DNA from: Aphrocallistes beatrix
Taxonomy: Eukaryota; Porifera; Hexactinellida; Sceptrulophora; Aphrocallistidae
Direction of reading: 5' to 3'
DNA: 64,000 bases
Assembly (NCBI GenBank): GCA_963281255.1
Contig: OY725502.1
Coordinates: 2,604,001-2,668,000, forward strand
Each line of letters starts with the position of its first letter. The stretch's first letter is position 1. Below the pieces are notes generated by a model. It saw nothing but the letters and a program-made list of their open reading frames with translations, had not been told where the DNA came from and made no database searches. The position numbers and the translations under genes were made by a program. Shown one piece after another: positions 1 through 64,000 of the stretch.

Positions 1-77
1 ACGAAGATAAGGAAATACGGTCCGGGATAGTCTTCCGGGAGTTATAATTATTCGGCATCCGTAAAAATGACTAGTAA
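1..77. other. Unassigned window edge
   Basis: No reading frame or repeat recognised; AT-rich DNA running into the first CG-core fragment. Confidence 0.3.
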
Positions 78-330
78 TGCGCTTCGCTTTTTTGTGCAGC
101 GCAGCTAGCTCACACTGATTAATTATTAGGTAAATAACATCTCGAAATACTTCTGTCTTACTTTTATAATCAATATCACTCGAAAAATCACCAAATTTGT
201 CAATTTGTCAAATTTTTTGTTGATTACGTCATAATAGTGATGAATCATAATTTTTTGATGAGAGTTGCATCGTATGCGAGATATATTAATATACACATTC
301 CATTAAAATTTCAGTTTCTGTCACCAAAAA
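78..330 (-). repeat. CG-core repeat, truncated copy
   Basis: Reads, in reverse orientation, the CGCG-rich end followed by the ATTAATTAT.AGG..AATAACATCTC block and the GATGA..CATAA motif found in about ten better copies in this window. The distal third is missing. Non-coding. Confidence 0.7.
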
Positions 331-339
331 AGGCTGAGT

Positions 340-566
340 AATGGTCAAAAAACTAGAAAGAAAAGGTATAATCCTCAAGGAGAATATTAAGTTGATTACT
401 AATAAAGTGAGTAATTTGCATGTGAATGAAACGATTTTTTAGCCAGATTTACTTTATCTGTTACTGATTAAATGTTTTTTACTTCAGATATGGATCAGTA
501 TTACGTATACCAATTTGGATGGGAAATATTGGGTGTACGAATACTTTTGTCCATGGAGTGGATATA
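340..566. repeat. P-MITE half copy (one arm)
   Basis: Ends in GGGTGTACGAATACTTTTGT followed by a GTG and a TA run, the terminal arm of the P-MITE family. The matching left arm is absent, so this is a one-ended remnant abutting the complete copy that starts at 571. Confidence 0.6.
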
Positions 567-570
567 TATA

Positions 571-1425
571 CACTGCCTGAACAAAAGTATTCGTACACCC
601 CATAATTCAACATACAAATAGTTATAATACTGATTTATTTAGCGAGTCAAGGTATTTAATTGGTAAGAAATACGCTTAATTTAACTTCAAATATGAATTC
701 TCCATATTCGAATTACTCACTTTTTAATCTTTCAACTTGTTTACACTCTCACAAGGTTAAAATTTTTCAAACTGTGCCACCTCATATCAGGGCCGGCGAC
801 AGAATTTACGGGCCCCCTAGTAAGATTTCTGGCCGGGCCCCTCCATCACCCTAGCTCTCTTTGACAAGAATTAAAACAAAGGAATAAATTAATGACAATT
901 TATTAATGACAGAATCCTTTGTTTGCTAAGTGTGATATTGATCATAGCAATTATTCTATTAGTGAAAACTGAAACAAAGGAATTCATATTGTGATACAAG
1001 CTTATTATGTTCATACAAGACACAATTACAATGGATCTTAAATCCTAAAGAAACTATTACATGCCGACCTGGGGCCCCTATTTACCCCGGGCCCCCTATT
1101 TACCACGGCCCCCCTGGTTTTACTCCAAGCTACCCCCCCTGTCGCCGGCCCTGCCTCGTACCACCAATGCCATCATATACAATGGTGATCACTCGCGACA
1201 TGTGTCATAGGAAAGCAAATGCTGAAAATACTTAATCTTGAAGAAGAGTGATTAAGTTGAATACTTATAAAGTGGGTAATTTGAATGTGGAGAATTCGAA
1301 TTTGAAGTCAAATTAAGTATATCTCTTACCAATTAAATACCTTGACTCGCTAAATAAATCAGTATTACGTATAACTATTTGTATGGGAAATTATGGGGTC
1401 TACGAACACTTTTGTCCAGGCAGTG
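571..1425. mobile_element. P-MITE (Tc1-like ends, palindromic), with nested insertion
   Basis: Begins CACTGCCTGAACAAAAGTAT and ends with the inverted match ACTTTTGTCCAGGCAGTG, flanked on both sides by TA. The two arms match over roughly 200 bases (blocks such as GAGTCAAGGTATTTAATTGG on the left and its complement on the right). The centre is interrupted by the element at 788-1153. No coding capacity. TA flanks and the end sequence suggest mobilisation by a Tc1/mariner transposase; this is inference. Confidence 0.8.
788..1153. mobile_element. hAT-type MITE with CAGGGCCGGCGACAG ends
   Basis: Ends CAGGGCCGGCGACAG and CTGTCGCCGGCCCTG are perfect inverted repeats. Flanks CCTCATAT (780-787) and CCTCGTAC (1154-1161) match 6 of 8, consistent with an aged 8-base target duplication. 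The P-MITE copy near 34.9 kb carries the uninterrupted CACCTCATACCACCAATGCC, confirming that this block is an insertion. Confidence 0.8.
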
Positions 1426-1491
1426 TATATATATATATATATCCATACTATTAAAACAACACGATTAATGTTTGTGTATGTGTGTATTCAG

Positions 1492-2052
1492 AGTGTTTAA
1501 AAAATTCAAAAGTTTGAATCTTTTGATGCTCACCCTTCAAATAGTTACTTAGATCCTCGAATGTTCACCATAATAAAATCAAGCAATTTGGAGATGATAC
1601 AAGGAAGACTTCTCTAAGTGCAGATATATAATGAAATTTTCCGGGTTAGGGATAAAATTGCAAAAAGTATAAAATCTACCGGTTTGGAAATATTGGTGAA
1701 ATCAGTTGGGACCAGCTTTTGTATTTCCAAATATTAATGGTCCCAACTGATTTTACCAATATATCCAAACCGGTAGATTCTAGTCCATCATTATTACCTG
1801 ATATAAACCCCCAAATATCTCAATACAAAGTTGTTAGATCCATTGCTTAAATCATGAGTACTCTTTTTGCAAATGTATCCCTAAAACCGAAAAATCACAG
1901 TATCAATCTGCACTTGGAGACGCCTATCTTGCGCGATTACTAAATCTTCTCCATGTTGCATTAATTTTTAATCGTGGGCACTTTGGTAATCAAAGTAACT
2001 TTTTGAAGGGTGAGTATCTAAAGATTCAAAATTTTGAATTTTTTGAAACACT
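1492..2052. repeat. Foldback (palindromic) repeat with AGTGTTTAAAAAATTCAAAA end
   Basis: The left arm, with GATGCTCACCCTTCAAA and GGTGAAATCAGTTGGGACCA, is repeated as its reverse complement in the right arm, the axis lying near 1735. A second one-armed copy occurs at 5028-5640. No ORF. Confidence 0.7.
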
Positions 2053-2167
2053 AAATTATATATCTCTGTAACGAATTGACTTTAACTACGCCATTTTAGA
2101 TGATAGAGGGCAAATGTTTTAATATAATGTGTATATTAATCTTTTTCACCAATGATACAACAATCAT

Positions 2168-3303
2168 CAGTGGCGTAGCTAGGGGGGGGCGGGGGGGCGA
2201 ACCGCCCCGGGCGGCGCTTAATAGTGGGCGACACTTGACTTTGTGTTTCATAAAATATATATTGGTAAACTCAGAATTTGTTGAATTTGAACATGCTTTT
2301 TCCAGCTAACACGAGTATGAATAGTATTTTAAATTAATTTCAAATATGAAATTCTAATGGTTTTGTCTATTCACAATTAAAAATACAAATGGGAAAAAAA
2401 TACACCACAAATTAAGTTAACAAGCACGCTTCGCTTGCTTGCGCTGCGCGGCTTTCAGACACTGCGTATCCGCAGAGTCGCCCTGCGGGCGCCTGGATTT
2501 ACTCAATCTAACATATTTTGTGAATTCTTTTCCTTTATATAAATATTGTAAACAAAAGTCAACGAATAATTTCCATATGGATCCGAAAATATAATATTCT
2601 AAATCTACAGCACTAAAAAACCCATGTCAACCGTTGGAAGCTAGTTTCTAGCCTATTTTTGTAATTTGTTTACCTTATGTATCTATTATAAACAAAAGTA
2701 AACAAATTGATCATCAAATTTACTCGAAAACATTATATTCGAAATCTACACCCCTAAAAACCCCATGTCACTCGTTGGAAGCTAGTCTCTAGTATTATTT
2801 TCAAAATTCATCAAATGGTGTGAAAATATGTATATAAAGGTGTGAAAATATGCACATAATCTTTTTTTATTGCTATACATTATAATACATTTAAGATATC
2901 AAACATAAATTGTGGCTTTGAAGTATTAATAACAATGACGATCTATTATCATTGTTATTAATACTTCAAAAATTTCATACTTGTACAATGATTTCTATTG
3001 TGATAGTGTAGTCATTTTTTTGGATAGAAAAGGTGTGGAAAATTGTTTCCCATTTTTTTTGCAGAGATGTGAAAAATTCGCTTAGATCTTAGAACTTAAT
3101 CGTAGTCATATCTTTTGACACCTACATGCCAATTTTCACACCTCTATGACTTCCCAATTCTTCAATCAATTCGGACAAACAAAAAAAAAATCCTAGTATT
3201 TTAATATATAAGATACACTTGCCAAGTTGAGGTAGAAATATGTGTTGAGGGGCGGCATGAAATACATCCGCCCCGGGCGACATAGGTGTAAGCTACGCCT
3301 CTG
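2168..3303. mobile_element. hAT-type MITE with CAGTGGCGTAGCT end
   Basis: Begins CAGTGGCGTAGCTAGGGGGG and ends AGCTACGCCTCTG. Both sides carry the perfect 8-base duplication ACAATCAT (2160-2167 and 3304-3311). Subterminal blocks are GC-rich (CGCCCCGGGCGG on the left, CCGCCCCGGGCG on the right). The interior is non-coding and includes a small CG-core fragment at about 2423-2500. The 8-base duplication and CAGTG end fit the hAT superfamily. Confidence 0.88.
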
Positions 3304-3705
3304 ACAATCATCACGAAATAATGACTCATCACTCCATTATGACGCCATCATTAAGCATCAAAGAATTGAAAATTGAAAAATTTTATATTTTTCGAGTGAT
3401 ATCGATTATAACAATAAGAAGGACCTATTTAGAGATTTTTCTACCATATAATCAATCAATCCGCTCCTGAGCGCCTCTGGCGTTCACAAAGTGTCCGCCA
3501 ACTGCGCAGTGCAAGCGGGCGTTGCGAGTATCTACTTTATAATTAATCAATGTGATCCTATGCGCCCAAAGGGCGGCACATGCGGATACGAAGTGTTTGC
3601 CGACCGCGCACAGTCAGCAAGCGAAGTGTGCTTGTATATATAAACATCAATCGAGTTTTAAAAGTAAGAATAATTATTTTAAATTCAAGTAATACACACT
3701 TTTAT

Positions 3706-3898
3706 GGGCATGCCTAATTTCCGGGGCGGGACGAGTCAAGATGCCTAAACCCGGGATGGGACAGAATAGGTACCTAATTTCCGGGACGGGACGGGTTAAG
3801 ATGCCTAATTTCCGGGACGGGATTCCGTCCCATCCCGGAAATAAGGTATCTAGATTTTCCGGGACGGTCCCGTCCCTTTCCGGAAATTAGGCATGCCC
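3706..3898. mobile_element. GC-rich hAT-type MITE with internal 31-base repeats
   Basis: Ends GGGCATGCCTAATTTCCGG and its inverted match; flanked by the perfect 8-base duplication ACTTTTAT (3698-3705 and 3899-3906). Inside, the phrase GATGCCTAATTTCCGGGACG recurs in tandem at about 31-base spacing, with inverted versions on the right. A second copy lies at 25581-25837. Confidence 0.88.
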
Positions 3899-3906
3899 AC
3901 TTTTAT

Positions 3907-5025
3907 GCATTTAATGTAGTATTAAATAATCTAACGAATAAAAGAGAATTTAAAAAAAGGTGAATGTTAAATCACCGATCACTAGCCTTATATAAAGTGC
4001 TGTAGCCAGCATAAAGAAAATCACTGTCAGGATTGAAGAAATTAAGTTGTCGTGACATTGTTGTGTTGCCAACACTGCCTGATGAAATATTATTGTCACT
4101 ATTATTCATCTAGAATTGTAAACAGTGTTGCTCTTAGCCTTTCAATCAGACAAAATTACCAATTTAGACGAGTCTTGATTATATTCCAGTGACTCCTCAA
4201 CAACATACTCCGTCAAGTCAGCTTTCGTTCGCTAATGAGTCAGAAAACGCTTCAAAGAGATGTATTCAATCCCTGTTTCTTCATCATTTAATTGATATCG
4301 CACTGGTTCATTCCCAATCCTCTTTTTCTGTCTTCCTTCTCTTATGTTACATTTTAATGAACCAACGATGTATGCGCAAATTCAAGAATAATCTCATCAT
4401 AGTTTCTGGATAAAGTGATCAATCTTTCATCGAAATTAACGATGAGATATTTGACTGTCACAAGTGTATAATTGATTTCGTCTTTATTTTCTGGACTAGG
4501 ACCCTTGCATCAAGAACTGCTCAGGTGCTGATAAATTCTTAAAGGTGTGGTTGCAGATTTTTTCAATCAAGCACTTAAATATCTTCCCAATTTCACAAGA
4601 TGGATTAACTTAGACTTGCCAATGTATAGTAATTGCGTACCATTTGAAGCAAAGAGGTGTCAAAGGAAATTCATAATTGCCTTTCGCATTCTCAAGATCA
4701 ACTTCTCCTTTGATTTGTCAAAACCAACAGCCTTCCATATCGGTCTTTTGCTTCTTTTCATGTCAATTTCCTTTTTTCTGAGCATCATCTAAAGTTTGTT
4801 TTTTTCAGATAAACACATCTTGTTGTTTTCTTTTCTATAAGAGCAAATTGACAAACACTCTTTTGATCCTTTCTTCTTCGAAGTTTTCATACATAATTTG
4901 AATGTCATCAATGTCTAGGATCTGAACCCCCTTTTCCTAATCTAATATTATAAAATGTAGCAAAATATGCAGACTTTCTGGAGGGGGCGGTAACGAGGGC
5001 AAACAGGGGTGCGGTGTCCGGAAAA
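3907..5025. other. Intergenic DNA, no recognised gene
   Basis: Contains only short open frames (for example 4189-4413 and 4547-4792) with no motif I recognise. On the minus strand near 4600-4860 a frame with lysine-rich text is broken by stops and may be an old coding relic. No function is claimed. Confidence 0.3.
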
Positions 5026-5027
5026 AG

Positions 5028-5640
5028 TTTGAATCTTTAGATGCTCACCCTTCAAACAGTTTACTTTGATCACCAAATGTTCGCGATAAAAATTCAATTT
5101 GGAGATGATTTAGTGGTCGCGGAATGTAGGATCTCCAAGTGCAGATTTATAATGGGATTTTTCTCGTTGAGGGATAGATTGCAAAGAGAGTACTATTGAT
5201 CATAGGCGTCGTAACCCACCCGGGTACCCGGCAATGACCGGGCGGCCCAGAGGGAATACCGGGTAGTACCCGGTATAGTGACCGGGTACTACCCAGTTAA
5301 AAGCTGAGTGCTATTATGTACTGGTAATTGGCTGTTACAATTTTACAACATTTTTTACTTTCGTACTAATTCCTCATGTAGATCAAGGATTCACGGCCCA
5401 TTTGGCTGACGGTAACGCTGGATCAGCTGAAGATACGGCCCTGGATTATTGTGGCCGGGCAGTCCAAGGGTAGGCAATAAAGTTTACGACGCCTATCCTC
5501 CTGATCTATGTATAGGATCTAGCAACTTTGTATTGAGATATTTGGGGGTGATTTTATATCCGCTAAGAATACATTTTGATCGGCTAAAATTGAAGGGCAA
5601 AAAGCTTTGGATATATTGGTGAAATCAGTTGGGACCAGCC
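5028..5640. repeat. One-armed copy of the foldback repeat, with nested element
   Basis: Shares GATGCTCACCCTTCAAA and GAAATCAGTTGGGACCAGC with the foldback at 1492-2052 but stops at the axis, where LINE sequence begins. Interrupted by 5212-5496. Confidence 0.65.
5212..5496. mobile_element. Small inverted-repeat element with ATAGGCGTCGTAA ends
   Basis: Perfect 13-base terminal inverted repeats ATAGGCGTCGTAA and TTACGACGCCTAT enclose GC-rich DNA with repeated CCGGGTA. No clear target duplication was seen, so the superfamily is open. Confidence 0.65.
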
Positions 5641-5990
5641 TTCTCCTTCCCCTCAGGAGGTTACCTATCGTTCCAAATCCATCAACCTCCCAATCTTTCT
5701 TGCTGATCTCGCTTCAGCTGATCTTTGTGCTAACCCACCTACTCATCTTGAAGAACCTATACCACGTAGCATTATATAGCAGTACTCTATCTTCGAGCTA
5801 TGATCAGCACGCTCCCACCGCGAACCAAGACCATCGTCACCCGCCCCCGTGTCCCTTGGTATACCAGTAGCATCAAGCAGGCCAAGCAAGCGAGAAGGAA
5901 GCCTAAACGGAAGTGTTGCTAGTCTAATAACTCCGAGCATCTGACTGAATTCAAGCATCAGAGGATTCTTGTGACTCTTGAACATGGAAC
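5641..5990 (+). pseudogene. LINE (CR1/L2-like) ORF2 fragment, decayed
   Basis: Across shifting frames the plus strand encodes a stretch like the region just before the reverse transcriptase of CR1/L2-type LINEs: a charged acid-to-basic run including VPWYTSSIKQAKQARRKPKR near 5855-5910. Frameshifts and stops break it. It joins directly to the axis of the foldback repeat on its left. Assignment rests on recalled family pattern only; the same LINE lineage may supply the fragment at 10210-11525. Confidence 0.5.
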
Positions 5991-6298
5991 GTCATAGTTT
6001 CTATTCCGATTGGGTCAGTCACTCCTGTCATGCCAGCACTCACTCTTCTGTAAGGTCAACTCTCCGCTCGGATTACGCTAGCAACAGGCCCTACCACATC
6101 ATGCTGATAAGTTTGCTCCTTTTCAAGAACTTTCAAAATTGTAAATGTTTTGAGGAACCTTTCATATTTTTGAATGTCTATTAGTACAAATTGCACTAAC
6201 ATATATAATAAAAGAATAGAAAATCAAAAAGGCTGAATTGTATTTAATATTCTTAAAATCTAAAGACATGTAAACTGATTAAGCTGATTAAAAGAATG

Positions 6299-6730
6299 AC
6301 GGAAATTCATCGCCGGAAAATTCGTCGCAAAGAAAATTCGTCGCTATCGTATTTAATGCCAAAATAAAAATATAACCTTCATCCAGTGTATTTCCATTTT
6401 CGGATGATTTCGAGTCATAGCGGCTAAAATCAAGATACCTACAGACATTACAAGCTTGTACATAAGCTACGACTGTGGTGCAAGATCCCATGATTCCAAT
6501 ATCGTGCGCCTAAATTGCCATGATATCACGTGACTACTTTAATTCTCCACCTCAAAAAAGGCTCTTTGACATCTGGTTTCGAGCTCCATTCCTCCTTTCA
6601 AATGCAATCTGCCTTTGGCCCCTCATCATATTCCCACACCTACCAACTTAGTACCAACTTATTACACATTGTACATACAACTTAGGTTCCCGTGACGAAT
6701 CTTCCTGCGACGAATTTTCCGTTAACGGAT
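6299..6730. repeat. Inverted-repeat element with GGAAAATTCGTCGC motifs
   Basis: Left side repeats CGGAAAATTCGTCGC-like units (6300-6350); right side carries the inverted TGCGACGAATTTTCCG near 6707-6722. The motif resembles the GGAACTTTCGTCGCC units of the element at 37381-37797, suggesting related subterminal repeats. Confidence 0.5.
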
Positions 6731-6805
6731 TAAGATTATGTTCCGCAGTGATATCTTGACAAACTGGTAACAAATATCTAAATATCAATAGATGTAATCC
6801 CTTTA

Positions 6806-7148
6806 GGGGAGCCCGACAATTCACAACACCGACAATTCGCAATATATTTCAGCTTTGAAGAGGAAGAAAGGACTTGTAGAAGTAAGGAAGGCAAAATAAA
6901 CTAAACGCAAGACGGTGCAGGATAACAGAGAGGCCCTGAGGAATCTAGTGAGAAGCAGATCATCCCAGGTTGGAATTTTTGAGAGGCGTGGCACACCATT
7001 TCAGCAATGTGACTGACTAATGGTGATTACACATTATATTGATTAAATGACAATAGTTAATAAAAAGTTAAATACTTGACTTCGCTTAATAAAAGGAATA
7101 ATAAGGTAGTATGAGAATTGTCGTGTTGCGAGTTGTCGGACTCCCTCC
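6806..7148. repeat. MITE with GACAATTC subterminal units
   Basis: Left end GGGGAGCCCGACAATTCACA with a second CCGACAATTCGC; right end has the inverted GAATTGTCGTGTTGCGAG and TTGTCGGACTCCC. Interior non-coding. No target duplication resolved. Confidence 0.55.
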
Positions 7149-7504
7149 CTCAAGTCAGTTCATATGAATTCTTTTTATAATTTATGGCTTTACTGTCATA
7201 AAATAATAACAGATTACAATCAAGACATGGAATCACTAAGTGATGTTTTGGTCGCTATGTGCTAATAATAATCTATACAAATATAGGGTATGAATAAAAT
7301 TAGTATACAAGTATTTAACTAATACAAATGGACAAGTTTTGAATCAGCTTACGTTTAGCTCAAGGTGCTCTAATTTTTCTGTTAGAATAGGTATCAACAA
7401 CTTTGTAAATGGAAATATTTCCAAGTCACGGAACCCCTATGGAACTATCACTTTGGCGGAACCCCAGGGTTCCATGAAACCCCGGTTGGGAAGCACTGCT
7501 CTAC

Positions 7505-7805
7505 TACATATAAGAGTTAACCACACACAATAGAGCTAAGGAATGTATAACCAATATATTTTAATAAGGTGCCATCCGTTAATAATTTAGATTAGCCATT
7601 ATATGATTGCGGAATAGGTCATATTTGTGACAAATTTAATGATTTTCAGAGGCCCTTTAAGGACACTTCTAGTAAGTGTTTCTAATATAATGTTTTTCGC
7701 ATAGAACTGAGCTGTGAGCAAGTTGATGCAAAAATTTGAAATTTGTTTATGAAATGTTAGTAAATTTCAGAGTTGCTATTGAACATTTTTTGGAAAAGCA
7801 AGTTG
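7505..7805. repeat. X-family repeat, left portion
   Basis: Contains ATTAGATTGG-like text, GACAAATTTAATGATTTTCAG and CGCATAGAACTGAGCTGTGA, shared with copies near 28.9, 37.9 and 45.9 kb. It continues after the insertion at 7806-8222. Confidence 0.65.
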
Positions 7806-8222
7806 AAGTAGGGATATATCCGAAAAAATGAAGTAGGAATAAGTTCGAAAACCTATAAGTAGGAATAATTTCGAAAATATTTCTAAAGTAAGAATAAGTC
7901 CGAAAAGTCTCTAAGTAGGTTAATTTCGAAAAACCTTATGAAATAGGAATAATTTCGAAAATATTTCTGAAGTAGGAATAAGATCGAAAAATTATTGCGA
8001 TTTTCATATATCCTGTGGACCAGTAAGGGGTACATGGATCCCAATTTGGGAACCACGGGTTTAGCCCTTATTCCTTCCGCAGAAATATTTTCAAACTTAT
8101 TCCAACTTCATAAGTTTTCGAACTTATTTCAAATTCGAGGTTTTTCGAACTTATTCCTACTTCAAAGGTTTTCGAACTTATTCATACTTCAAATTCGGAC
8201 TTATTCCGGTGACCCGTTTTTG
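7806..8222. mobile_element. Insertion with tandem AAGTAGGAATAAGTTCGAAAA units
   Basis: The left half carries four or five direct copies of a roughly 35-base unit built on GTAGGAATAATTTCGAAAA, and the right half inverted copies of it. Flanked by perfect 8-base repeats GCAAGTTG (7798-7805 and 8223-8230), so it is an hAT-type insertion into the X repeat. Its centre (about 8017-8065) resembles the end of the element at 13956-14119. Short open frames over it are by-products of the repeats. Confidence 0.7.
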
Positions 8223-8480
8223 GCAAGTTGTCGTCATAACTTGAAAACCGCAAGAGCTAAACATTTCAGATAATATTATTTAAAAGCGAATACACTACTT
8301 CCCACGAAGCGATAATATAATATGTCTAAATTCAATGGTTTATTATATATTCGACAATTCACCTAATGTGACCAATCAAATAATTTGACTAATTACATCA
8401 ATATTATTGCTCCATTGATGATTAGAATAGGTGCAAATAGAGATTTCAGTATCTAAGATTTGAAAATCTTCTGGGGGTAA
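8223..8480. repeat. X-family repeat, continuation
   Basis: Resumes with TCATAACTTGAAAACCGCAA and the CGATAATATAATATGTCTAA block that matches the X palindrome at 38150-38400. Confidence 0.55.
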
Positions 8481-8732
8481 AGCCCCCCAGACCACCTTTT
8501 TTGCTCACTTCGCTCGTTCAGGACCCCGAATCCAAATCCTAGCTACTACATTAACTCAGGTCTTCGGATAGTCGGGATAGTTGAATTTAAGTTAGGCCCC
8601 TAAATTCAGATCTCTGGAGCCGCCACTGCCAATAATATGCTCAACAGTTGCAGGTATCAGTATAATTCCTTGGGTTTGCTTGTATAATTATATTATAACA
8701 AAATATCGAATCCACTGACCTCATTACAGTCC

Positions 8733-9264
8733 AATTCCGAAAACCGGGGCACCTCGGGACCAGAGCTGAGTGCCCCGGTTTTCGAGTGATTAGATGTACT
8801 GTATCAAGTCAGTATAGCTCGTGAAAAAAACAAAGCATTTTAAAGAGAAATAATATTGGTCCGTGTAAACTAGCATCCTCAATCATTATGTTATACCAAG
8901 ACCACTCCAAAAAGTGGTTCGACTCTCACATACCCGCCGAACCTGTTGTTTTGCTCTTGTATAGTACATACGTATGTACATACTACACAGTCAGTCTGTC
9001 CCATAGGTATTACATTGATGACAGTAAAATTTGTGCTTTGACTCTAATTCATCGTGGCACCCACACCTATAAATGCTGTGTAACAACTCTTCATACATTA
9101 AGCATATACGTACAAATGGAATGTTTTAGACTAAAAACATAATTTTTGCAAATAAAAATATCATCCAAACTAGACCCGGTTTTCGAACAAGCGCCTCGGT
9201 TTCCGAGAGTAATTTGTATAGAGTTCGACCATATTTTTCCGGATGCGCCCCGGTTTTCGGAACC
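8733..9264. mobile_element. Inverted-repeat element with TTCCGAAAACCGGGGC ends
   Basis: Perfect 16-base ends at 8735-8750 and 9247-9262, with further inner copies of CCCGGTTTTCG. It encloses a 240-base block (8893-9138) that recurs at 23173-23395. Target duplication not resolved. Confidence 0.7.
8893..9138 (+). repeat. Shared 240-base block, copy 1
   Basis: Nearly the same sequence as 23173-23395, including CATACCCGCCGAACCTGTTG, CATCGTGGCACCCACACCTA and CTGTGTAACAACTCTTCATA. An open frame spans it in both copies, but shared identity at this level does not show coding. Neither a tRNA nor a SINE structure could be supported. Confidence 0.6.
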
Positions 9265-9527
9265 AGGATTGTGTTTCGTTCTAAATCAAAATTCATAATT
9301 TATGAAAATTGACTGGTTGTGGCTCTTCTAACGTAGCAAAAAAAGGCATTTGTCGGTGCCCACCTTATCTAATTGGGAAGCCCTGGTCTAGCTCTTGCGG
9401 TTTTAAAGATATGACGACAGCAGACCAAAATACGTTAACATAGCAACACTGGAATTTAGCAATAATCCATAAAAAATTCAAAAATTTTCTTTTCAAATCA
9501 TTCACAGCTCAGTTCCATGCGTAAAAC

Positions 9528-10082
9528 ATCCTTACTATTAAAACTCGATTATTGTGTATATCTATATCTATATATATATATATCTGTAACGAATTGATTG
9601 AAGAAACTGCCGGGCGCAGAAGGCTGATTTTTGGCATGTGGGAGTCTTTTGGCTATGGCTCCAGTAAGTTCTGAGCTCAGGGCAAAATGTCGACTCATCA
9701 TGGAATTATGACGTCATTGTCACATTTTTAAAAGTTAAGCAACAGAGTTATTCGAGCATGACTCAGCCATTATACGAGATAGAAGGCCTGAAATTTTGAT
9801 AGAACCTGTATACTAACATACCTCACATATGATACAACTATCATCAAAAAATGATGACTCATCACTTTGTTATGACGTCATCATTACTCATCAAAATTTT
9901 AAAAATTGATAAATTTGGTGATTTTTCGTGCGATATAGATTATAACAGTAGGACAGACGTATTTAGAGATGTTATCTCCCTTATAATTAACCAATGTGAC
10001 CCCTGGGCGACCGAAGGGAGCCTCCGGCGGACACAAAGTGTCCGCCAGCCGCGCACCGCAAGCAAGCGAAGCGCGCTTGTTA
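9528..10082 (+). mobile_element. CG-core element, nearly full
   Basis: Left outer end ATCCTTACTATTAAAACTC at 9528, TA microsatellite, core from CTGTAACGAATTGATTGAAG (about 9585) to the terminal stem-loop CAAGCG-AAGCG-CGCTTG near 10060-10077. The core includes the stem GGCGGACACAAAGTGTCCGCC-like arm and two TGACGTCA palindromes (9709-9716 and 9873-9880). It sits inside an X repeat, which resumes at about 10085. The right outer inverted repeat is absent. Confidence 0.7.
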
Positions 10083-10084
10083 TA

Positions 10085-10205
10085 TCAAAAACACTTAGAA
10101 GTGTCCTTAAAATGCCTCTGAAAAGCACTAAATTTGTTCAATCATTTTCTACTGCATCCCTAGTCCAAAATCCGGAAATTACTGTGGGGCCTTATATGTA
10201 TTAAG
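10085..10205. repeat. X-family repeat, reverse-oriented end
   Basis: Carries ACACTTAGAAGTGTCCTTAA, TCTACTGCATCCCTAGTCC and GGGGCCTTATATGTATTAAG, matching the reverse complement of the X copies at 28.7 and 45.9 kb. Confidence 0.6.
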
Positions 10206-10209
10206 CTAT

Positions 10210-11525
10210 GTCCAGATTTGAAAGACCAAATCTCGATCACATCTTTTCTAACTATCGTCCTCTTAGCAATCTTTCATTTCTAAGAAAACTGAGATGGCCG
10301 AATCCTTCCGGATCGTGAATCATCTTACTACATTACCTCATCTCTATCCCAGGACGCAGTCTGCCTATCGTCAAAACCACAGTACTGAGTCTGCGCTCCT
10401 GAAGGTCACAAACGACATTCTCCTCAGCATGAATCGCCAACAAGGATCCCTTTGGTTCTTCTTGATCTTTGTTCAGCCTTCGACACCGTCTACCGTACCA
10501 TATTACACAATCGTCTCCAGTCTCATTTCGGCATATGGACTCTTCTCTGTCTTGGTTCGAAACTTAATACCTCACTCTGATAGGACTCAATTCATCTAGA
10601 TAAAGGGTTCTAATTCCTCTAATGTCCCGTTCCAAAACAGAGTTCCTCAGGGTTCTTGTCTTGGTCCACTTCTCTTTAGCATCTATACCAGTCCTCTTTT
10701 CGGCCTTATTAGCTCCCACTTCTCCGACGATACTCAGGTCTCCCTTTCTTTCATTTCCGATTATATCTCTTATAAAAAATCTGCCTTTTCCGCCATCTCT
10801 TTCATCTCTGTGATCCGTTCCTAAATCGAAACAAGTTACATATCAATGACACCAATACGGAGTTCCTTATACTAATAGGTGGAATCTCTTCCAAAGAAGT
10901 ACGGAATCTAGTAACTTGGCTGGACAACACCACCCAGGGTCTACTCAGGTACAGCAAGGTGGCTCCTCCTTCTTCTATAACAACTATTCCATAAAATCTC
11001 ATTAATGCTCTTATCCATAGCCTACTAAGGATAATGCCCGCCAATATACGCTTAGCATGGATGAAAAAGAAGGCGAAATACTTAAATTACTCTCAATAAT
11101 AGCAATTATGGTTTTAAATAAAATATGAAGTGGAACCATCATTGTTATTATTAAGAGTAATATAACTATTTCGCCTTCCTTTTCATCCATTGAAAGAGTC
11201 TGTTGACGGGTATTATCTTTAATAGGCTATGTCTTATCTCATCTCGTCTTGATTATAGTAGTAACAGCCTCTTATATGCTTCGTCACTCCTGCTCATACA
11301 TACAGGTTAAGACATCCAATCGCATTATATGATCATCCAATGCCATCCTCCTTGAACAGCCAACTATCAAATATTCCAAAACCCTGGGTGATCGTGCGTT
11401 CACTTTAGTTGGGCCTGTTAGTGGAATATTTACCTTACGAGCATTCGGAATGCCCGTTGACCCCCCCTCTACAAAAAACTACTGTAAACTCTTTCCGCAT
11501 CGCACACCCCACAGCCAATTAATTG
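10210..11525 (+). pseudogene. LINE (CR1/L2-like) reverse transcriptase relic
   Basis: Several frames, in order along the strand, resemble the reverse transcriptase and C-terminal region of CR1/L2-type non-LTR retrotransposons. Visible pieces are QSAYRQNHSTESALLKVTND (about 10360-10420), [20 protein letters not shown] (about 10642-10700), a damaged DDTQVS catalytic neighbourhood near 10725-10745, then LDYSSNSLLYAS-like text (about 11250) and TLGDRAFTLVGP (about 11385). Frameshifts and stops are frequent and no start is intact. A 147-base palindromic insertion at 11056-11202 interrupts it. Dead copy; lineage inferred from pattern only. Confidence 0.75.
11056..11202. repeat. Small palindromic insertion
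   Basis: Begins ATGGATGAAAAAGAAGGCGA and ends with the inverted CGCCTTCCTTTTCATCCAT; inner arms (TTACTCTCAATAATA and TATTATTAAGAGTAAT) also pair. Interrupts the LINE. Confidence 0.65.
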
Positions 11526-11545
11526 ACCACTAAATATACATGTCT

Positions 11546-12413
11546 TAAGGATATTGACCTCGAAAAACTTTGCCTGATATAAATAATAGCCAAAAATTTT
11601 TATCTTTGATTTCATTGATATTACTGAGTGGGCTACCATCTAAAAGTACTAGATAGTCGGTAGGTTTGATTTTTAAGAGTTAACCTCCCTAAAGATTAGT
11701 GATACTAAAAATTGAATATTATCGGAGGAATTTGGATGCATTTATCAGTTGGTTTACTTATTAAATATATTTTAAAGATTTGGACCTCAAACATTGCATT
11801 GGCCCTTTTGGAAATTATATCATGCAAAGATTTAAGTCAACAAAACCCCATCAAAATAGATCTAAAAGAGAGTTCATTTGTATAAGATTCAGAGAATGGC
11901 TGGTTTAATAGCAGGTATTAAGCGATAATTGCATCAGAAATAAAATTCAACATTTAAAAAAATAAATTGTCCAGATTCAACAATTGGTTTGTGAGCCATG
12001 GCTTATTATGGAAAAAGTTCGGCAATAAAACCTCACTAAGGTCCTGAAAGATGACGATGTCATATCTTAAAAACTATTGAAGATATAAAATATACTAAAA
12101 AATCTTTAATGAAATGACATATACGATAATATATACTGGGTTCTTCAAATATCCCTTTGTCAAAGAAAAGATATTTTTCGACTTATTATTGACTTTATTG
12201 TAATACAAATTTTATGGAGAACTTTGAATAAATTAGAAAATGGAGAATATAATCAAGAAATAATAGGCTATTAGGATAATGTATCAATACAATTGTTGTT
12301 AATTAATGTGTAGTACAGCAAAATTTGAACAGTTTTCATAATTATTTGAGGTTCTAGCCATGGAGCTTCCATATTCAAGCAAAACCGCCCATTTAGGAGC
12401 GAAAAAGAGAGCT
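11546..12413 (-). mobile_element. TTAA-family element, left segment of a split copy
   Basis: Starts TTAAGGATATTGACCTCGAA, the end whose better copies read GGATACCGCCCTCGAAAA, and runs through the family's conserved interior (ATTGTAATACAAATTTTATG near 12197). It breaks at a TA into the MITE whose left end lies at 12417-12421. The interior resumes at 20216 and is cut again at 20604 by a mariner end. Non-coding. Confidence 0.7.
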
Positions 12414-13418
12414 ATATACAGTAGGGATGGGGAAAAATGTATTTTTTTGTTAGATCATGTTCTCTAGGTGTGCGAAAGTTGCCTTAGCACATTTAAAGTA
12501 AATTCTCAAAGTTTCATTCAATTTGTTCAATCTTAACAACTTGCACATTCCAACAGTCGGTGTGTAGGATAATTTGAGGGGGTTTTTGTTCGACTTTTTG
12601 CATTTTAAAGCCAATATCTGAATTAGAATGGATGTTAAGTGTATAATTTTGATTTTAAGTGTAAATATATTTGTAATACTAATTTATAATCACGTTTAAC
12701 ACGATAAACACAGGTGATTCCGATAATCTGTGCCAAATTTAAACAGAAATAGAAGATAACCAGCACATTTACGTAATATTGAGATTTATTGCTTTGATTT
12801 GGGTTTGAACAGTTACATCATAGTTTGTACAAATATATTACATGTACTAGTACATTTTTTCCCCCTCTTAATTTTCCACCACGATACTATCCTTACTATT
12901 AAAACTCGATTAATCTATATATATATATATACAAGCGCGCTCGCTTGCTTGCGCTGCGCGGCTGGCGGACACTTTGTGTCCGCCGGAGGTGCCCTTTGGG
13001 CGCCTGGGGTCACATTGGTTAATTATAAGGGAGATAACATCTCTAAATACGTCTGTCCTACTGTTATAATCTATATCGCACGGAAAATCACCAAATTTAT
13101 CAATTATAAAATTTTTGATACGTAATGATGACGTCATAACAAAATGATGAGTGATCATTTTTAAATGATAGTTTTATCATATGTGAGGTATGTTAGTATA
13201 CAGATTCTATAAAAATTTCAGCCTTCTATCTCCTATAATGGCTGAGTTATGCTCAAATAACTGTATTGCTTAAATTTTTAAATGTGACAATGACGTCATA
13301 ATTTCATGATGAGTGGACATTTTGGTCTGAGCTCAGAATTTACTGGAGCCATAGCCAAAAGACTCCCACATGCCAAAAATCAGCTTTCTGGGCCTGGCAG
13401 TTTCTTCAATCAATTCGT

Positions 13419-13470
<52 letters not shown>

Positions 13471-13473
<3 letters not shown>

Positions 13474-13939
13474 TACCCAGACAAAAATATTTGCACACTT
13501 CATTTTCTCACGTTGATTTAATACTAAAATGGGTCTACTTATGAAGATTAAAACTCTCCAAACGGTAAGTGATACAACTAATCGGATTTCAGATTCGAAA
13601 TCTTCGCATTCGAATTAGTTATTGTAAGATATTCCCAATGTTTTCAAATTATAAATCACTGCCACCTTGTACCACATATGTCTCTTCACTATACATTATC
13701 ACTATACATTATGGTGATGTACTACCTCTTGTGTCACAGGTTGATAATTTTACTCATTGGGTTGAGCAATTTATTAGAAATATCCTACAATAACTAATTC
13801 GAATGCGAAGATTTCGAATCTGAAACCCGATTAGTTGTATCACTTACCGTTTCGGAGTTTTAATCTTCATATATAGACCCATTTAGTATTAAATCAACGT
13901 GAGATAATGAAGTGTGCAAATACTTTTGTCTGGGTACTG
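13471..13939. mobile_element. P-MITE, complete
   Basis: CAGTACCCAGACAAAAATAT at the left and the inverted TACTTTTGTCTGGGTACTG at the right, TA on each side, with inverted arms over most of the 469 bases. Non-coding. Confidence 0.85.
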
Positions 13940-13947
13940 TATATATA

Positions 13948-14586
13948 CACTACACCAGCGGTTTTCGACCTTTTTTGACTGTGGACCCCTATAGCAATTT
14001 TCCTATATTCTGTGGACCTCCTCCTATTAACTGTAACACAAAATTTCGAATTCTGTGGACCCCCTGATATCTTCTGTGGACCACTAAAGGGTCCATGGAC
14101 CCCAGGTTGGGAACCACTGCACTACCCGGACAAAAGTATTTGCACACTTCATTATCTCAAGTGCATTTAATACTGAAATGGGTCTATTCATGAAGAAGAA
14201 ACGGTAAGTGATAACTAACCGGGTTTCAAATTCGAAATCTTCGCATTCGAATTAGTTATTGCAGGAAATTTATAATCAATTATTAATTCCCAATGTTTTC
14301 AAATCATCAATCACTGCCACTTTGTGCCACGTATGTCCCTTTTTATCACTATTCATAACGGTGATGTACTACCTCTTGTACCACAGGTTGATAATTTTAC
14401 TCATTGGGTTGAGCAATTTATTAGAAAACTTCAACCATTACTAATTCGAATGTGAATATTTCGAATCTTAAATCTGACTCTCAATAGCTCTTAGAGTTTG
14501 AATACTTTTCCCTTCATTAAAAAGCCAATTTAGTATTATTTGTGTGGAGAATAATATAGTGTACAAATACTTTTGTCCGGTTAGTG
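13948..14586. mobile_element. P-MITE, complete, with an insertion in its first 8 bases
   Basis: Ends CACTACCCGGACAAAAGTA (14120 onward, after the insertion) and CTTTTGTCCGGTTAGTG (ending 14586), TA-flanked. The first eight bases are duplicated around the element at 13956-14119. Confidence 0.8.
13956..14119. mobile_element. 164-base hAT-type MITE (CAGCGGTTTTCGACC end)
   Basis: Begins CAGCGGTTTTCGACC and ends GGTTGGGAACCACTG, imperfect inverted ends of the CAGNGGTTCCCAACC type. Flanked by CACTACAC (13948-13955) and CACTACCC (14120-14127), 7 of 8 matching. The duplicated octamer is the first eight bases of the host P-MITE. Confidence 0.8.
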
Positions 14587-14642
14587 TATATATATACACA
14601 AACAAACAAACAAACATTAATCGAGTTTTAATAGTAAGGATA

Positions 14643-15139
14643 TAGCTCTGTAACGAATTGATTGAAGAAACTGCCAGGCGTAGAAAGCTGATTTTTGGCA
14701 TGTGGGAGTCTTTTGGCTATGGTTCCACTAAGTTCTGAGCTCAGAGCAAAATGTCGACTCATCATGGGATTATGACGTCATTGTCACATTTTAAAAAGTT
14801 AAGCAATACAATTATTCGAACATAACTCAGCCATTATAGGAGATAGAAGGCTGAAATTTTTATAGAATCTGTATACTAACATACCTCACATATGATGCAA
14901 CTATCATCAAAAAATGATGACTCATCACTTTGTTATGACGCCATCATTACTCATCAAAATTTTAAAAATTGATAAATTTGGTGTTTTTTCATGCGATATC
15001 GATTATAACAGTAGGACAGACGTATTTAGAGATGTTCCTTTAATATTAATCAATGTAACCCCAGGCGCCCAAAGGGTGCCTCCGGCGGACACTTTGTGTC
15101 CGCCAACTCAGCAGCGCAAGCAAGCGAAGCGCGCTTGTT
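14643..15139 (+). repeat. CG-core repeat without outer ends
   Basis: Core from CTGTAACGAATTGATTGAAG to the CAAGCG-AAGCG-CGCTTG stem-loop, placed immediately after the outer end of the previous element. The wider-copy 5-prime and 3-prime outer repeats are missing. Confidence 0.65.
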
Positions 15140-15391
15140 TGAATTATTCGGAATGCGAATTATCATATTACATGTGGTGAAAGGTAATATGACCCATTCT
15201 ACTTGGAAAATGAAATTTATCACAGGAATCTATCAATGCCCATTTCATTATTTGTTAGGTATTTAGTGTTTGAATTTTACACTATCGTAATCCTGATATT
15301 TATACATATTTGTTCATGTTTCTATAATTGATTTCAAACTCCTCTAACTCGGCAGCAATGAGAACATAATTTATTCGGGTCATCGTCTGAA

Positions 15392-17560
15392 ATGCCCATT
15401 AACCAATTACCAACATGTAATGACGTGGTAAAATCATTTTTTTACCATCAGAATCTTGATTACAGAAAATTCACTTTATTCCAAATCTGCGAAATAGTTT
15501 CAGATGAAGTTGTGCAGAGGTGGAACATGGGAAGTATTCCTACTATTAAACCTCACAGTATATCCAACAAAATTAGAACCCTCTATAGTACTGCTCAGAC
15601 TCTATCAAAGCGCTTTCAAAGCAATATGATTTTGGGAAACTTCGAGAACGAATTATCCAAATTTAAACTATTGTTTGATGTCAGCCCTTGCAGATGCTTC
15701 GATAACAATATTACCAGAGCGAATTGCTGATGCGAAGTTAAAATCCCTAATATGGAATGGGAATTTTATTGCGATCAAAAGATCATCAGAAATCAATTTA
15801 TTGGGGGTATTGATAATCTAGCTACAGCCAAAATCCAAGCTCGAGAGAGCTGAGAGCAACAACGACAATTGCAAAGTTACGGGAATGTTAGAGACAATAC
15901 TCCTGATCTGTTTTGCATTGAGAATGATGAAATACTCAACGAGATTCAGGGAGAAGAGAGCGATGAAGATGATGACGAATTTTATCCATGTTCTAGCAGA
16001 TTGCCCTATGTGGAAAACAAAATCGATTTTATATCCTCATTTGTGTAAAGTACTTGTGACAGTTTCTCAATAAGTGACACTGCTGGTTGTGCAATTGCAA
16101 ATGCAGTTCTTCAGGATCTTGATTTGCTGACTACTGAGAAGATTCTTTATGGAGATAAGGTTAGATATCAAAGGAAATATTGGAGAAATTCGAATACGAT
16201 CAGAAGACCTATCAAATTTGACTTGCATTGGATTTGATGGCCGCAAAGATGAAACATTGTCTATCAAACATGTAGAATACGCATTTGGTGTCACACAACA
16301 GAGTCGTGCATCACTTAAAGAAGAACATTGTGTCAAACTTCCGAACCAGGGTCAAACTATGTTGACCAAACCTCTCCTGAATCAGGATGTTCTAAAGATA
16401 TTTCAAAGGAACTGATGTCAGTAATTTATAATACGGAATCTGATAAAACGATTCATTCAATACTGGCTGACGGTACGAATGTTAATGTTGGAAAACATGT
16501 TGGAGTCATTGCTCGTATTGAATCTGAATTAGATCGCCCGCTCCAATGGCTCATATGTTTGCTCTACTTCAATGAACTTCCCTTTCGAAAAATTTTGCTG
16601 TAGACGGTGTGACTTCTGGACCTAAGCAACTTAATGGAGAAATTAGATCACAACTTCATGGGGAAGTTCATAAATATCCTATTGTAAAATTCATTCCGGT
16701 TCCAGGGAGAGTGGCGCCGATTTCACAGGATATACTAAAAGATCTTAGTACTGACCAATTATATTTGTATAAAGCTTGTCTTGCTATTCAAGGAGGTCCG
16801 GAACTGTCTGATATGAGCTTTGCATCGAACAGAATTGGCCCACTAAATCATTCTCGATGGTTAACTCATGAAAATCGTACTCTTTAAGACTGTACATGTC
16901 CAGTAGAGAACCATCAATAAATCTAACCAAGATAGTCAACTATGTATTGAATATATACGCCCCCATGTAGTTTCGAGTCAAGAGTAATCCTTATTGTACA
17001 GATGGGAGTCATAACCTATTCTACGAGTACTATAACACTCTAACACGATTTCTTTCTCCAACTGACAAGCAGATTATATAGCCGGTAATTCAGAGAAATG
17101 GATTCTTTGCTCATCCTGAAAACATCCTCTTAGCTGCTATAACAGACCAAAATAAAAGTATAAGAGAGTTTGCTTCCAGTAAGATAATTGATGCACGCAA
17201 AAGTTTTTCAAAAGACTCCCAGATTAGACAATTTGTAGTTCCTAAAATAAATTTTAAGTGGAAATTTACATGGATATGATAACTTGGTCTGAGTGTGAGA
17301 CTACCTTATCACCACCTCCAATGCTAGATATTCTTTCTAATGAAGATATCATCAAAGCGAAAACTGAAACCATTCACATTTCAAAATACCCCTGCCACTC
17401 ACAAGGAGTTGAGAGAGCAGTGAAAGAAGTGACAAGAGCATCAAAACAAGTTTACGGGCATGATAATCGACATTGAATGGTTGTCAATACAGTCAATTCC
17501 AGACAAGAGATGCCTTCATTCGCAATGAAGAAGGACTATCTAGTATAATTGTTTCATTAT
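15392..17560 (+). pseudogene. Broken transposase gene of the hAT-like element
   Basis: Homologous-looking pieces occur in order in different frames. 15392-15730 is a 112-residue N-terminal part ending in a Cys-rich CRCFDNN segment. 15720-16080 has an acidic EEDDDE-type stretch. About 16200-16420 holds IGFDGRKDETL. 16415-16600 holds ILADGTNVNVGKHVGVI and RPLQWLICLLYFNELPFR. 16603-16887 holds VDGVTSGPKQLNG and HSRWLTHENRTL. 17258-17476 ends with KYPCHSQGVERAVKEVTRAS. This order matches a transposase-like family I recall as uncharacterised multicopy proteins in invertebrates. Candidate acidic residues are the D of ADGTN, the D of VDGVT and the E of GVERAVK; this is inference. At least five frame changes and several stops make it dead. 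Confidence 0.75.
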
Positions 17561-17618
17561 CACCTGTGTTTATCGTGTTAAATGTGATTATAAGTTAGTA
17601 TTACAAATATATTTACAC

Positions 17619-18816
17619 TTAAGGATACCGCCCGTGAAAAATCCATAGGTTTGGCTTACAGCATATATCAAGAATAGAGATATATAAGATGTTAAGCGTG
17701 GGCAGGTAGTGCAATTAAAAAATATTGAGACATGCCAAACAGTTTTTGGTTCGCATTTCTAGTTTTTGAGTTACAGCGTCTCAAAGTCGGTTTTTTCCGT
17801 TCTTCCCTAGCACATCTTAATGGTAAGTCCTCCTCCACTCTCTGATTTTTTTAAAGCACACGTTTGGATCAAATGCTTCGAAAATTTATTCATAGATAGT
17901 CTATCATATTTGCCACTTCATAGGACCAGAAGAAAGTTTAAATTAATAAAATTGTAAATTTTATCGGTGTCCGAATAAAAATGGCAAAAAAACGGCGAAA
18001 AAAGGCCGATTTTCTTTGGAAATCAGCAATAAAATCACAAATTTATAAGATATCGAAAATCGAGTGGTCCTACGCTCATCGCCTAATGATATAGAACAAC
18101 TCCTGAAATTTTCAAACATCTATCTCAAGGCAATTTTGAGTGCATCAAATTTTCTGTATACATTGCTAGTGACTATTGTATTGTTTTTTGAGTATAATAG
18201 CCACTTTTGGGAACTTATTTCATGACAAGATTCGCCATTTTCTAATATTTTCAAAGTTCTCCATAGAATTTGTATTACAATAAAATCGATGATAAGTCAA
18301 GGAATATTTACTTTTTGACAAAGAGATGTTTGAGGAACCTATATATTATCATATATATCCTTTCATTTAAGATTATAATAGATTATATATCATCAATAGT
18401 TTTTAAGCATTGACATCGAGCACTTTTGGGGCCATAGAGAGGTTTGATGTCCGAACTTTACCTACAATATACTATAAATTACGAACTAATGGTCGGATAT
18501 GAACAAACTTTTTTTTAAAATGTTCAGAATTCTTTTCTATACACAATAGCTAATATCACAACGGACATTTCCCGAGCATTTTTGAAATGAAGTCCCTTAT
18601 AAAGATATTTTTGATTGAATTTTAAGTACCTCTTTTTCTAAATTCATCTATTTTATAATATTTAAAGGGGCCAAAACCATTTTGAGGTTCATACAATTGA
18701 AAAAATATCAGATAAGCTGGAAAATAATTGATGAATGCGCCGCAAAACCACGAATAACTATCCGATTTTTCGTTCTACTGATGTCAGGCGATGTTTTTCA
18801 AGGGCGGTATCCTTAA
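17619..18816 (+). mobile_element. TTAA-family element, short form, inside the hAT right arm
   Basis: GGATACCGCCCGTGAAAAAT at 17623 and AAGGGCGGTATCC ending 18812 are flanked by TTAA at 17619-17622 and 18813-18816. The uninterrupted site is visible in the opposite hAT arm at 12655-12658 (ATTTTAAGTGTAAAT), which proves the insertion and its TTAA duplication. Compared with the 1.9 kb copies an internal part is missing. Non-coding. TTAA duplication is known for piggyBac and Kolobok; the family is unassigned. Confidence 0.9.
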
Positions 18817-19053
18817 AATTAACATTATACACTTAATATCCATTCTAATTGAGATATTGGCTTAAAAATACATAAAGTCGGACAAAAACCCCCTCAAATT
18901 ATCCTACACACCGACTGTTGGAATGTTTAAGTTGTTAAGATTGAACAAATTGAATGAAACTTTGGGAATTTACTTTAAATGTGCTAAGGCAACTTTCGCA
19001 CACCAAGAGAACATGATATAATAAAAAATGCATTTTTCCCCATCCCTAATATA

Positions 19054-20215
19054 CAGTGTGTTTCATAATTATTGGGACTAGACTTTAACTAATGTAGTAG
19101 TAAACTGTACTTTGAAATAGTATTATAATTTCAGTATAACCTCATGTATGTATTTTCTTACTATATATACATTGTTTTGATTCACACTATCATACCATGT
19201 GATTACCCAGCATCTTTTCTAGAATGCGAACTCATTCTTTGTCTCAGTTTTTGTCAAAATTCCAACCACAGTTTGCTAAGGTATAACAATGTTTTCTCCT
19301 ATACTGCTTAATTTAGTTATAGAGATATCAAAGCATGTAGTATATATATTGTAGTTGTGCAATTCTTGCTTATTTGTTCAAGGGATTCGGAATAATGTAG
19401 GCTCTGAAAGTCAGAATTAGGGGTGTGCCAGTGATTATCCTACAAAAATCAAATTTCTCGAGTAAAAAAAATCAATTTGAGAAAATTTAATTGTATTTGT
19501 GGTTAATACCCACAAATAGCACTAATTATTAGTTAAACCATTACTTTAAACAAGTTAAGTTCAAAATATGAATTTAATGGGCTAAATTCCACTTTTAACA
19601 TTGTTATTCTCTGCGGGCATCAATCACACCCCTAATTCTGACTTTCAGAACCTATATCTTGCTGAATACAACAAATACGCAAGAATTGCTCAACTACAAG
19701 ATATATACATGCTTAGATATTTCTATAACTAAATCAAGCGGTATAGAAGAAAACATTGCTATACTATAGCAAACAGTGGTTGGAATTTTGACAAAAACTG
19801 AGACAAAGAATGAGTTTGCATTCTAGAAAAGATGTTAGGTAATCATATGGTGTGAAAGTGTGACTCAAAACAATGTATATATATAGTAAGAAAATACATA
19901 CATTAAGTTATACTGAAATTATAATACTTTTCCATACATGCCAAGTGTCCCGTTTTTGGAGGGTCGTCCCGCTATTTTCACTCTTTTATTGTTCTAATTT
20001 TCTCGAGTGGCCCGCTTTGACATGAAATTTCACCATTATGTCTCGCTTTTTTTGAAACTATGCATAATACTTTTCTATTGCGTCCCGCCATGTACCGCGA
20101 AATTCAACGCTGCGTCCCGCTTTTATCATGCCTCAATTTGGCATGTATGCTTTCCAAGTACTGGTTTGATACTAGTACATTTAAAGTATAGTCCTAATAA
20201 TTATGAAACACACTG
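19054..20215. mobile_element. Palindromic MITE with CAGTGTGTTTCATAATTATT ends
   Basis: Ends CAGTGTGTTTCATAATTATT and its inverted match CCTAATAATTATGAAACACACTG, TA on each side (19052-19053 and 20216-20217). Both arms repeat long blocks in inverse, such as AGAAAAGATG/CATCTTTTCT and GGTTGGAATTTTGACAAAAA. A small extra insertion with TGCCAAGTGTCCCG and repeated GTCCCGC lies at about 19936-20150. The interior around 19400-19650 is another inverted pair (AATTAGGGGTGTG). Its first three bases form part of the hAT element's target duplication. Confidence 0.8.
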
Positions 20216-20602
20216 TATCTGTAAATACTACTACATATATGCCCAATTCTATATTCACAATTGCTAATATACTTTTAAAATAAATTATATAGTATATGAT
20301 TCATTAATAGTAATTGCATCTACATACTATAGAATGTTTAGTATTAAATCTATTGATATAGCATGGTTCAAAAATAAAAACTTGGAAACTAAAAGTCAAA
20401 GACTCTTGTTCCAACTTCCTATTATACTTTTTAGAAGCTCGTTATTCATTATAAACTGATAGAATTTAATCAATACTAGTGGTAATATGAATTATTATTC
20501 ACAATTACCCAAAATATTCGGAATTAGGGATCTAAAGGAAATTTGTAGATTTTCAGCGTACTTTTAATATTTTCCTCTAAATTTGATTCGAATATATTCA
20601 AA
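20216..20602 (-). mobile_element. TTAA-family element, right segment of the split copy
   Basis: Resumes the family interior from TCTGTAAATACTA to AATATTTTCCTC and contains the shared phrase GGAAACTAAAAGTCAAAGAC. Ends at a TA into a mariner terminus. Confidence 0.65.
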
Positions 20603-20604
20603 TA

Positions 20605-21085
20605 CTACGGGCGTTCAATAAGTAGTCGTTATTGCGATATATCTTGGTTGTTTCATTTGATTCAGAATTGGGTTAGCATATCTAATGTAACCTTATCGAT
20701 GCTCTTTATAATGATACTTTTACTTTTTCAATTCTGAGCTTTGTTTTGATACTATGGCTATTATTAGTTTGGCATTTTTATATACTGGGATTTATTATGG
20801 CTTCCGAGAGTGCAGATTTCAAAATTGAGCAGCGAGCCTATGTAAAGATTCGTACACTGCTCCAAGTTTGTTCAACCGACATCCACAAGGATTTGTTGGA
20901 GGTTTATAATGATAGAACTCTTCCATATTCCACGATAGTAGACTGGTCCCGACGTTTTCGTGAGGGAAGAGAGTCGATAGAAGATAAGCACAGAGCAGGT
21001 CGAGAAACCCTGAATAATAGAAGGCCAGTTTTAACACAGTCAAAAGAAAATAATTCCGAAAAATCAAAAACTGTATGCGATTGAT
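20605..21085 (+). pseudogene. Mariner-like transposase, N-terminal fragment
   Basis: After a TA at 20603-20604 comes CTACGGGCGTTCAATAAGTA, a mariner-type end. From the ATG at 20797 a 96-codon frame runs to 21084 and matches the N-terminal helix-turn-helix of mariner transposases of the SETMAR/Mos1-like group: EQRAYVKIRTLLQV, DIHKDLLEVY and DWSRRFREGRESIED are visible. The catalytic DD-E half is absent, because the sequence passes into repeat Y at about 21020. Hence a 5-prime fragment without activity. The earlier in-frame start at 20746 adds a hydrophobic leader that is not part of the family. Confidence 0.75.
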
Positions 21086-21330
21086 TAGAAATGTATTAAT
21101 ACCATATACAAACATCATATCAGATTGCAATTCAGTAGCCCAAAAGTAGATATGTCATCATGTGATTGCGCAATAAGCTCTTTTTAGAGCGAAAAATGCT
21201 GCTGTTCTAGCTATTTTAAGACATCGTTATGTGTATTTCTAATTCTTGATTTTTTGTTAGAACAGGAAGGCGTTCATCCAAAAAGATAAAAATCTTAACT
21301 GGAATGCCTATGCATTCCCAGTGGCGATGA
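21020..21330 (+). repeat. Foldback Y, partial copy
   Basis: GCCAGTTTTAACACAGT, ACAAACATCATATCAG and GCGAAAAATGCTG..TTCTAGCT align in order with 62214-62520. One arm only. Confidence 0.65.
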
Positions 21331-21729
21331 AAGCCAAAATTGTAATGTTTACGCCTTAATTAAAGTATAGATCGCAGACACTAAGATTATACTATTCAAT
21401 TCACAAACTAGTACTTTCTATATGAAAATAATAATGTTAACGTGTTTCTAGGTTTCCCTCAGGATTATTAGAAAACGCGTTAATTTTTCATTTTATGCGG
21501 TCTATTTGAGTAAATTGGATATAGTGATATAAGGTAACAAAATATTGATTTTGGCGGTGGAGCCGAAACATGATTCTAACTAACAGTTGCCTGATACTTT
21601 TTTCTTTTAAGATTTACAAAATAATTTTTTTAGCAATCTGACCGGAGCTAGCTATCGAATTTTTAACAGATTTCGACATCGGCCTTTGTATGGGAAATAT
21701 TAACATATAGTAAAATATATATAGATTCA
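21331..21729. other. Upstream region of Mnd1
   Basis: AT-rich, no repeat recognised. A poly-A/T-rich run with ATATATATAGATTCA precedes the start codon. No promoter element can be fixed. Confidence 0.3.
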
Positions 21730-22344
21730 ATGGCTAAAAGGGGATTGAGTATTGATGATAAACGACGAAAACTGATGGAAATATTTACTGAAAAGATGGA
21801 GTTTTTCCAATTAAGGGAGTTAGAACTTATTGGAAAGAAAGAAAAAGGACTAAATCCAATTCAACTTAAAGAATTAGTTCAATCTCTGATTGACGATCGT
21901 CTAGTTGATACAGATAAGATTGGGATATCTACATATTATTGGTCATTTGTAAGCAATATCTATTTACGTAAAATGCTCATATTAAAAGAAGTTAACAAAG
22001 AAGAAGTGGATTTTCTTAAGAGAATAAAAGAGATAAATATTAAAGATAGCCCTTCCCATAATTTGGCTGTTTGTCACTCTAAAAATATTCTTATCAATCA
22101 GATTGAAAAGAATGCGAAAGAAATTTCGAATTTAACTGCAAAAATTGATAAACTTTTAGACACCGATCCTCTTTTGGTTGAAACTAGAAAAAAGGAGATT
22201 AAACTAGCTATAATTAGTGCAAATAGATGGACTGATAATATATATTCTGTACTAAGCTGGTGTAAAAGAAAATTCAATATTGAAGAACAAAAATTAGAAA
22301 AAACATTTGAAATTCCAGATGATCTCGATTATATTACAACGTAG
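21730..22344 (+). CDS. mnd1: Meiotic nuclear division protein 1 (MND1)
   Basis: A single uninterrupted frame of 204 codons starting at the ATG at 21730, equal in length to MND1 of animals and yeast (about 205). Known role: with HOP2 it forms a nuclear heterodimer that stabilises DMC1/RAD51 filaments and promotes strand invasion in meiotic recombination. Visible: the N-terminal family signature (GLSIDDKRRKLMEIF, then KEKGLNPIQLKELVQSLIDD and IGISTYYWSF), a winged-helix region at about residues 10-70; a charged coiled coil at about 75-155; then ANRWTDNIYSVLSWCKRKF (about 164-182) and an EIPDDLDYI tail. No introns and no disabling change. Flanked by a mariner/Y remnant and intergenic DNA. It may be a parental gene in an intron-poor genome or a retrocopy; no poly-A tail or flanking duplication is evident. 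Confidence 0.95.
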   Translation: MAKRGLSIDDKRRKLMEIFTEKMEFFQLRELELIGKKEKGLNPIQLKELVQSLIDDRLVDTDKIGISTYYWSFVSNIYLRKMLILKEVNKEEVDFLKRIKEINIKDSPSHNLAVCHSKNILINQIEKNAKEISNLTAKIDKLLDTDPLLVETRKKEIKLAIISANRWTDNIYSVLSWCKRKFNIEEQKLEKTFEIPDDLDYITT

Positions 22345-22970
22345 CTTGCAACATTAGAAGCAACATTAAAAAGGAAACAGTTCATTATATATATATATCC
22401 TTTATCTCACTTATAGTTAAACTTTTACAATCAGAAATATTCGTAGATAGAAAATTTGATCATGATTCAACAACAGTAAGGTATAATTGCAGCTTTTCTG
22501 CTACTCGTCCCACTTTTGTCCCCTGTCAACACATATATTCATTATTTTGTGCATCTGGTATTCGAATGGTCCAGGACCACGGAGGGTCATCCGAGAAAAT
22601 TGAGAAGTATCAACTTTTTGGTGATTTTGAGTTCTTGGGGGTCCCTTTGACCACAATTATTCCCACGGCACTTTTGCTTGCTGGTGCAATTATTTAATGC
22701 AAGCTTAAATTTGTTTGGGGTATATTCGTATTCAGCTGGGTATATTCGTGGTGAGGGGTATATTCGTATATTCGTATTCAGCGTTAAATTTGGTGAAATA
22801 TGAGGGGTCACATGACCATATTCGAGCTTAATATTTTCCTTGAAGACGCAGGAATCCGCAATATTCCTCATAGTAACCACATCGAGTGACCCCTCGATGA
22901 AAACTCTGAAAAAAATAAAATCATCCTGAAATTATAATACTCTTCCTCAGCATATACAATTATTTAATAC
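22345..22970. other. Intergenic DNA downstream of Mnd1
   Basis: No gene recognised. Around 22715-22790 a short tandem array of GGGTATATTCGTATTCAG-like units is visible. The minus-strand open frame across 22587-22880 is partly made of this array and is not credited. Confidence 0.35.
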
Positions 22971-22974
22971 AAGC

Positions 22975-23050
22975 CTGCTTCGCTTACATAAGCTGCGCGG
23001 CTTACAGACACTGCGTGTCCGCAGAGTATCGCTGCAAGTGCCTGGGGATA
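22975..23050 (-). repeat. CG-core end fragment
   Basis: CTGCTTCGCTTACATAAGCTGCGCGGC and the ACACTGCGTGTCCGCAGAG stem; only the GC-rich terminus is present. Confidence 0.55.
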
Positions 23051-23172
23051 TTCAAGAAACGGTTGATTGCTTTTCTAATTCTTCATTAAAAAACGTCATT
23101 TATCTACGGTTAATCATGAATTCAAAGCTGGAAAAGTAAATAAAGTTCATGATAAATGGAATTTGATGCTAT

Positions 23173-23395
23173 AGTAAGACCACTCCAAAAAATGACAAGG
23201 TGCTCACATACCCGCCGAACCTGTTGTTTCGTCCTTGTATAGTACATACACATGTACATACTACACAATCAGTCTGTCTCATAGGTATTCCATTGATGAC
23301 AGTAAAAATTTGTACTTCGACTCTAATTCATCGTGGCACCCACACCTATAAATGCTGTGTAACAACTCTTCATACATTATGTATTTACAAAAGGA
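23173..23395 (+). repeat. Shared 240-base block, copy 2
   Basis: Second copy of the block at 8893-9138, here without the TTCCGAAAACCGGGGC-ended element around it. It therefore either moves independently or was acquired by that element. Confidence 0.6.
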
Positions 23396-23426
23396 ATGTC
23401 TTAAATATTATATATATATATATATA

Positions 23427-23613
23427 CAGTCAACTTCGCTTAATAGGGTCACTGTTTAATCGGGTCAACCGCTTAATGGGCCACTTTTGGCAGGACCGGT
23501 ATAGCTCTCACACATAGAAGCTGATACAAAATATCTTCGGTTAATAGAGTTCTCCGCTTAATCGGGTCAAAATTTCCTCTGACCGATGTGACTGAAATAA
23601 GCGGAGTCGACTG
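23427..23613. mobile_element. Pogo-like MITE, 187 bases
   Basis: Ends CAGTCAACTTCGCTTAAT and AATAAGCGGAGTCGACTG, TA on both sides, with internal repeats of CCGCTTAATCGGGTC. The CAGT..CGCTTA end and TA target resemble pogo/Tigger elements; this is inference. Confidence 0.7.
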
Positions 23614-23615
23614 TA

Positions 23616-24141
23616 TGTATATATATATACGTATATGTAACGAATTGATTGAAAAAACTGGCACAGAAAAATGGTTTTTGGCTATGGCTCCACTAAGTTC
23701 CGACCTCAGACGAAAATATCCACTCGTCATGGATTTATGACGTCATTGTCACCTTTTATATACACGTAATTTCGAATTTTCAGTTTTTGACTATTATTCA
23801 GCCATTTTAGGTTATAAAGGGCTTGAAATTTTAATAGAATGTGTATATTATGGTATCACAAATATTATAAAACCTTCATCAAAAATGATTACTTATCAGT
23901 CTGTTAAGACGTCGTAATAATGCAAAAATTTAAAAATTGCCACTTTTTGTGATTTGATGTTGTCTCCCTTGTAATTAATCCATGTGAGCCTGAGTTCCCA
24001 AGGGCGCTTCTTGAGGACACAAAGTGTCTGCCAGCCGCGGAGTGCAATCAAGCGAAGCGTATTTGTAATATATACATACACACAATAAAATTGTTTTAAT
24101 GGCAAGGATAAAAACATTAATTGAGTTTTAATAGTAAGGAT
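23616..24141 (+). mobile_element. CG-core element, right outer end present
   Basis: Core from TGTAACGAATTGATTG (23636) to a degraded GC end (AAGCGAAGCGTATTTG near 24068), microsatellite, then GAGTTTTAATAGTAAGGAT ending 24141. The GTAAAATGAGT that follows is TTAA-family interior, so this element is inserted in, or abuts, a TTAA copy. Confidence 0.65.
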
Positions 24142-25258
24142 GTAAAATGAGTCATTATCCAAAATAAGAGCATTTACAGGCATATAATTACACCAATGAT
24201 ATTAACATATTCTAACCAAAATTTGGGGAAAAATATCAAAGTGACACTGAAATATTCATATTTCTTTGAGGCCTCCTAATACCGAATATTTTAAGATAAT
24301 TGTATAAAATAATTCATATTAGTAATACTATAAAGTAAATCTATCAGTTTGTGGTAAATAAGGACATGGCCGGCGCCATGTTTTATCGGCAGTGGGTGTC
24401 CTAAGAGGGATTTCTCTGAAAGTGGGTGTCCATTTATGAAGGGATACATATTGTACAATATGATAAAACAAGACGCAGTGGGTGTCTGGACACCCAGGAC
24501 ACCCCCAGTGGCGCCGGCCCTGAAGGAGCTTCTAAAAAGTATAGTAAGAAGTTAGAACAAGATTCTACGTATGCCTTTTAGTTTCCAAGATAGGATTTTC
24601 GAACAATGCTACGTCATCACATGACTATGGACTCAAAACTTAACATTCCATTGTATGCAGTGCAATTATTATTATTGAATCATAAATATATCGTTTTAAA
24701 AAGTATTAGCAATTTAAAGCTAGAAATTTGGGCTTATATTTACAGAGATGGAGAGACTCTTTTTGGAAACTAAATTTTGACCGAATCTGGAAGGCCCAAA
24801 GCCATTAACAACAATTGTAAAGATTGCTTAGCTTAATATCATCACTTGGACACATATTTCTTGATTCGATTCGCCACTTTCTGATGTATTCAAAGTTCTA
24901 CCATAGAATTTGTATTACAATAAAGTCAATGATAAGTTGAGATATATTTGTTTTTTTGACATAGGGATGTTTGAGGATCTACCATATATTATCATATATA
25001 TCCATTCACTTAAGATTTTTATTGATATTATATTTCCAATTGCTTTTAAGGTATGAGTTCGGCGTAATTCGGGGATTAGATAATTTTTGCATGAACATTA
25101 CCCATATATAGTTATAACTCACGAACCAATGCTCGGATCTGAACACTTTTTTTCCAAATGATGAGAATATTATTTTTGACACAATCACTAGGGTTCAGCT
25201 ATTCATGCAAAAGTATTTAGAATGGTAATTCATCTGTCTCACTTCATTAAAATTCAAA
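24142..25258 (+). mobile_element. TTAA-family element, internal part
   Basis: Carries the family's interior phrases in order: GTAAAATGAGT, CTATCAGTTTG, GATTTTCGAACAATGCTACGTC, GGGCTTATATTTACAGAGAT and ATTGTAATACAAT-like text near 24915. Neither terminus is present. Interrupted by 24365-24522. Confidence 0.65.
24365..24522. mobile_element. 158-base MITE with GGCCGGCGCCA ends
   Basis: CATGGCCGGCGCCATG at the left and TGGCGCCGGCCCTG at the right; inside, AGTGGGTGTCC is repeated. The flanks share only AAGGA (5 bases); a degraded 8-base duplication cannot be excluded. Confidence 0.65.
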
Positions 25259-25433
25259 TAAATCCGAAAGTTGGGCATGATTGCCGCATGCATGAACTTT
25301 TCTCTTTGATTGTAAGATATTCAAACATAGTTATACTGAAAGAATTAAACCGGCGAACCCTGCATACTAGGATGGAATTAAAGAATATATTATAATATGA
25401 AGAGAGATTACAATTAACCTGTACACTGCCTGG

Positions 25434-26171
25434 CCATAAGTATTTGAACACCATATTGCTTTGCATCATAAATAGTATTAAAATGGGTCTTCCCATGGAG
25501 GTCAATTTATTCAAACCACGACAGTTAATGAAGACCTAACATCAAATTCTAATTCTGCACACTCGAATTATTCGGTTTAGATGGCATGCCTAATTTCCGG
25601 GATGGGACGGGTTAATATGCCTAATTTCCGGGACGGGACGTGTCAAGGTGCCTAATCTCCGGGATGGGACAGAAAAGGTACCTAATTTCCGGGGCGGGAC
25701 GGGTTAAGATGCCTAATTTCCGAGACGGGACGGGTTAAGATACCTAATTTCCGGGACAGGATCTCGTCCCGTCCCAGAAATTAGGTATCTAGATTTTCCG
25801 GGACGGTATCGTCCCGTCCCGTAAATTAGGCATGCCCCGGTTTAGAAGCTTTCCATATATTAATCCTTTCTAAAGCGCAATACCTACCAACGGTGTCACC
25901 CTGTACCACTTTCCACTTGCCATTACCATTATATAAAATAAGAGCAAGTGGATCAAGATGGCACAAACGATATAAATTCACTTTGAAGCATAATTGATCA
26001 ATAGAAAACTTCTAAACAGATTAATTCTAGTGTGTAGATATCAAATTTGATATCAGATTTTCAGTGGTTGTCATCGTTTGAATGAATTTGCCACCATGAG
26101 TAGACCCATTTTAGTATTATTTATGATGTAAATCAATACTATGGTGTTCAAATACTTATGGCCAGGCAGTG
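25434..26171. mobile_element. P-MITE, complete, with nested insertion
   Basis: CACTGCCTGGCCATAAGTAT at the left, ATACTTATGGCCAGGCAGTG at the right, TA on both sides. Nested: 25581-25837. Confidence 0.88.
25581..25837. mobile_element. GC-rich hAT-type MITE, second copy
   Basis: Same family as 3706-3898: GGCATGCCTAATTTCCGGG at the left and AAATTAGGCATGCC at the right, with about six tandem CTAATTTCCGGGACGGGAC-like units. Perfect 8-base duplication CGGTTTAG (25573-25580 and 25838-25845). Confidence 0.85.
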
Positions 26172-26271
26172 TATAATTAGTAAATTCCTACTTGTATCAT
26201 CATTTGGTTCTCGTGTTTGTTAAATCGCTGCCACCAAATTTACATTCTGTCAAACACTTTTGATTAGTATA

Positions 26272-26430
26272 CAGTGAAGATTGGCTATAACGACAAATCG
26301 CAAATAGCGACCATTTTTCCTTTCCCAGAGCGAACTAAGCGTATATTGTGTGTGTTACCCTAAGATCGGATAGTGACAGATCGCAAATAACGACATTTTC
26401 TCTTGACGTCGTTATATCCAATCTTCACTG
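26272..26430. mobile_element. Pogo-like MITE, 159 bases
   Basis: CAGTGAAGATTGGCTATAAC and GTTATATCCAATCTTCACTG, TA on both sides. Internal inverted copies of CAAATA(A/G)CGAC. Confidence 0.75.
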
Positions 26431-26432
26431 TA

Positions 26433-28179
26433 TATGGTATTGGGGGGGGGGGCAGTTGTTCCCCTGCCCCCGGGGAGATCTTCCACTCCTTCAAAACAAT
26501 CTGCTTTTTGCAGAGCACCCAACCATCCTATTTTGCTTTAACCCCGAATCCTGATGCAACTTCGGTCGTGATGGGAAAATCCTGATTTTGCATATAATTA
26601 TTCGAATCATTAGTATATAGTGCGCGATGGTCTGTAATTATTGAACTGTGGTAAACTTGTCAACTAAGACCAGTGAATTCAATGATTTCAATAATAAGTA
26701 CTTACTTTATTTAACTTTTAATATGTTTAAGTGAATTTATCTGAAGAATAATGGAAACGATATTACAAAAATGTTTTTTTAATGAGAAACAATCAATTTA
26801 CCAAACTTTTTTTGACATAAATGTTTATCTGAGAGTCCGGGAATGGTGCTTCAGGGCATCCAGGTCGAATAAATTTACGTAGAGGAACATATCCCGAATC
26901 CTAGTATATTCGGGTTTTGCCCTCGGCTGTCAGCTACGCGATCAAAATTCCCGACTAGGCACTGTCCAATTGTGCAAAAGTTGGACAAATTCTGAAAAGT
27001 GGGGGTGGTCTAATTTCGCACTTATTAGGAATGGGGGGAGTAGGCTCCCTAACTTTGGCAAAGTTTACACTATACGCTTGTGTATCCAACCTCCTTAAAT
27101 TTCTAATTCGAACTCAGTCTCTTGAGTGAATCTGAAATGCCCATTGGTAACAAAACAGTGCTAGAATGGCCCATATAGAAAACCAAGTTTTTTGCTGAAG
27201 GTGCTAGAGTATCTTGTATCTTGACAAAGATAGCTAATATTCTGCACAGTGAAGAATAGAAGCTTGACTTGTTGAAAAGTGTATATTGTAAGATGGGTGC
27301 ACATCAAAGTAATATGCTTTCTAACATAGGCCTTGATATTTCGGGCATCGGATCAAAAGTTGAGGGACAAAAAATTTCTTCCCTTCCCTCTACCAATAAT
27401 TCGTTAAGCAATTTTGATTTTGACTTTCTAACAATACAAATTTTAATATACTTAATATTAATATTAACATTAATTATACTACCAATGCATGTTACTCCTT
27501 ACTTCGATATTTTAATAATATGCATATAAATATGCTGAATACATAATTGAATCAATGGGCCTTCCTCCTTGTGTCATTTCAATTTGGCCAATTCAAGATA
27601 AACATACTGCGATAGTATTCCATTTAAATAATATCACAAATGCTTTCGATAATTATACCCCTTTAGAAAGAGCATATGTACGTATACTTTATTAGAATTT
27701 AATTGCTTGAACCACACATTTTATCACTCTACTGTTTCATTGTAATCCAATGTCAATAAAATATTACCAACTCAAAATAAGATATCTTAACAAGTTTTAT
27801 ACATTTTCAGTTACTTATTATTCAAGGATATAGTATTGACCAATATTGACCGGTTTTGACCAGTTTTAACCGCTAAAAACGGTTTTCCCACTGTCCGTCC
27901 AAAACCAATTTTGGACAGGACAAAACCCAACCCTGAAACAAACCACTAGTGCTCATAAACAGATGGAATGTCAAGTAACAAGGAATTTCTTGCATCATAA
28001 AGAGTAAGAAATCGATTAGTAAGGATAATCTGGTGTAAGGAAAAACTGGTTTAGATTATACTATTTAGCACAAAAACCACTTTGGGCTTATGTGCTTTTA
28101 GTGGAAAATAGAAAATAACAATAACTTGTCCAAAACAGGGCTTCATTAAATGTTCAAAATCAACGCAATTGACCGAGCA
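26433..28179. other. Intergenic DNA, no recognised gene
   Basis: AT-rich. The open frame covering 27269-27529 ends in a run of hydrophobic residues caused by AT-rich DNA, and I see no family motif. Around 27830-27920 a short inverted pair (GGTTTTGACCAGTTTTAACC and CCAAAACCAATTTTGGA) may be a small degraded element. Confidence 0.35.
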
Positions 28180-28340
28180 CTAGCAAATCGGCTATTATCA
28201 TGCCCTATTACATATAAGGCCTGACAGGAACTTTATACTAGGGATGCGGTAGAAGATGGTTGAACTAATAAATGAGCTTCCTTAAATCATTAACCACGCT
28301 GAATAGATCTTTGGAATTTATTACCAGCATATATGAATAT
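28180..28340. repeat. X-family fragment
   Basis: GGCCTGACAGGAACTTTATACTAGGGATGCGGTAGAAGATGG-type text in short blocks (ACTAGGGATGCGGTAGAA) matches X copies elsewhere. Confidence 0.6.
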
Positions 28341-28343
28341 GGT

Positions 28344-28435
28344 ATAAGCACGCTTCGCTTGCTTGGGCTACGCAGCTGGAGGACACTTTGTCCCCTGGAG
28401 GCGCCCTACGTGGGCGTGGGGTCAGATTGATCCCT
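28344..28435 (-). repeat. CG-core end fragment
   Basis: AAGCACGCTTCGCTTGCTTG and the GGAGGACACTTTGTCCCCTGG stem; terminus only. Confidence 0.55.
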
Positions 28436-28739
28436 TTAAATTCTTCAAATTTTCTGATTTGTTTTCTACTGATCACAGCGTTTATTTAATTAGATTCTTA
28501 TCAGATCCTCGTTCTCTCTTTCAGGAATTGCAAGTATTAGAAAATTAATTAAGATGATTTCAAATTTCAATACATATATACTGTAAATACGTACTACAAA
28601 TATTTATTTAATAATATAATAATAATCACAATTTTTTTATGAATATGTTTACTATTTAACTAAATTAGTTGTAGAATATTAACACACGTAATATTTGCTG
28701 TAAGAAATTACGTAATCATAGCATGACTATTGCTATTCA

Positions 28740-28998
28740 TATTAAGCCTAATCATAACCTACTACATATAAGACCCCACAGAAACTTGCGGATTTTGGAC
28801 TAGGGATGCGGTAGAAGAGAGTTCTTAATTCATTAACCACGAACACTAGAGCTTAGGAATGTGTTACAAGCATATATAAATATGGCATTAAAGTACCCAT
28901 ATCCGTTGTTAAAATTTAGATTGGTCATCATATGATTTCGCAATAGGTTATATATGTGACAAATTTAGTGATTTTCAAAGGCCATTTAAGAATACGAG
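28740..28998. repeat. X-family fragment
   Basis: ACTAGGGATGCGGTAGAAGA, CCGTTGTTAAAATTTAGATT and GTGACAAATTTAGTGATTTTC. Stops where TTAA-family DNA begins. Confidence 0.65.
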
Positions 28999-29573
28999 AA
29001 GAAAGTATTCAGATCCGAGTATTGGTTCATAAGTTATGACAATTTATGGGTAAAGTTCGGGCAAATGTAACTCTCTAGGCCCCGAAATACGCCGATGTCA
29101 TATCTAAAAAACTATTGCTGATAGAATATCCATTAATATCTTTAATGAAAGGATATATATGATAACATATGGGTTCCTCAAACATTCCTTTTTCAAAAAA
29201 AACTTATTTCTTGACTTATCATTGACTTTATTGTAATACAAACTCAATGGAGAAATTTGAATAAATTAGAAAATTGCGAATCTAAGAAACATTTGTCCAA
29301 GTGTGGATATTATGATAAACATTCTTCACAATTGTTGTGAATAATGTAGTATATGAAAATATTTGAAAACTTTTCATAATTACTTTGGAATTTCTGGCCT
29401 TGGACCTCCATATTCGGTGAAAAACCCTCCATTTAAGGTCTAAAAAGAGATATCTCTGTAAATATAAGCCCAAATCCTTAGCTCTCAATTCCAAACATAC
29501 TTTTCATAACGGTAGATATATGATTCATTGATAAAAATTTCTTTACATACATTGGAATGTTAAGTTTTAAATA

Positions 29574-30948
29574 TACAATGTGACACGATGAAATTGGGAA
29601 TATTGCTATTTTTGTTACTTCGCATGTTATAACACAACCATCACTTCTAAACTCCCTTTCTCTTCTATTATTCGTACATATTAGATGTTTCTATAAATGC
29701 AGCATTTTAAAACTATTTGAGTATCATTTCTGTGAGTGTTCTTTCCAATTATTGTATAACCCTGACTTCCCATTTTCTATAATATATTTTAGGTAATTTA
29801 AGATTGTTTTCCGTCACAAATATTCATATAACATTGAATTTCATTTTGAATTAGCTCGTAATGGCTGAACAAATCCACCGTGACAAGAATAGTACCTTAT
29901 ACCAGTCCGGTATTACGAATGCGATGGAGGTATCTCGCCGTACAGGCATCACAAAGAGCACTGTTTATCGAACAATTTCTAAACTGAAAGCCGAAGTTTC
30001 AATCAAGTGAAAGAGAGGTTCTGCAAAAGGCAGAGTTATCAACAAGAACGATACTATTTCACTTGTCAAACTTGCTCGAAACAATAGACAGAGGAAGTTA
30101 ACGAGCAAATTCAACACCACCCGGTCGAATACATACTCCCGGGAGACTGTGAGGCAGCAACTCAAGAGGCTGGGACACATCCGAAAGGTTGCGAAGGCAC
30201 TTCCGTTCCTCACACAGAGGCATATGGACATATGCGTGTCTTGGGCAAGAGATAACAAGGCCACATCTTGGGAGAAGATCGTATTTAGTGACGAAATTTC
30301 CATTTGGTTGTCACAAGGCAAGATTTTCCTGTGGTGCAGGAGTGACGAAAACCCAGTAAAACCCACCTCCAAGCACACACCGAAACTTCATGTTTGGAGT
30401 GCCTTTTCTGCTCGTGGCACTTTTCCATTGAAGTTCTTTCGGGAGAATTTGACTGGATTGGGCTATATTCGTATCCTAAACGAGTGCTTGATTGCTCAGA
30501 TTCAAGTTCTGTATCCAGATGGTTGGATTTTTCAAGAGGACAATGATCCCAAACACACCTCCAAGATTGCGAAGGATTGCATACGGAAGGAGAGTATAAC
30601 CAGAATGGCTTGGCCTGCGTGTAGCCGGATCTCAATCCAATTGAAAACCTATGGGCCCGGATAAAAATGCAGCTCAATTTGAGATCTCTCAGGACTCTTG
30701 GCGAGCTTGAGAAGAGTCTTAATGAAGTATGGGAAAAATTTCAATTGACTTTTTGAGGCCATATTGGGAGTCCATGAAGAAAAGGGTAGTTTTGGTGAAG
30801 AAGAGTAATGGTCAGAAGATTAAGTACTAGTGGACATTATAGTGTAGTGATGTATGTTTTGCATGTGGTTTGGCTTTAGAAAAGTAAGTTATTACTTTGT
30901 TAGAAAAATACACTTAACATTTTCCCAATTTTATCATGTCATACTGTA
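29574..30948 (+). mobile_element. Tc1-type transposon, full-length copy
   Basis: TACAATGTGACACGATGAAA at the left and its imperfect inverse TTTATCATGTCATACTGTA at the right (about 22 of 25 pairing), beginning and ending in the TA target. The TTAA copy at 33880-33930 shows the same surroundings without the element. Length 1375 bases. Encodes the broken transposase at 29861-30756. Confidence 0.88.
29861..30756 (+). pseudogene. Tc1 transposase (DD34E), inactivated
   Basis: The ATG at 29861 opens the DNA-binding half, with SRRTGITKSTVYRTISKLK as a helix-turn-helix. An in-frame TGA at 30008-30010 follows. The catalytic half starts with IVFSDEISIWL (first Asp, near 30290), then WIFQEDNDPKHTS (second Asp, near 30540). 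After a frameshift near 30617 comes the DLNPIENLWARIK segment with the catalytic Glu (34 residues after the second Asp). The frame ends at TGA 30754-30756. All three acidic residues can still be read, but two lesions prevent one product. Confidence 0.9.
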
Positions 30949-31084
30949 TTTTCATGTGATGACGTAGCATGTTTCAGAAATCCTAACTTGTAAAACAAAA
31001 GTATTAGACTCTTGATCTAACTTCCTAACATACTTTTTAGAAGCTTGTTATTTATCTATATTTGGAAACATTTTTGGGTCTCCA

Positions 31085-32213
31085 GTCATAACTGACAACT
31101 TTATCACCATTTTGAAGGTGTCATGATGTGAAAATTTTGATATACCATATTTTGGAGTCAAAATGACAATAATTGTAAATTTTATCGGTGTCCGAAAAAA
31201 AGAGACAAAAAACGACGAAAAATGTCCTTTTTTGAAAAAGAATCAGGGATAAAATCACCAAGTTTTAAGATATCCAAAATAAATTGGTCCTACGTTCATC
31301 GCCTAATGATATGGAACAACTCTTGAAATTTTCAAATCTCTATCTCAAACCAATTTTGAGTTAAAATTCTGTAAATACGGTCAATTTTGAAATTTTAAAG
31401 TCCCGAGATTAGAGATTTTAAGTTTATATTTTAAGAAGAATGTAAAATGAGTTATTAATAATGAACAAAAGCATTCACAGACATTTATTCGCACTTATAC
31501 TGCTGATTTAGGTATATTCGAACCAAATAATTACATAAAATAGCAAGAGTACCCTGAAAATCCACAAATTTTCTTGAGGCCCCGAACCCCGAATATATTG
31601 AGATAATTGTGAATAATAATTCACATTCTTAGCACTACAAAGTATAATCTATCAGTTTGGAATGAATAAAGAGCTTCCAAAAAGTATATTAGGAAGTTTG
31701 AGCGAAAGTCTATGACTTTTAGTTTCTAAGTTAGGATTTTCAGAAAATGCTACGTCATCATATGACAAAAATCCAAAACTTACATTCCATACGATGTAGT
31801 GCAATTATTATCAATGAATCATATATGTACCCTCATAAAAAGTATATTAGGAAGTGAGAACATAGAATTTGGGCTTATATTTACAGATATAGAGAGATAT
31901 CTCTTTTTGGACCCTTAATGGGGGTTTTTGACCGAATCTGGGAGATCCAAGGCCAGAACTTTAAAAATAATTATCAACAGTTCTTTTCTGTACATATTAT
32001 TAACGACAATTGTATTCATTATTTAGCATAATGCCATATTTGGGTACATATTTATGATTCAATTCGCCATTTTCTAATATATTCAAAGTTCTTCATAGAA
32101 TTTGTATTGCAATTAAATCAATCATAAGTCGAGAAATATTTATTTTTTGACAAAGGATTGTTTGAGGAACCTAGATATTTTCGCATATATCCTTTTTTTA
32201 AAGAATATAATAG
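31085..32213 (+). mobile_element. TTAA-family element, left segment of a split copy
   Basis: Interior from GTAAATTTTATCGGTGTCCG to AAGAATATAATAGA, interrupted by a CG-core at 32214 and a P-MITE at 32728-35134; it resumes at 35142. Confidence 0.7.
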
Positions 32214-32710
32214 ACAAGCGCGCTTCGGATGCTTGCGCTACGCAGCTGGCGGACACTTTGCGTCCGGCGGAGGTGCCCTATGAGCGCCTGGGGTCACATT
32301 GATTAATTATAAGGGAGATAACATCTAAATATGTCTGTCCGAGTGTTATAATCGATATCGCACGAAAAATCACCAAATTTGTTGATTTTAAAATTTTGAT
32401 GAGTAATGATGGCGTCATAACAAAGTGATGAGTCATCATTTTTTGATGATAGTTACATCATATGTGAGGTATGTTAGTATACAGATTCTATTAAAATTTC
32501 ATCCTTCTATATCCCATAATGGCTGAGTTATGCTCGAATAACTGTATTGCTTAACTTTTAAAAATGTGACAATGACGTCGTAATTCCATGATGATTCGAC
32601 ATTTTACTCTGAGCTCAGAACTTAGTGGAGCCATATACAAAAGACTCCCACATGCCAAATATCAGCTTTCTGCGCCCTGCAGTTTTTTCAATCAATTCGT
32701 TACAGATATA
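32214..32710 (-). repeat. CG-core repeat, nearly complete core
   Basis: Reverse-oriented core from the CGCG end (32214-32280) to CAATCAATTCGTTACAG (about 32690-32706). Two CRE-like motifs are degraded (GATGGCGTCA and AATGACGTCG). Confidence 0.75.
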
Positions 32711-32727
32711 TAAATATTGTATATATA

Positions 32728-35134
32728 CACTGCCTGAACAAAAGTCTTCGTACACCCCATAATTCCCCATACAAATAGTTATAATACTGATTTATTTAGC
32801 GAGTCAATGTATTTAATTGGTAAGAGATACGCTTATTTTAACTTCAAATTCGAATTCTCCACATTCAAATTACCCACTTTACAATTTTTCAACTTAATTA
32901 CTCTCTTCAAGATTAAGGATACCGCCCTCGAAAAACATCGCCTGACATTAAAAAAAATGGCGAAATTTTTTGTTGTTAATTCCATCGTATTATTGAGTAG
33001 TCTACCATCTAATCGTACTTGTTGGACGGTATTTATTTTGATATTCTAGAACTGAGCACATAAAGCTCAGTCGTACTAAAAATTGGAAAGTTATTCGTGG
33101 TTTTGCAGCGCATTCATCAATTATTTTCTAACTTATCTGATATTTTTTCAATTATATGAACCTCAAAATGGTTTTGGCCCCTTTAAATATTATAAAACAG
33201 ATGAATTTAGAAAAAGAGGCACTTAAAATCCAATCAAAAATATCTTTATGAGGGACTTCATTTCTAAAATGCTAGGGAAATGGCCGTTGTGATATTAGCT
33301 ATTGTGTATAGAAAAGAATTCTGAACAGTTAAAAAAAAAATTTGTTCAGATCCGACCATTAGTTCGTAAGTTATAATATATTGTAGGTAAAGTTCGGACA
33401 TCAAACCTCTCTATGGCCCCGAAAGTGCTCGATGTCAATGCTTAAAAACTATTGAAGATATATAATCTATTATAATCTTAAATGAAAGGATATATATGAT
33501 AATATATAGGTTCCTCAAACATCTCTTTGTCAAAAAATAAATATTTCTTGAATTATCATCGATTTTATTGTAATACAAATTCTATGGAGAACTTTGAATA
33601 TATTAGAAAATGGCGAATTTTGTCATGAAATAAGTTCCCAAAAGTAGCTATTATACTCAAAAAACAATGCAATAGTTACTAGCAATGCATACAGAAATTT
33701 TGAAGCACTCAACATGATTATTTTGGAAGTTCAAAGCATTTATCTCCAAAATTCGGTCAAAGCCCCCAATTTATGGTCCAAAAACAGATTCCTCCATATC
33801 TCGGGAAATATACACCCAAATTCTTAGCTCGCAAATCCTAATATACTTTTCAGGACGGTATATATCTGATTCTTAAATAATAAGTGTACTACATGGAATG
33901 GAATGCTAAGTTTTAAATTTTTATCACGTGATGACGTAGCATTTTTCGAAAATCCTAACTTGAAAACTAAAAGTCGTAGACTCTCGCTCTAACTTCCTAA
34001 TATACTTTTTAGAAGCTCTTTATTCATTCTAAACCGATGAATTATACTTTGTAGTGCTAGGAATATGAATTATATTCCCTAATTGGTTCAAAATATTCGG
34101 GGTTAGAGGCCTCAAGGTAATTTGTGAATTTTCAGTATAATTTTGCTATTTTCTCCAAAACATGTTGGAATACACCTAATTCATCAGTATAAATGCGATT
34201 AAATGCCCATGGATGCTTTTATTTATCGTTAATAGCTCATTTTACATCGTTCTTAACATCAAAACTTCAAATCCCTATATCTAGGGACTTTAAAATTCCA
34301 AAATTGACCGTCTTTCCAAAATTTTAACTCAAAATTGCCTTGAGATAGAGGTTTGAAAATTTCAGGAGTTGTTCCATTTCATTAGGCGATGAGCGTAGGA
34401 CCACTCGATTTTCGATATCCCACAAATTTGTGATTTTATTGCTGATTTCCAAAGAAAATCGGGCTTTTTTCGCCGTTTTTTGGCAATTTTTTTTCAAACC
34501 CCTATAAAATTAACAATTTTGGTTATTTTAACTTTCTTCTGGTTGCGATTGCAAATTTTATAGACTCTTTATGAATTAATTTTTGTAGCATTTGATCCAA
34601 ACATGCGCTTTAAAAAAAATCACAGAGTGGAGGAGGGCTTACCATTAAGATGTGCTAGGGGAAAACGGAAAAAAACCGACTTTGAGACGCTGTAACTCAA
34701 AAACTAGAAATGCGAACCAAAAACTGTTTGGCATGTCTCAATATTTTTTAATTGCACTACCAGCCCACGCTTAACATCTTATATTTCTCTATTCTTGATA
34801 TATGCTGTAAGCCAAACCTATGGATTTTTCACGGTGTATTTTTTTAAGTATTTTCACCATTTGCTTTCCTATTCCACATGCCACGAGTGATCACTATTCT
34901 ATATGATGGCATTGGTGGTATGAGGTGGAACAGTTTGAAAACTTTTAACCTAGGGGGAGTGTAAACAAGTTGAAAGATTAAAAAGTGAGTAATTCGAATA
35001 TGGAGAATTCGAATTTTATGTTTAATTAAGCGTATCTCTTACCAATTAAATACCTTGACTCGCCAAATAAATCAGTATTATAACTATTTGTATAGGGAAT
35101 TATGGGGTATACGAATACTTTTGTTCAGGCAGTG
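32728..35134. mobile_element. P-MITE with a TTAA-family element inside
   Basis: CACTGCCTGAACAAAAGTCT at the left, ATACTTTTGTTCAGGCAGTG at the right, TA-flanked. Arms match the copy at 571-1425. Interrupted by 32917-34843. Confidence 0.88.
32917..34843 (-). mobile_element. TTAA-family element, full length (1.93 kb)
   Basis: Left end GGATACCGCCCTCGAAAAAC; right end, degraded, reads CCATAGGTTTGGCTTACAGC in inverse near 34805-34825. TTAA lies on both sides (32913-32916 and 34844-34847). The intact site in the related P-MITE is at 1232-1235 (AATACTTAATCTTGAAG), proving TTAA duplication. Compared with 60016-61890 it lies in opposite orientation. No ORF above noise, so non-autonomous. Confidence 0.9.
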
Positions 35135-35141
35135 TATATAT

Positions 35142-35521
35142 TCAATAGTATTCAAGATTTGATATCGCCACTCTTTCGGGACCATAGAGAGATATTATGC
35201 CCGAACTTTACCTATAGTAAGCGATATATCACGAACAAATAGTCGGATCCGAACAAATCTCTTTTAAACGATCATAATTTTATTTCTGATCCAGTGATCG
35301 CTAAATATCTGATATCATACAGGAGATTTCCCGAGCATTATAAAAATGAACTCCTTATACAGCTATTTTGTTTCGATTTTATTTTGCCATTCTTCTAAAT
35401 CTTTGTATTATAAAATCTCCAAAGGTGCCTAAACAATGTTAAGGTTCATATCATTAAATTAACAATTAAAAATTTTGCCCTTTTTTTTTAAGCCAGGCAA
35501 AGTTTTTCGAGAGCGGTATCC
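35142..35521 (+). mobile_element. TTAA-family element, right segment ending in an intact terminus
   Basis: Matches 61365-61890 from CAATAGT.TTCAAGAT to GCCAGGCAAAGTTTTTCGAG and ends CGGTATCC before TTAA (35522-35525). Completes the copy that begins at 31085. Confidence 0.75.
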
Positions 35522-35525
35522 TTAA

Positions 35526-36385
35526 GTACTACTATAAGTTGTTGATTAAGGATGTTTGGATGTTATTTAATATTAGGATGCTGTAAAAACTAGTGGAAAT
35601 GAGGCCTTTCCGAAAAAAATTGCGTTGTAGCCTGTTTTTAGCACTTAAAAAGGTCTTTTTCAAATTTTTCATAAAAAACAAATTGTCCATAGGAAAGGCC
35701 ACCCTTAAAATGTGTCGTTTTTAGAGCGACACCAGGTGATACAAGTGGCTCAAAGTGACGAAATATTGGGGCTGGGGTTATAAAAATCGGAATTATTATT
35801 TGAACCCCTATAAGGATCTTAAAATGCTAAAAGAGCAATTTGGGCACATTTTAGTAAAAAAAAGTGTCCCATGGGGAACACCAACCTTAAATAGTAGAGG
35901 CGAGATTTTATGCGCACTCCTAGAATTGTTTTTTTTTCATTAATTGCCGTCTTCAGTATAATTATTCAACAATATTTTGGAAATTTTCCTAATTTTAGCC
36001 ACTATTTTGGGATTTCACCAAAAGTTGGAAAATATCTCTGGAATTTGTCTTCTGAATTGAATGATTCTAGTCAAATTTTATCAACAGTATGCATAGATCA
36101 GATTGCAAGCCTAATAACCATGATTACAATCAAACTAGTTGAGTTATTTTTGCGCACATATTTTTTACTCGGTATAGGAGTTTAATATTACGCAATCTGG
36201 TACTATAGCATTAAAGTCAGAACATTCGATGAGAACAATAAATGGTGAAATAATAACTACTATGAGTAGCTTTAAAAGAGTTAAAACAATGGATAAGCTA
36301 GCATTAGAAAACCTATGCACCCAGTACTGGCCTTAAATTCACTTATTTTTTTAAGTTGATTTCGAAGGTGACAACTCACATTTTT
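35526..36385. other. Intergenic DNA with an uncertain short ORF
   Basis: A short inverted pair, GGCCTTTCCGAAAAAAATT and AATTGTCCATAGGAAAGGCC (35602-35704), suggests a small MITE. The frame at 35910-36185 (91 codons) starts with a hydrophobic, signal-like stretch (IVFFSLIAVFSIII) but has no family motif, and AT-rich DNA readily produces such frames. Confidence 0.3.
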
Positions 36386-36390
36386 ATAAA

Positions 36391-36933
36391 GACAAGCGGG
36401 CTTCGCTTGCTTGCGCTGCGCGGCTGGCGGACACTTTGTCTCCGCCGGAGGCGCCCTTTGGGCGACTGAGGTTACATTGATTAAATATAAGGGAAATAAG
36501 ATCTCTAAATATGTCTGTCCTACTGTTATAATCGATATCGCACGAAAAATCACTAAAATTATCAATTTTTAAAATTTTGATGAGTAATGATGACGTCATA
36601 AATAAGTGATGAGTCATCATTTTTTGATGATACGTAGTTGCATCATATGTGAGGTATGTTAGTATACAGATTCTATTAACATTTCAACCTTCTATCTCCT
36701 ATAATGGCTGAGTTATGCTCGAATAACTGTATTGCTTAACTTTTAAAAATGTGACAATGACGTCATAATTCCATGATGAGTCGACATTTTGCTCTGAGCT
36801 CAGAACTTACTGGACCCATAGCCAAAAGACTCCCACATGCCAAAAATCAGCTTTCTGCGCCTGGCAGTTTCTTCAATCAATTCGTAACATATATCCTTAC
36901 TATTAAAACTCGATTAATGTATATTTATTTATA

Positions 36934-36964
<31 letters not shown>

Positions 36965-37144
36965 GTACCGAATTGATTTTAGAAACTGTCGGGCGCAGAA
37001 AGCTGATTTTTGGCATGTGGGAGTATTTTGGCTATGGCTCCAGTAAGTTCTGAGCTCAGACCAAAATGTCGACTCATCATGGAATTATGACGTCATTGTC
37101 ACATTTATATATATATATATATATATAGTTTTAATAGTAAGGAT
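36391..37144. mobile_element. CG-core inverted pair with outer ends
   Basis: A reverse core (36391-36887) is followed by ATCCTTACTATTAAAACTC (36893), a TA tract, the start of a forward core (36965-37107), then a TA tract and AGTTTTAATAGTAAGGAT. The second unit is a deletion derivative. Confidence 0.7.
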
Positions 37145-37380
37145 AAATATGATGGTTACTTATGGCCCACCCTGTAAATGAAATAATATTCTTGAAAATA
37201 TAGATATAATGTATTAAAAGAATTGTACTTGTTCATTGGGACAATACATTTTCAAAAATATGAGATTAACGTGAATAGAAAATGGAAAACTTTTCTAAGA
37301 CTAAACTAAAAATATGATTCTAAACTAATTCAACGGGATTCAGGACTGTGTTAATTAAATCGATGCACACTAACGCTCAG

Positions 37381-37797
37381 CACGGGAAACGGAACTTTCG
37401 TCGCCGGAACTTTCGTCACCCGGAACTTTCGTCGCTCAACGTTTAGTTATTATTATTATTAACGTATGTAATTGATTATTGTTAACGGATATAATTTCGC
37501 CTCATTAGTGACTAAAATAAACGGGTACTAATGTGTAAGGAACGGAAGTTGAGGCTTTTTGAGTGGAGTATGTTTGAAAGTATGGTTGAGGGCTTTTGAT
37601 TAAGAAATAAGTAAGTACGAAAAGGATATCGTGATGAAAATTCAGGAGAAAAAGTTCCGCTACCCGTTGTCCGGTAACTAATGCTCAGAGGACGAAATGT
37701 CCGCGGTGAAATGTCCGGGCGACGAAAGTTCCGGGCGACGAAGGCTCCGGCGACGAAGGTCCCGCGACGAAAGTTCCAGCGACGAAAGTTCCGCCAT
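37381..37797. mobile_element. MITE with repeated GGAACTTTCGTCGCC subterminal units
   Basis: Three GGAACTTTCGTCGCC-type units at the left; six or seven inverted GGCGACGAAAGTTCC-type units at the right. Flanks ACGCTCAG (37373-37380) and CCGCTCAG (37798-37805) match 7 of 8, fitting an hAT-type duplication. Confidence 0.75.
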
Positions 37798-37894
37798 CCG
37801 CTCAGTTTATCTTGATCGGTTGAATCATAGTCATAGGAGATAGGGTTTGCCTCCCCTCGTCAACAACGTACTCCGAAGCCCGGAGTTTTAATGA

Positions 37895-38525
37895 TTACCT
37901 CTTTGTGCAGAATCAAATGAGATAGAGTATCAGAGACAGTCACCATATGGTTCCGCAATAGGGTATATTTGTGACAAATTTGGTTATTTTCAGAGGTTGT
38001 TTAAGGGCACTTCTAAGTGTTTTTATTATGAAACCTTTCGCATAGAACTGAGATGTGAATGAGTTGATACGAAAAATTTGGAATTTTTTCATGGAATGTT
38101 GCTACATTCCAGTGTTGCTATGGAAACATGTTTTGGTCAGTTGGGGTTATATCTTGAAAACTGCAATAGCTACATATTTAAATGTAATTCCATTTGATAG
38201 CGAATATACTACTTCCTATTAAGCGATAATATATTTTCGAAGTCTAAATTCAATGGTTTACGAGATATTCGACAAATTACCAAATATGACCAATATGATA
38301 AATTGTCTATTAACTCGTAGACCATTGAATTTAGACGTCGAAATTATATTATCGCTTAATAGGAAGTAGTATATTTTCTATCAAATGGAATTACATTCAA
38401 ATGTCTAGCTCTTGTGGTTTTCAAGATATGATCCCAACTGACCAAAACACGTTTCCATAGCAACACTGGAATGTAGCGACATTCCATTAAAAATTCCAAT
38501 TTTTTCCTATTAACCCATTCACGGG
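37895..38525. repeat. X-family palindrome, left part
   Basis: ACCATATGGTTCCGCAATAG through TTTCGCATAGAACTGAG, then a near-perfect hairpin whose arms (CTACTTCCTATTAAGCGATA and its inverse) pair around 38295. The remaining end lies at 45805-46095, beyond the two large insertions between. Confidence 0.75.
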
Positions 38526-38526
38526 C

Positions 38527-40327
38527 ATCATTCACTAAAGTTCTAAACTGAAATTCTTAGAATTTTTCTTAGTATCTAGCGAATTCTTAGAATTTTTCTT
38601 AGAATTTAGCGAATTCTTAGAATTTTCCTTAGAATTTAGCGAATTCTTAGAATTTTTCTTAAATCTAAGAATTATTCTTTGAATTATTTTAACGCTAGTA
38701 GAGGTATCCATAGTATTATGAAGTATAGGCAACTCTATAGTCATTCAGTATACACTATTGATATTAGGCACGTGGTTTTGTCTATAGTACTAGATAGTAT
38801 TTTTAGTAGCATCAAAATCATTGAATATTGCATGTGCTTGCTGCATTTTTTGGATTCCTAATTTTAGCTCCCATAGACGATAATACAACGCAAATAATTT
38901 TTCCTAAGGATTCACTAGTTGTTAGTTCTTATTTGAGCTTTGATTCTATTTCAATGTGATATTGTTCAACTAGTTATCGTTGGATTTTAGCTCTCCAGTA
39001 TTCAATATTCAAATTATTTAATTTTATTATCTATGAACGCCGATTTTCCCATTTTTTTTCATTTTTTTACATAAAAACCCCTCAATTTGAATTTATAGAA
39101 ATGATATTGAAATTTGGGCTCGATAGATGTCAAAAATGGACAATGCTATGCCTAAATAACACTAAATTAACTCTTCTATTAATAATTCCTTTAGCTCAAA
39201 ATTTTTTTTGAAATGTTACTTTTTCCAAAAATGAAATTTGAGAAAACAGAGAATAAACATTATATCTGCACTAATGCTTTGTAAGAGAGAACTATAAAGA
39301 ATTGGAAGATATACTTTCCATAAGAGTCTAAAATTCGAAATAAAGAAGTTTTATTAAGTACTAAGGTCGGTATTTAGCAAATATACAAAAATCCAGATTT
39401 TTGAAAAAATTTCTAAAAAATATTTAAGTAACCTCTACTAGCGTTAAGTGGTATTCACTAAAGTTCTAAACTGAAATTCTTAGAATTTTTCTTAGAATTT
39501 AGTGAATTCTTAGAATTTTTCTTAGAATTTAGCGGATTCTTAGAATTTTTCTTAAAACTAAGAATTATTCTTAGAATTATTTTAAGTGGTATTCACTAAA
39601 GTTCTAAAGTCAAATTCTTAGAATTTTTCTTAGAATTTGCCAAATTCTTAGAAAATCCTTGAATTCTAAGAAAAATTCTTAGAATGCATACGAATTCTAA
39701 GAGAATTTTTAAATGAGGTAGGAGGTTGACTTAAAGTCTTTCTAAATCGTTGAAGTTCGATTTTTTTAATATTAGCTAATTAATGATGAATAGAATGGGT
39801 GTCTCTTAAGGTATAGTTTACGTTGTTGGATACCGTTAGTTTCAGTAAAAAAACATTGGCTTTACTTTATGAAATGGTTAGGTGCAACGTCGTAACATCT
39901 ACGCCCTTCAGCTCTCCCCAATGTTGAAATTTGTAAAGGATTTTATCATATTAGCATCAACTTTAATTAATGTTTCAAGAAAATTTTAAAGATAGTATTC
40001 TATAAGAATTCTAAGAAAAAATGCGATTCTAAGAATTATTCTAAGAATTGATCAAATTCAAAGAATAATTCTTAGAATCCGTAAAGAATTTCAAGTTTAA
40101 GAATTCTATAAGGATTTTAAGAATTATTCTAAGAATTGATCAAATTTTAAGAATTATTCTAAGAATTAATCAAATTCTAAGAATAATTCTTAGAATCCGT
40201 AAAGAATTTGATGCCACATAATTCTTTATGAATTCTAAGAATTTCAAAGCAATTAATTCTAAGAAATATTCTTAGAATTGCACTTATAATTAAATTAAGA
40301 AAAATTCTAAGAACTTTAGTCAATGAG
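38527..40327. mobile_element. Element built of AATTCTTAGAATTTTTCTTAG repeats
   Basis: Left end ATTCACTAAAGTTCTAA and right end TTCTAAGAACTTTAGTCAAT are inverted. The body is an array of units such as GAATTCTTAGAATTTTTCTT, with inverted AAGAATAATTCTTAGAAT at 40020-40290. The left end sequence recurs at 39462 and 39593, implying internal duplication. Contains 38693-39443. No coding potential. Confidence 0.65.
38693..39443. mobile_element. Second TTAA-inserting element, CGCTAGTAGAGGT ends
   Basis: CGCTAGTAGAGGT and ACCTCTACTAGCG are perfect inverted ends between TTAA at 38689-38692 and 39444-39447. The uninterrupted ATTATTTTAAGTGGTATTC occurs at 39577-39593. Ends differ from the GGATACCGCC family. 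Confidence 0.85.
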
Positions 40328-40794
40328 GCCTGTTTCATCGTAACTTGACCCGCACCATGGATGTGCTACATCTATCTTAACTTGACCCGTATTAGAATGC
40401 ATTATATCTATCGTAACTTGACCCGCATTAAATGCATTATATCTATCGTAACTTGACCCACATCATAACAATAGTAGAGATATGCCTATCGTAACTTGAC
40501 CCGCATTAGAATGCAATATATCTATCGTAACTTGACCACAGCATAACAATAGTAGAGATATGCCTATCGTAACTTGACCCATCGTATTGTAATGCGTAAT
40601 ATTTATTGTAACTTGACCCCACATCACTATTATGTCAATATATGTTCTACATCCGTCATAATTTAGTGATTTTTGTAGTTTCAATAGTTACTTTTTTGTT
40701 TATTCTTGCATATGATTAAATTTTGTTTTCGTATAATTATACATACAACCCAAGCTTTTTCACGTAACTAGCTATTTCGTACGAGTATTCAGAG

Positions 40795-43700
40795 ATGGAG
40801 GATCTTGAATATAATAATTTACGTTTATTCTTATCCACCGGAATCTATCCCGTCGAGATACAGGAGAAACAGGGACCCAGATATGCGCAGAAAAATTTCC
40901 GAAGGAAGGCTTCTCACTTCCGTTTTGATGAAGATACACTCTACAAGGTGAGGAACCTGTTTAGTGTATTATAACGTTTAGTGTTAAAACATGTGCTCAT
41001 ATTGTTCATTCTACATTTCTACCCTCTTTGCCGAAGAATTTATTTGTCCTACTTTGGCACTTTGCCCCTGTAAAATCATACCGTTTGAGCTTTTCTAATT
41101 GCCGAGATGTCTCTGAAGTTTAAGATTAATCTATACAACCTGCATGTTCCTCAGGATACAGATATTTCATGACTGCATGCATTTATCGTGTATGAATCCA
41201 CTTATCTGGTGACAAAGTTGTATGTATTTCATATCCTTCATGCTAATTTGATTCATGTATAAATCGGATATTTTAACTGATCTAGTTTATACATCGTTGA
41301 GAAGCTCGTCCAAGCTGTGAGCTGCGCTATCAGTGTGCCAGACCGAAGTTTTTAATAAACATTATAGGTCATGACAACCGGATTATAAGTTTAATTAATT
41401 AAACCGCTCTCAGCAATAGTATTCGAACATAACAGTCTGATGGTCAAGAATCTCGTTATCAAAAATTAACTGTAGTGTCTCGTAACGTATGTAATAAAAT
41501 GTGCTATTTTTATCGAGTATTTATTATAGATCATTCGCAATAAAAGAGGTGTTTTTGAACGATTTGAATACCCACCTAGATCTGCTATCCCTAAGATTCT
41601 GGACAAATATCACGTCGATCACCCAGGCATTAATGCTATGACATCTTCGATTAGACAAAGGTATTTTTGGGATAAAATGTATCAGACTATCGAACAATAC
41701 GTAAGTTTGTTTCAAATAGTTTTCAGAAGCTTATTAGTAATATTCTCTCATTGTTTATCCCTGTAAACAGGTAAAATCTTGCCATTCTTGCCAGATCAAT
41801 TCAGCTAAGATCCCTCATCCTCACAGGGAACTCCAGCCCATAGTTCCACCTGAAAGACCTTGGCAGCATATAGGCATTGATCTGTTTACCGATATGCCAG
41901 ATAATGATTTGGGATACAAACATGTCCTTGTGATTGTTTGCTATCTCGTTGTTTCGTTGTTGCACGCCCTCTCAGAACAAAAACTTCTGCTGAAGTTGTT
42001 GCCGAGCTGTTGAGTGTTTATCTCCTGTTCGGTGTTCCTAAAATATGCCAGCATGACCAGGGTAAAGAATTCACGAGCAAGGTAGTATTTTGTGATTAGA
42101 TTATCCTCACTTTGAACTTTCCATTACATGATTTATATTTTGGTCAGAGTAGTACAAGTACGTACGTAGGTATTATGCCACTTTGTCAATTCCCACTTCG
42201 GCAACAGCTTACAATAAATGTCAAATTCAATTCCCATATCGTCAAAGTTGACTAAATGAGAATTGACAAAGTGGGAATAAATCATACAAACTTGCCATGA
42301 AGTTTCCAATAGTATTGATTTGACTTCTAGTAAGTGAAAAACCATGCAACGAAATGCTGTGTATGCCTCATGAATAATTTGTAAATATTTCAAAACAGCC
42401 GTAAATTGTTGCTTATACTATGTTGTGTTTTAAAGCATTTGCATTCTGTTATGATTACTTTCTCAGATTTTTACGTAACAAGTACAGATCATGATTCCTA
42501 CAGTATGATTTCATAACACTGTCATAAAACAGTGAAAACACTGATACGTATTTTTATTTTATTTATCACAAAACATCATTAATAATTCCCCCCAGGTATA
42601 GTCTAAAATTTCATTCGATTGCCTGTACCTGTGCCCATAGTTTTAAGATATTTACAAAAAGAATAAGAATTTTACTTAAATTTCTTAATAACATTACCCA
42701 ACTATCTTTCGCCTTATGATCAAGTAATTGTTCAACATCTTCAAGGAGTTCAATGCAATGCATCATGATCTTGGAGTAGATAACCGGCGTTCAAGTGCTT
42801 ATTACCCTCAAAGTAATGGCCTTGTGGAGGCGCACAACTAGATATTGAAGAGGTACTATGTTAAATAGTTATTTTGAAATATGTATATATGCACGTAATT
42901 ATTGTGTCAAGTATTCAATAGTTACTAGCAGCAGACTTGCCATTAAAGTATATTACGTGATAAATTGTATTGTACTGTATTGTACGAATTTGATGCATAT
43001 TTATTTACAGAAAAATTGAAAAACTTCGGCAAACTTCTGATGGATCTTGGCCAACAAAGCTACCGTTTGCAGTGATGGCTGCAAACACTAAGATCAAGCG
43101 CGCCACGAAATTTACATCTTTTGAACTTATGTTTGGCCGAAAATGTGATGCTATTCCTTTGCTTAATCTTAGCAGGAAGTTGTCTACATACCCTAGCGAA
43201 GAACCACAGTCATCAGAAAATGAGTCAATTATTAATGAGACTAGTTGACCCATTCGATATTGAAATGGAAGCAAATGATGATCTAGGTAGTGAAATGGAA
43301 TTCAATCGACATCAAAATGAATCTGAAGCTCGCGTAAACATCAAAATCGAGCAATCTACGCGAAAAATATTTATGATAAGAAGGTGAAGAAGAATAGGTA
43401 TATACGATAATTATATATAATCTCCTTATAACTAGCATTGTTGATATTTAATAATATGAAACCAATTTTGGAATTTAGTTCTAATATCCAAGAGGGGGAG
43501 CTGTTTTTGGTGCGAAACATCAGGAAAGATAAAAAGCTTCCAAATACATCGAAACAACTTAAATATACTGGTCCTTTCGAGGCAACAAAGGTAACAAAAA
43601 GTCATGTAGTCGCCATCAAAGATGAAACACAACGTATTGTTACCTATCCTCTTCACTTGTCTAAAAAGTATCGTCAGCGAAATCGAACTCCAGGTGAATG

Positions 43701-45243
43701 ACACTTGATCAATTAAGCATACCTTACCTTATAAAGTATAATATTAATATTTGTAGCCACTCAATAAGCAGTCTACTATAGTAGATGCACCAACAAATAC
43801 ACTTTTTCCATCTCGAGGAAAACCTTTGAAGAGAAAAAATACACACGTTTCATCTAATTCTGCTTCCAAGAGACCCAAGGTATAGTCCTATAGATTGATG
43901 CAAAATTCGATTCAATTAATTAGATCTTTGTATGATTTAACTAACAATCTTGTTAGGTGACGAATGTGAACGACGAACAGTATTTATTCGGTATTTCACG
44001 AGAATCAATAGTGGAAGAATTAAATCTGCTCAAAGTAAGTCAATTTAAGGTGTACAACTTATATAATAATTTTGTGAGTGAACCCCAGGACTTGATCTAA
44101 TTATTTTCTTTAAATATAGGATGATGTAATTAAGAAATTAAAAAACGAGGCGTTTATTTCGCAACTGCATGAATTACTTCATAACACACCGAACAGACAG
44201 ATGTGTCCAACGATTACTGTCCTATTCTCTGTTCTCAAAAATGTTACTCCATTCCAAATGGTTTGTTGCTATTATCTAATAATGTATAAAATGTTTCTGT
44301 GAATCAAATATAATCAGTTCAATTGTGTTTTAGAGAGAAGAGGTTATGAACATGCTTCTTCAGTGGACAGAAGAAGCTTTTACTAACAAATGTGATAACC
44401 CCACCATGCAGAGCCGACATTGTATCGAGTACGCACATAAGGTTCTATTCCCAGTTGTGAGTAAACATACTAACTATATCACGATCGTAGTCTGGTATGT
44501 AATTCTAAGTATATTTTCGTCTTTTATTCTTTCAGATTTGTGAACACCTGGAATCGGATTTGATTAACAAGAGATTTGCCTCCGCGACAGAAAATATGCC
44601 ATTCAGATTGCCAGCTTGCCCCAAATTAGGACCGTGCTATCATCCTATTACTGAGCAATGGCAAAAGGAGAAGTGTCAACTACTTGGGATTGCTTATGTT
44701 GAGAGCCTCGAACAACAACCAGCACTAGCCGGTTCTCTTCTGTCTCAGTTCATTCCGTGGCAGACTGAAAAGATTGGAATGGATGGGAATTGTTTCTTTA
44801 GGTGCATATCTAAGATGGTATCTGGTCCCGAAAACCACCATGTCAAGCTCAGAGCAGAATTGTGCAGATACATGGTAACGGATGGGAAATCAATCGTTAA
44901 CCGGTACCTTAAGACTTTCAGTAATGATAGATCTCCTGTGACATACTTAAAAACGTCAGCTATGACAGAAAATAATGTATGGGCTAGTGATGTCGAGGTG
45001 ATGGCCATTTCTTGCATGTTGGACTCGGACGTATTTATATCTACAGAACTGTATGATGCTACCAAACTCTGGACGCGAAAAATCTGGCATCGGTATTCTG
45101 ATCATGCCAGAGATCCAAATGCTATCTCCATCTACATATCCAACATTAATCACAATCATTACGAGCCAGTTATTCGCCTAATGAATTCGGAGTACGAATC
45201 ATTTAAGGTACCAGATGTTAGCAACAACTCAACGAATCACTGA
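40795..45243 (+). pseudogene. Integrase-OTU transposase gene, about 11 exons, inactivated
   Basis: Model by splice signals: exons 40795-40947, 41530-41700, 41771-42081, 42746-42851, 43011-43395, about 43436-43692, 43757-43879, 43957-44034, 44121-44260, 44334-44456, 44536-45243. Exons 2-3 encode an H2C2 zinc-binding motif (HVDHPGIN..CHSC). The integrase core follows with GIDLF (first Asp), QHDQGKEF (second Asp, exon 3) and SNGLVEAHN (Glu, exon 4). Exons 5-6 have the conserved tail (GELFLVRN, KYTGPFEATKV). The last exon is an OTU cysteine protease: DGNCFFRC with Cys at 44791-44793 and His in NHNHYEPV near 45151-45159. Lesions: frameshift near 41944, stop at 42839-42841, stop at 43245-43247 and a frame change near 43360. 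The OTU exon itself is intact. The role of OTU in the element is unknown. Confidence 0.8.
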
Positions 45244-45629
45244 AAATGAACTGTCGTGGGAACTGTTGGGTGTCATGGGGAAAACATACCTGTTTTTCAA
45301 TAGGGGCTCAGACCAGTTCTGGGTCTTACCCTAAGCCGGGTAACTGATGATGACCTATGGAGGGTCGAAACCTAGAACAACTGTCCAAGCACTATTCAAG
45401 CTTCTATCTTTCCAGTGTTTCTCAACACTAAATTATTTTGTTTATACGTATATGCATACTATATTATTATTAACAGAAATATTATTAATTAACAGAAATA
45501 ATACATGTAAAATTGGTGTGAAATTTTGTATATATGTCTATTTAGAAATCAAAGGTTGGGGCGCAAACCTGATATTCTGTTTTAATTAATAATTGTAAAT
45601 CTCGAATATCCGAGGTAATCACTCTAGTC
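45244..45629. other. 3-prime untranslated zone of the Ginger-like element
   Basis: AT-rich, no gene. Open frames here have no motif. Confidence 0.4.
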
Positions 45630-45804
45630 CACAAGTTACGATAGGCATAACTCTACTATTGTTATGCTGTGGTCAAGTTACGATAGATACAATGCATCCT
45701 AATGCGGGTCAAGTTACGATAGATATAATGCATTCTAATACGGGTCAAGTTACGATAGATGTAGCACATCCATGGTGCGGGTCAAGTTACGATGAAACAG
45801 GCCC

Positions 45805-46095
45805 CACATGTTCTACGCGAAAAATTTTATAATAAAAACAGAAGTGCCCTTAAACGACCTCTGAAAATCACCAAATTTGTCACGAATATACCCTATTCCG
45901 CAACCATATGGTGACTAATCTAAATTTTAACAACGGATAGGGGTATTTTGACACCATATTTATATATGCTGATAATACATTCCTAAACTCTATTGTGCTT
46001 TGTTAGGCAGCTCATGTATTAGTTCAACCATTTTCTACCGCATCCCTAGTCCCAAATTCGCAAGTTACTCTGAGGCCTTATTATAGTAGGCTATG
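45805..46095. repeat. X-family palindrome, right part
   Basis: TTCTACGCGAAAAATTTTA, AAACGACCTCTGAAAATCAC and TTCTACCGCATCCCTAGTCC are the reverse complement of the outer X arm. Completes the copy interrupted at 38525. Confidence 0.7.
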
Positions 46096-46379
46096 GTTCA
46101 TACATGCTTAATTAAGAAGGAAAAAAGGGAGAAATAATTAGTATTTTAGAGGGACATTCGAGATATTATTTATCGGGATATAATATATTAGTACTAGTCC
46201 TGGAGGGAGGGATACTTTAGTACACTCATCAGCTATTATGTGCAGCAACTGGGTAAAGTTACTGTCAGCACTATCTCTGTGTCATCCCCTTGTCGAGCAA
46301 GAAAACGTAAATTCTGAAGAATTAACATAGACATCGCTCTATTTTCAGCCATATGCTGCTTATGCACTGGGTGAGTTTT

Positions 46380-47700
46380 CACTACATTACCGGTTTACTT
46401 TGGAAGCTCCAGTGCCAGTGACACAACAGCTTTTTGTGACACCGACTAGCCAATTGTGTGGTGAAAGCAGTAGTAGCATCCTTCCAGTTGATATACTCTC
46501 TGCTGATTGCAAGATTGAGCGTGGTACTAGCAATATATTTTTTCTAATGCTCTCCGTCATACAAAGGTCAGAAAGCATCATCGGCAGCACGATCGTAAAG
46601 TTTGTAACCGCGGCCCGCAATTTTGATAATTTTAACAAATCCTGGCCGCTGCCCGGTCCACAAAAATACAGTACAATGTGTAAGGCCCTTGTTATTCATA
46701 CAGCGTAAATATTGACACAGCCGTGTTTTATTAGACTAATTTCAATAAATTAATACAATTAATTGAGTCTAGCTGACTCTAGCGGTCCTGTTCGATGGAC
46801 AGAACCAATAAATTCTAATGTTGGTACGTATTTGGGAGAGAGAAGAGATCTTCTTGCTGGTGGATGGTTGCCCAATAGGTCATAGGGTCCTCTTCATCAT
46901 AGTATGATGTAGCCTCCACATTTCATACTTCCTGTAAGCTGAGTGCTGCATTTTGAGTGTGCATTGAAGGCTGTATATTGTCGCGTATGGATCCAAAGAA
47001 AGATTTTTTTCTTTACGGTGGCTCCTCTATCTCTGGCTCAGATAATTCAATAGATGAGACTGCTAAGGGTAATGATTCCTGTGTCGTCTGCTGGTGGTCT
47101 GGGCCAGTGTAGACAACCATCCTGGGAGGTCCTTCAGCAGATCTCGTTTAGACTTCCTGTCTGAAGGGGTTGTGCTGAGGAAGTTGAATAACTTGAAAGC
47201 AGGGCCGAGGAAATTAGCAATCCAATGGAATTGGGTTCTTGATCGAAAAACTCTTCCAAGGGTTGCATTATGTTGGCTTTAAGTCCTGCGATCTCAAGAC
47301 TGTCCTGTTCGTCGAGGGCGCACATGGTAGATGACTTGGACCATGACGGGATGATGAGGTTGATTGTCGGACGTGTGCTGTACTGCAGGTTCTCGAGAAC
47401 ATCATTGTACAACTCACATCTCTTACTTTTAGTTCAGTCATTTGTCGACAGCAGCAAGAATTGGCAATCGCCATCTCTCTGTAAGCTTCTCCGATAGTTT
47501 CATGTAGCTCTGGTTAAACTTTGGCACTGATTCTGGGTCCCCTCATAGGAATCGTTGAAGACAGTGTGCAGACGGCGACATGCACAGTCAGTCTGGGGAA
47601 ATCACGCAATCCAGCGATCATGTTGGACCATTTGGTTGTAGTGTTTCAAGTTGTTGTCACCAGTGTGGGGTCCGTTCCGAAATGATCAACTGCAACAGGC
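46380..47700 (-). pseudogene. Possible hAT transposase relic
   Basis: The clearest part is the minus-strand frame 47134-47412, with YSTRPTINLIIPSW, then EIAGLKANIMQPLEEFF, a pattern I associate with hAT transposases (a xRPTxxxVxPxx segment followed by a helix of LKxNxxxxLxE). Upstream in transcription (47500-47650) there is ACRRLHTVFND-like text. The frame at 46387-46638 may be the C-terminal side. Stops and frameshifts separate the pieces and no ends were found. Weak call by memory of pattern; a host gene relic is possible. Confidence 0.4.
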
Positions 47701-48764
47701 GTGCTCCAGTATGAATTCATTGGTGATCCAGAATGCGTGCCTTGGTTAATATAATTCGAATGCGTGCCCCGGTGTAATATAATAAGATTTCAATATAGAG
47801 CCTAGACAAACAAACAACAAGCACATAACAAAGGAGTTATAAAGTACGAATAGTAAATTACAGTAAAGTAGGGGTAAATCGCTGAACTTTTGTCGTCATT
47901 GACTTGCCTGACTGACTTGACAGTCGTTGAGTAGTACGTATTGTGCGTGCCTGTTGCTGGCCAACAGCCCTGAAACAAAGATTATGCAACGTTTCTCTTC
48001 CTTAGATCATAGACAAGTACATGAATCACGTAGCTCCTGGATGGATTGAACTTAGCAGGAATCTCAAAATAGAGTCCTTGAGTCTCGCCAGCACATTCAG
48101 TTGCAGAATCCATCTCGATCAACGCTTCGATAGTAAGCCTAATATGAATATGGAGTAACTTGGAGCAAACATTGGTCCTGATTCTCAATTATTTAATTAG
48201 AGAACGTTTCTCACATCCGAATTATTCTTGAACCATGGATAATAACATATAACTTCAGAAAGATTATATTAAATCATTTGATTCATCATAAATATAAATC
48301 TGATGAAGGTTAAACTCCAAATTTATAATAACCTAATTACCATCCCTTTTTTAATCTTTAGCGATGAAAAAAGATCCAGCGCTAGAAAATTTATTTTGTC
48401 CTACAAAAATAATAGTCTAGCAAACGGCAGCGTTTTAAAATGGATTGTATACATATAATATCATTTAAAACACTTCCCATATTTGAATATTTATAAATAC
48501 TAATCACATACGTAGTCCCTTATATTTTTACTTTGGATGATAATGGATCAATCGAAGGTAGTATCAGAGTTGATTGATTGATCTCAATTTTATTTCTTAT
48601 ATTCCTAAACTCAATTTCCCTTTTAATAAATTGGTTAAATATTTAATTGCTAATGATAATATTCATCCCTTTTTCCCAACATCTTATGATTACTAAATTT
48701 TGTTACTGTTTATATAATTCTAGGAATTGATTCATGCGATATATTCATTTACGCTCAGTATTTG
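47701..48764. other. Intergenic DNA upstream of the kelch gene
   Basis: No gene recognised. From 48240 the sequence becomes markedly AT-rich without any of the repeat families, suggesting that the real promoter region lies at about 48250-48764. Confidence 0.35.
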
Positions 48765-49859
48765 ATGGCTAGTAATACACCTTTGAATTTGGATGGAGAA
48801 CTTGGTGAAAAATCTAGTACTTTCGAATTTTCCCTCGAATCTCTTCCTGATCTTCCTGCTCCCCGTGTATATTGCTCACTTCTAACAATTGATGACCAAA
48901 TATTTGTTTTCGGTGGTTGTGATTCAACTGGTAAGTCATTGAACAATGTTTTTGTATATTCCTCTACTCTAAAAGTATGGACCGAGTGGCCTGTTATGAT
49001 TCGAAATCGTTCTGGTTCAACCGCCGTACACTCAAATGGTTTGATAATTTTAATTGGTGGAATAGATGAAAAACAGTCTGCTATTATTGATATTGATTGT
49101 TTAAACTCAAAGACTAAGTTATGGAGCCGAATTAGTGCTCTTCCAACTGCAGTTGTTGGATGTGGAGTGTGTATTAATAACAATCGGATATATGTAGTTG
49201 GCGGCGCAACAACTGAAAATGTTTCTCAATCCCTGTTTGGGTACTTTGATTTATCAAGTTATGATTGGGTTTCTTTACAGAATCTTCCAACTCCAAGATA
49301 TGCAATAACCACTTATATTTTCAATGATTCATTGATTGTTATTGGGGGCAGAGATATTCTGAAAGCAATGGTTGAAGTTGAAGCTTATGATCTTATCGAT
49401 CAATGTTGGAGAAAATTAGCGGCTATTCCTAGCAGAAGGGCATATGCTTGTACCCTTGGATTTGATCAATATATTTACCATGTTGGTGGCGTAAGTGAAG
49501 GTGTTGGAACTTGGAAACCTAATGTTAGAAAGTTGGTAGAACGTTTTGATATAATACATAATAGTTGGACAAAGCTGAAACCTTTAAAATTGAGAAGAAC
49601 TGATTTCTCTGCATGTATTTTTAAAGATAACTTGATCGTTGCCGGTGGAGTGTCCGAACAAAATGAACAAATGGTCCCTATTTCTGATTCAGAAAATTAT
49701 GTCATGTTAGATAATAAATGGGAATCCGTAGCTAATTTATCAATTCCTAGGTGCAGTATGGCTAATTGTGCATTTTACGATGGGCTTCTTATCATAGGTG
49801 GGATGGGACCAGGAGGGCCGCAAAAAAAAGTCGAAATTATCAAATCGACATCATCATAA
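48765..49859 (+). CDS. klhdc8: Kelch-repeat protein, KLHDC8-like
   Basis: The ATG at 48765 (ATGGCTAGTAAT) opens 364 codons without introns; vertebrate KLHDC8A/B have about 350-354. Seven double-Gly kelch strands are visible (FVFGGCD, ILIGGID, YVVGGAT, IVIGGRD, YHVGGVS, IVAGGVS, LIIGGMG), each followed by a downstream Trp, predicting one seven-bladed beta-propeller. There is no BTB or BACK domain, so it is not a Cullin-3 adaptor of the KLHL type. Family-specific phrases APRVYCSLL, LPTPRYAITT and LRRTDFSACIF agree with KLHDC8. KLHDC8B is known at the cytokinetic midbody; a similar role here is inference. An in-frame TTG three bases earlier is not a likely start. Confidence 0.9.
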   Translation: MASNTPLNLDGELGEKSSTFEFSLESLPDLPAPRVYCSLLTIDDQIFVFGGCDSTGKSLNNVFVYSSTLKVWTEWPVMIRNRSGSTAVHSNGLIILIGGIDEKQSAIIDIDCLNSKTKLWSRISALPTAVVGCGVCINNNRIYVVGGATTENVSQSLFGYFDLSSYDWVSLQNLPTPRYAITTYIFNDSLIVIGGRDILKAMVEVEAYDLIDQCWRKLAAIPSRRAYACTLGFDQYIYHVGGVSEGVGTWKPNVRKLVERFDIIHNSWTKLKPLKLRRTDFSACIFKDNLIVAGGVSEQNEQMVPISDSENYVMLDNKWESVANLSIPRCSMANCAFYDGLLIIGGMGPGGPQKKVEIIKSTSS

Positions 49860-50585
49860 ATTTGTTTTCAAAAGAATCTATATTTATTTAATAATTAATT
49901 CGATATTTTTGGTTTAAAAATATTAAAGATGGTTATTAGCATCATTTCTCAATGAATACGAATATTCATCTTAACATTAAATTAAGATGATGAGCCAATA
50001 TTTATATTAAAATGGTAGGAACATACTCCATCCTGCCTGTGATTTTTCTATAATCCATCATCTTATCCATTCCAATAACTTCTTATCTCTATAATATTTA
50101 AAAGGCACAATGCACGAACGTATCCCCGAGGGGTTGGGGGTTGAGGGCAGTAATTTACCCTTAAGTATAATTCATGCTGTTCGGGCTAAAATAAGAAATG
50201 TATTTTAATAGCCTGCTTTTGGACGGTTATGTGATTTCAACTCTAATCCATGGTGCCAGCATAACTGAAAGATTATTTGATATATCTCAAGAAATATTCC
50301 CGCTACAATGACGCCCCGTCTTCTATACAAATTGACCGGCTTTGATTTATGAAAAAAATGCTTTTTAAGTAGTATTAAAATTGTCTTGCTACTATTGTTG
50401 ATGAAATTTAAATGATATAGGTTGAGCACTTATAATAGCTAGGTTCATTCGCTTATTTTGGTTTGGGCATTGTCGTTACTTTGGGAGATCTTGCGAATTC
50501 ACTAGTTGGACTTTGCAGAGCATGTCAAATTGGATTTTTTGTTTAATAGCAGTTATATCAAACTTTTCTTTCATGAATGCTAGCG
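49860..50585. other. Intergenic DNA downstream of the kelch gene
   Basis: AT-rich with no recognised gene; the minus-strand frame at 50205-50429 shows no motif. No repeat family was recognised. Confidence 0.35.
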
Positions 50586-50589
50586 TGTT

Positions 50590-51002
50590 AGTCGATCGTG
50601 AAAAAGAAGATCGCGACCTCAATCCCGATCTTAGCTGATATTATTATAAGATCTGCATTCCCGATCAAGAAGGACATTTCAAAAAGGATAGCGATTCGAA
50701 TCATTTTCCGATCGTTTTTGTTACTTAACACATAATTTTTATGGAATTTAAAATTCGAACTACAATAAAACTTTGCAATCTGAATGCATAGTAATTTTTT
50801 GTGCTGGAAAGACTCAAATTGGTAGCATCGTAGAAAATTAGAATAAATTAATGATGGTCAGGGGATAAGACAATATAAATCTCCAAAAATGTTCAGAAAA
50901 ATGATCTTACATCCGATCATTCAAAAAAAAAAGCATCGCTGATCCTCATTTGATCGTCAAAATAGGATCGAGAACGTGATCGAACGATCAATGATCGCCT
51001 GA
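50590..51002. repeat. GATCG-rich inverted-repeat element
   Basis: Left side GTCGATCGTGAAAAAGAAGA and GATCGCGACC; right side GATCGAGAACGTGATCGAAC and ATCAATGATCGCC in inverse sense. GATCG occurs about a dozen times in 400 bases of AT-rich DNA. Ends not precisely fixed. Confidence 0.5.
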
Positions 51003-51489
51003 TACCAATGACCTAATGAATGCCCCCACCCTCCCCTCTCTTTACTCGTATTCTTAACAATGTGTTTAAAGATATATACGAGTATGTATGATAACCATTA
51101 TCTTGATAATTTATTTCATTAATTTAGATTTCATATCGAATTTTATTCCATTTCATCATTCGTAGCAGCTTAAACTAAGAATAAGGTTGCAAATATACTA
51201 TATAGAGTGATCCAAAAGTTCTGCCACAAAATTTTCTGTAGTATTATACTTACTCAAGTGGAACTAACATCCGACATTTCGTTTTACTTGAAAATTAAAA
51301 GAGTTATTTTAATTTTTTTTGCAATCCAATTGCCTTTATTTCAGAATATATTTGCTAAGGTGGATCATAAATGTGTGTGTTAAGAAAAATCAAAAGAAAA
51401 AATATTGGATGCTAGGTACTTTCTATGATTATACTTTAACAATTGTTATTCTTATTGATGATTACCGGTATATAAACCAAAAAGAAATA

Positions 51490-51765
51490 ATCATATATTA
51501 GTATTTTGAATTTCCCATTTTTGATGCGTAATGAAGTTGTTATAACAAAGTGATGAGTCAAATTTTTTTGATGAGAGTTGTATCATATATGAAAATTGTT
51601 AATACAAACTTTCTATTAAAATTTCAGCCTTCTATAACCTAAAATGCCTGAGTTAGAGTCATAAGCTGAATTTTTTTTTCTAATCACCTAGAATGGCTAG
51701 TTATATTTAAAAACTGAAATTTCTAATTTTAAAAAGGTGACAATGCCGTCATAGCGTGCCACAAT
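51490..51765 (-). repeat. CG-core fragment, no GC end
   Basis: GATGCGTAATGAAGTTG.TATAACAAAGTGATGAGTCA and CAGCCTTCTATAACCTAAAATG match core text in reverse orientation; degraded. Confidence 0.5.
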
Positions 51766-51890
51766 TTGGTGGCGATGGTTATCAAAGTATGATAAAATAG
51801 ATTGAACCACAAGGTCATTTGTGTAAATGAAATTATTCTCACGATTCTACTGATAATCTCAGAATTCTACGTTACAAAACCATCCATAGT

Positions 51891-53245
51891 TACAGTTGTT
51901 CCATAATTATTGTTACACATAAATTAAATTCAACCATAAAGTTTGTTTTACCATTATATGTCTCGGCCTCTTTTAATTGCTCCAGCTTATGTTTTTTTAT
52001 CTATTTAGGACTTATATCAAATTTTATCGGTGTAAATAATTTGATGTCGCAATTCATTTTTGAAATTTCGAATTTCGATGAAGTCATCACTTGGTGACCA
52101 ATCACAATTTCTCTCATCCTCAATATTTATACCTTTTTACGTTGAATAATCGTTTCATTCATGTGATATTAGATACAATGACTCAAGAAGAGAAAGGAAA
52201 CAAATAACACCACTTCTGAACAGTGGAATATCATGCATTTCAAAAATTTCCAAAGATGTTCGGTTGTCTCGGCTCACTGTATATCTTGTGAAGAAACGTT
52301 TTGAAGAGAATGGTCCTTTGAAACACCAGAAAGGTGCAGGTAGACCGTCCAATGTTAGGAATAAAATCAGTTATAGTTGCGCACGATATGTTCAGCATGA
52401 CAAACAGAAGCCAGTTCGTGAAATTGCGTCAGAAATAAGCCAGAAGCGAGGGTTTGAGGTGTCTAAGAGCAATGTCTATCGGTGCTTGAAAGACATGGGT
52501 TATAGTAAGCCTATTGCCAAGCGTGTCCCCATGCTATCTGAAAAAAAACTCTTTAGGATGGAATGGGCTAAACAAAATATGAATAAACACTGGTATCGTG
52601 CTGTTCTTCAGCGACGAGGCTTCTTTTTGGCTACGAAATGGAAAGTTACGAATGTGGACAAAGGGTAAGAAAACTTCCATTATTCCGACGGTGAAACATT
52701 CACCCAATCTGCATATTTGGGCTGCTTTCTCATTGATGGGCACCTTTCCTTTTTGTGTTTTCATAATACTGAAGTTGCATTTCCTCGATCAGGCGAGAGC
52801 ATTCCATGGGGATAGTTGGATTCTCATTCAAGATAATGACCCCAAACACACATCTCGTGTGCCGAAGACATGGATGTGTCAAAATATGAAGAAACATATG
52901 ATGGATTGGCCCAGTCAAAGTCCAGATATCAATCCTATTGAGAACTTATTCGCCTGGCTAAAACAGAAGTTATCGAGGAATCGTTTTCGAACTTTAGAGG
53001 AACTTAAGTCGGAGCTGCTCGAACTATGGGAATCGATAACTCCGAATTCTTAGAACCATATTACAAGTCAATGAAGTGCAGATGCTAGTCATAGAAAATA
53101 ATGGGTATATATATATCAATTATTGAACAAGACTGTTCTGGTAATAAGATTAATGCATTATTACTTCCAAATCTTATGCTATGTTGGAATTTGAAGGGAT
53201 TTAGTGAGCGTCTCGAGTGTAACAATAATTATGGGACAAACTGTA
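51891..53245 (+). mobile_element. Tc1-type transposon, full-length copy
   Basis: TACAGTTGTTCCATAATTAT at the left and ATAATTATGGGACAAACTGTA at the right (27 of 29 pairing after one indel), starting and ending in TA. Length 1355 bases. Encodes the broken transposase at 52178-53053. The CAGTTTGTCCC..TAATTATTGT type of end is distinct from the copy at 29574. Confidence 0.9.
52178..53053 (+). pseudogene. Tc1 transposase, inactivated
   Basis: ATG at 52178, but TAA at 52205-52207. The main frame resumes with a paired-type DNA-binding half (VYLVKKRFEENGPLKH then GAGRPS, an AT-hook/GRPR-like linker) up to about 52600. A frameshift follows, then the catalytic half: LFFSDEASFWL (first Asp), ILIQDNDPKHTS (second Asp) and WPSQSPDINPIENLFAWLKQ (Glu). 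The spacing between second Asp and Glu is 35 residues, one longer than the usual 34. The frame ends at TAG 53051-53053. Confidence 0.9.
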
Positions 53246-54970
53246 TGTAGTATAAGAATCTCACGAATCTACGTTCTCACGAATCTATGCAACCGAACCA
53301 ATAACTTCATTCTGCATATTTTAGTCATTATCATACGTTTAAGGCCGCCCTTAAATATGACGGTAAAAATGGTACCTTTTAATGAACTTGATAGTGTTAA
53401 AAATATGAGAATGCAATTGAAATATCATCATAAAATTTCGAAATGTTTATGAGATAAGTGTCACAAGCACTTAAATTATGCTGGAAGTGAATTTCTGGCA
53501 TTACTCTCTCGATACTTCTTCTATCCTAAAGTTCTTATTTCTCCTACCAACACTCGGTGACTGCTTTTTGTGACCTTTTCAAAGTTTTCCATAAGTTTAA
53601 AGTACAAATTTTGTCTCTTAGCACTTTGCAGAGCAAAATTTTTATCCATTTCTGATCAAAGAAATTCCAGAAATAATAAAATCTTGAATATTATGAACTG
53701 ACCCCTTGGCAACGCAAGAAGAAATGAAGTTCAAAATTCATGTTAATGCATGAATTACTTCAGTAGTGGATGAATTTAAGTGTAAGATTGAATAACAAAC
53801 CAATTCTAATTAATAGTGTAGATATAAACATGTTAAAATCATAATGGTCTTAAACTTTTGTTACTGAATAACTACTAACATTGATTATTTGACAATTCAT
53901 TTATTACATATCCGGATTGCTAACGATGTATATATAATTAATCTTACACCAAAATTAAATTATCCAACTCAAAGTCCACAATTCTGGACAAGTTATTTTC
54001 CAGTTTTTCATATACCTCTCTCTTTGATTCTTTGGTGACCATCGATAGTGAGTTTGAGACGCTCCATTTTACACCAACGTCTAGTACCACTATGTCTATC
54101 TTCGGAGCATTATGCTTTTGATGTTTCAAAATCTAACAGCAGTACTGTTAGACCATAGTTAGTGTTATACTTGTATATATTGCGTCGAGAAGGCATAAGG
54201 TATAAAGTGGAAGATTTCTGGAAGGAATTATTAGCGACATCACTTGGCTGTCCGGTCAAAAATAGTTAGAAGTCTCGAGGATGCATTGAGTAATCCAAAT
54301 ACACACGCTACGAACATTTTAGTGAAGTTAGAGGGGTAAAATTAAGATATATATATATATATAATAAACGTCGAAAATAATAAATCCCACATTTTATGAT
54401 CAAATCTATTAAAATATTTAAGTTGGGTTGAGTACTATTAGTATTAACCTGAAAATTGAAGAAGAGGGCTGAAATTGTCGATCATTTGAATCAATTTGAA
54501 AATATTGCCAAATTTGTTGCAATAGGACGAATATTGATAGTGCAGGTATGAGTATATATCCTATAGAGTTGAGCTACAACAATGAGTTGTTTCGATTCTA
54601 TTTGTAAGGCATGATATTCATCTGACTATATTTTGGTCAATGGGACCTAAAATTAGAAATTCCATTGGAATTAATGAAAATTTAAAATTGATGTTTTTAA
54701 AATGTTGTAGCTAAAAATCACTTGAATCATGTGAATGATTATTGCTCCGCACCGATCCATGAGTAAGTGTCCAATCATAGACCAAAAATAGTTATGCAAT
54801 AGCTTAAATTTTGTAGTACACGTACTAAAAATTTAAGATTTTAATTGAGATAATGTCACAGGTTAAGGTCAACAAAATATTTCAAGTTCCCTTTTTTAAG
54901 TTGTTGTCCTTGTGACGATTTTATTATACCAAGAGCCCATTTTGTGCCTTTAGGTGGAGAATACTTAAGT
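53246..54970. other. Intergenic DNA, no recognised gene
   Basis: AT-rich, with unrelated short frames only (for example 53204-53452 and the minus strand at 53944-54129). No repeat family recognised; one of the longest unannotated stretches. Confidence 0.35.
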
Positions 54971-54972
54971 TA

Positions 54973-55080
54973 ACCGTAGAATTCCCACTGGGGACACAGT
55001 TTCCCCGATATCGCGGATGTCTCCCAGTCATTTTCTATGCACCTGAAGCCATATAAATGCTGGGCATTCTACAGTTAAAC
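54973..55080. repeat. Small inverted-repeat element with TTAA at each end
   Basis: GTTAACCGTAGAATTCCCA at the left and TGGGCATTCTACAGTTAA at the right pair with a few mismatches around a GGGGACA core. Confidence 0.5.
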
Positions 55081-55484
55081 AAATACTTTGTCATCAAGAC
55101 TTTTTTGAAATTCAATTACTAATTCGGATTCATTGAGATGATAGTTATTCCAGATTTGATTGGTATAATATATAAATGCCTCCAAATGGAGCTTTAGGTA
55201 TGTTATTTTTGTGAGTTATAACAAGTTTACCCGGCTCTACGTAGAAATGAGGCTTTTTAAAAACAGTATTTACCGTTACAGTTTTTCCCATTGGCCATCG
55301 TACATTATATTTATGAGCCTGATAAATCCTTCAGGTTTTTTAGGCCTTTGGCAGCGATATAATGGCGGTTCCGACTTCTGTTTTGCTTGTGCTGATATTG
55401 GAATGAAATAATTATAGTACTATAAAAATAAATTATTTGTATAAGTATATATTGCTTCTACAAGTATTATTTTTGAATATTATA

Positions 55485-55570
55485 TAGTACAAGCGCGCTT
55501 CGCTTGATTGCGCTGCGCGGCTGGCGGACACTTCGTGTCCGCCGGAGGCTCCCTTCGGTCGCCTGAGGTC
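55485..55570 (-). repeat. CG-core end fragment
   Basis: AAGCGCGCTTCGCTTG, the GGCGGACACTTCGTGTCCGCC-type stem and GGTCGCCTGAGGT, cut off directly by P-MITE sequence. Confidence 0.65.
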
Positions 55571-55689
55571 TGGGTACTGTACGTACGTATTTTCTCTGTT
55601 TAGGGACATGTTCCTTTTTTAAAAGATCTAATTTAGTACTAATTGTTTGTAAGTTTCGTGGTGGTCGAATACTTTTGTCCGGGTAGTGT
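55571..55689. repeat. P-MITE deletion derivative
   Basis: CTGGGTACTGTACGTACG at the left and ATACTTTTGTCCGGGTAGTG at the right with a short centre; left end degraded. Confidence 0.5.
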
Positions 55690-55692
55690 ATA

Positions 55693-56190
55693 TACAAGCG
55701 CGCTTCGCTTGCTTGCGCTGCGCGGCTGGCGGACACTTTATGTCCGCCGGAAGCTCCCTTTGGTCGCCTGGGGTCACATTGGTTAATTATAAGGAAAATA
55801 ACATCTCTAAATATGTCTGTCCTACTGTTATAATCGATAACACTCGAAAAATCACCAAATTTGTCAATTTTTGAATTTTTTGATGCGTAATGATAACATC
55901 ATAACAAAGTGATGAGTCATCATTTTTTGATGATAGTTGCATTATTTGTGAAGTATGTTAGTACACAGATTCTATTAAAATTTCAGCCTTCTATCTCCTA
56001 TAATGGCTGAGTTATGCACGAATAACTGTGTTGCTTAACTTTTAAAAATGTGACAATGACGTCATAATTCCATAATGAGTCACATTTTGCTCTGACCTCA
56101 GAACTTACTAGAGCCATAGCCAAAAGACTCCCACATGCCAAAAATCAGCTTTCTGCGCCAGGCAGTTTCTTCAATCAATTCGTAACATAT
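55693..56190 (-). repeat. CG-core repeat, full core
   Basis: From ACAAGCGCGCTTCGCTTGCT to CAATCAATTCGTAACATAT. Contains TGACGTCA near 56057 and the related GATAACATCA at the second position. Confidence 0.75.
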
Positions 56191-56219
56191 ATCCTTACTA
56201 TTAAAACTCGATTAATGTA

Positions 56220-56250
<31 letters not shown>

Positions 56251-56792
56251 CTGTACCGAATTGATTTTAGAAACTGTCGGGCGCAGAAAGCTGATTTTTG
56301 GCATGTGGGAGTATTTTGGCTATGGCTCCAGTAAGTTCTGAGCTCAGACCAAAATGTCGACTCATCATGGAATTATGACGTCATTGTCACATTTTTAAAA
56401 GTTAAGCAACACAGTTATTCGAACTCAGCCATTATAGGAGATAGAAGGCTGAAATTTTAATAGAACCTGTATACTAACATATCTCAAATATCATCAAAAA
56501 ATGATGACTCATCACTTTGTTATGACGCCATCATTACTCATCAAAATTTTAAAAATTGATAAATTTGGTGATTTTTCGTGCGATATAGATTAAAACAGTA
56601 GCACAGACGTATTTAGAGATGCTATCTCCCTTATAATTAACCAATGTGACCCCAGGCGCCCGAAGGGAGCCTCCGGTGGACATAAAGTGTCCGCCAGCCG
56701 CGCAGCGCAAGCAAGCGAAGCGCGGTGTATATATACATATATATATACGTACACACACACACACACATTAATCGAGTTTTGATAGTAAGGAT
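56191..56792 (+). mobile_element. CG-core element with both outer inverted repeats, best copy
   Basis: ATCCTTACTATTAAAACTC (56191), TA tract, forward core (about 56255-56726), TA/CA microsatellite, then the complementary outer end finishing at 56792. The most complete arrangement of the composite in this window. Confidence 0.8.
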
Positions 56793-57991
56793 ATATATCT
56801 CTGTGACGAATTGATTGAAGAAACTGCCGGGCGTAGAAGGCTGATTTTTGGCATGTGGTAGTCTTTTGGCTATGGCTCCAGTAAGCTCGGAGTTCAGAGC
56901 AAATGTCGACTCATCATGGAATTATGACGTCATTGTCACATATTTAAAAGTTAAGCAACACAGTTATTCGGGCATAACTCAGCCATTATAGGAGATAGAA
57001 GGCTGAAATTTTAATAGAATCTGTATCCTAACACGTCACACATATGATGCAACTATCATCAAAAAATGATGACTCATCACTTTGCTATGACGTCATCATT
57101 ACTCATCATAATTTTAAATATTGACAATTTGGTGTTTTTTCGAGTGATATCGATTTTAACATTAAGATGGACATATTTAGAGATGTTATCTCCCTTATAA
57201 CTAACCAATGTGACCCCAGGCGACCGAAGGGAGCCTCTGGCGGACACAAAGTGACCGCCAGCCGCGCAGCGCATGCATGCGAAGCGCGCTTGTATACATA
57301 TATATGTTGCAGTGTAAATGCGAAACTGGTGTATTCGCGAATACACCGGTGGATTCGCGAATACACTGAATATAGTTGGTGGATTCGCGAATACACTGAA
57401 TAGTTGGTGGATTCGCGAATACACCGTTGCAAATGCGAAACCTCTTTATCTTAAATCTTATGGTTGATTTATATTTCTCATAGGAGCAACTAGATTACAA
57501 CAAAACTTTTAATCAAGATCAATGAATGTAAAACCTCATTCTAAATCGTTTTCATGTAATCTTCAAGCATGATAAATTATTCTTACATTACATACATCAC
57601 TCCTCATGCTATGTTATATTATTTGATTTTTGGTATGTTTTAAGTTTTAGAAACTTTACTTTCTCACGCCAAAAATGTAGTTGTATAGTAGCTTTGAAAA
57701 CATGTTGTTTACATCATATTACTGTCAAATTTTTAGTTATGAAACAGCTGAGTATTACTAATAATAGTGTAAATACTACGTATTTCCTTTGAGTTATATA
57801 ATTAACCAACCATAAAATTTAAGATAAAAAGGTTTCGCATTTGCACCGGTGTTTTCGCGAGTCCACCAACTATTCAGTGTATTCGCGAATCCACTAACTA
57901 TTCAGTGTATTCGCGAATCCACCAGTTTCGCATTTACACTGCAACATATATATACACAAACAAACATTAATCGAGGTTTAATAGTAAGGAT
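56793..57991 (+). mobile_element. CG-core element, right outer end, with nested MITE
   Basis: Forward core from CTGTGACGAATTGATTGAAG (about 56808) to the CGCGCTTG stem-loop (57295), microsatellite interrupted by the MITE at 57307-57946, then the outer end with GTTTAATAGTAAGGAT finishing at 57991. Confidence 0.75.
57307..57948. mobile_element. MITE with tandem TTCGCGAATACACTGAATA units
   Basis: GTTGCAGTGTAAATGCGAAA at the left and its perfect inverse at the right. Next to each end are three or four copies of GGTGGATTCGCGAATACAC separated by TGAATAGTT, inverted between ends. A second GCAAATGCGAAACC pair closes the repeats. Flanks are TA-rich microsatellite, hiding the target duplication. Confidence 0.8.
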
Positions 57992-58311
57992 TATATCCCG
58001 GAGATTTAAATAACTGCATTAAACTTCTCAAAAATTTTTTTTTTCTTGTTAATTTTACAGTATTATTTCTTATAAGTTTCATTAAACAACATTATTTTAA
58101 TTAACAGTAGCACAGCGATACTAAAAAATGGTACTGCCATTGCCCATACTTTAGTGTTAGTAGCTAAAAAATTTACTGCCATCCTCATATCAAACAATAC
58201 TGGACAAAAAGTGGCCGCAGCCATGGCCGCCACAGTTCCTACACCACTTCTTTCCTAGTCAATAATCTCAATTTTGATTTCTATGATCTTAAAATTAGAT
58301 ATTATTTTAGC
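57992..58311. other. Upstream region of Myt1
   Basis: AT-rich except for GGCCGCAGCCATGGCCGCC around 58215. No splice acceptor or upstream exon is evident. Promoter not defined. Confidence 0.3.
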
Positions 58312-59829
58312 ATGGAAATATCTGAAGGTGACACTAGTCTCCCTACTCCAAATTTTCATTATTCTAAAACCTTTAATGTTAGACGTGGATCCGCACGGTT
58401 TTCCCATTCATTTCAATGCTTTCCAAAGCTATCCCTTAACAGTGATTCTTCTCCACAGGAAAATGTATATGAAGGTATCACTCAACCTATACCGTTGTCC
58501 AACAATGATAGCTTATATTATTGTGAAAATATCAGAGATCCGGGTATTATTTTATCTAGAACTGGAGTTTCTAAAACTAATCAAAACTATGAGTTGATTG
58601 GAAATTCCAGTTTGGAACACCGTTTTGATATTCTCCAAAAGATTGGTGAAGGAAGTTTTGGAATAGTATATCGCGTCAGAGACTGTCAAACACAAAGTTT
58701 GTATGCACTTAAGATGGCTAAAAAGATCTCAGGAAATTTTTCTAATAAATTTCTTTTTTTGAAAGAGGCTGAAAATCTCAGAAAAATTGGTACTCATATA
58801 AATGTAGTTAAATTCTACTCTGTTTGGGAACATGATGATCATATTTTTATGCAATTAGAACTTTGCTATTGTTCTTTGAAGGATATCATTATGTCTCGCG
58901 GACCTATTATTGCCACAGATTTTTATTGGGTTCTGAAAGACATAGTAAGCGGGATCAAATATATACATGATAAAAACTTCATTCATTTAGACATAAAACC
59001 CGATAATTTATTTCTGTCAGTTAATTTAAAATTAATAAAGATTGGTGATTTTGGGATGCTGTATAAGCTCTCTGATCCCTTAGTTACTGCTTTCGAAGGG
59101 GACAATAAGTACATGGCTCCTGAACTCTTAGTAAAGACATTTGGTAAACCAGCAGATATTTTTAGCTTGGGTATAACCCTACTTGAATTATTAACGAATA
59201 TTGAATTACCTTCTGGTGGTCAGCTTTGGCATGAACTTCGTCATGAAGAATTTTCATCGTTGAATGTTGAGATTTCACAAAGTTTCAAAGAGATAACATT
59301 TATGATGCTACGTACCGATCCTGATAAACGGGCATCAATTAATGAATTATATGCTATATCTCAGAATTTTTACTATTCCCAAACTGAAAGAGCCTCTAAT
59401 ATTTTCTCTTCCTGGTTGTTATATATATTATTTGTCTTTTTTTCTACAATCGGATTTATTTTTAACACTTTATTTGAAAAAAATCACAAGAATATACCTT
59501 TTCTCCAAAGTAATCATACTACCATTTCACCAATCGGTATACATGAAAGAAGAAAAAATACTTTAGAAAATTCCTTTTCTTCAAATTCATCAAATATCCA
59601 AAATTTCAACTCCAAAAAACTGTCCAATTCTTCCCCTGAATTGACCTCAACTCCTTATTGCAAAACTTATAATTTCAAATCTCTTGATTTAGATAATAAT
59701 TCAAATGACAAGTCTAAAATTCATGATTATTTACAAATTCAACCAAAAGCTTATTCATCTAATACATTTCATTACAGATCTCTAGTAGATAAAAATAATT
59801 TCTCATCCAGAAAATTAGTATTTGACTGA
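58312..59829 (+). CDS. pkmyt1: Membrane-associated Cdk1-inhibitory kinase Myt1
   Basis: One frame of 505 codons from the ATG at 58312, no introns; human PKMYT1 has 499. Known role: phosphorylates Cdk1 on Thr14/Tyr15 at ER/Golgi membranes and delays mitotic entry. Visible: Ser/Pro-rich N-terminus (1-105); glycine loop GEGSFGIVYRV (112-122); ATP-binding Lys134; catalytic HLDIKPDN (225-232, Asp227); DFG (246-248); EGDNKYMAPELL (262-273), where Myt1 proteins have EGDPRYMAPELL; and NIELPSGGQLWHEL, matching the Myt1-specific NMELP.GG segment. After the kinase domain a hydrophobic segment at about 367-388 (SSWLLYILFVFFSTIGFIF) fits the single membrane anchor that separates Myt1 from Wee1. The tail is Ser/Asn-rich. 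All catalytic residues are present. Confidence 0.95.
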   Translation: MEISEGDTSLPTPNFHYSKTFNVRRGSARFSHSFQCFPKLSLNSDSSPQENVYEGITQPIPLSNNDSLYYCENIRDPGIILSRTGVSKTNQNYELIGNSSLEHRFDILQKIGEGSFGIVYRVRDCQTQSLYALKMAKKISGNFSNKFLFLKEAENLRKIGTHINVVKFYSVWEHDDHIFMQLELCYCSLKDIIMSRGPIIATDFYWVLKDIVSGIKYIHDKNFIHLDIKPDNLFLSVNLKLIKIGDFGMLYKLSDPLVTAFEGDNKYMAPELLVKTFGKPADIFSLGITLLELLTNIELPSGGQLWHELRHEEFSSLNVEISQSFKEITFMMLRTDPDKRASINELYAISQNFYYSQTERASNIFSSWLLYILFVFFSTIGFIFNTLFEKNHKNIPFLQSNHTTISPIGIHERRKNTLENSFSSNSSNIQNFNSKKLSNSSPELTSTPYCKTYNFKSLDLDNNSNDKSKIHDYLQIQPKAYSSNTFHYRSLVDKNNFSSRKLVFD

Positions 59830-60011
59830 AAAATCAAGTTTACTCTGTTTCATCCTATCAGTCTTGATTACTTTTGCTGTATTATTAAGTTCATGATTTA
59901 CAAATTATACATCTCAAAATTATGTTTCTCAGGGAACAATATTTACATTTTTGAGGCTCATTGAATGAACGGATAAGTAGGAAAGAGAACACGAACATTT
60001 TAAGTTCGAAC
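59830..60011. other. Downstream region of Myt1
   Basis: Short AT-rich spacer; a TTAA at 60012-60015 marks the next insertion. No AATAAA signal close to the stop was noticed. Confidence 0.35.
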
Positions 60012-60015
60012 TTAA

Positions 60016-61890
60016 GGATACCGCAATCGAAAAAACATATGATTTGACTTACAGAATACGATGAAAGTAGAGCTATAAAAGATGTTAAGCGTGGGCAGGT
60101 ATCTCCGTCAAGAAATACTAACACATTCCAAACCGTTTTTGAGATACAGTGTCTCAAAGTCTGTTTTTTTCGTTTTTCACTAGCACATCTTAATGATGGA
60201 AATTCGGCCACAAGGAATTTTTTGGACAAACCAAGGAATCAAATGCTTCCAAAATCGAATCATAGATAGTCTACCATATTTGCAAATTCATAGGACCAAA
60301 ATAAAGTTAAAATGACAAAAATTGTAAATTTTATCGGAGTTCGAAAAAGGAGTTCGAAAAGTTTTTTTGGGATATCAGGAATAAAATCACCAAGTTATAA
60401 GATATCGAAAATAAGATGATAATACGTTCATCGCCTAATAATATGGAACAACACTTGAAATTTTCAAACATCTATCTCAAACCAATTTGAGTTAAAATTC
60501 TGTAAAGACGGTCATTTTTGAAATTTTAAAGTCCCGAGAAATAGAGATTTTAAGTTTAGATGTTAAGAAGAATGTAAAATGAGTTATTAATAATGAACAA
60601 AAGCATTCACAGATATTTATTCGCATTAATACTACTGATTTAGGTATATTCGAACCAAATATTTGCAAAAAATAGCAAAAGTACCCTGAAAATCCACAAA
60701 TTTCCTTGAGACCCCTAACCCCGAATATTTTGAGATAATTGTAAATAATAATTCATATTCCTGGCACAACGAAGTATAATCTATCAGTTTAGAATGAATA
60801 ATGAGCTTCCAAAAAGTATATTAGGGATTTAGAGCGAAAGTCTACGACTTTTGGTTTTGAAGTTATGATTTTCGAAAAATGCTACGTCATCATATGACAA
60901 AAATCTAAAACTTACATTCCATAGGACGTAGTGCAATTATTATCAATGAATCATATATGTACCCTCATAAAAAGTATATAAGTGAGAACCTAGAATTTGG
61001 GGTTATATTTACAGAGATAGAGAGATATCTCTTTTTGGACCCTAAATGGGGGTTTTTGACCGAATCTGCGAGGTCCAATGCCAGAACTTTCAAAATAATT
61101 ATCAAAAGTTCTCCAATTTTTCTGTACACATTATTAACGACAATTGTATTCATCATTTAGCGAAACAACCACATTTGGATACATATTTAATGATTAGATT
61201 CGCCATTTTCTAATATATTCAAAGTTCTCCATATAATTTGTATTACAATTAAATCAATGATAAGTCGAGAATTATTTATTTTTTGACAAAGGAATGTTTG
61301 AGGAACCTATATATTTTCGCATATATCCTTTTATTTAAGAATATAATAGATTATATATCTTCAATAGTTTTTAAGATATGACATCGGCCTCTTTCTGGAC
61401 CATAGAGAGATATTATGCCCGAACTTTACCTATAATGGGCGATATCTCACGAACAAATGGTCGGATCCGAACAAATTTTTTTTTGAAACGATCAGAATTT
61501 TATTTCTGATCCAGTGATCGCTAAATATCTGATATCAAACAGGCGATTTACCGAGCATTATATAAATGAGCTATTTTGTTTGGATTTTATTTGGCCATTC
61601 TTCTAAATCTTTGTGTTATATAATCTCCAAAGGTGCCAAAACAATGTTAAGGTCCATATCATTAAAAAATTATCAAATAAGTTAAAAACTAATTGGTAAA
61701 TGCGTCAAAAACCTCCAATAATTTTTTCAATTTTAAGTACCATTAAACTTTAAGGGGTTAACTCATAAAAATAAAAACCTTCCAACTAGTACCATCAGAT
61801 GGTAGACCGCTCAGTAATACAATGAAATTAGCAATAAAAAATTTTGCTCTATTTTTTTACGCCAGGCAAGGTTTTTCGAGGGCGGTATCC
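60016..61890 (+). mobile_element. TTAA-family element, full length (1.88 kb)
   Basis: GGATACCGCAATCGAAAAAA at the left, TTTTTCGAGGGCGGTATCC at the right, TTAA at 60012-60015 and 61891-61894. The interior matches 32917-34843 in the opposite orientation. Short frames (for example 60957-61160) are not conserved across copies. Confidence 0.88.
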
Positions 61891-61894
61891 TTAA

Positions 61895-62156
61895 GTACAA
61901 TGTTCGAACTTTTAATTACCGACATTTAGTCTATATTTAGAGCTATATAAAGTAATATAATTAGAGATGTTATTTACCTAGAGATGTTATTTACCAAATT
62001 ATTCAAAGTGAATCTAGGCTCCCAAAGGACGCATTTGCTGGACGCCTGCGCATTATTATTATTACATTAATATTACTATTTGCTATACTGTATTAAAGTT
62101 GAATCACATCTTTACTTTAAAACCTAAATCACAAATTCACGATTCAGTCGTCCATG
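61895..62156. other. Intergenic DNA with a degraded CG-core end
   Basis: GAGATGTTATTTACC and GGCTCCCAAAGGACGCATTTGCTGGACGCC (about 61970-62048) resemble a decayed CG-core terminus. Nothing else seen. Confidence 0.35.
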
Positions 62157-62845
62157 TCCTACTTAATACACAGCCGTGTATGTTACCGAGAAGGCATGGA
62201 AAATAGAATGCCAGTTTTAAAACAGTTCAAAGTGTAATTAGATCGATGAATCAAGAACTGTATACGATAGAACTTAGAAATATATTATTACCAATACCAA
62301 CATCATATCAGGGTATGTAATTCAGCTGTCAAAATTTGTTATGTCATCATGTGATTATGCAAATGGGACTTTTTATAACGAAAAATGCTGTTGTTCTAGC
62401 TCATTTTAAACATCGTTATCTGCATTTCTAATGCTTGATTTTTTGAGAGAGCAACAATAGAAAGGCCCAAATTCGATAATTTGAAAATCTTATTTGGAAG
62501 TTCTATTCACATTCCAATGTTGCTATAGAAACAAAAAATTGAATGTTTAATTCATAACTCAAAAGATATAGCTCTTGTTATGGCTTAAAAATTCAATTTT
62601 TTCTTTCAATAGCAACTGAATAATGCATAGACATTCCAATTAAGATTTTCAGATTTGCTTCACTATTATTGCTCTCTCAAAAAATCAAGCACTAGAAATG
62701 CAGATAACGATGTTCAAAATGAGCTAGAACAACAGCATTTTTCGTTATAAAAAGTCCCACTTGCGTAATCACATGATAACATAACAAATTTTGACAGCTG
62801 AATTACATACCCTGATATGATGTTGGTATTGGTAGTAATATACAC

Positions 62846-63393
62846 GGGGAGCCTGCACATGTCAGAAATTGGAGTTATGATTTTGTCAGAATATCTAGTT
62901 CTGCACATGTCAGAATCGGCTATTATAGAGTTCTGCACATGTCAGAATCGGCTATTGTAGAGTTCTGCACATGTCAGAATCGGTTTTCTAGAGTTCTGCA
63001 TTTGTTAGAATGTAATTTCTATAGTTCTAGTAAATGCTACTCGACCACCTCGTAAAATGCCACTTTCAGACTCAAATGGACACTATTCCGAACATAAAAT
63101 GCCCCTTTTCACATCTTTATTTACATATTACTCTCGAAACTGCTCACTTTCGCTCTTCCATTCATTCTAAAAAGAAATAAAATGCCACTCAAACACCCTA
63201 CCACGAAACTAGAGTAGAATTTGACTCCCATTCTAACAAAGTCATAACTCGATAAAACTGATTCTGACATGTGCAGAACTCGATATAACTGATTCTGACA
63301 TGTGCAGAACTCTAGAAAACCGATTCTGACATGTGCAGAACTAATTATTCTGGCAAAATCATAACTAGAAATTCTGACATGTGCAGCTCCCCC
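62846..63393. mobile_element. hAT-type element with CTGACATGTGCAGAAC repeats
   Basis: Left end GGGGAGCCTGCACATGTCAG, right end CTGACATGTGCAGCTCCCCC. Four GTTCTGCACATGTCAGAATC-type units follow the left end and four inverted units precede the right end. Perfect 8-base duplication ATATACAC (62838-62845 and 63394-63401). The duplication includes the first bases of the adjacent P-MITE. Interior non-coding. Confidence 0.85.
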
Positions 63394-63398
63394 ATATA

Positions 63399-63874
63399 CA
63401 CTGCCCTACCAAAAGTATTCGTACACCTCAATATTTTCCATTAATATAGTACTAAAATGGCTATATTGAAGAATGATCATGCAGTTAAAATATAAGAGAT
63501 ATAGTATATTTGATTTCAGATTCGTATTCTAAGCAATTGAATGACCTATTTTCGAAATTTCAAATCAATTGCTAATTGCCAAGGTTAAAATTCCCGACCT
63601 GTGCCACCATCTACCACTTTTCTAGAGTCTTAACCACTGTAGCAGATGGTGATAGGTGACACAGGGTAGCACAGGATGATAAATTTCGGCATAGTTAAAA
63701 CTTAATTGATTTGAAAACTCTAAAATAGGTAATTCGAATGCGTAGAATACGAATCTGAAATCAAATATACTGTATCTCGTCTAGTTTAACTGCATGACAG
63801 TTCAGTAATAGACGCATTTAGTACTATTTTAATGGGAAATATTGAGGTGTACGAATACTTTTGGTAGGGTAGTG
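63399..63874. mobile_element. P-MITE, complete
   Basis: CACTGCCCTACCAAAAGTAT at the left and ATACTTTTGGTAGGGTAGTG at the right, TA-flanked, near-palindromic throughout. Joining the outside bases restores the Y arm (GTAATATTTCTAAGG), so it is inserted at a TA in Y. Confidence 0.88.
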
Positions 63875-64000
63875 TATTTCTAAGGTCTATCGTATAATAT
63901 TTCTAATTCATCGGTCTAATTACACTTTGAACTGTTCAAAAATTGGCCTTCTATTTTTCATGCCTTCTCGCTGACATACACGGCTGTGTATTAAGTAGGC

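Follow-up and report, generated by a model that had tools for sequence, protein, structure and literature searches.

The element at 40,328 to 45,802 of the window, by which we mean the whole 64,000-nucleotide stretch of the Aphrocallistes beatrix genome that was analysed, is very probably an OTU-carrying DNA transposon of the Ginger1 type, complete in structure but dead, that has drifted neutrally since its insertion. This result removes a candidate for host co-option and shows the usual transposon life cycle, in which selection preserves the OTU between lineages, while in dead copies it is free to drift. The original prediction had placed a Ginger-like element with many introns and an OTU domain at its end here. 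Its location was right within a few bases, and its anatomy was borne out by the domain order, the ten GT-AG introns, and the match of the last exon to the OTU profile (PF02338, 1e-9).

Structure of the element and its gene

The element is complete and carries one gene on the + strand between two inverted repeats. Its ends are TGTTTC...GAAACA with GGCC flanking both sides, and the left and right ends showed 1 mismatch in the outer 103 nt; between the arms at 40324-40430 and 45700-45806 the complementarity was 98%, with the palindromic GGCC of the target duplication counted in. The repeats are near-identical over the outer 103-107 nt and, when the subrepeats are included, reach up to about 290 nt (left) and 170 nt (right), which fits the Ginger1 range of about 40-270 bp. 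Units of about 36 bp with the core ATCGTAACTTGACC were present in both inverted repeats and are likely to be binding sites of the transposase. The gene consists of 11 exons, in which H2C2, DDE, and GPF parts are followed by a C-terminal OTU exon, and all ten predicted introns have GT-AG ends. The features are as follows.

40324..40327, no strand: left copy of the 4-bp target site duplication, GGCC (sequence)
40328..40620, +: left terminal inverted repeat, TGTTTC terminus and array of about 36-bp subrepeats with ATCGTAACTTGACC (self-comparison; 1 mismatch against the right end over the outer 103 nt)
40795..40947, +: e1, the first exon, whose YP-containing stretch precedes the zinc finger (copy and relative alignments)
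41530..41700, +: e2, H2C2 zinc-binding domain (Pfam PF17921, 5.5e-12)
41771..42081, +: e3, integrase core with the first two catalytic D, one private frameshift (copy alignments; Pfam)
42746..42852, +: e4, integrase core with the catalytic E by position; a single private in-frame stop (copy alignment)
43011..43397, +: e5, integrase C-terminal part, two frameshifts (copy alignments; no Pfam match)
43479..43693, +: e6, GPY/F-type motif (KYTGPF), one frameshift near the 3' end (copy alignments; no Pfam match)
43757..43879, +: e7, basic lysine-rich linker exon, 0 lesions (copy alignment)
43957..44034, +: e8, linker exon, 0 lesions (copy and relative alignments)
44120..44260, +: e9, linker exon, 0 lesions (copy and relative alignments)
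44334..44456, +: e10, linker exon, 0 lesions (copy and relative alignments)
44536..45243, +: e11, exon of the OTU cysteine protease, stop codon included, with the D and C of DGNC and the H of NHYEP (PF02338, 1e-9; OTUD1 4bop, 8e-5; alignments)
45632..45802, -: right terminal inverted repeat, 36-bp subrepeats, terminus GAAACA (repeat comparison)
45803..45806, no strand: right copy of the target site duplication, GGCC (sequence)

The Pfam scan covered ten pieces of exons e1-e3, e5-e7, and e9-e11, and its notable matches were PF17921 in e2 and PF02338 in e11. The integrase core of e3 is broken in the window copy, the first piece giving no match to the rve profile and the second a weak one (E 0.034); the open e3 exon of a relative, L021, matched rve at 3e-8 and the prototype foamy virus (PFV) integrase at 3e-7. 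The KYTGPF motif of e6 was recognised by eye. In e1, YP is followed by spaced F/Y, and this stretch may correspond to the YPYY motif of Ginger1.

The OTU exon (44536-45243) is a single open frame of 235 codons and a stop, with both DGNCFFRC and NHNHYEP. Its catalytic residues D83, C86, and H208 were all invariant in a five-sequence alignment and would represent the catalytic Asp, Cys, and His of OTU cysteine proteases. In an alignment of 11 sequences, H208 was invariant, D83 was altered in L019 and L020, and C86 in L018. AlphaFold2 with the 11-row alignment gave a mean pLDDT of 37 for the OTU exon, too low to judge the geometry of these residues.

From the exon order in the window copy and its relatives, the source element is expected to have encoded one spliced protein in which a linker joined an integrase-like transposase to an OTU deubiquitinase domain. 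The transposase would recognise the repeat-rich ends, and the GGCC on either side shows an insertion into GGCC, giving the 4-bp duplication. The most likely role of the OTU would be to trim ubiquitin, either off the transposase itself or off repair factors acting where the element inserts. Neutral drift after insertion would then have left five lesions in the integrase half and, by chance and youth, none in the OTU half, and the window copy would be mobile only if an intact relative supplied the transposase.

The surroundings of the element were also inspected. Dense repeats like AATTCTTAGAATTTTTCTTAGAAT occupy 38500-40300 of the window, to the left of the element, and an unbroken 389-aa kelch-repeat open frame lies at 48690-49859 (+).

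Copies and relatives in the genome

A DNA search with the whole element gave at least 107 matches (40 of 111 candidates scored), and a search of the genome with the OTU protein gave at least 154 places (150 of 441 candidates scored). Among the DNA matches, the window subfamily is represented by pieces of eight copies that are 94-97% identical, namely the window copy, C16a, C18a, C18b, C1, C10, C11, and C13. Among 21 further loci, those with several exons follow the exon order of the window copy, except for extra matches in L023, L028, and L038; many of the 21 are without some exons, L017 having e11 only and L027 having no exon that could be found.

By the OTU part (e9-e11) the window copy joins the L022 group with a support of 0.93, whereas by the integrase the L022 group joins L021/L029 with a support of 0.90. 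This conflict between the trees hints that the two halves may recombine between subfamilies.

Two loci, L016 and L020, with OTU exons and with e1-e6 not found, were considered as an amplified OTU-only element. This was rejected because more than 4 kb at 99% identity extends past the element end, which points to segmental duplication rather than two separate transpositions. Within this duplicated segment, a minisatellite with a 45-bp unit, several hundred bases to more than 1 kb long, precedes the OTU exons. Separately, the left flanks of C1 and C13 resemble each other at 90% over about 235 bp, up to the insertion point in either copy, which suggests that a target may have been reused. On viral contigs, six pattern matches were obtained, none of them related to the element, and three contig ends contained no simple telomere repeat in their outermost 180 nt.

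Target preference and termini

The 4-bp target duplication was GGCC in the window copy and GTCC, GGTC, and GGCC in other copies, the ends of C1 differing by one base; in relatives it was GGAC, GATC, and GATC, with an apparently 5-bp duplication at L037. The exact terminal 19-mer pattern occurred 68 times in the genome and its reversed control 0 times. GNNC preceded 53 of these 68 termini against about 2 expected by an estimate at 35% G+C, the 68 being not all independent since both ends of an element and duplicated segments count separately. In none of the 68 exact termini was CCGG, CCGT, ACGG, or ACGT (MCGK) found before the terminus. TGTTTC was seen at both window ends and at most of the other ends inspected in copies and relatives, and the left end of C10 was altered. 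Compared with the TGTNR terminus of Ginger1, TGT is kept and the fifth base is T; the 19-mer pattern itself demanded TGTTT and hence is no separate test of the terminus.

Close inverted termini of the element type were observed at C6:451863-452067, C19:2235058-2235888, and C2:7415330-7416972, the C19 and C2 pairs being flanked by GNNC. These pairs are probably short non-autonomous derivatives.

Among the papers listed on Ginger1 with TSD/integrase or on transposon OTU, no title or abstract opening mentions a GNNC target. A GNNC preference would show that Ginger1-type elements are able to change their target specificity. A duplication other than CCGG/CCGT and a terminus of TGTTT in place of TGTNR could alternatively mark a fragment of Ginger2/Tdd, GingerRoot, or a Gypsy LTR element, but this is highly improbable: Ginger2 is without GPY/F and targets AT-rich RTATAY (PMC2836005) and GingerRoot has 6-bp duplications and mostly TA..TA ends (IS481EU paper, PMC10045372), and a Gypsy LTR origin is opposed by the inverted ends and by the lack of any reverse transcriptase match among the ten exon pieces of the Pfam scan (from e1-e3, e5-e7, and e9-e11). 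Judged by its anatomy, the element is of the Ginger1 type; we call it a variant and not a plain member because neither its target sequence nor its terminus agrees with Ginger1 as published.

Lesions in the window copy and its siblings

The private lesions of the window copy were frameshifts in e3 (one), e5 (two), and e6 (one) and a stop in e4, and e7-e11 contained none. Damage to the integrase exons next to a clean OTU exon had been noted before; both the four frameshifts plus one stop in e3-e6 and the open OTU frame agreed with this, and the clean part had been understated, since e7-e10 are lesion-free too. No other copy covering the same place has any of these lesions in common with the window copy, and C13 has a different indel at one e5 site.

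In the siblings, the OTU exon has a stop in C18a and deletions of 1 nt in C10 and 7 nt in C11; it is thus broken in three of the seven copies having it and open in four. Within e7-e10, C18a has lost 2 nt, C1 has a stop, and C16a has lost 31 nt and also carries a deletion at an acceptor. A manual count for the seven copies with both halves gave 25 lesions, 18 in e1-e6, 4 in e7-e10, and 3 in e11; C13, with a frameshift in e3 and no OTU half in its stretch, was left out.

For the window copy, the probability that all five lesions fall in e1-e6 was 0.044, which counts against the neutral reading, and that none falls in e11 was 0.19 by lesion placement. The numbers of indels and substitutions that this copy carries likewise gave a probability of about 0.19 for an OTU exon without lesions. 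Together with the neutral rates described below, this value supports the view, one of two offered in the original prediction, that decay has been too recent to have hit the OTU exon.

Over the seven copies, the OTU half (e7-e11) contained 7 of the 25 lesions against 11.6 expected by length (p = 0.07, non-significant), and e11 alone 3 against 7.0 (p = 0.08). This weak deficit and the open OTU exon in four of the seven copies would also be seen if the OTU half were kept open in several copies, with an OTU-only protein from dead copies helping living ones to move in trans. We consider this very unlikely. The deficit was slight without the window copy (7 lesions seen, 9.3 expected, p = 0.37), three of the seven exons are broken, and dN/dS over the copies was 0.97. 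Furthermore, the copies were first sought by their OTU, which biases the sample toward OTU keepers, although the DNA search added only C13, which is without OTU.

Selection on the OTU and integrase exons

Within the subfamily, only changes private to one copy were used, and the neutral expectation was taken from the noncoding spectrum. The integrase exons had 44 nonsynonymous (N) and 13 synonymous (S) private changes (omega 0.98) and the OTU exon 26 N and 8 S (omega 0.97); these counts did not differ (Fisher p = 1). The values for e7-e10 were 19 N and 3 S (omega 1.86, p = 0.45). Private substitution rates were 0.0071 in the integrase, 0.0081 in the OTU, and 0.0090 in noncoding sequence, the OTU rate being close to the noncoding one. 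The comparison of dN/dS between the OTU and integrase exons, which had been proposed as a check, accordingly gave equal neutral decay in both parts, the outcome named beforehand as speaking against constraint.

Between subfamilies, the median omega was 0.149 for the integrase and 0.168 for the OTU in the 28 of 64 pairs with usable dS in both parts, the other 36 having been dropped because dS was saturated. The OTU value was above the integrase value in 17 of the 28, and among them a few closely related pairs reached omega values around 1 or higher, which is what dead copies should show. Purifying selection between subfamilies and neutrality within one indicate that the OTU, like the integrase, is conserved in active elements and begins to drift once a copy has inserted. 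The OTU is thus shown, roughly, to be a working part of the transposon, conserved along with the integrase between subfamilies.

The other view in the original prediction, that the OTU exon is under constraint and could be co-opted, was not supported. Co-option of the OTU exons of the window copy by the host as a stand-alone deubiquitinase would accord with e7-e11 being lesion-free and keeping their splice sites while e3-e6 hold five lesions, and domestication of Ginger1 integrases is documented for Gin-1/Gin-2 (PMC2836005) and Imagin (PMC12863088). It was rejected, however, on the neutral substitution pattern and on the OTU lesions in sibling copies, and is extremely unlikely: the OTU exon of the window copy by itself had 4 N and 1 S private changes, where neutrality gives 0.77 N; the intact ends and duplication, with 1 mismatch in 103 between the inverted repeats, point to a transposon that inserted recently rather than to a long-established gene; and the e6 frameshift may leave e7-e11 without a start or promoter. 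Weak constraint may act on the window copy alone, its OTU branch having only five private substitutions. Purifying selection after the loss of mobility, as expected of a co-opted host gene, was not seen, the changes on the window branch alone being few.

A second carrier of a related OTU module

Pfam matches to OTU numbered at least 149 in the 100-Mb genome (150 of 263 candidates scored), which is a heavy load. Two long open frames were found among the OTU-containing loci, one of 1041 aa at L043 (C4; 881-4006, -) and one of 1102 aa at L044 (C8; 658-3966, -), and in each the only Pfam match at 0.001 was a C-terminal OTU. The 4.2 kb of L043 occurred at four places with 100% identity, its own place counted, and repeated ends in opposite orientation surround it; from this identity, the L043 element has probably been active recently. 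The two proteins are alike over most of their length (32%). Their N-terminal parts matched no Pfam family above its cut-off, and that of L043 had no PDB match. By eye, both contain spaced D, D, C-x2-H, and E, which we take to be the arrangement in Mutator-like transposases. The second carrier is a probable DDE transposase of another superfamily, unrelated to the Ginger1-type element.

The OTU blocks of L043 and L044 align with the window OTU from P37/W42/Q43/C47 onward at 27-28% identity. The window OTU matched the L043 place at 2.8e-21, and the L044 place was absent among the matches listed. We tentatively propose that the OTU unit with its upstream W-Q-x-x-x-C may be a mobile accessory module that unrelated transposons exchanged or separately acquired and that selection keeps. 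With at least 149 OTU matches and two or more unrelated element types that carry related modules, this genome is a rich system for the roles of deubiquitinases in transposons.

Comparison with known systems

Host genes derived from Ginger1 (Gin-1, Gin-2, and Imagin) have the same transposase ancestry as the window element and several introns. They keep the integrase-like part, whereas the window element has a broken integrase between intact repeats; Imagin is described as being under purifying selection and without inverted repeats (PMC12863088).

The catalytic core of the window OTU matched the cellular OTUs OTUD1 (8e-5), OTUD3 (0.006), and OTUD5 (0.056), but differs from them in being fused to a transposase. 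The two best Pfam-OTU places in the genome, C17:1229956 and C10:4036037, did not appear among the relatives listed for the window OTU.

Ginger2/Tdd elements resemble the window element in having an integrase-like transposase, inverted repeats, and a 4-5 bp duplication, and differ in being without GPY/F and YPYY and in their AT-rich target (PMC2836005).

The closest likeness in domain order is to Ginger1 transposases with a C-terminal OTU or Ulp1, which were described in 2010 with 0-4 introns. The OTU carriers among them are Ginger1-1,2,3,11_HM, Ginger1-1_AC, and two aphid families; the Ginger1 targets are CCGG (75%) or CCGT/ACGG (24%), and the OTU/Ulp1 proteases were proposed to act in transposition, e.g., on DNA repair (Bao et al. 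2010, PMC2836005). In common with these elements, the window family has an H2C2, DDE, and GPY/F integrase followed by a C-terminal OTU, inverted repeats, a 4-bp duplication, TG..CA ends, and a gene with introns, which Ginger1 genes often have. Ginger1-OTU elements have thus been known since 2010; what differs here is the GNNC target in place of CCGG/CCGT, the terminus TGTTT in place of TGTNR, and ten introns in place of 0-4.
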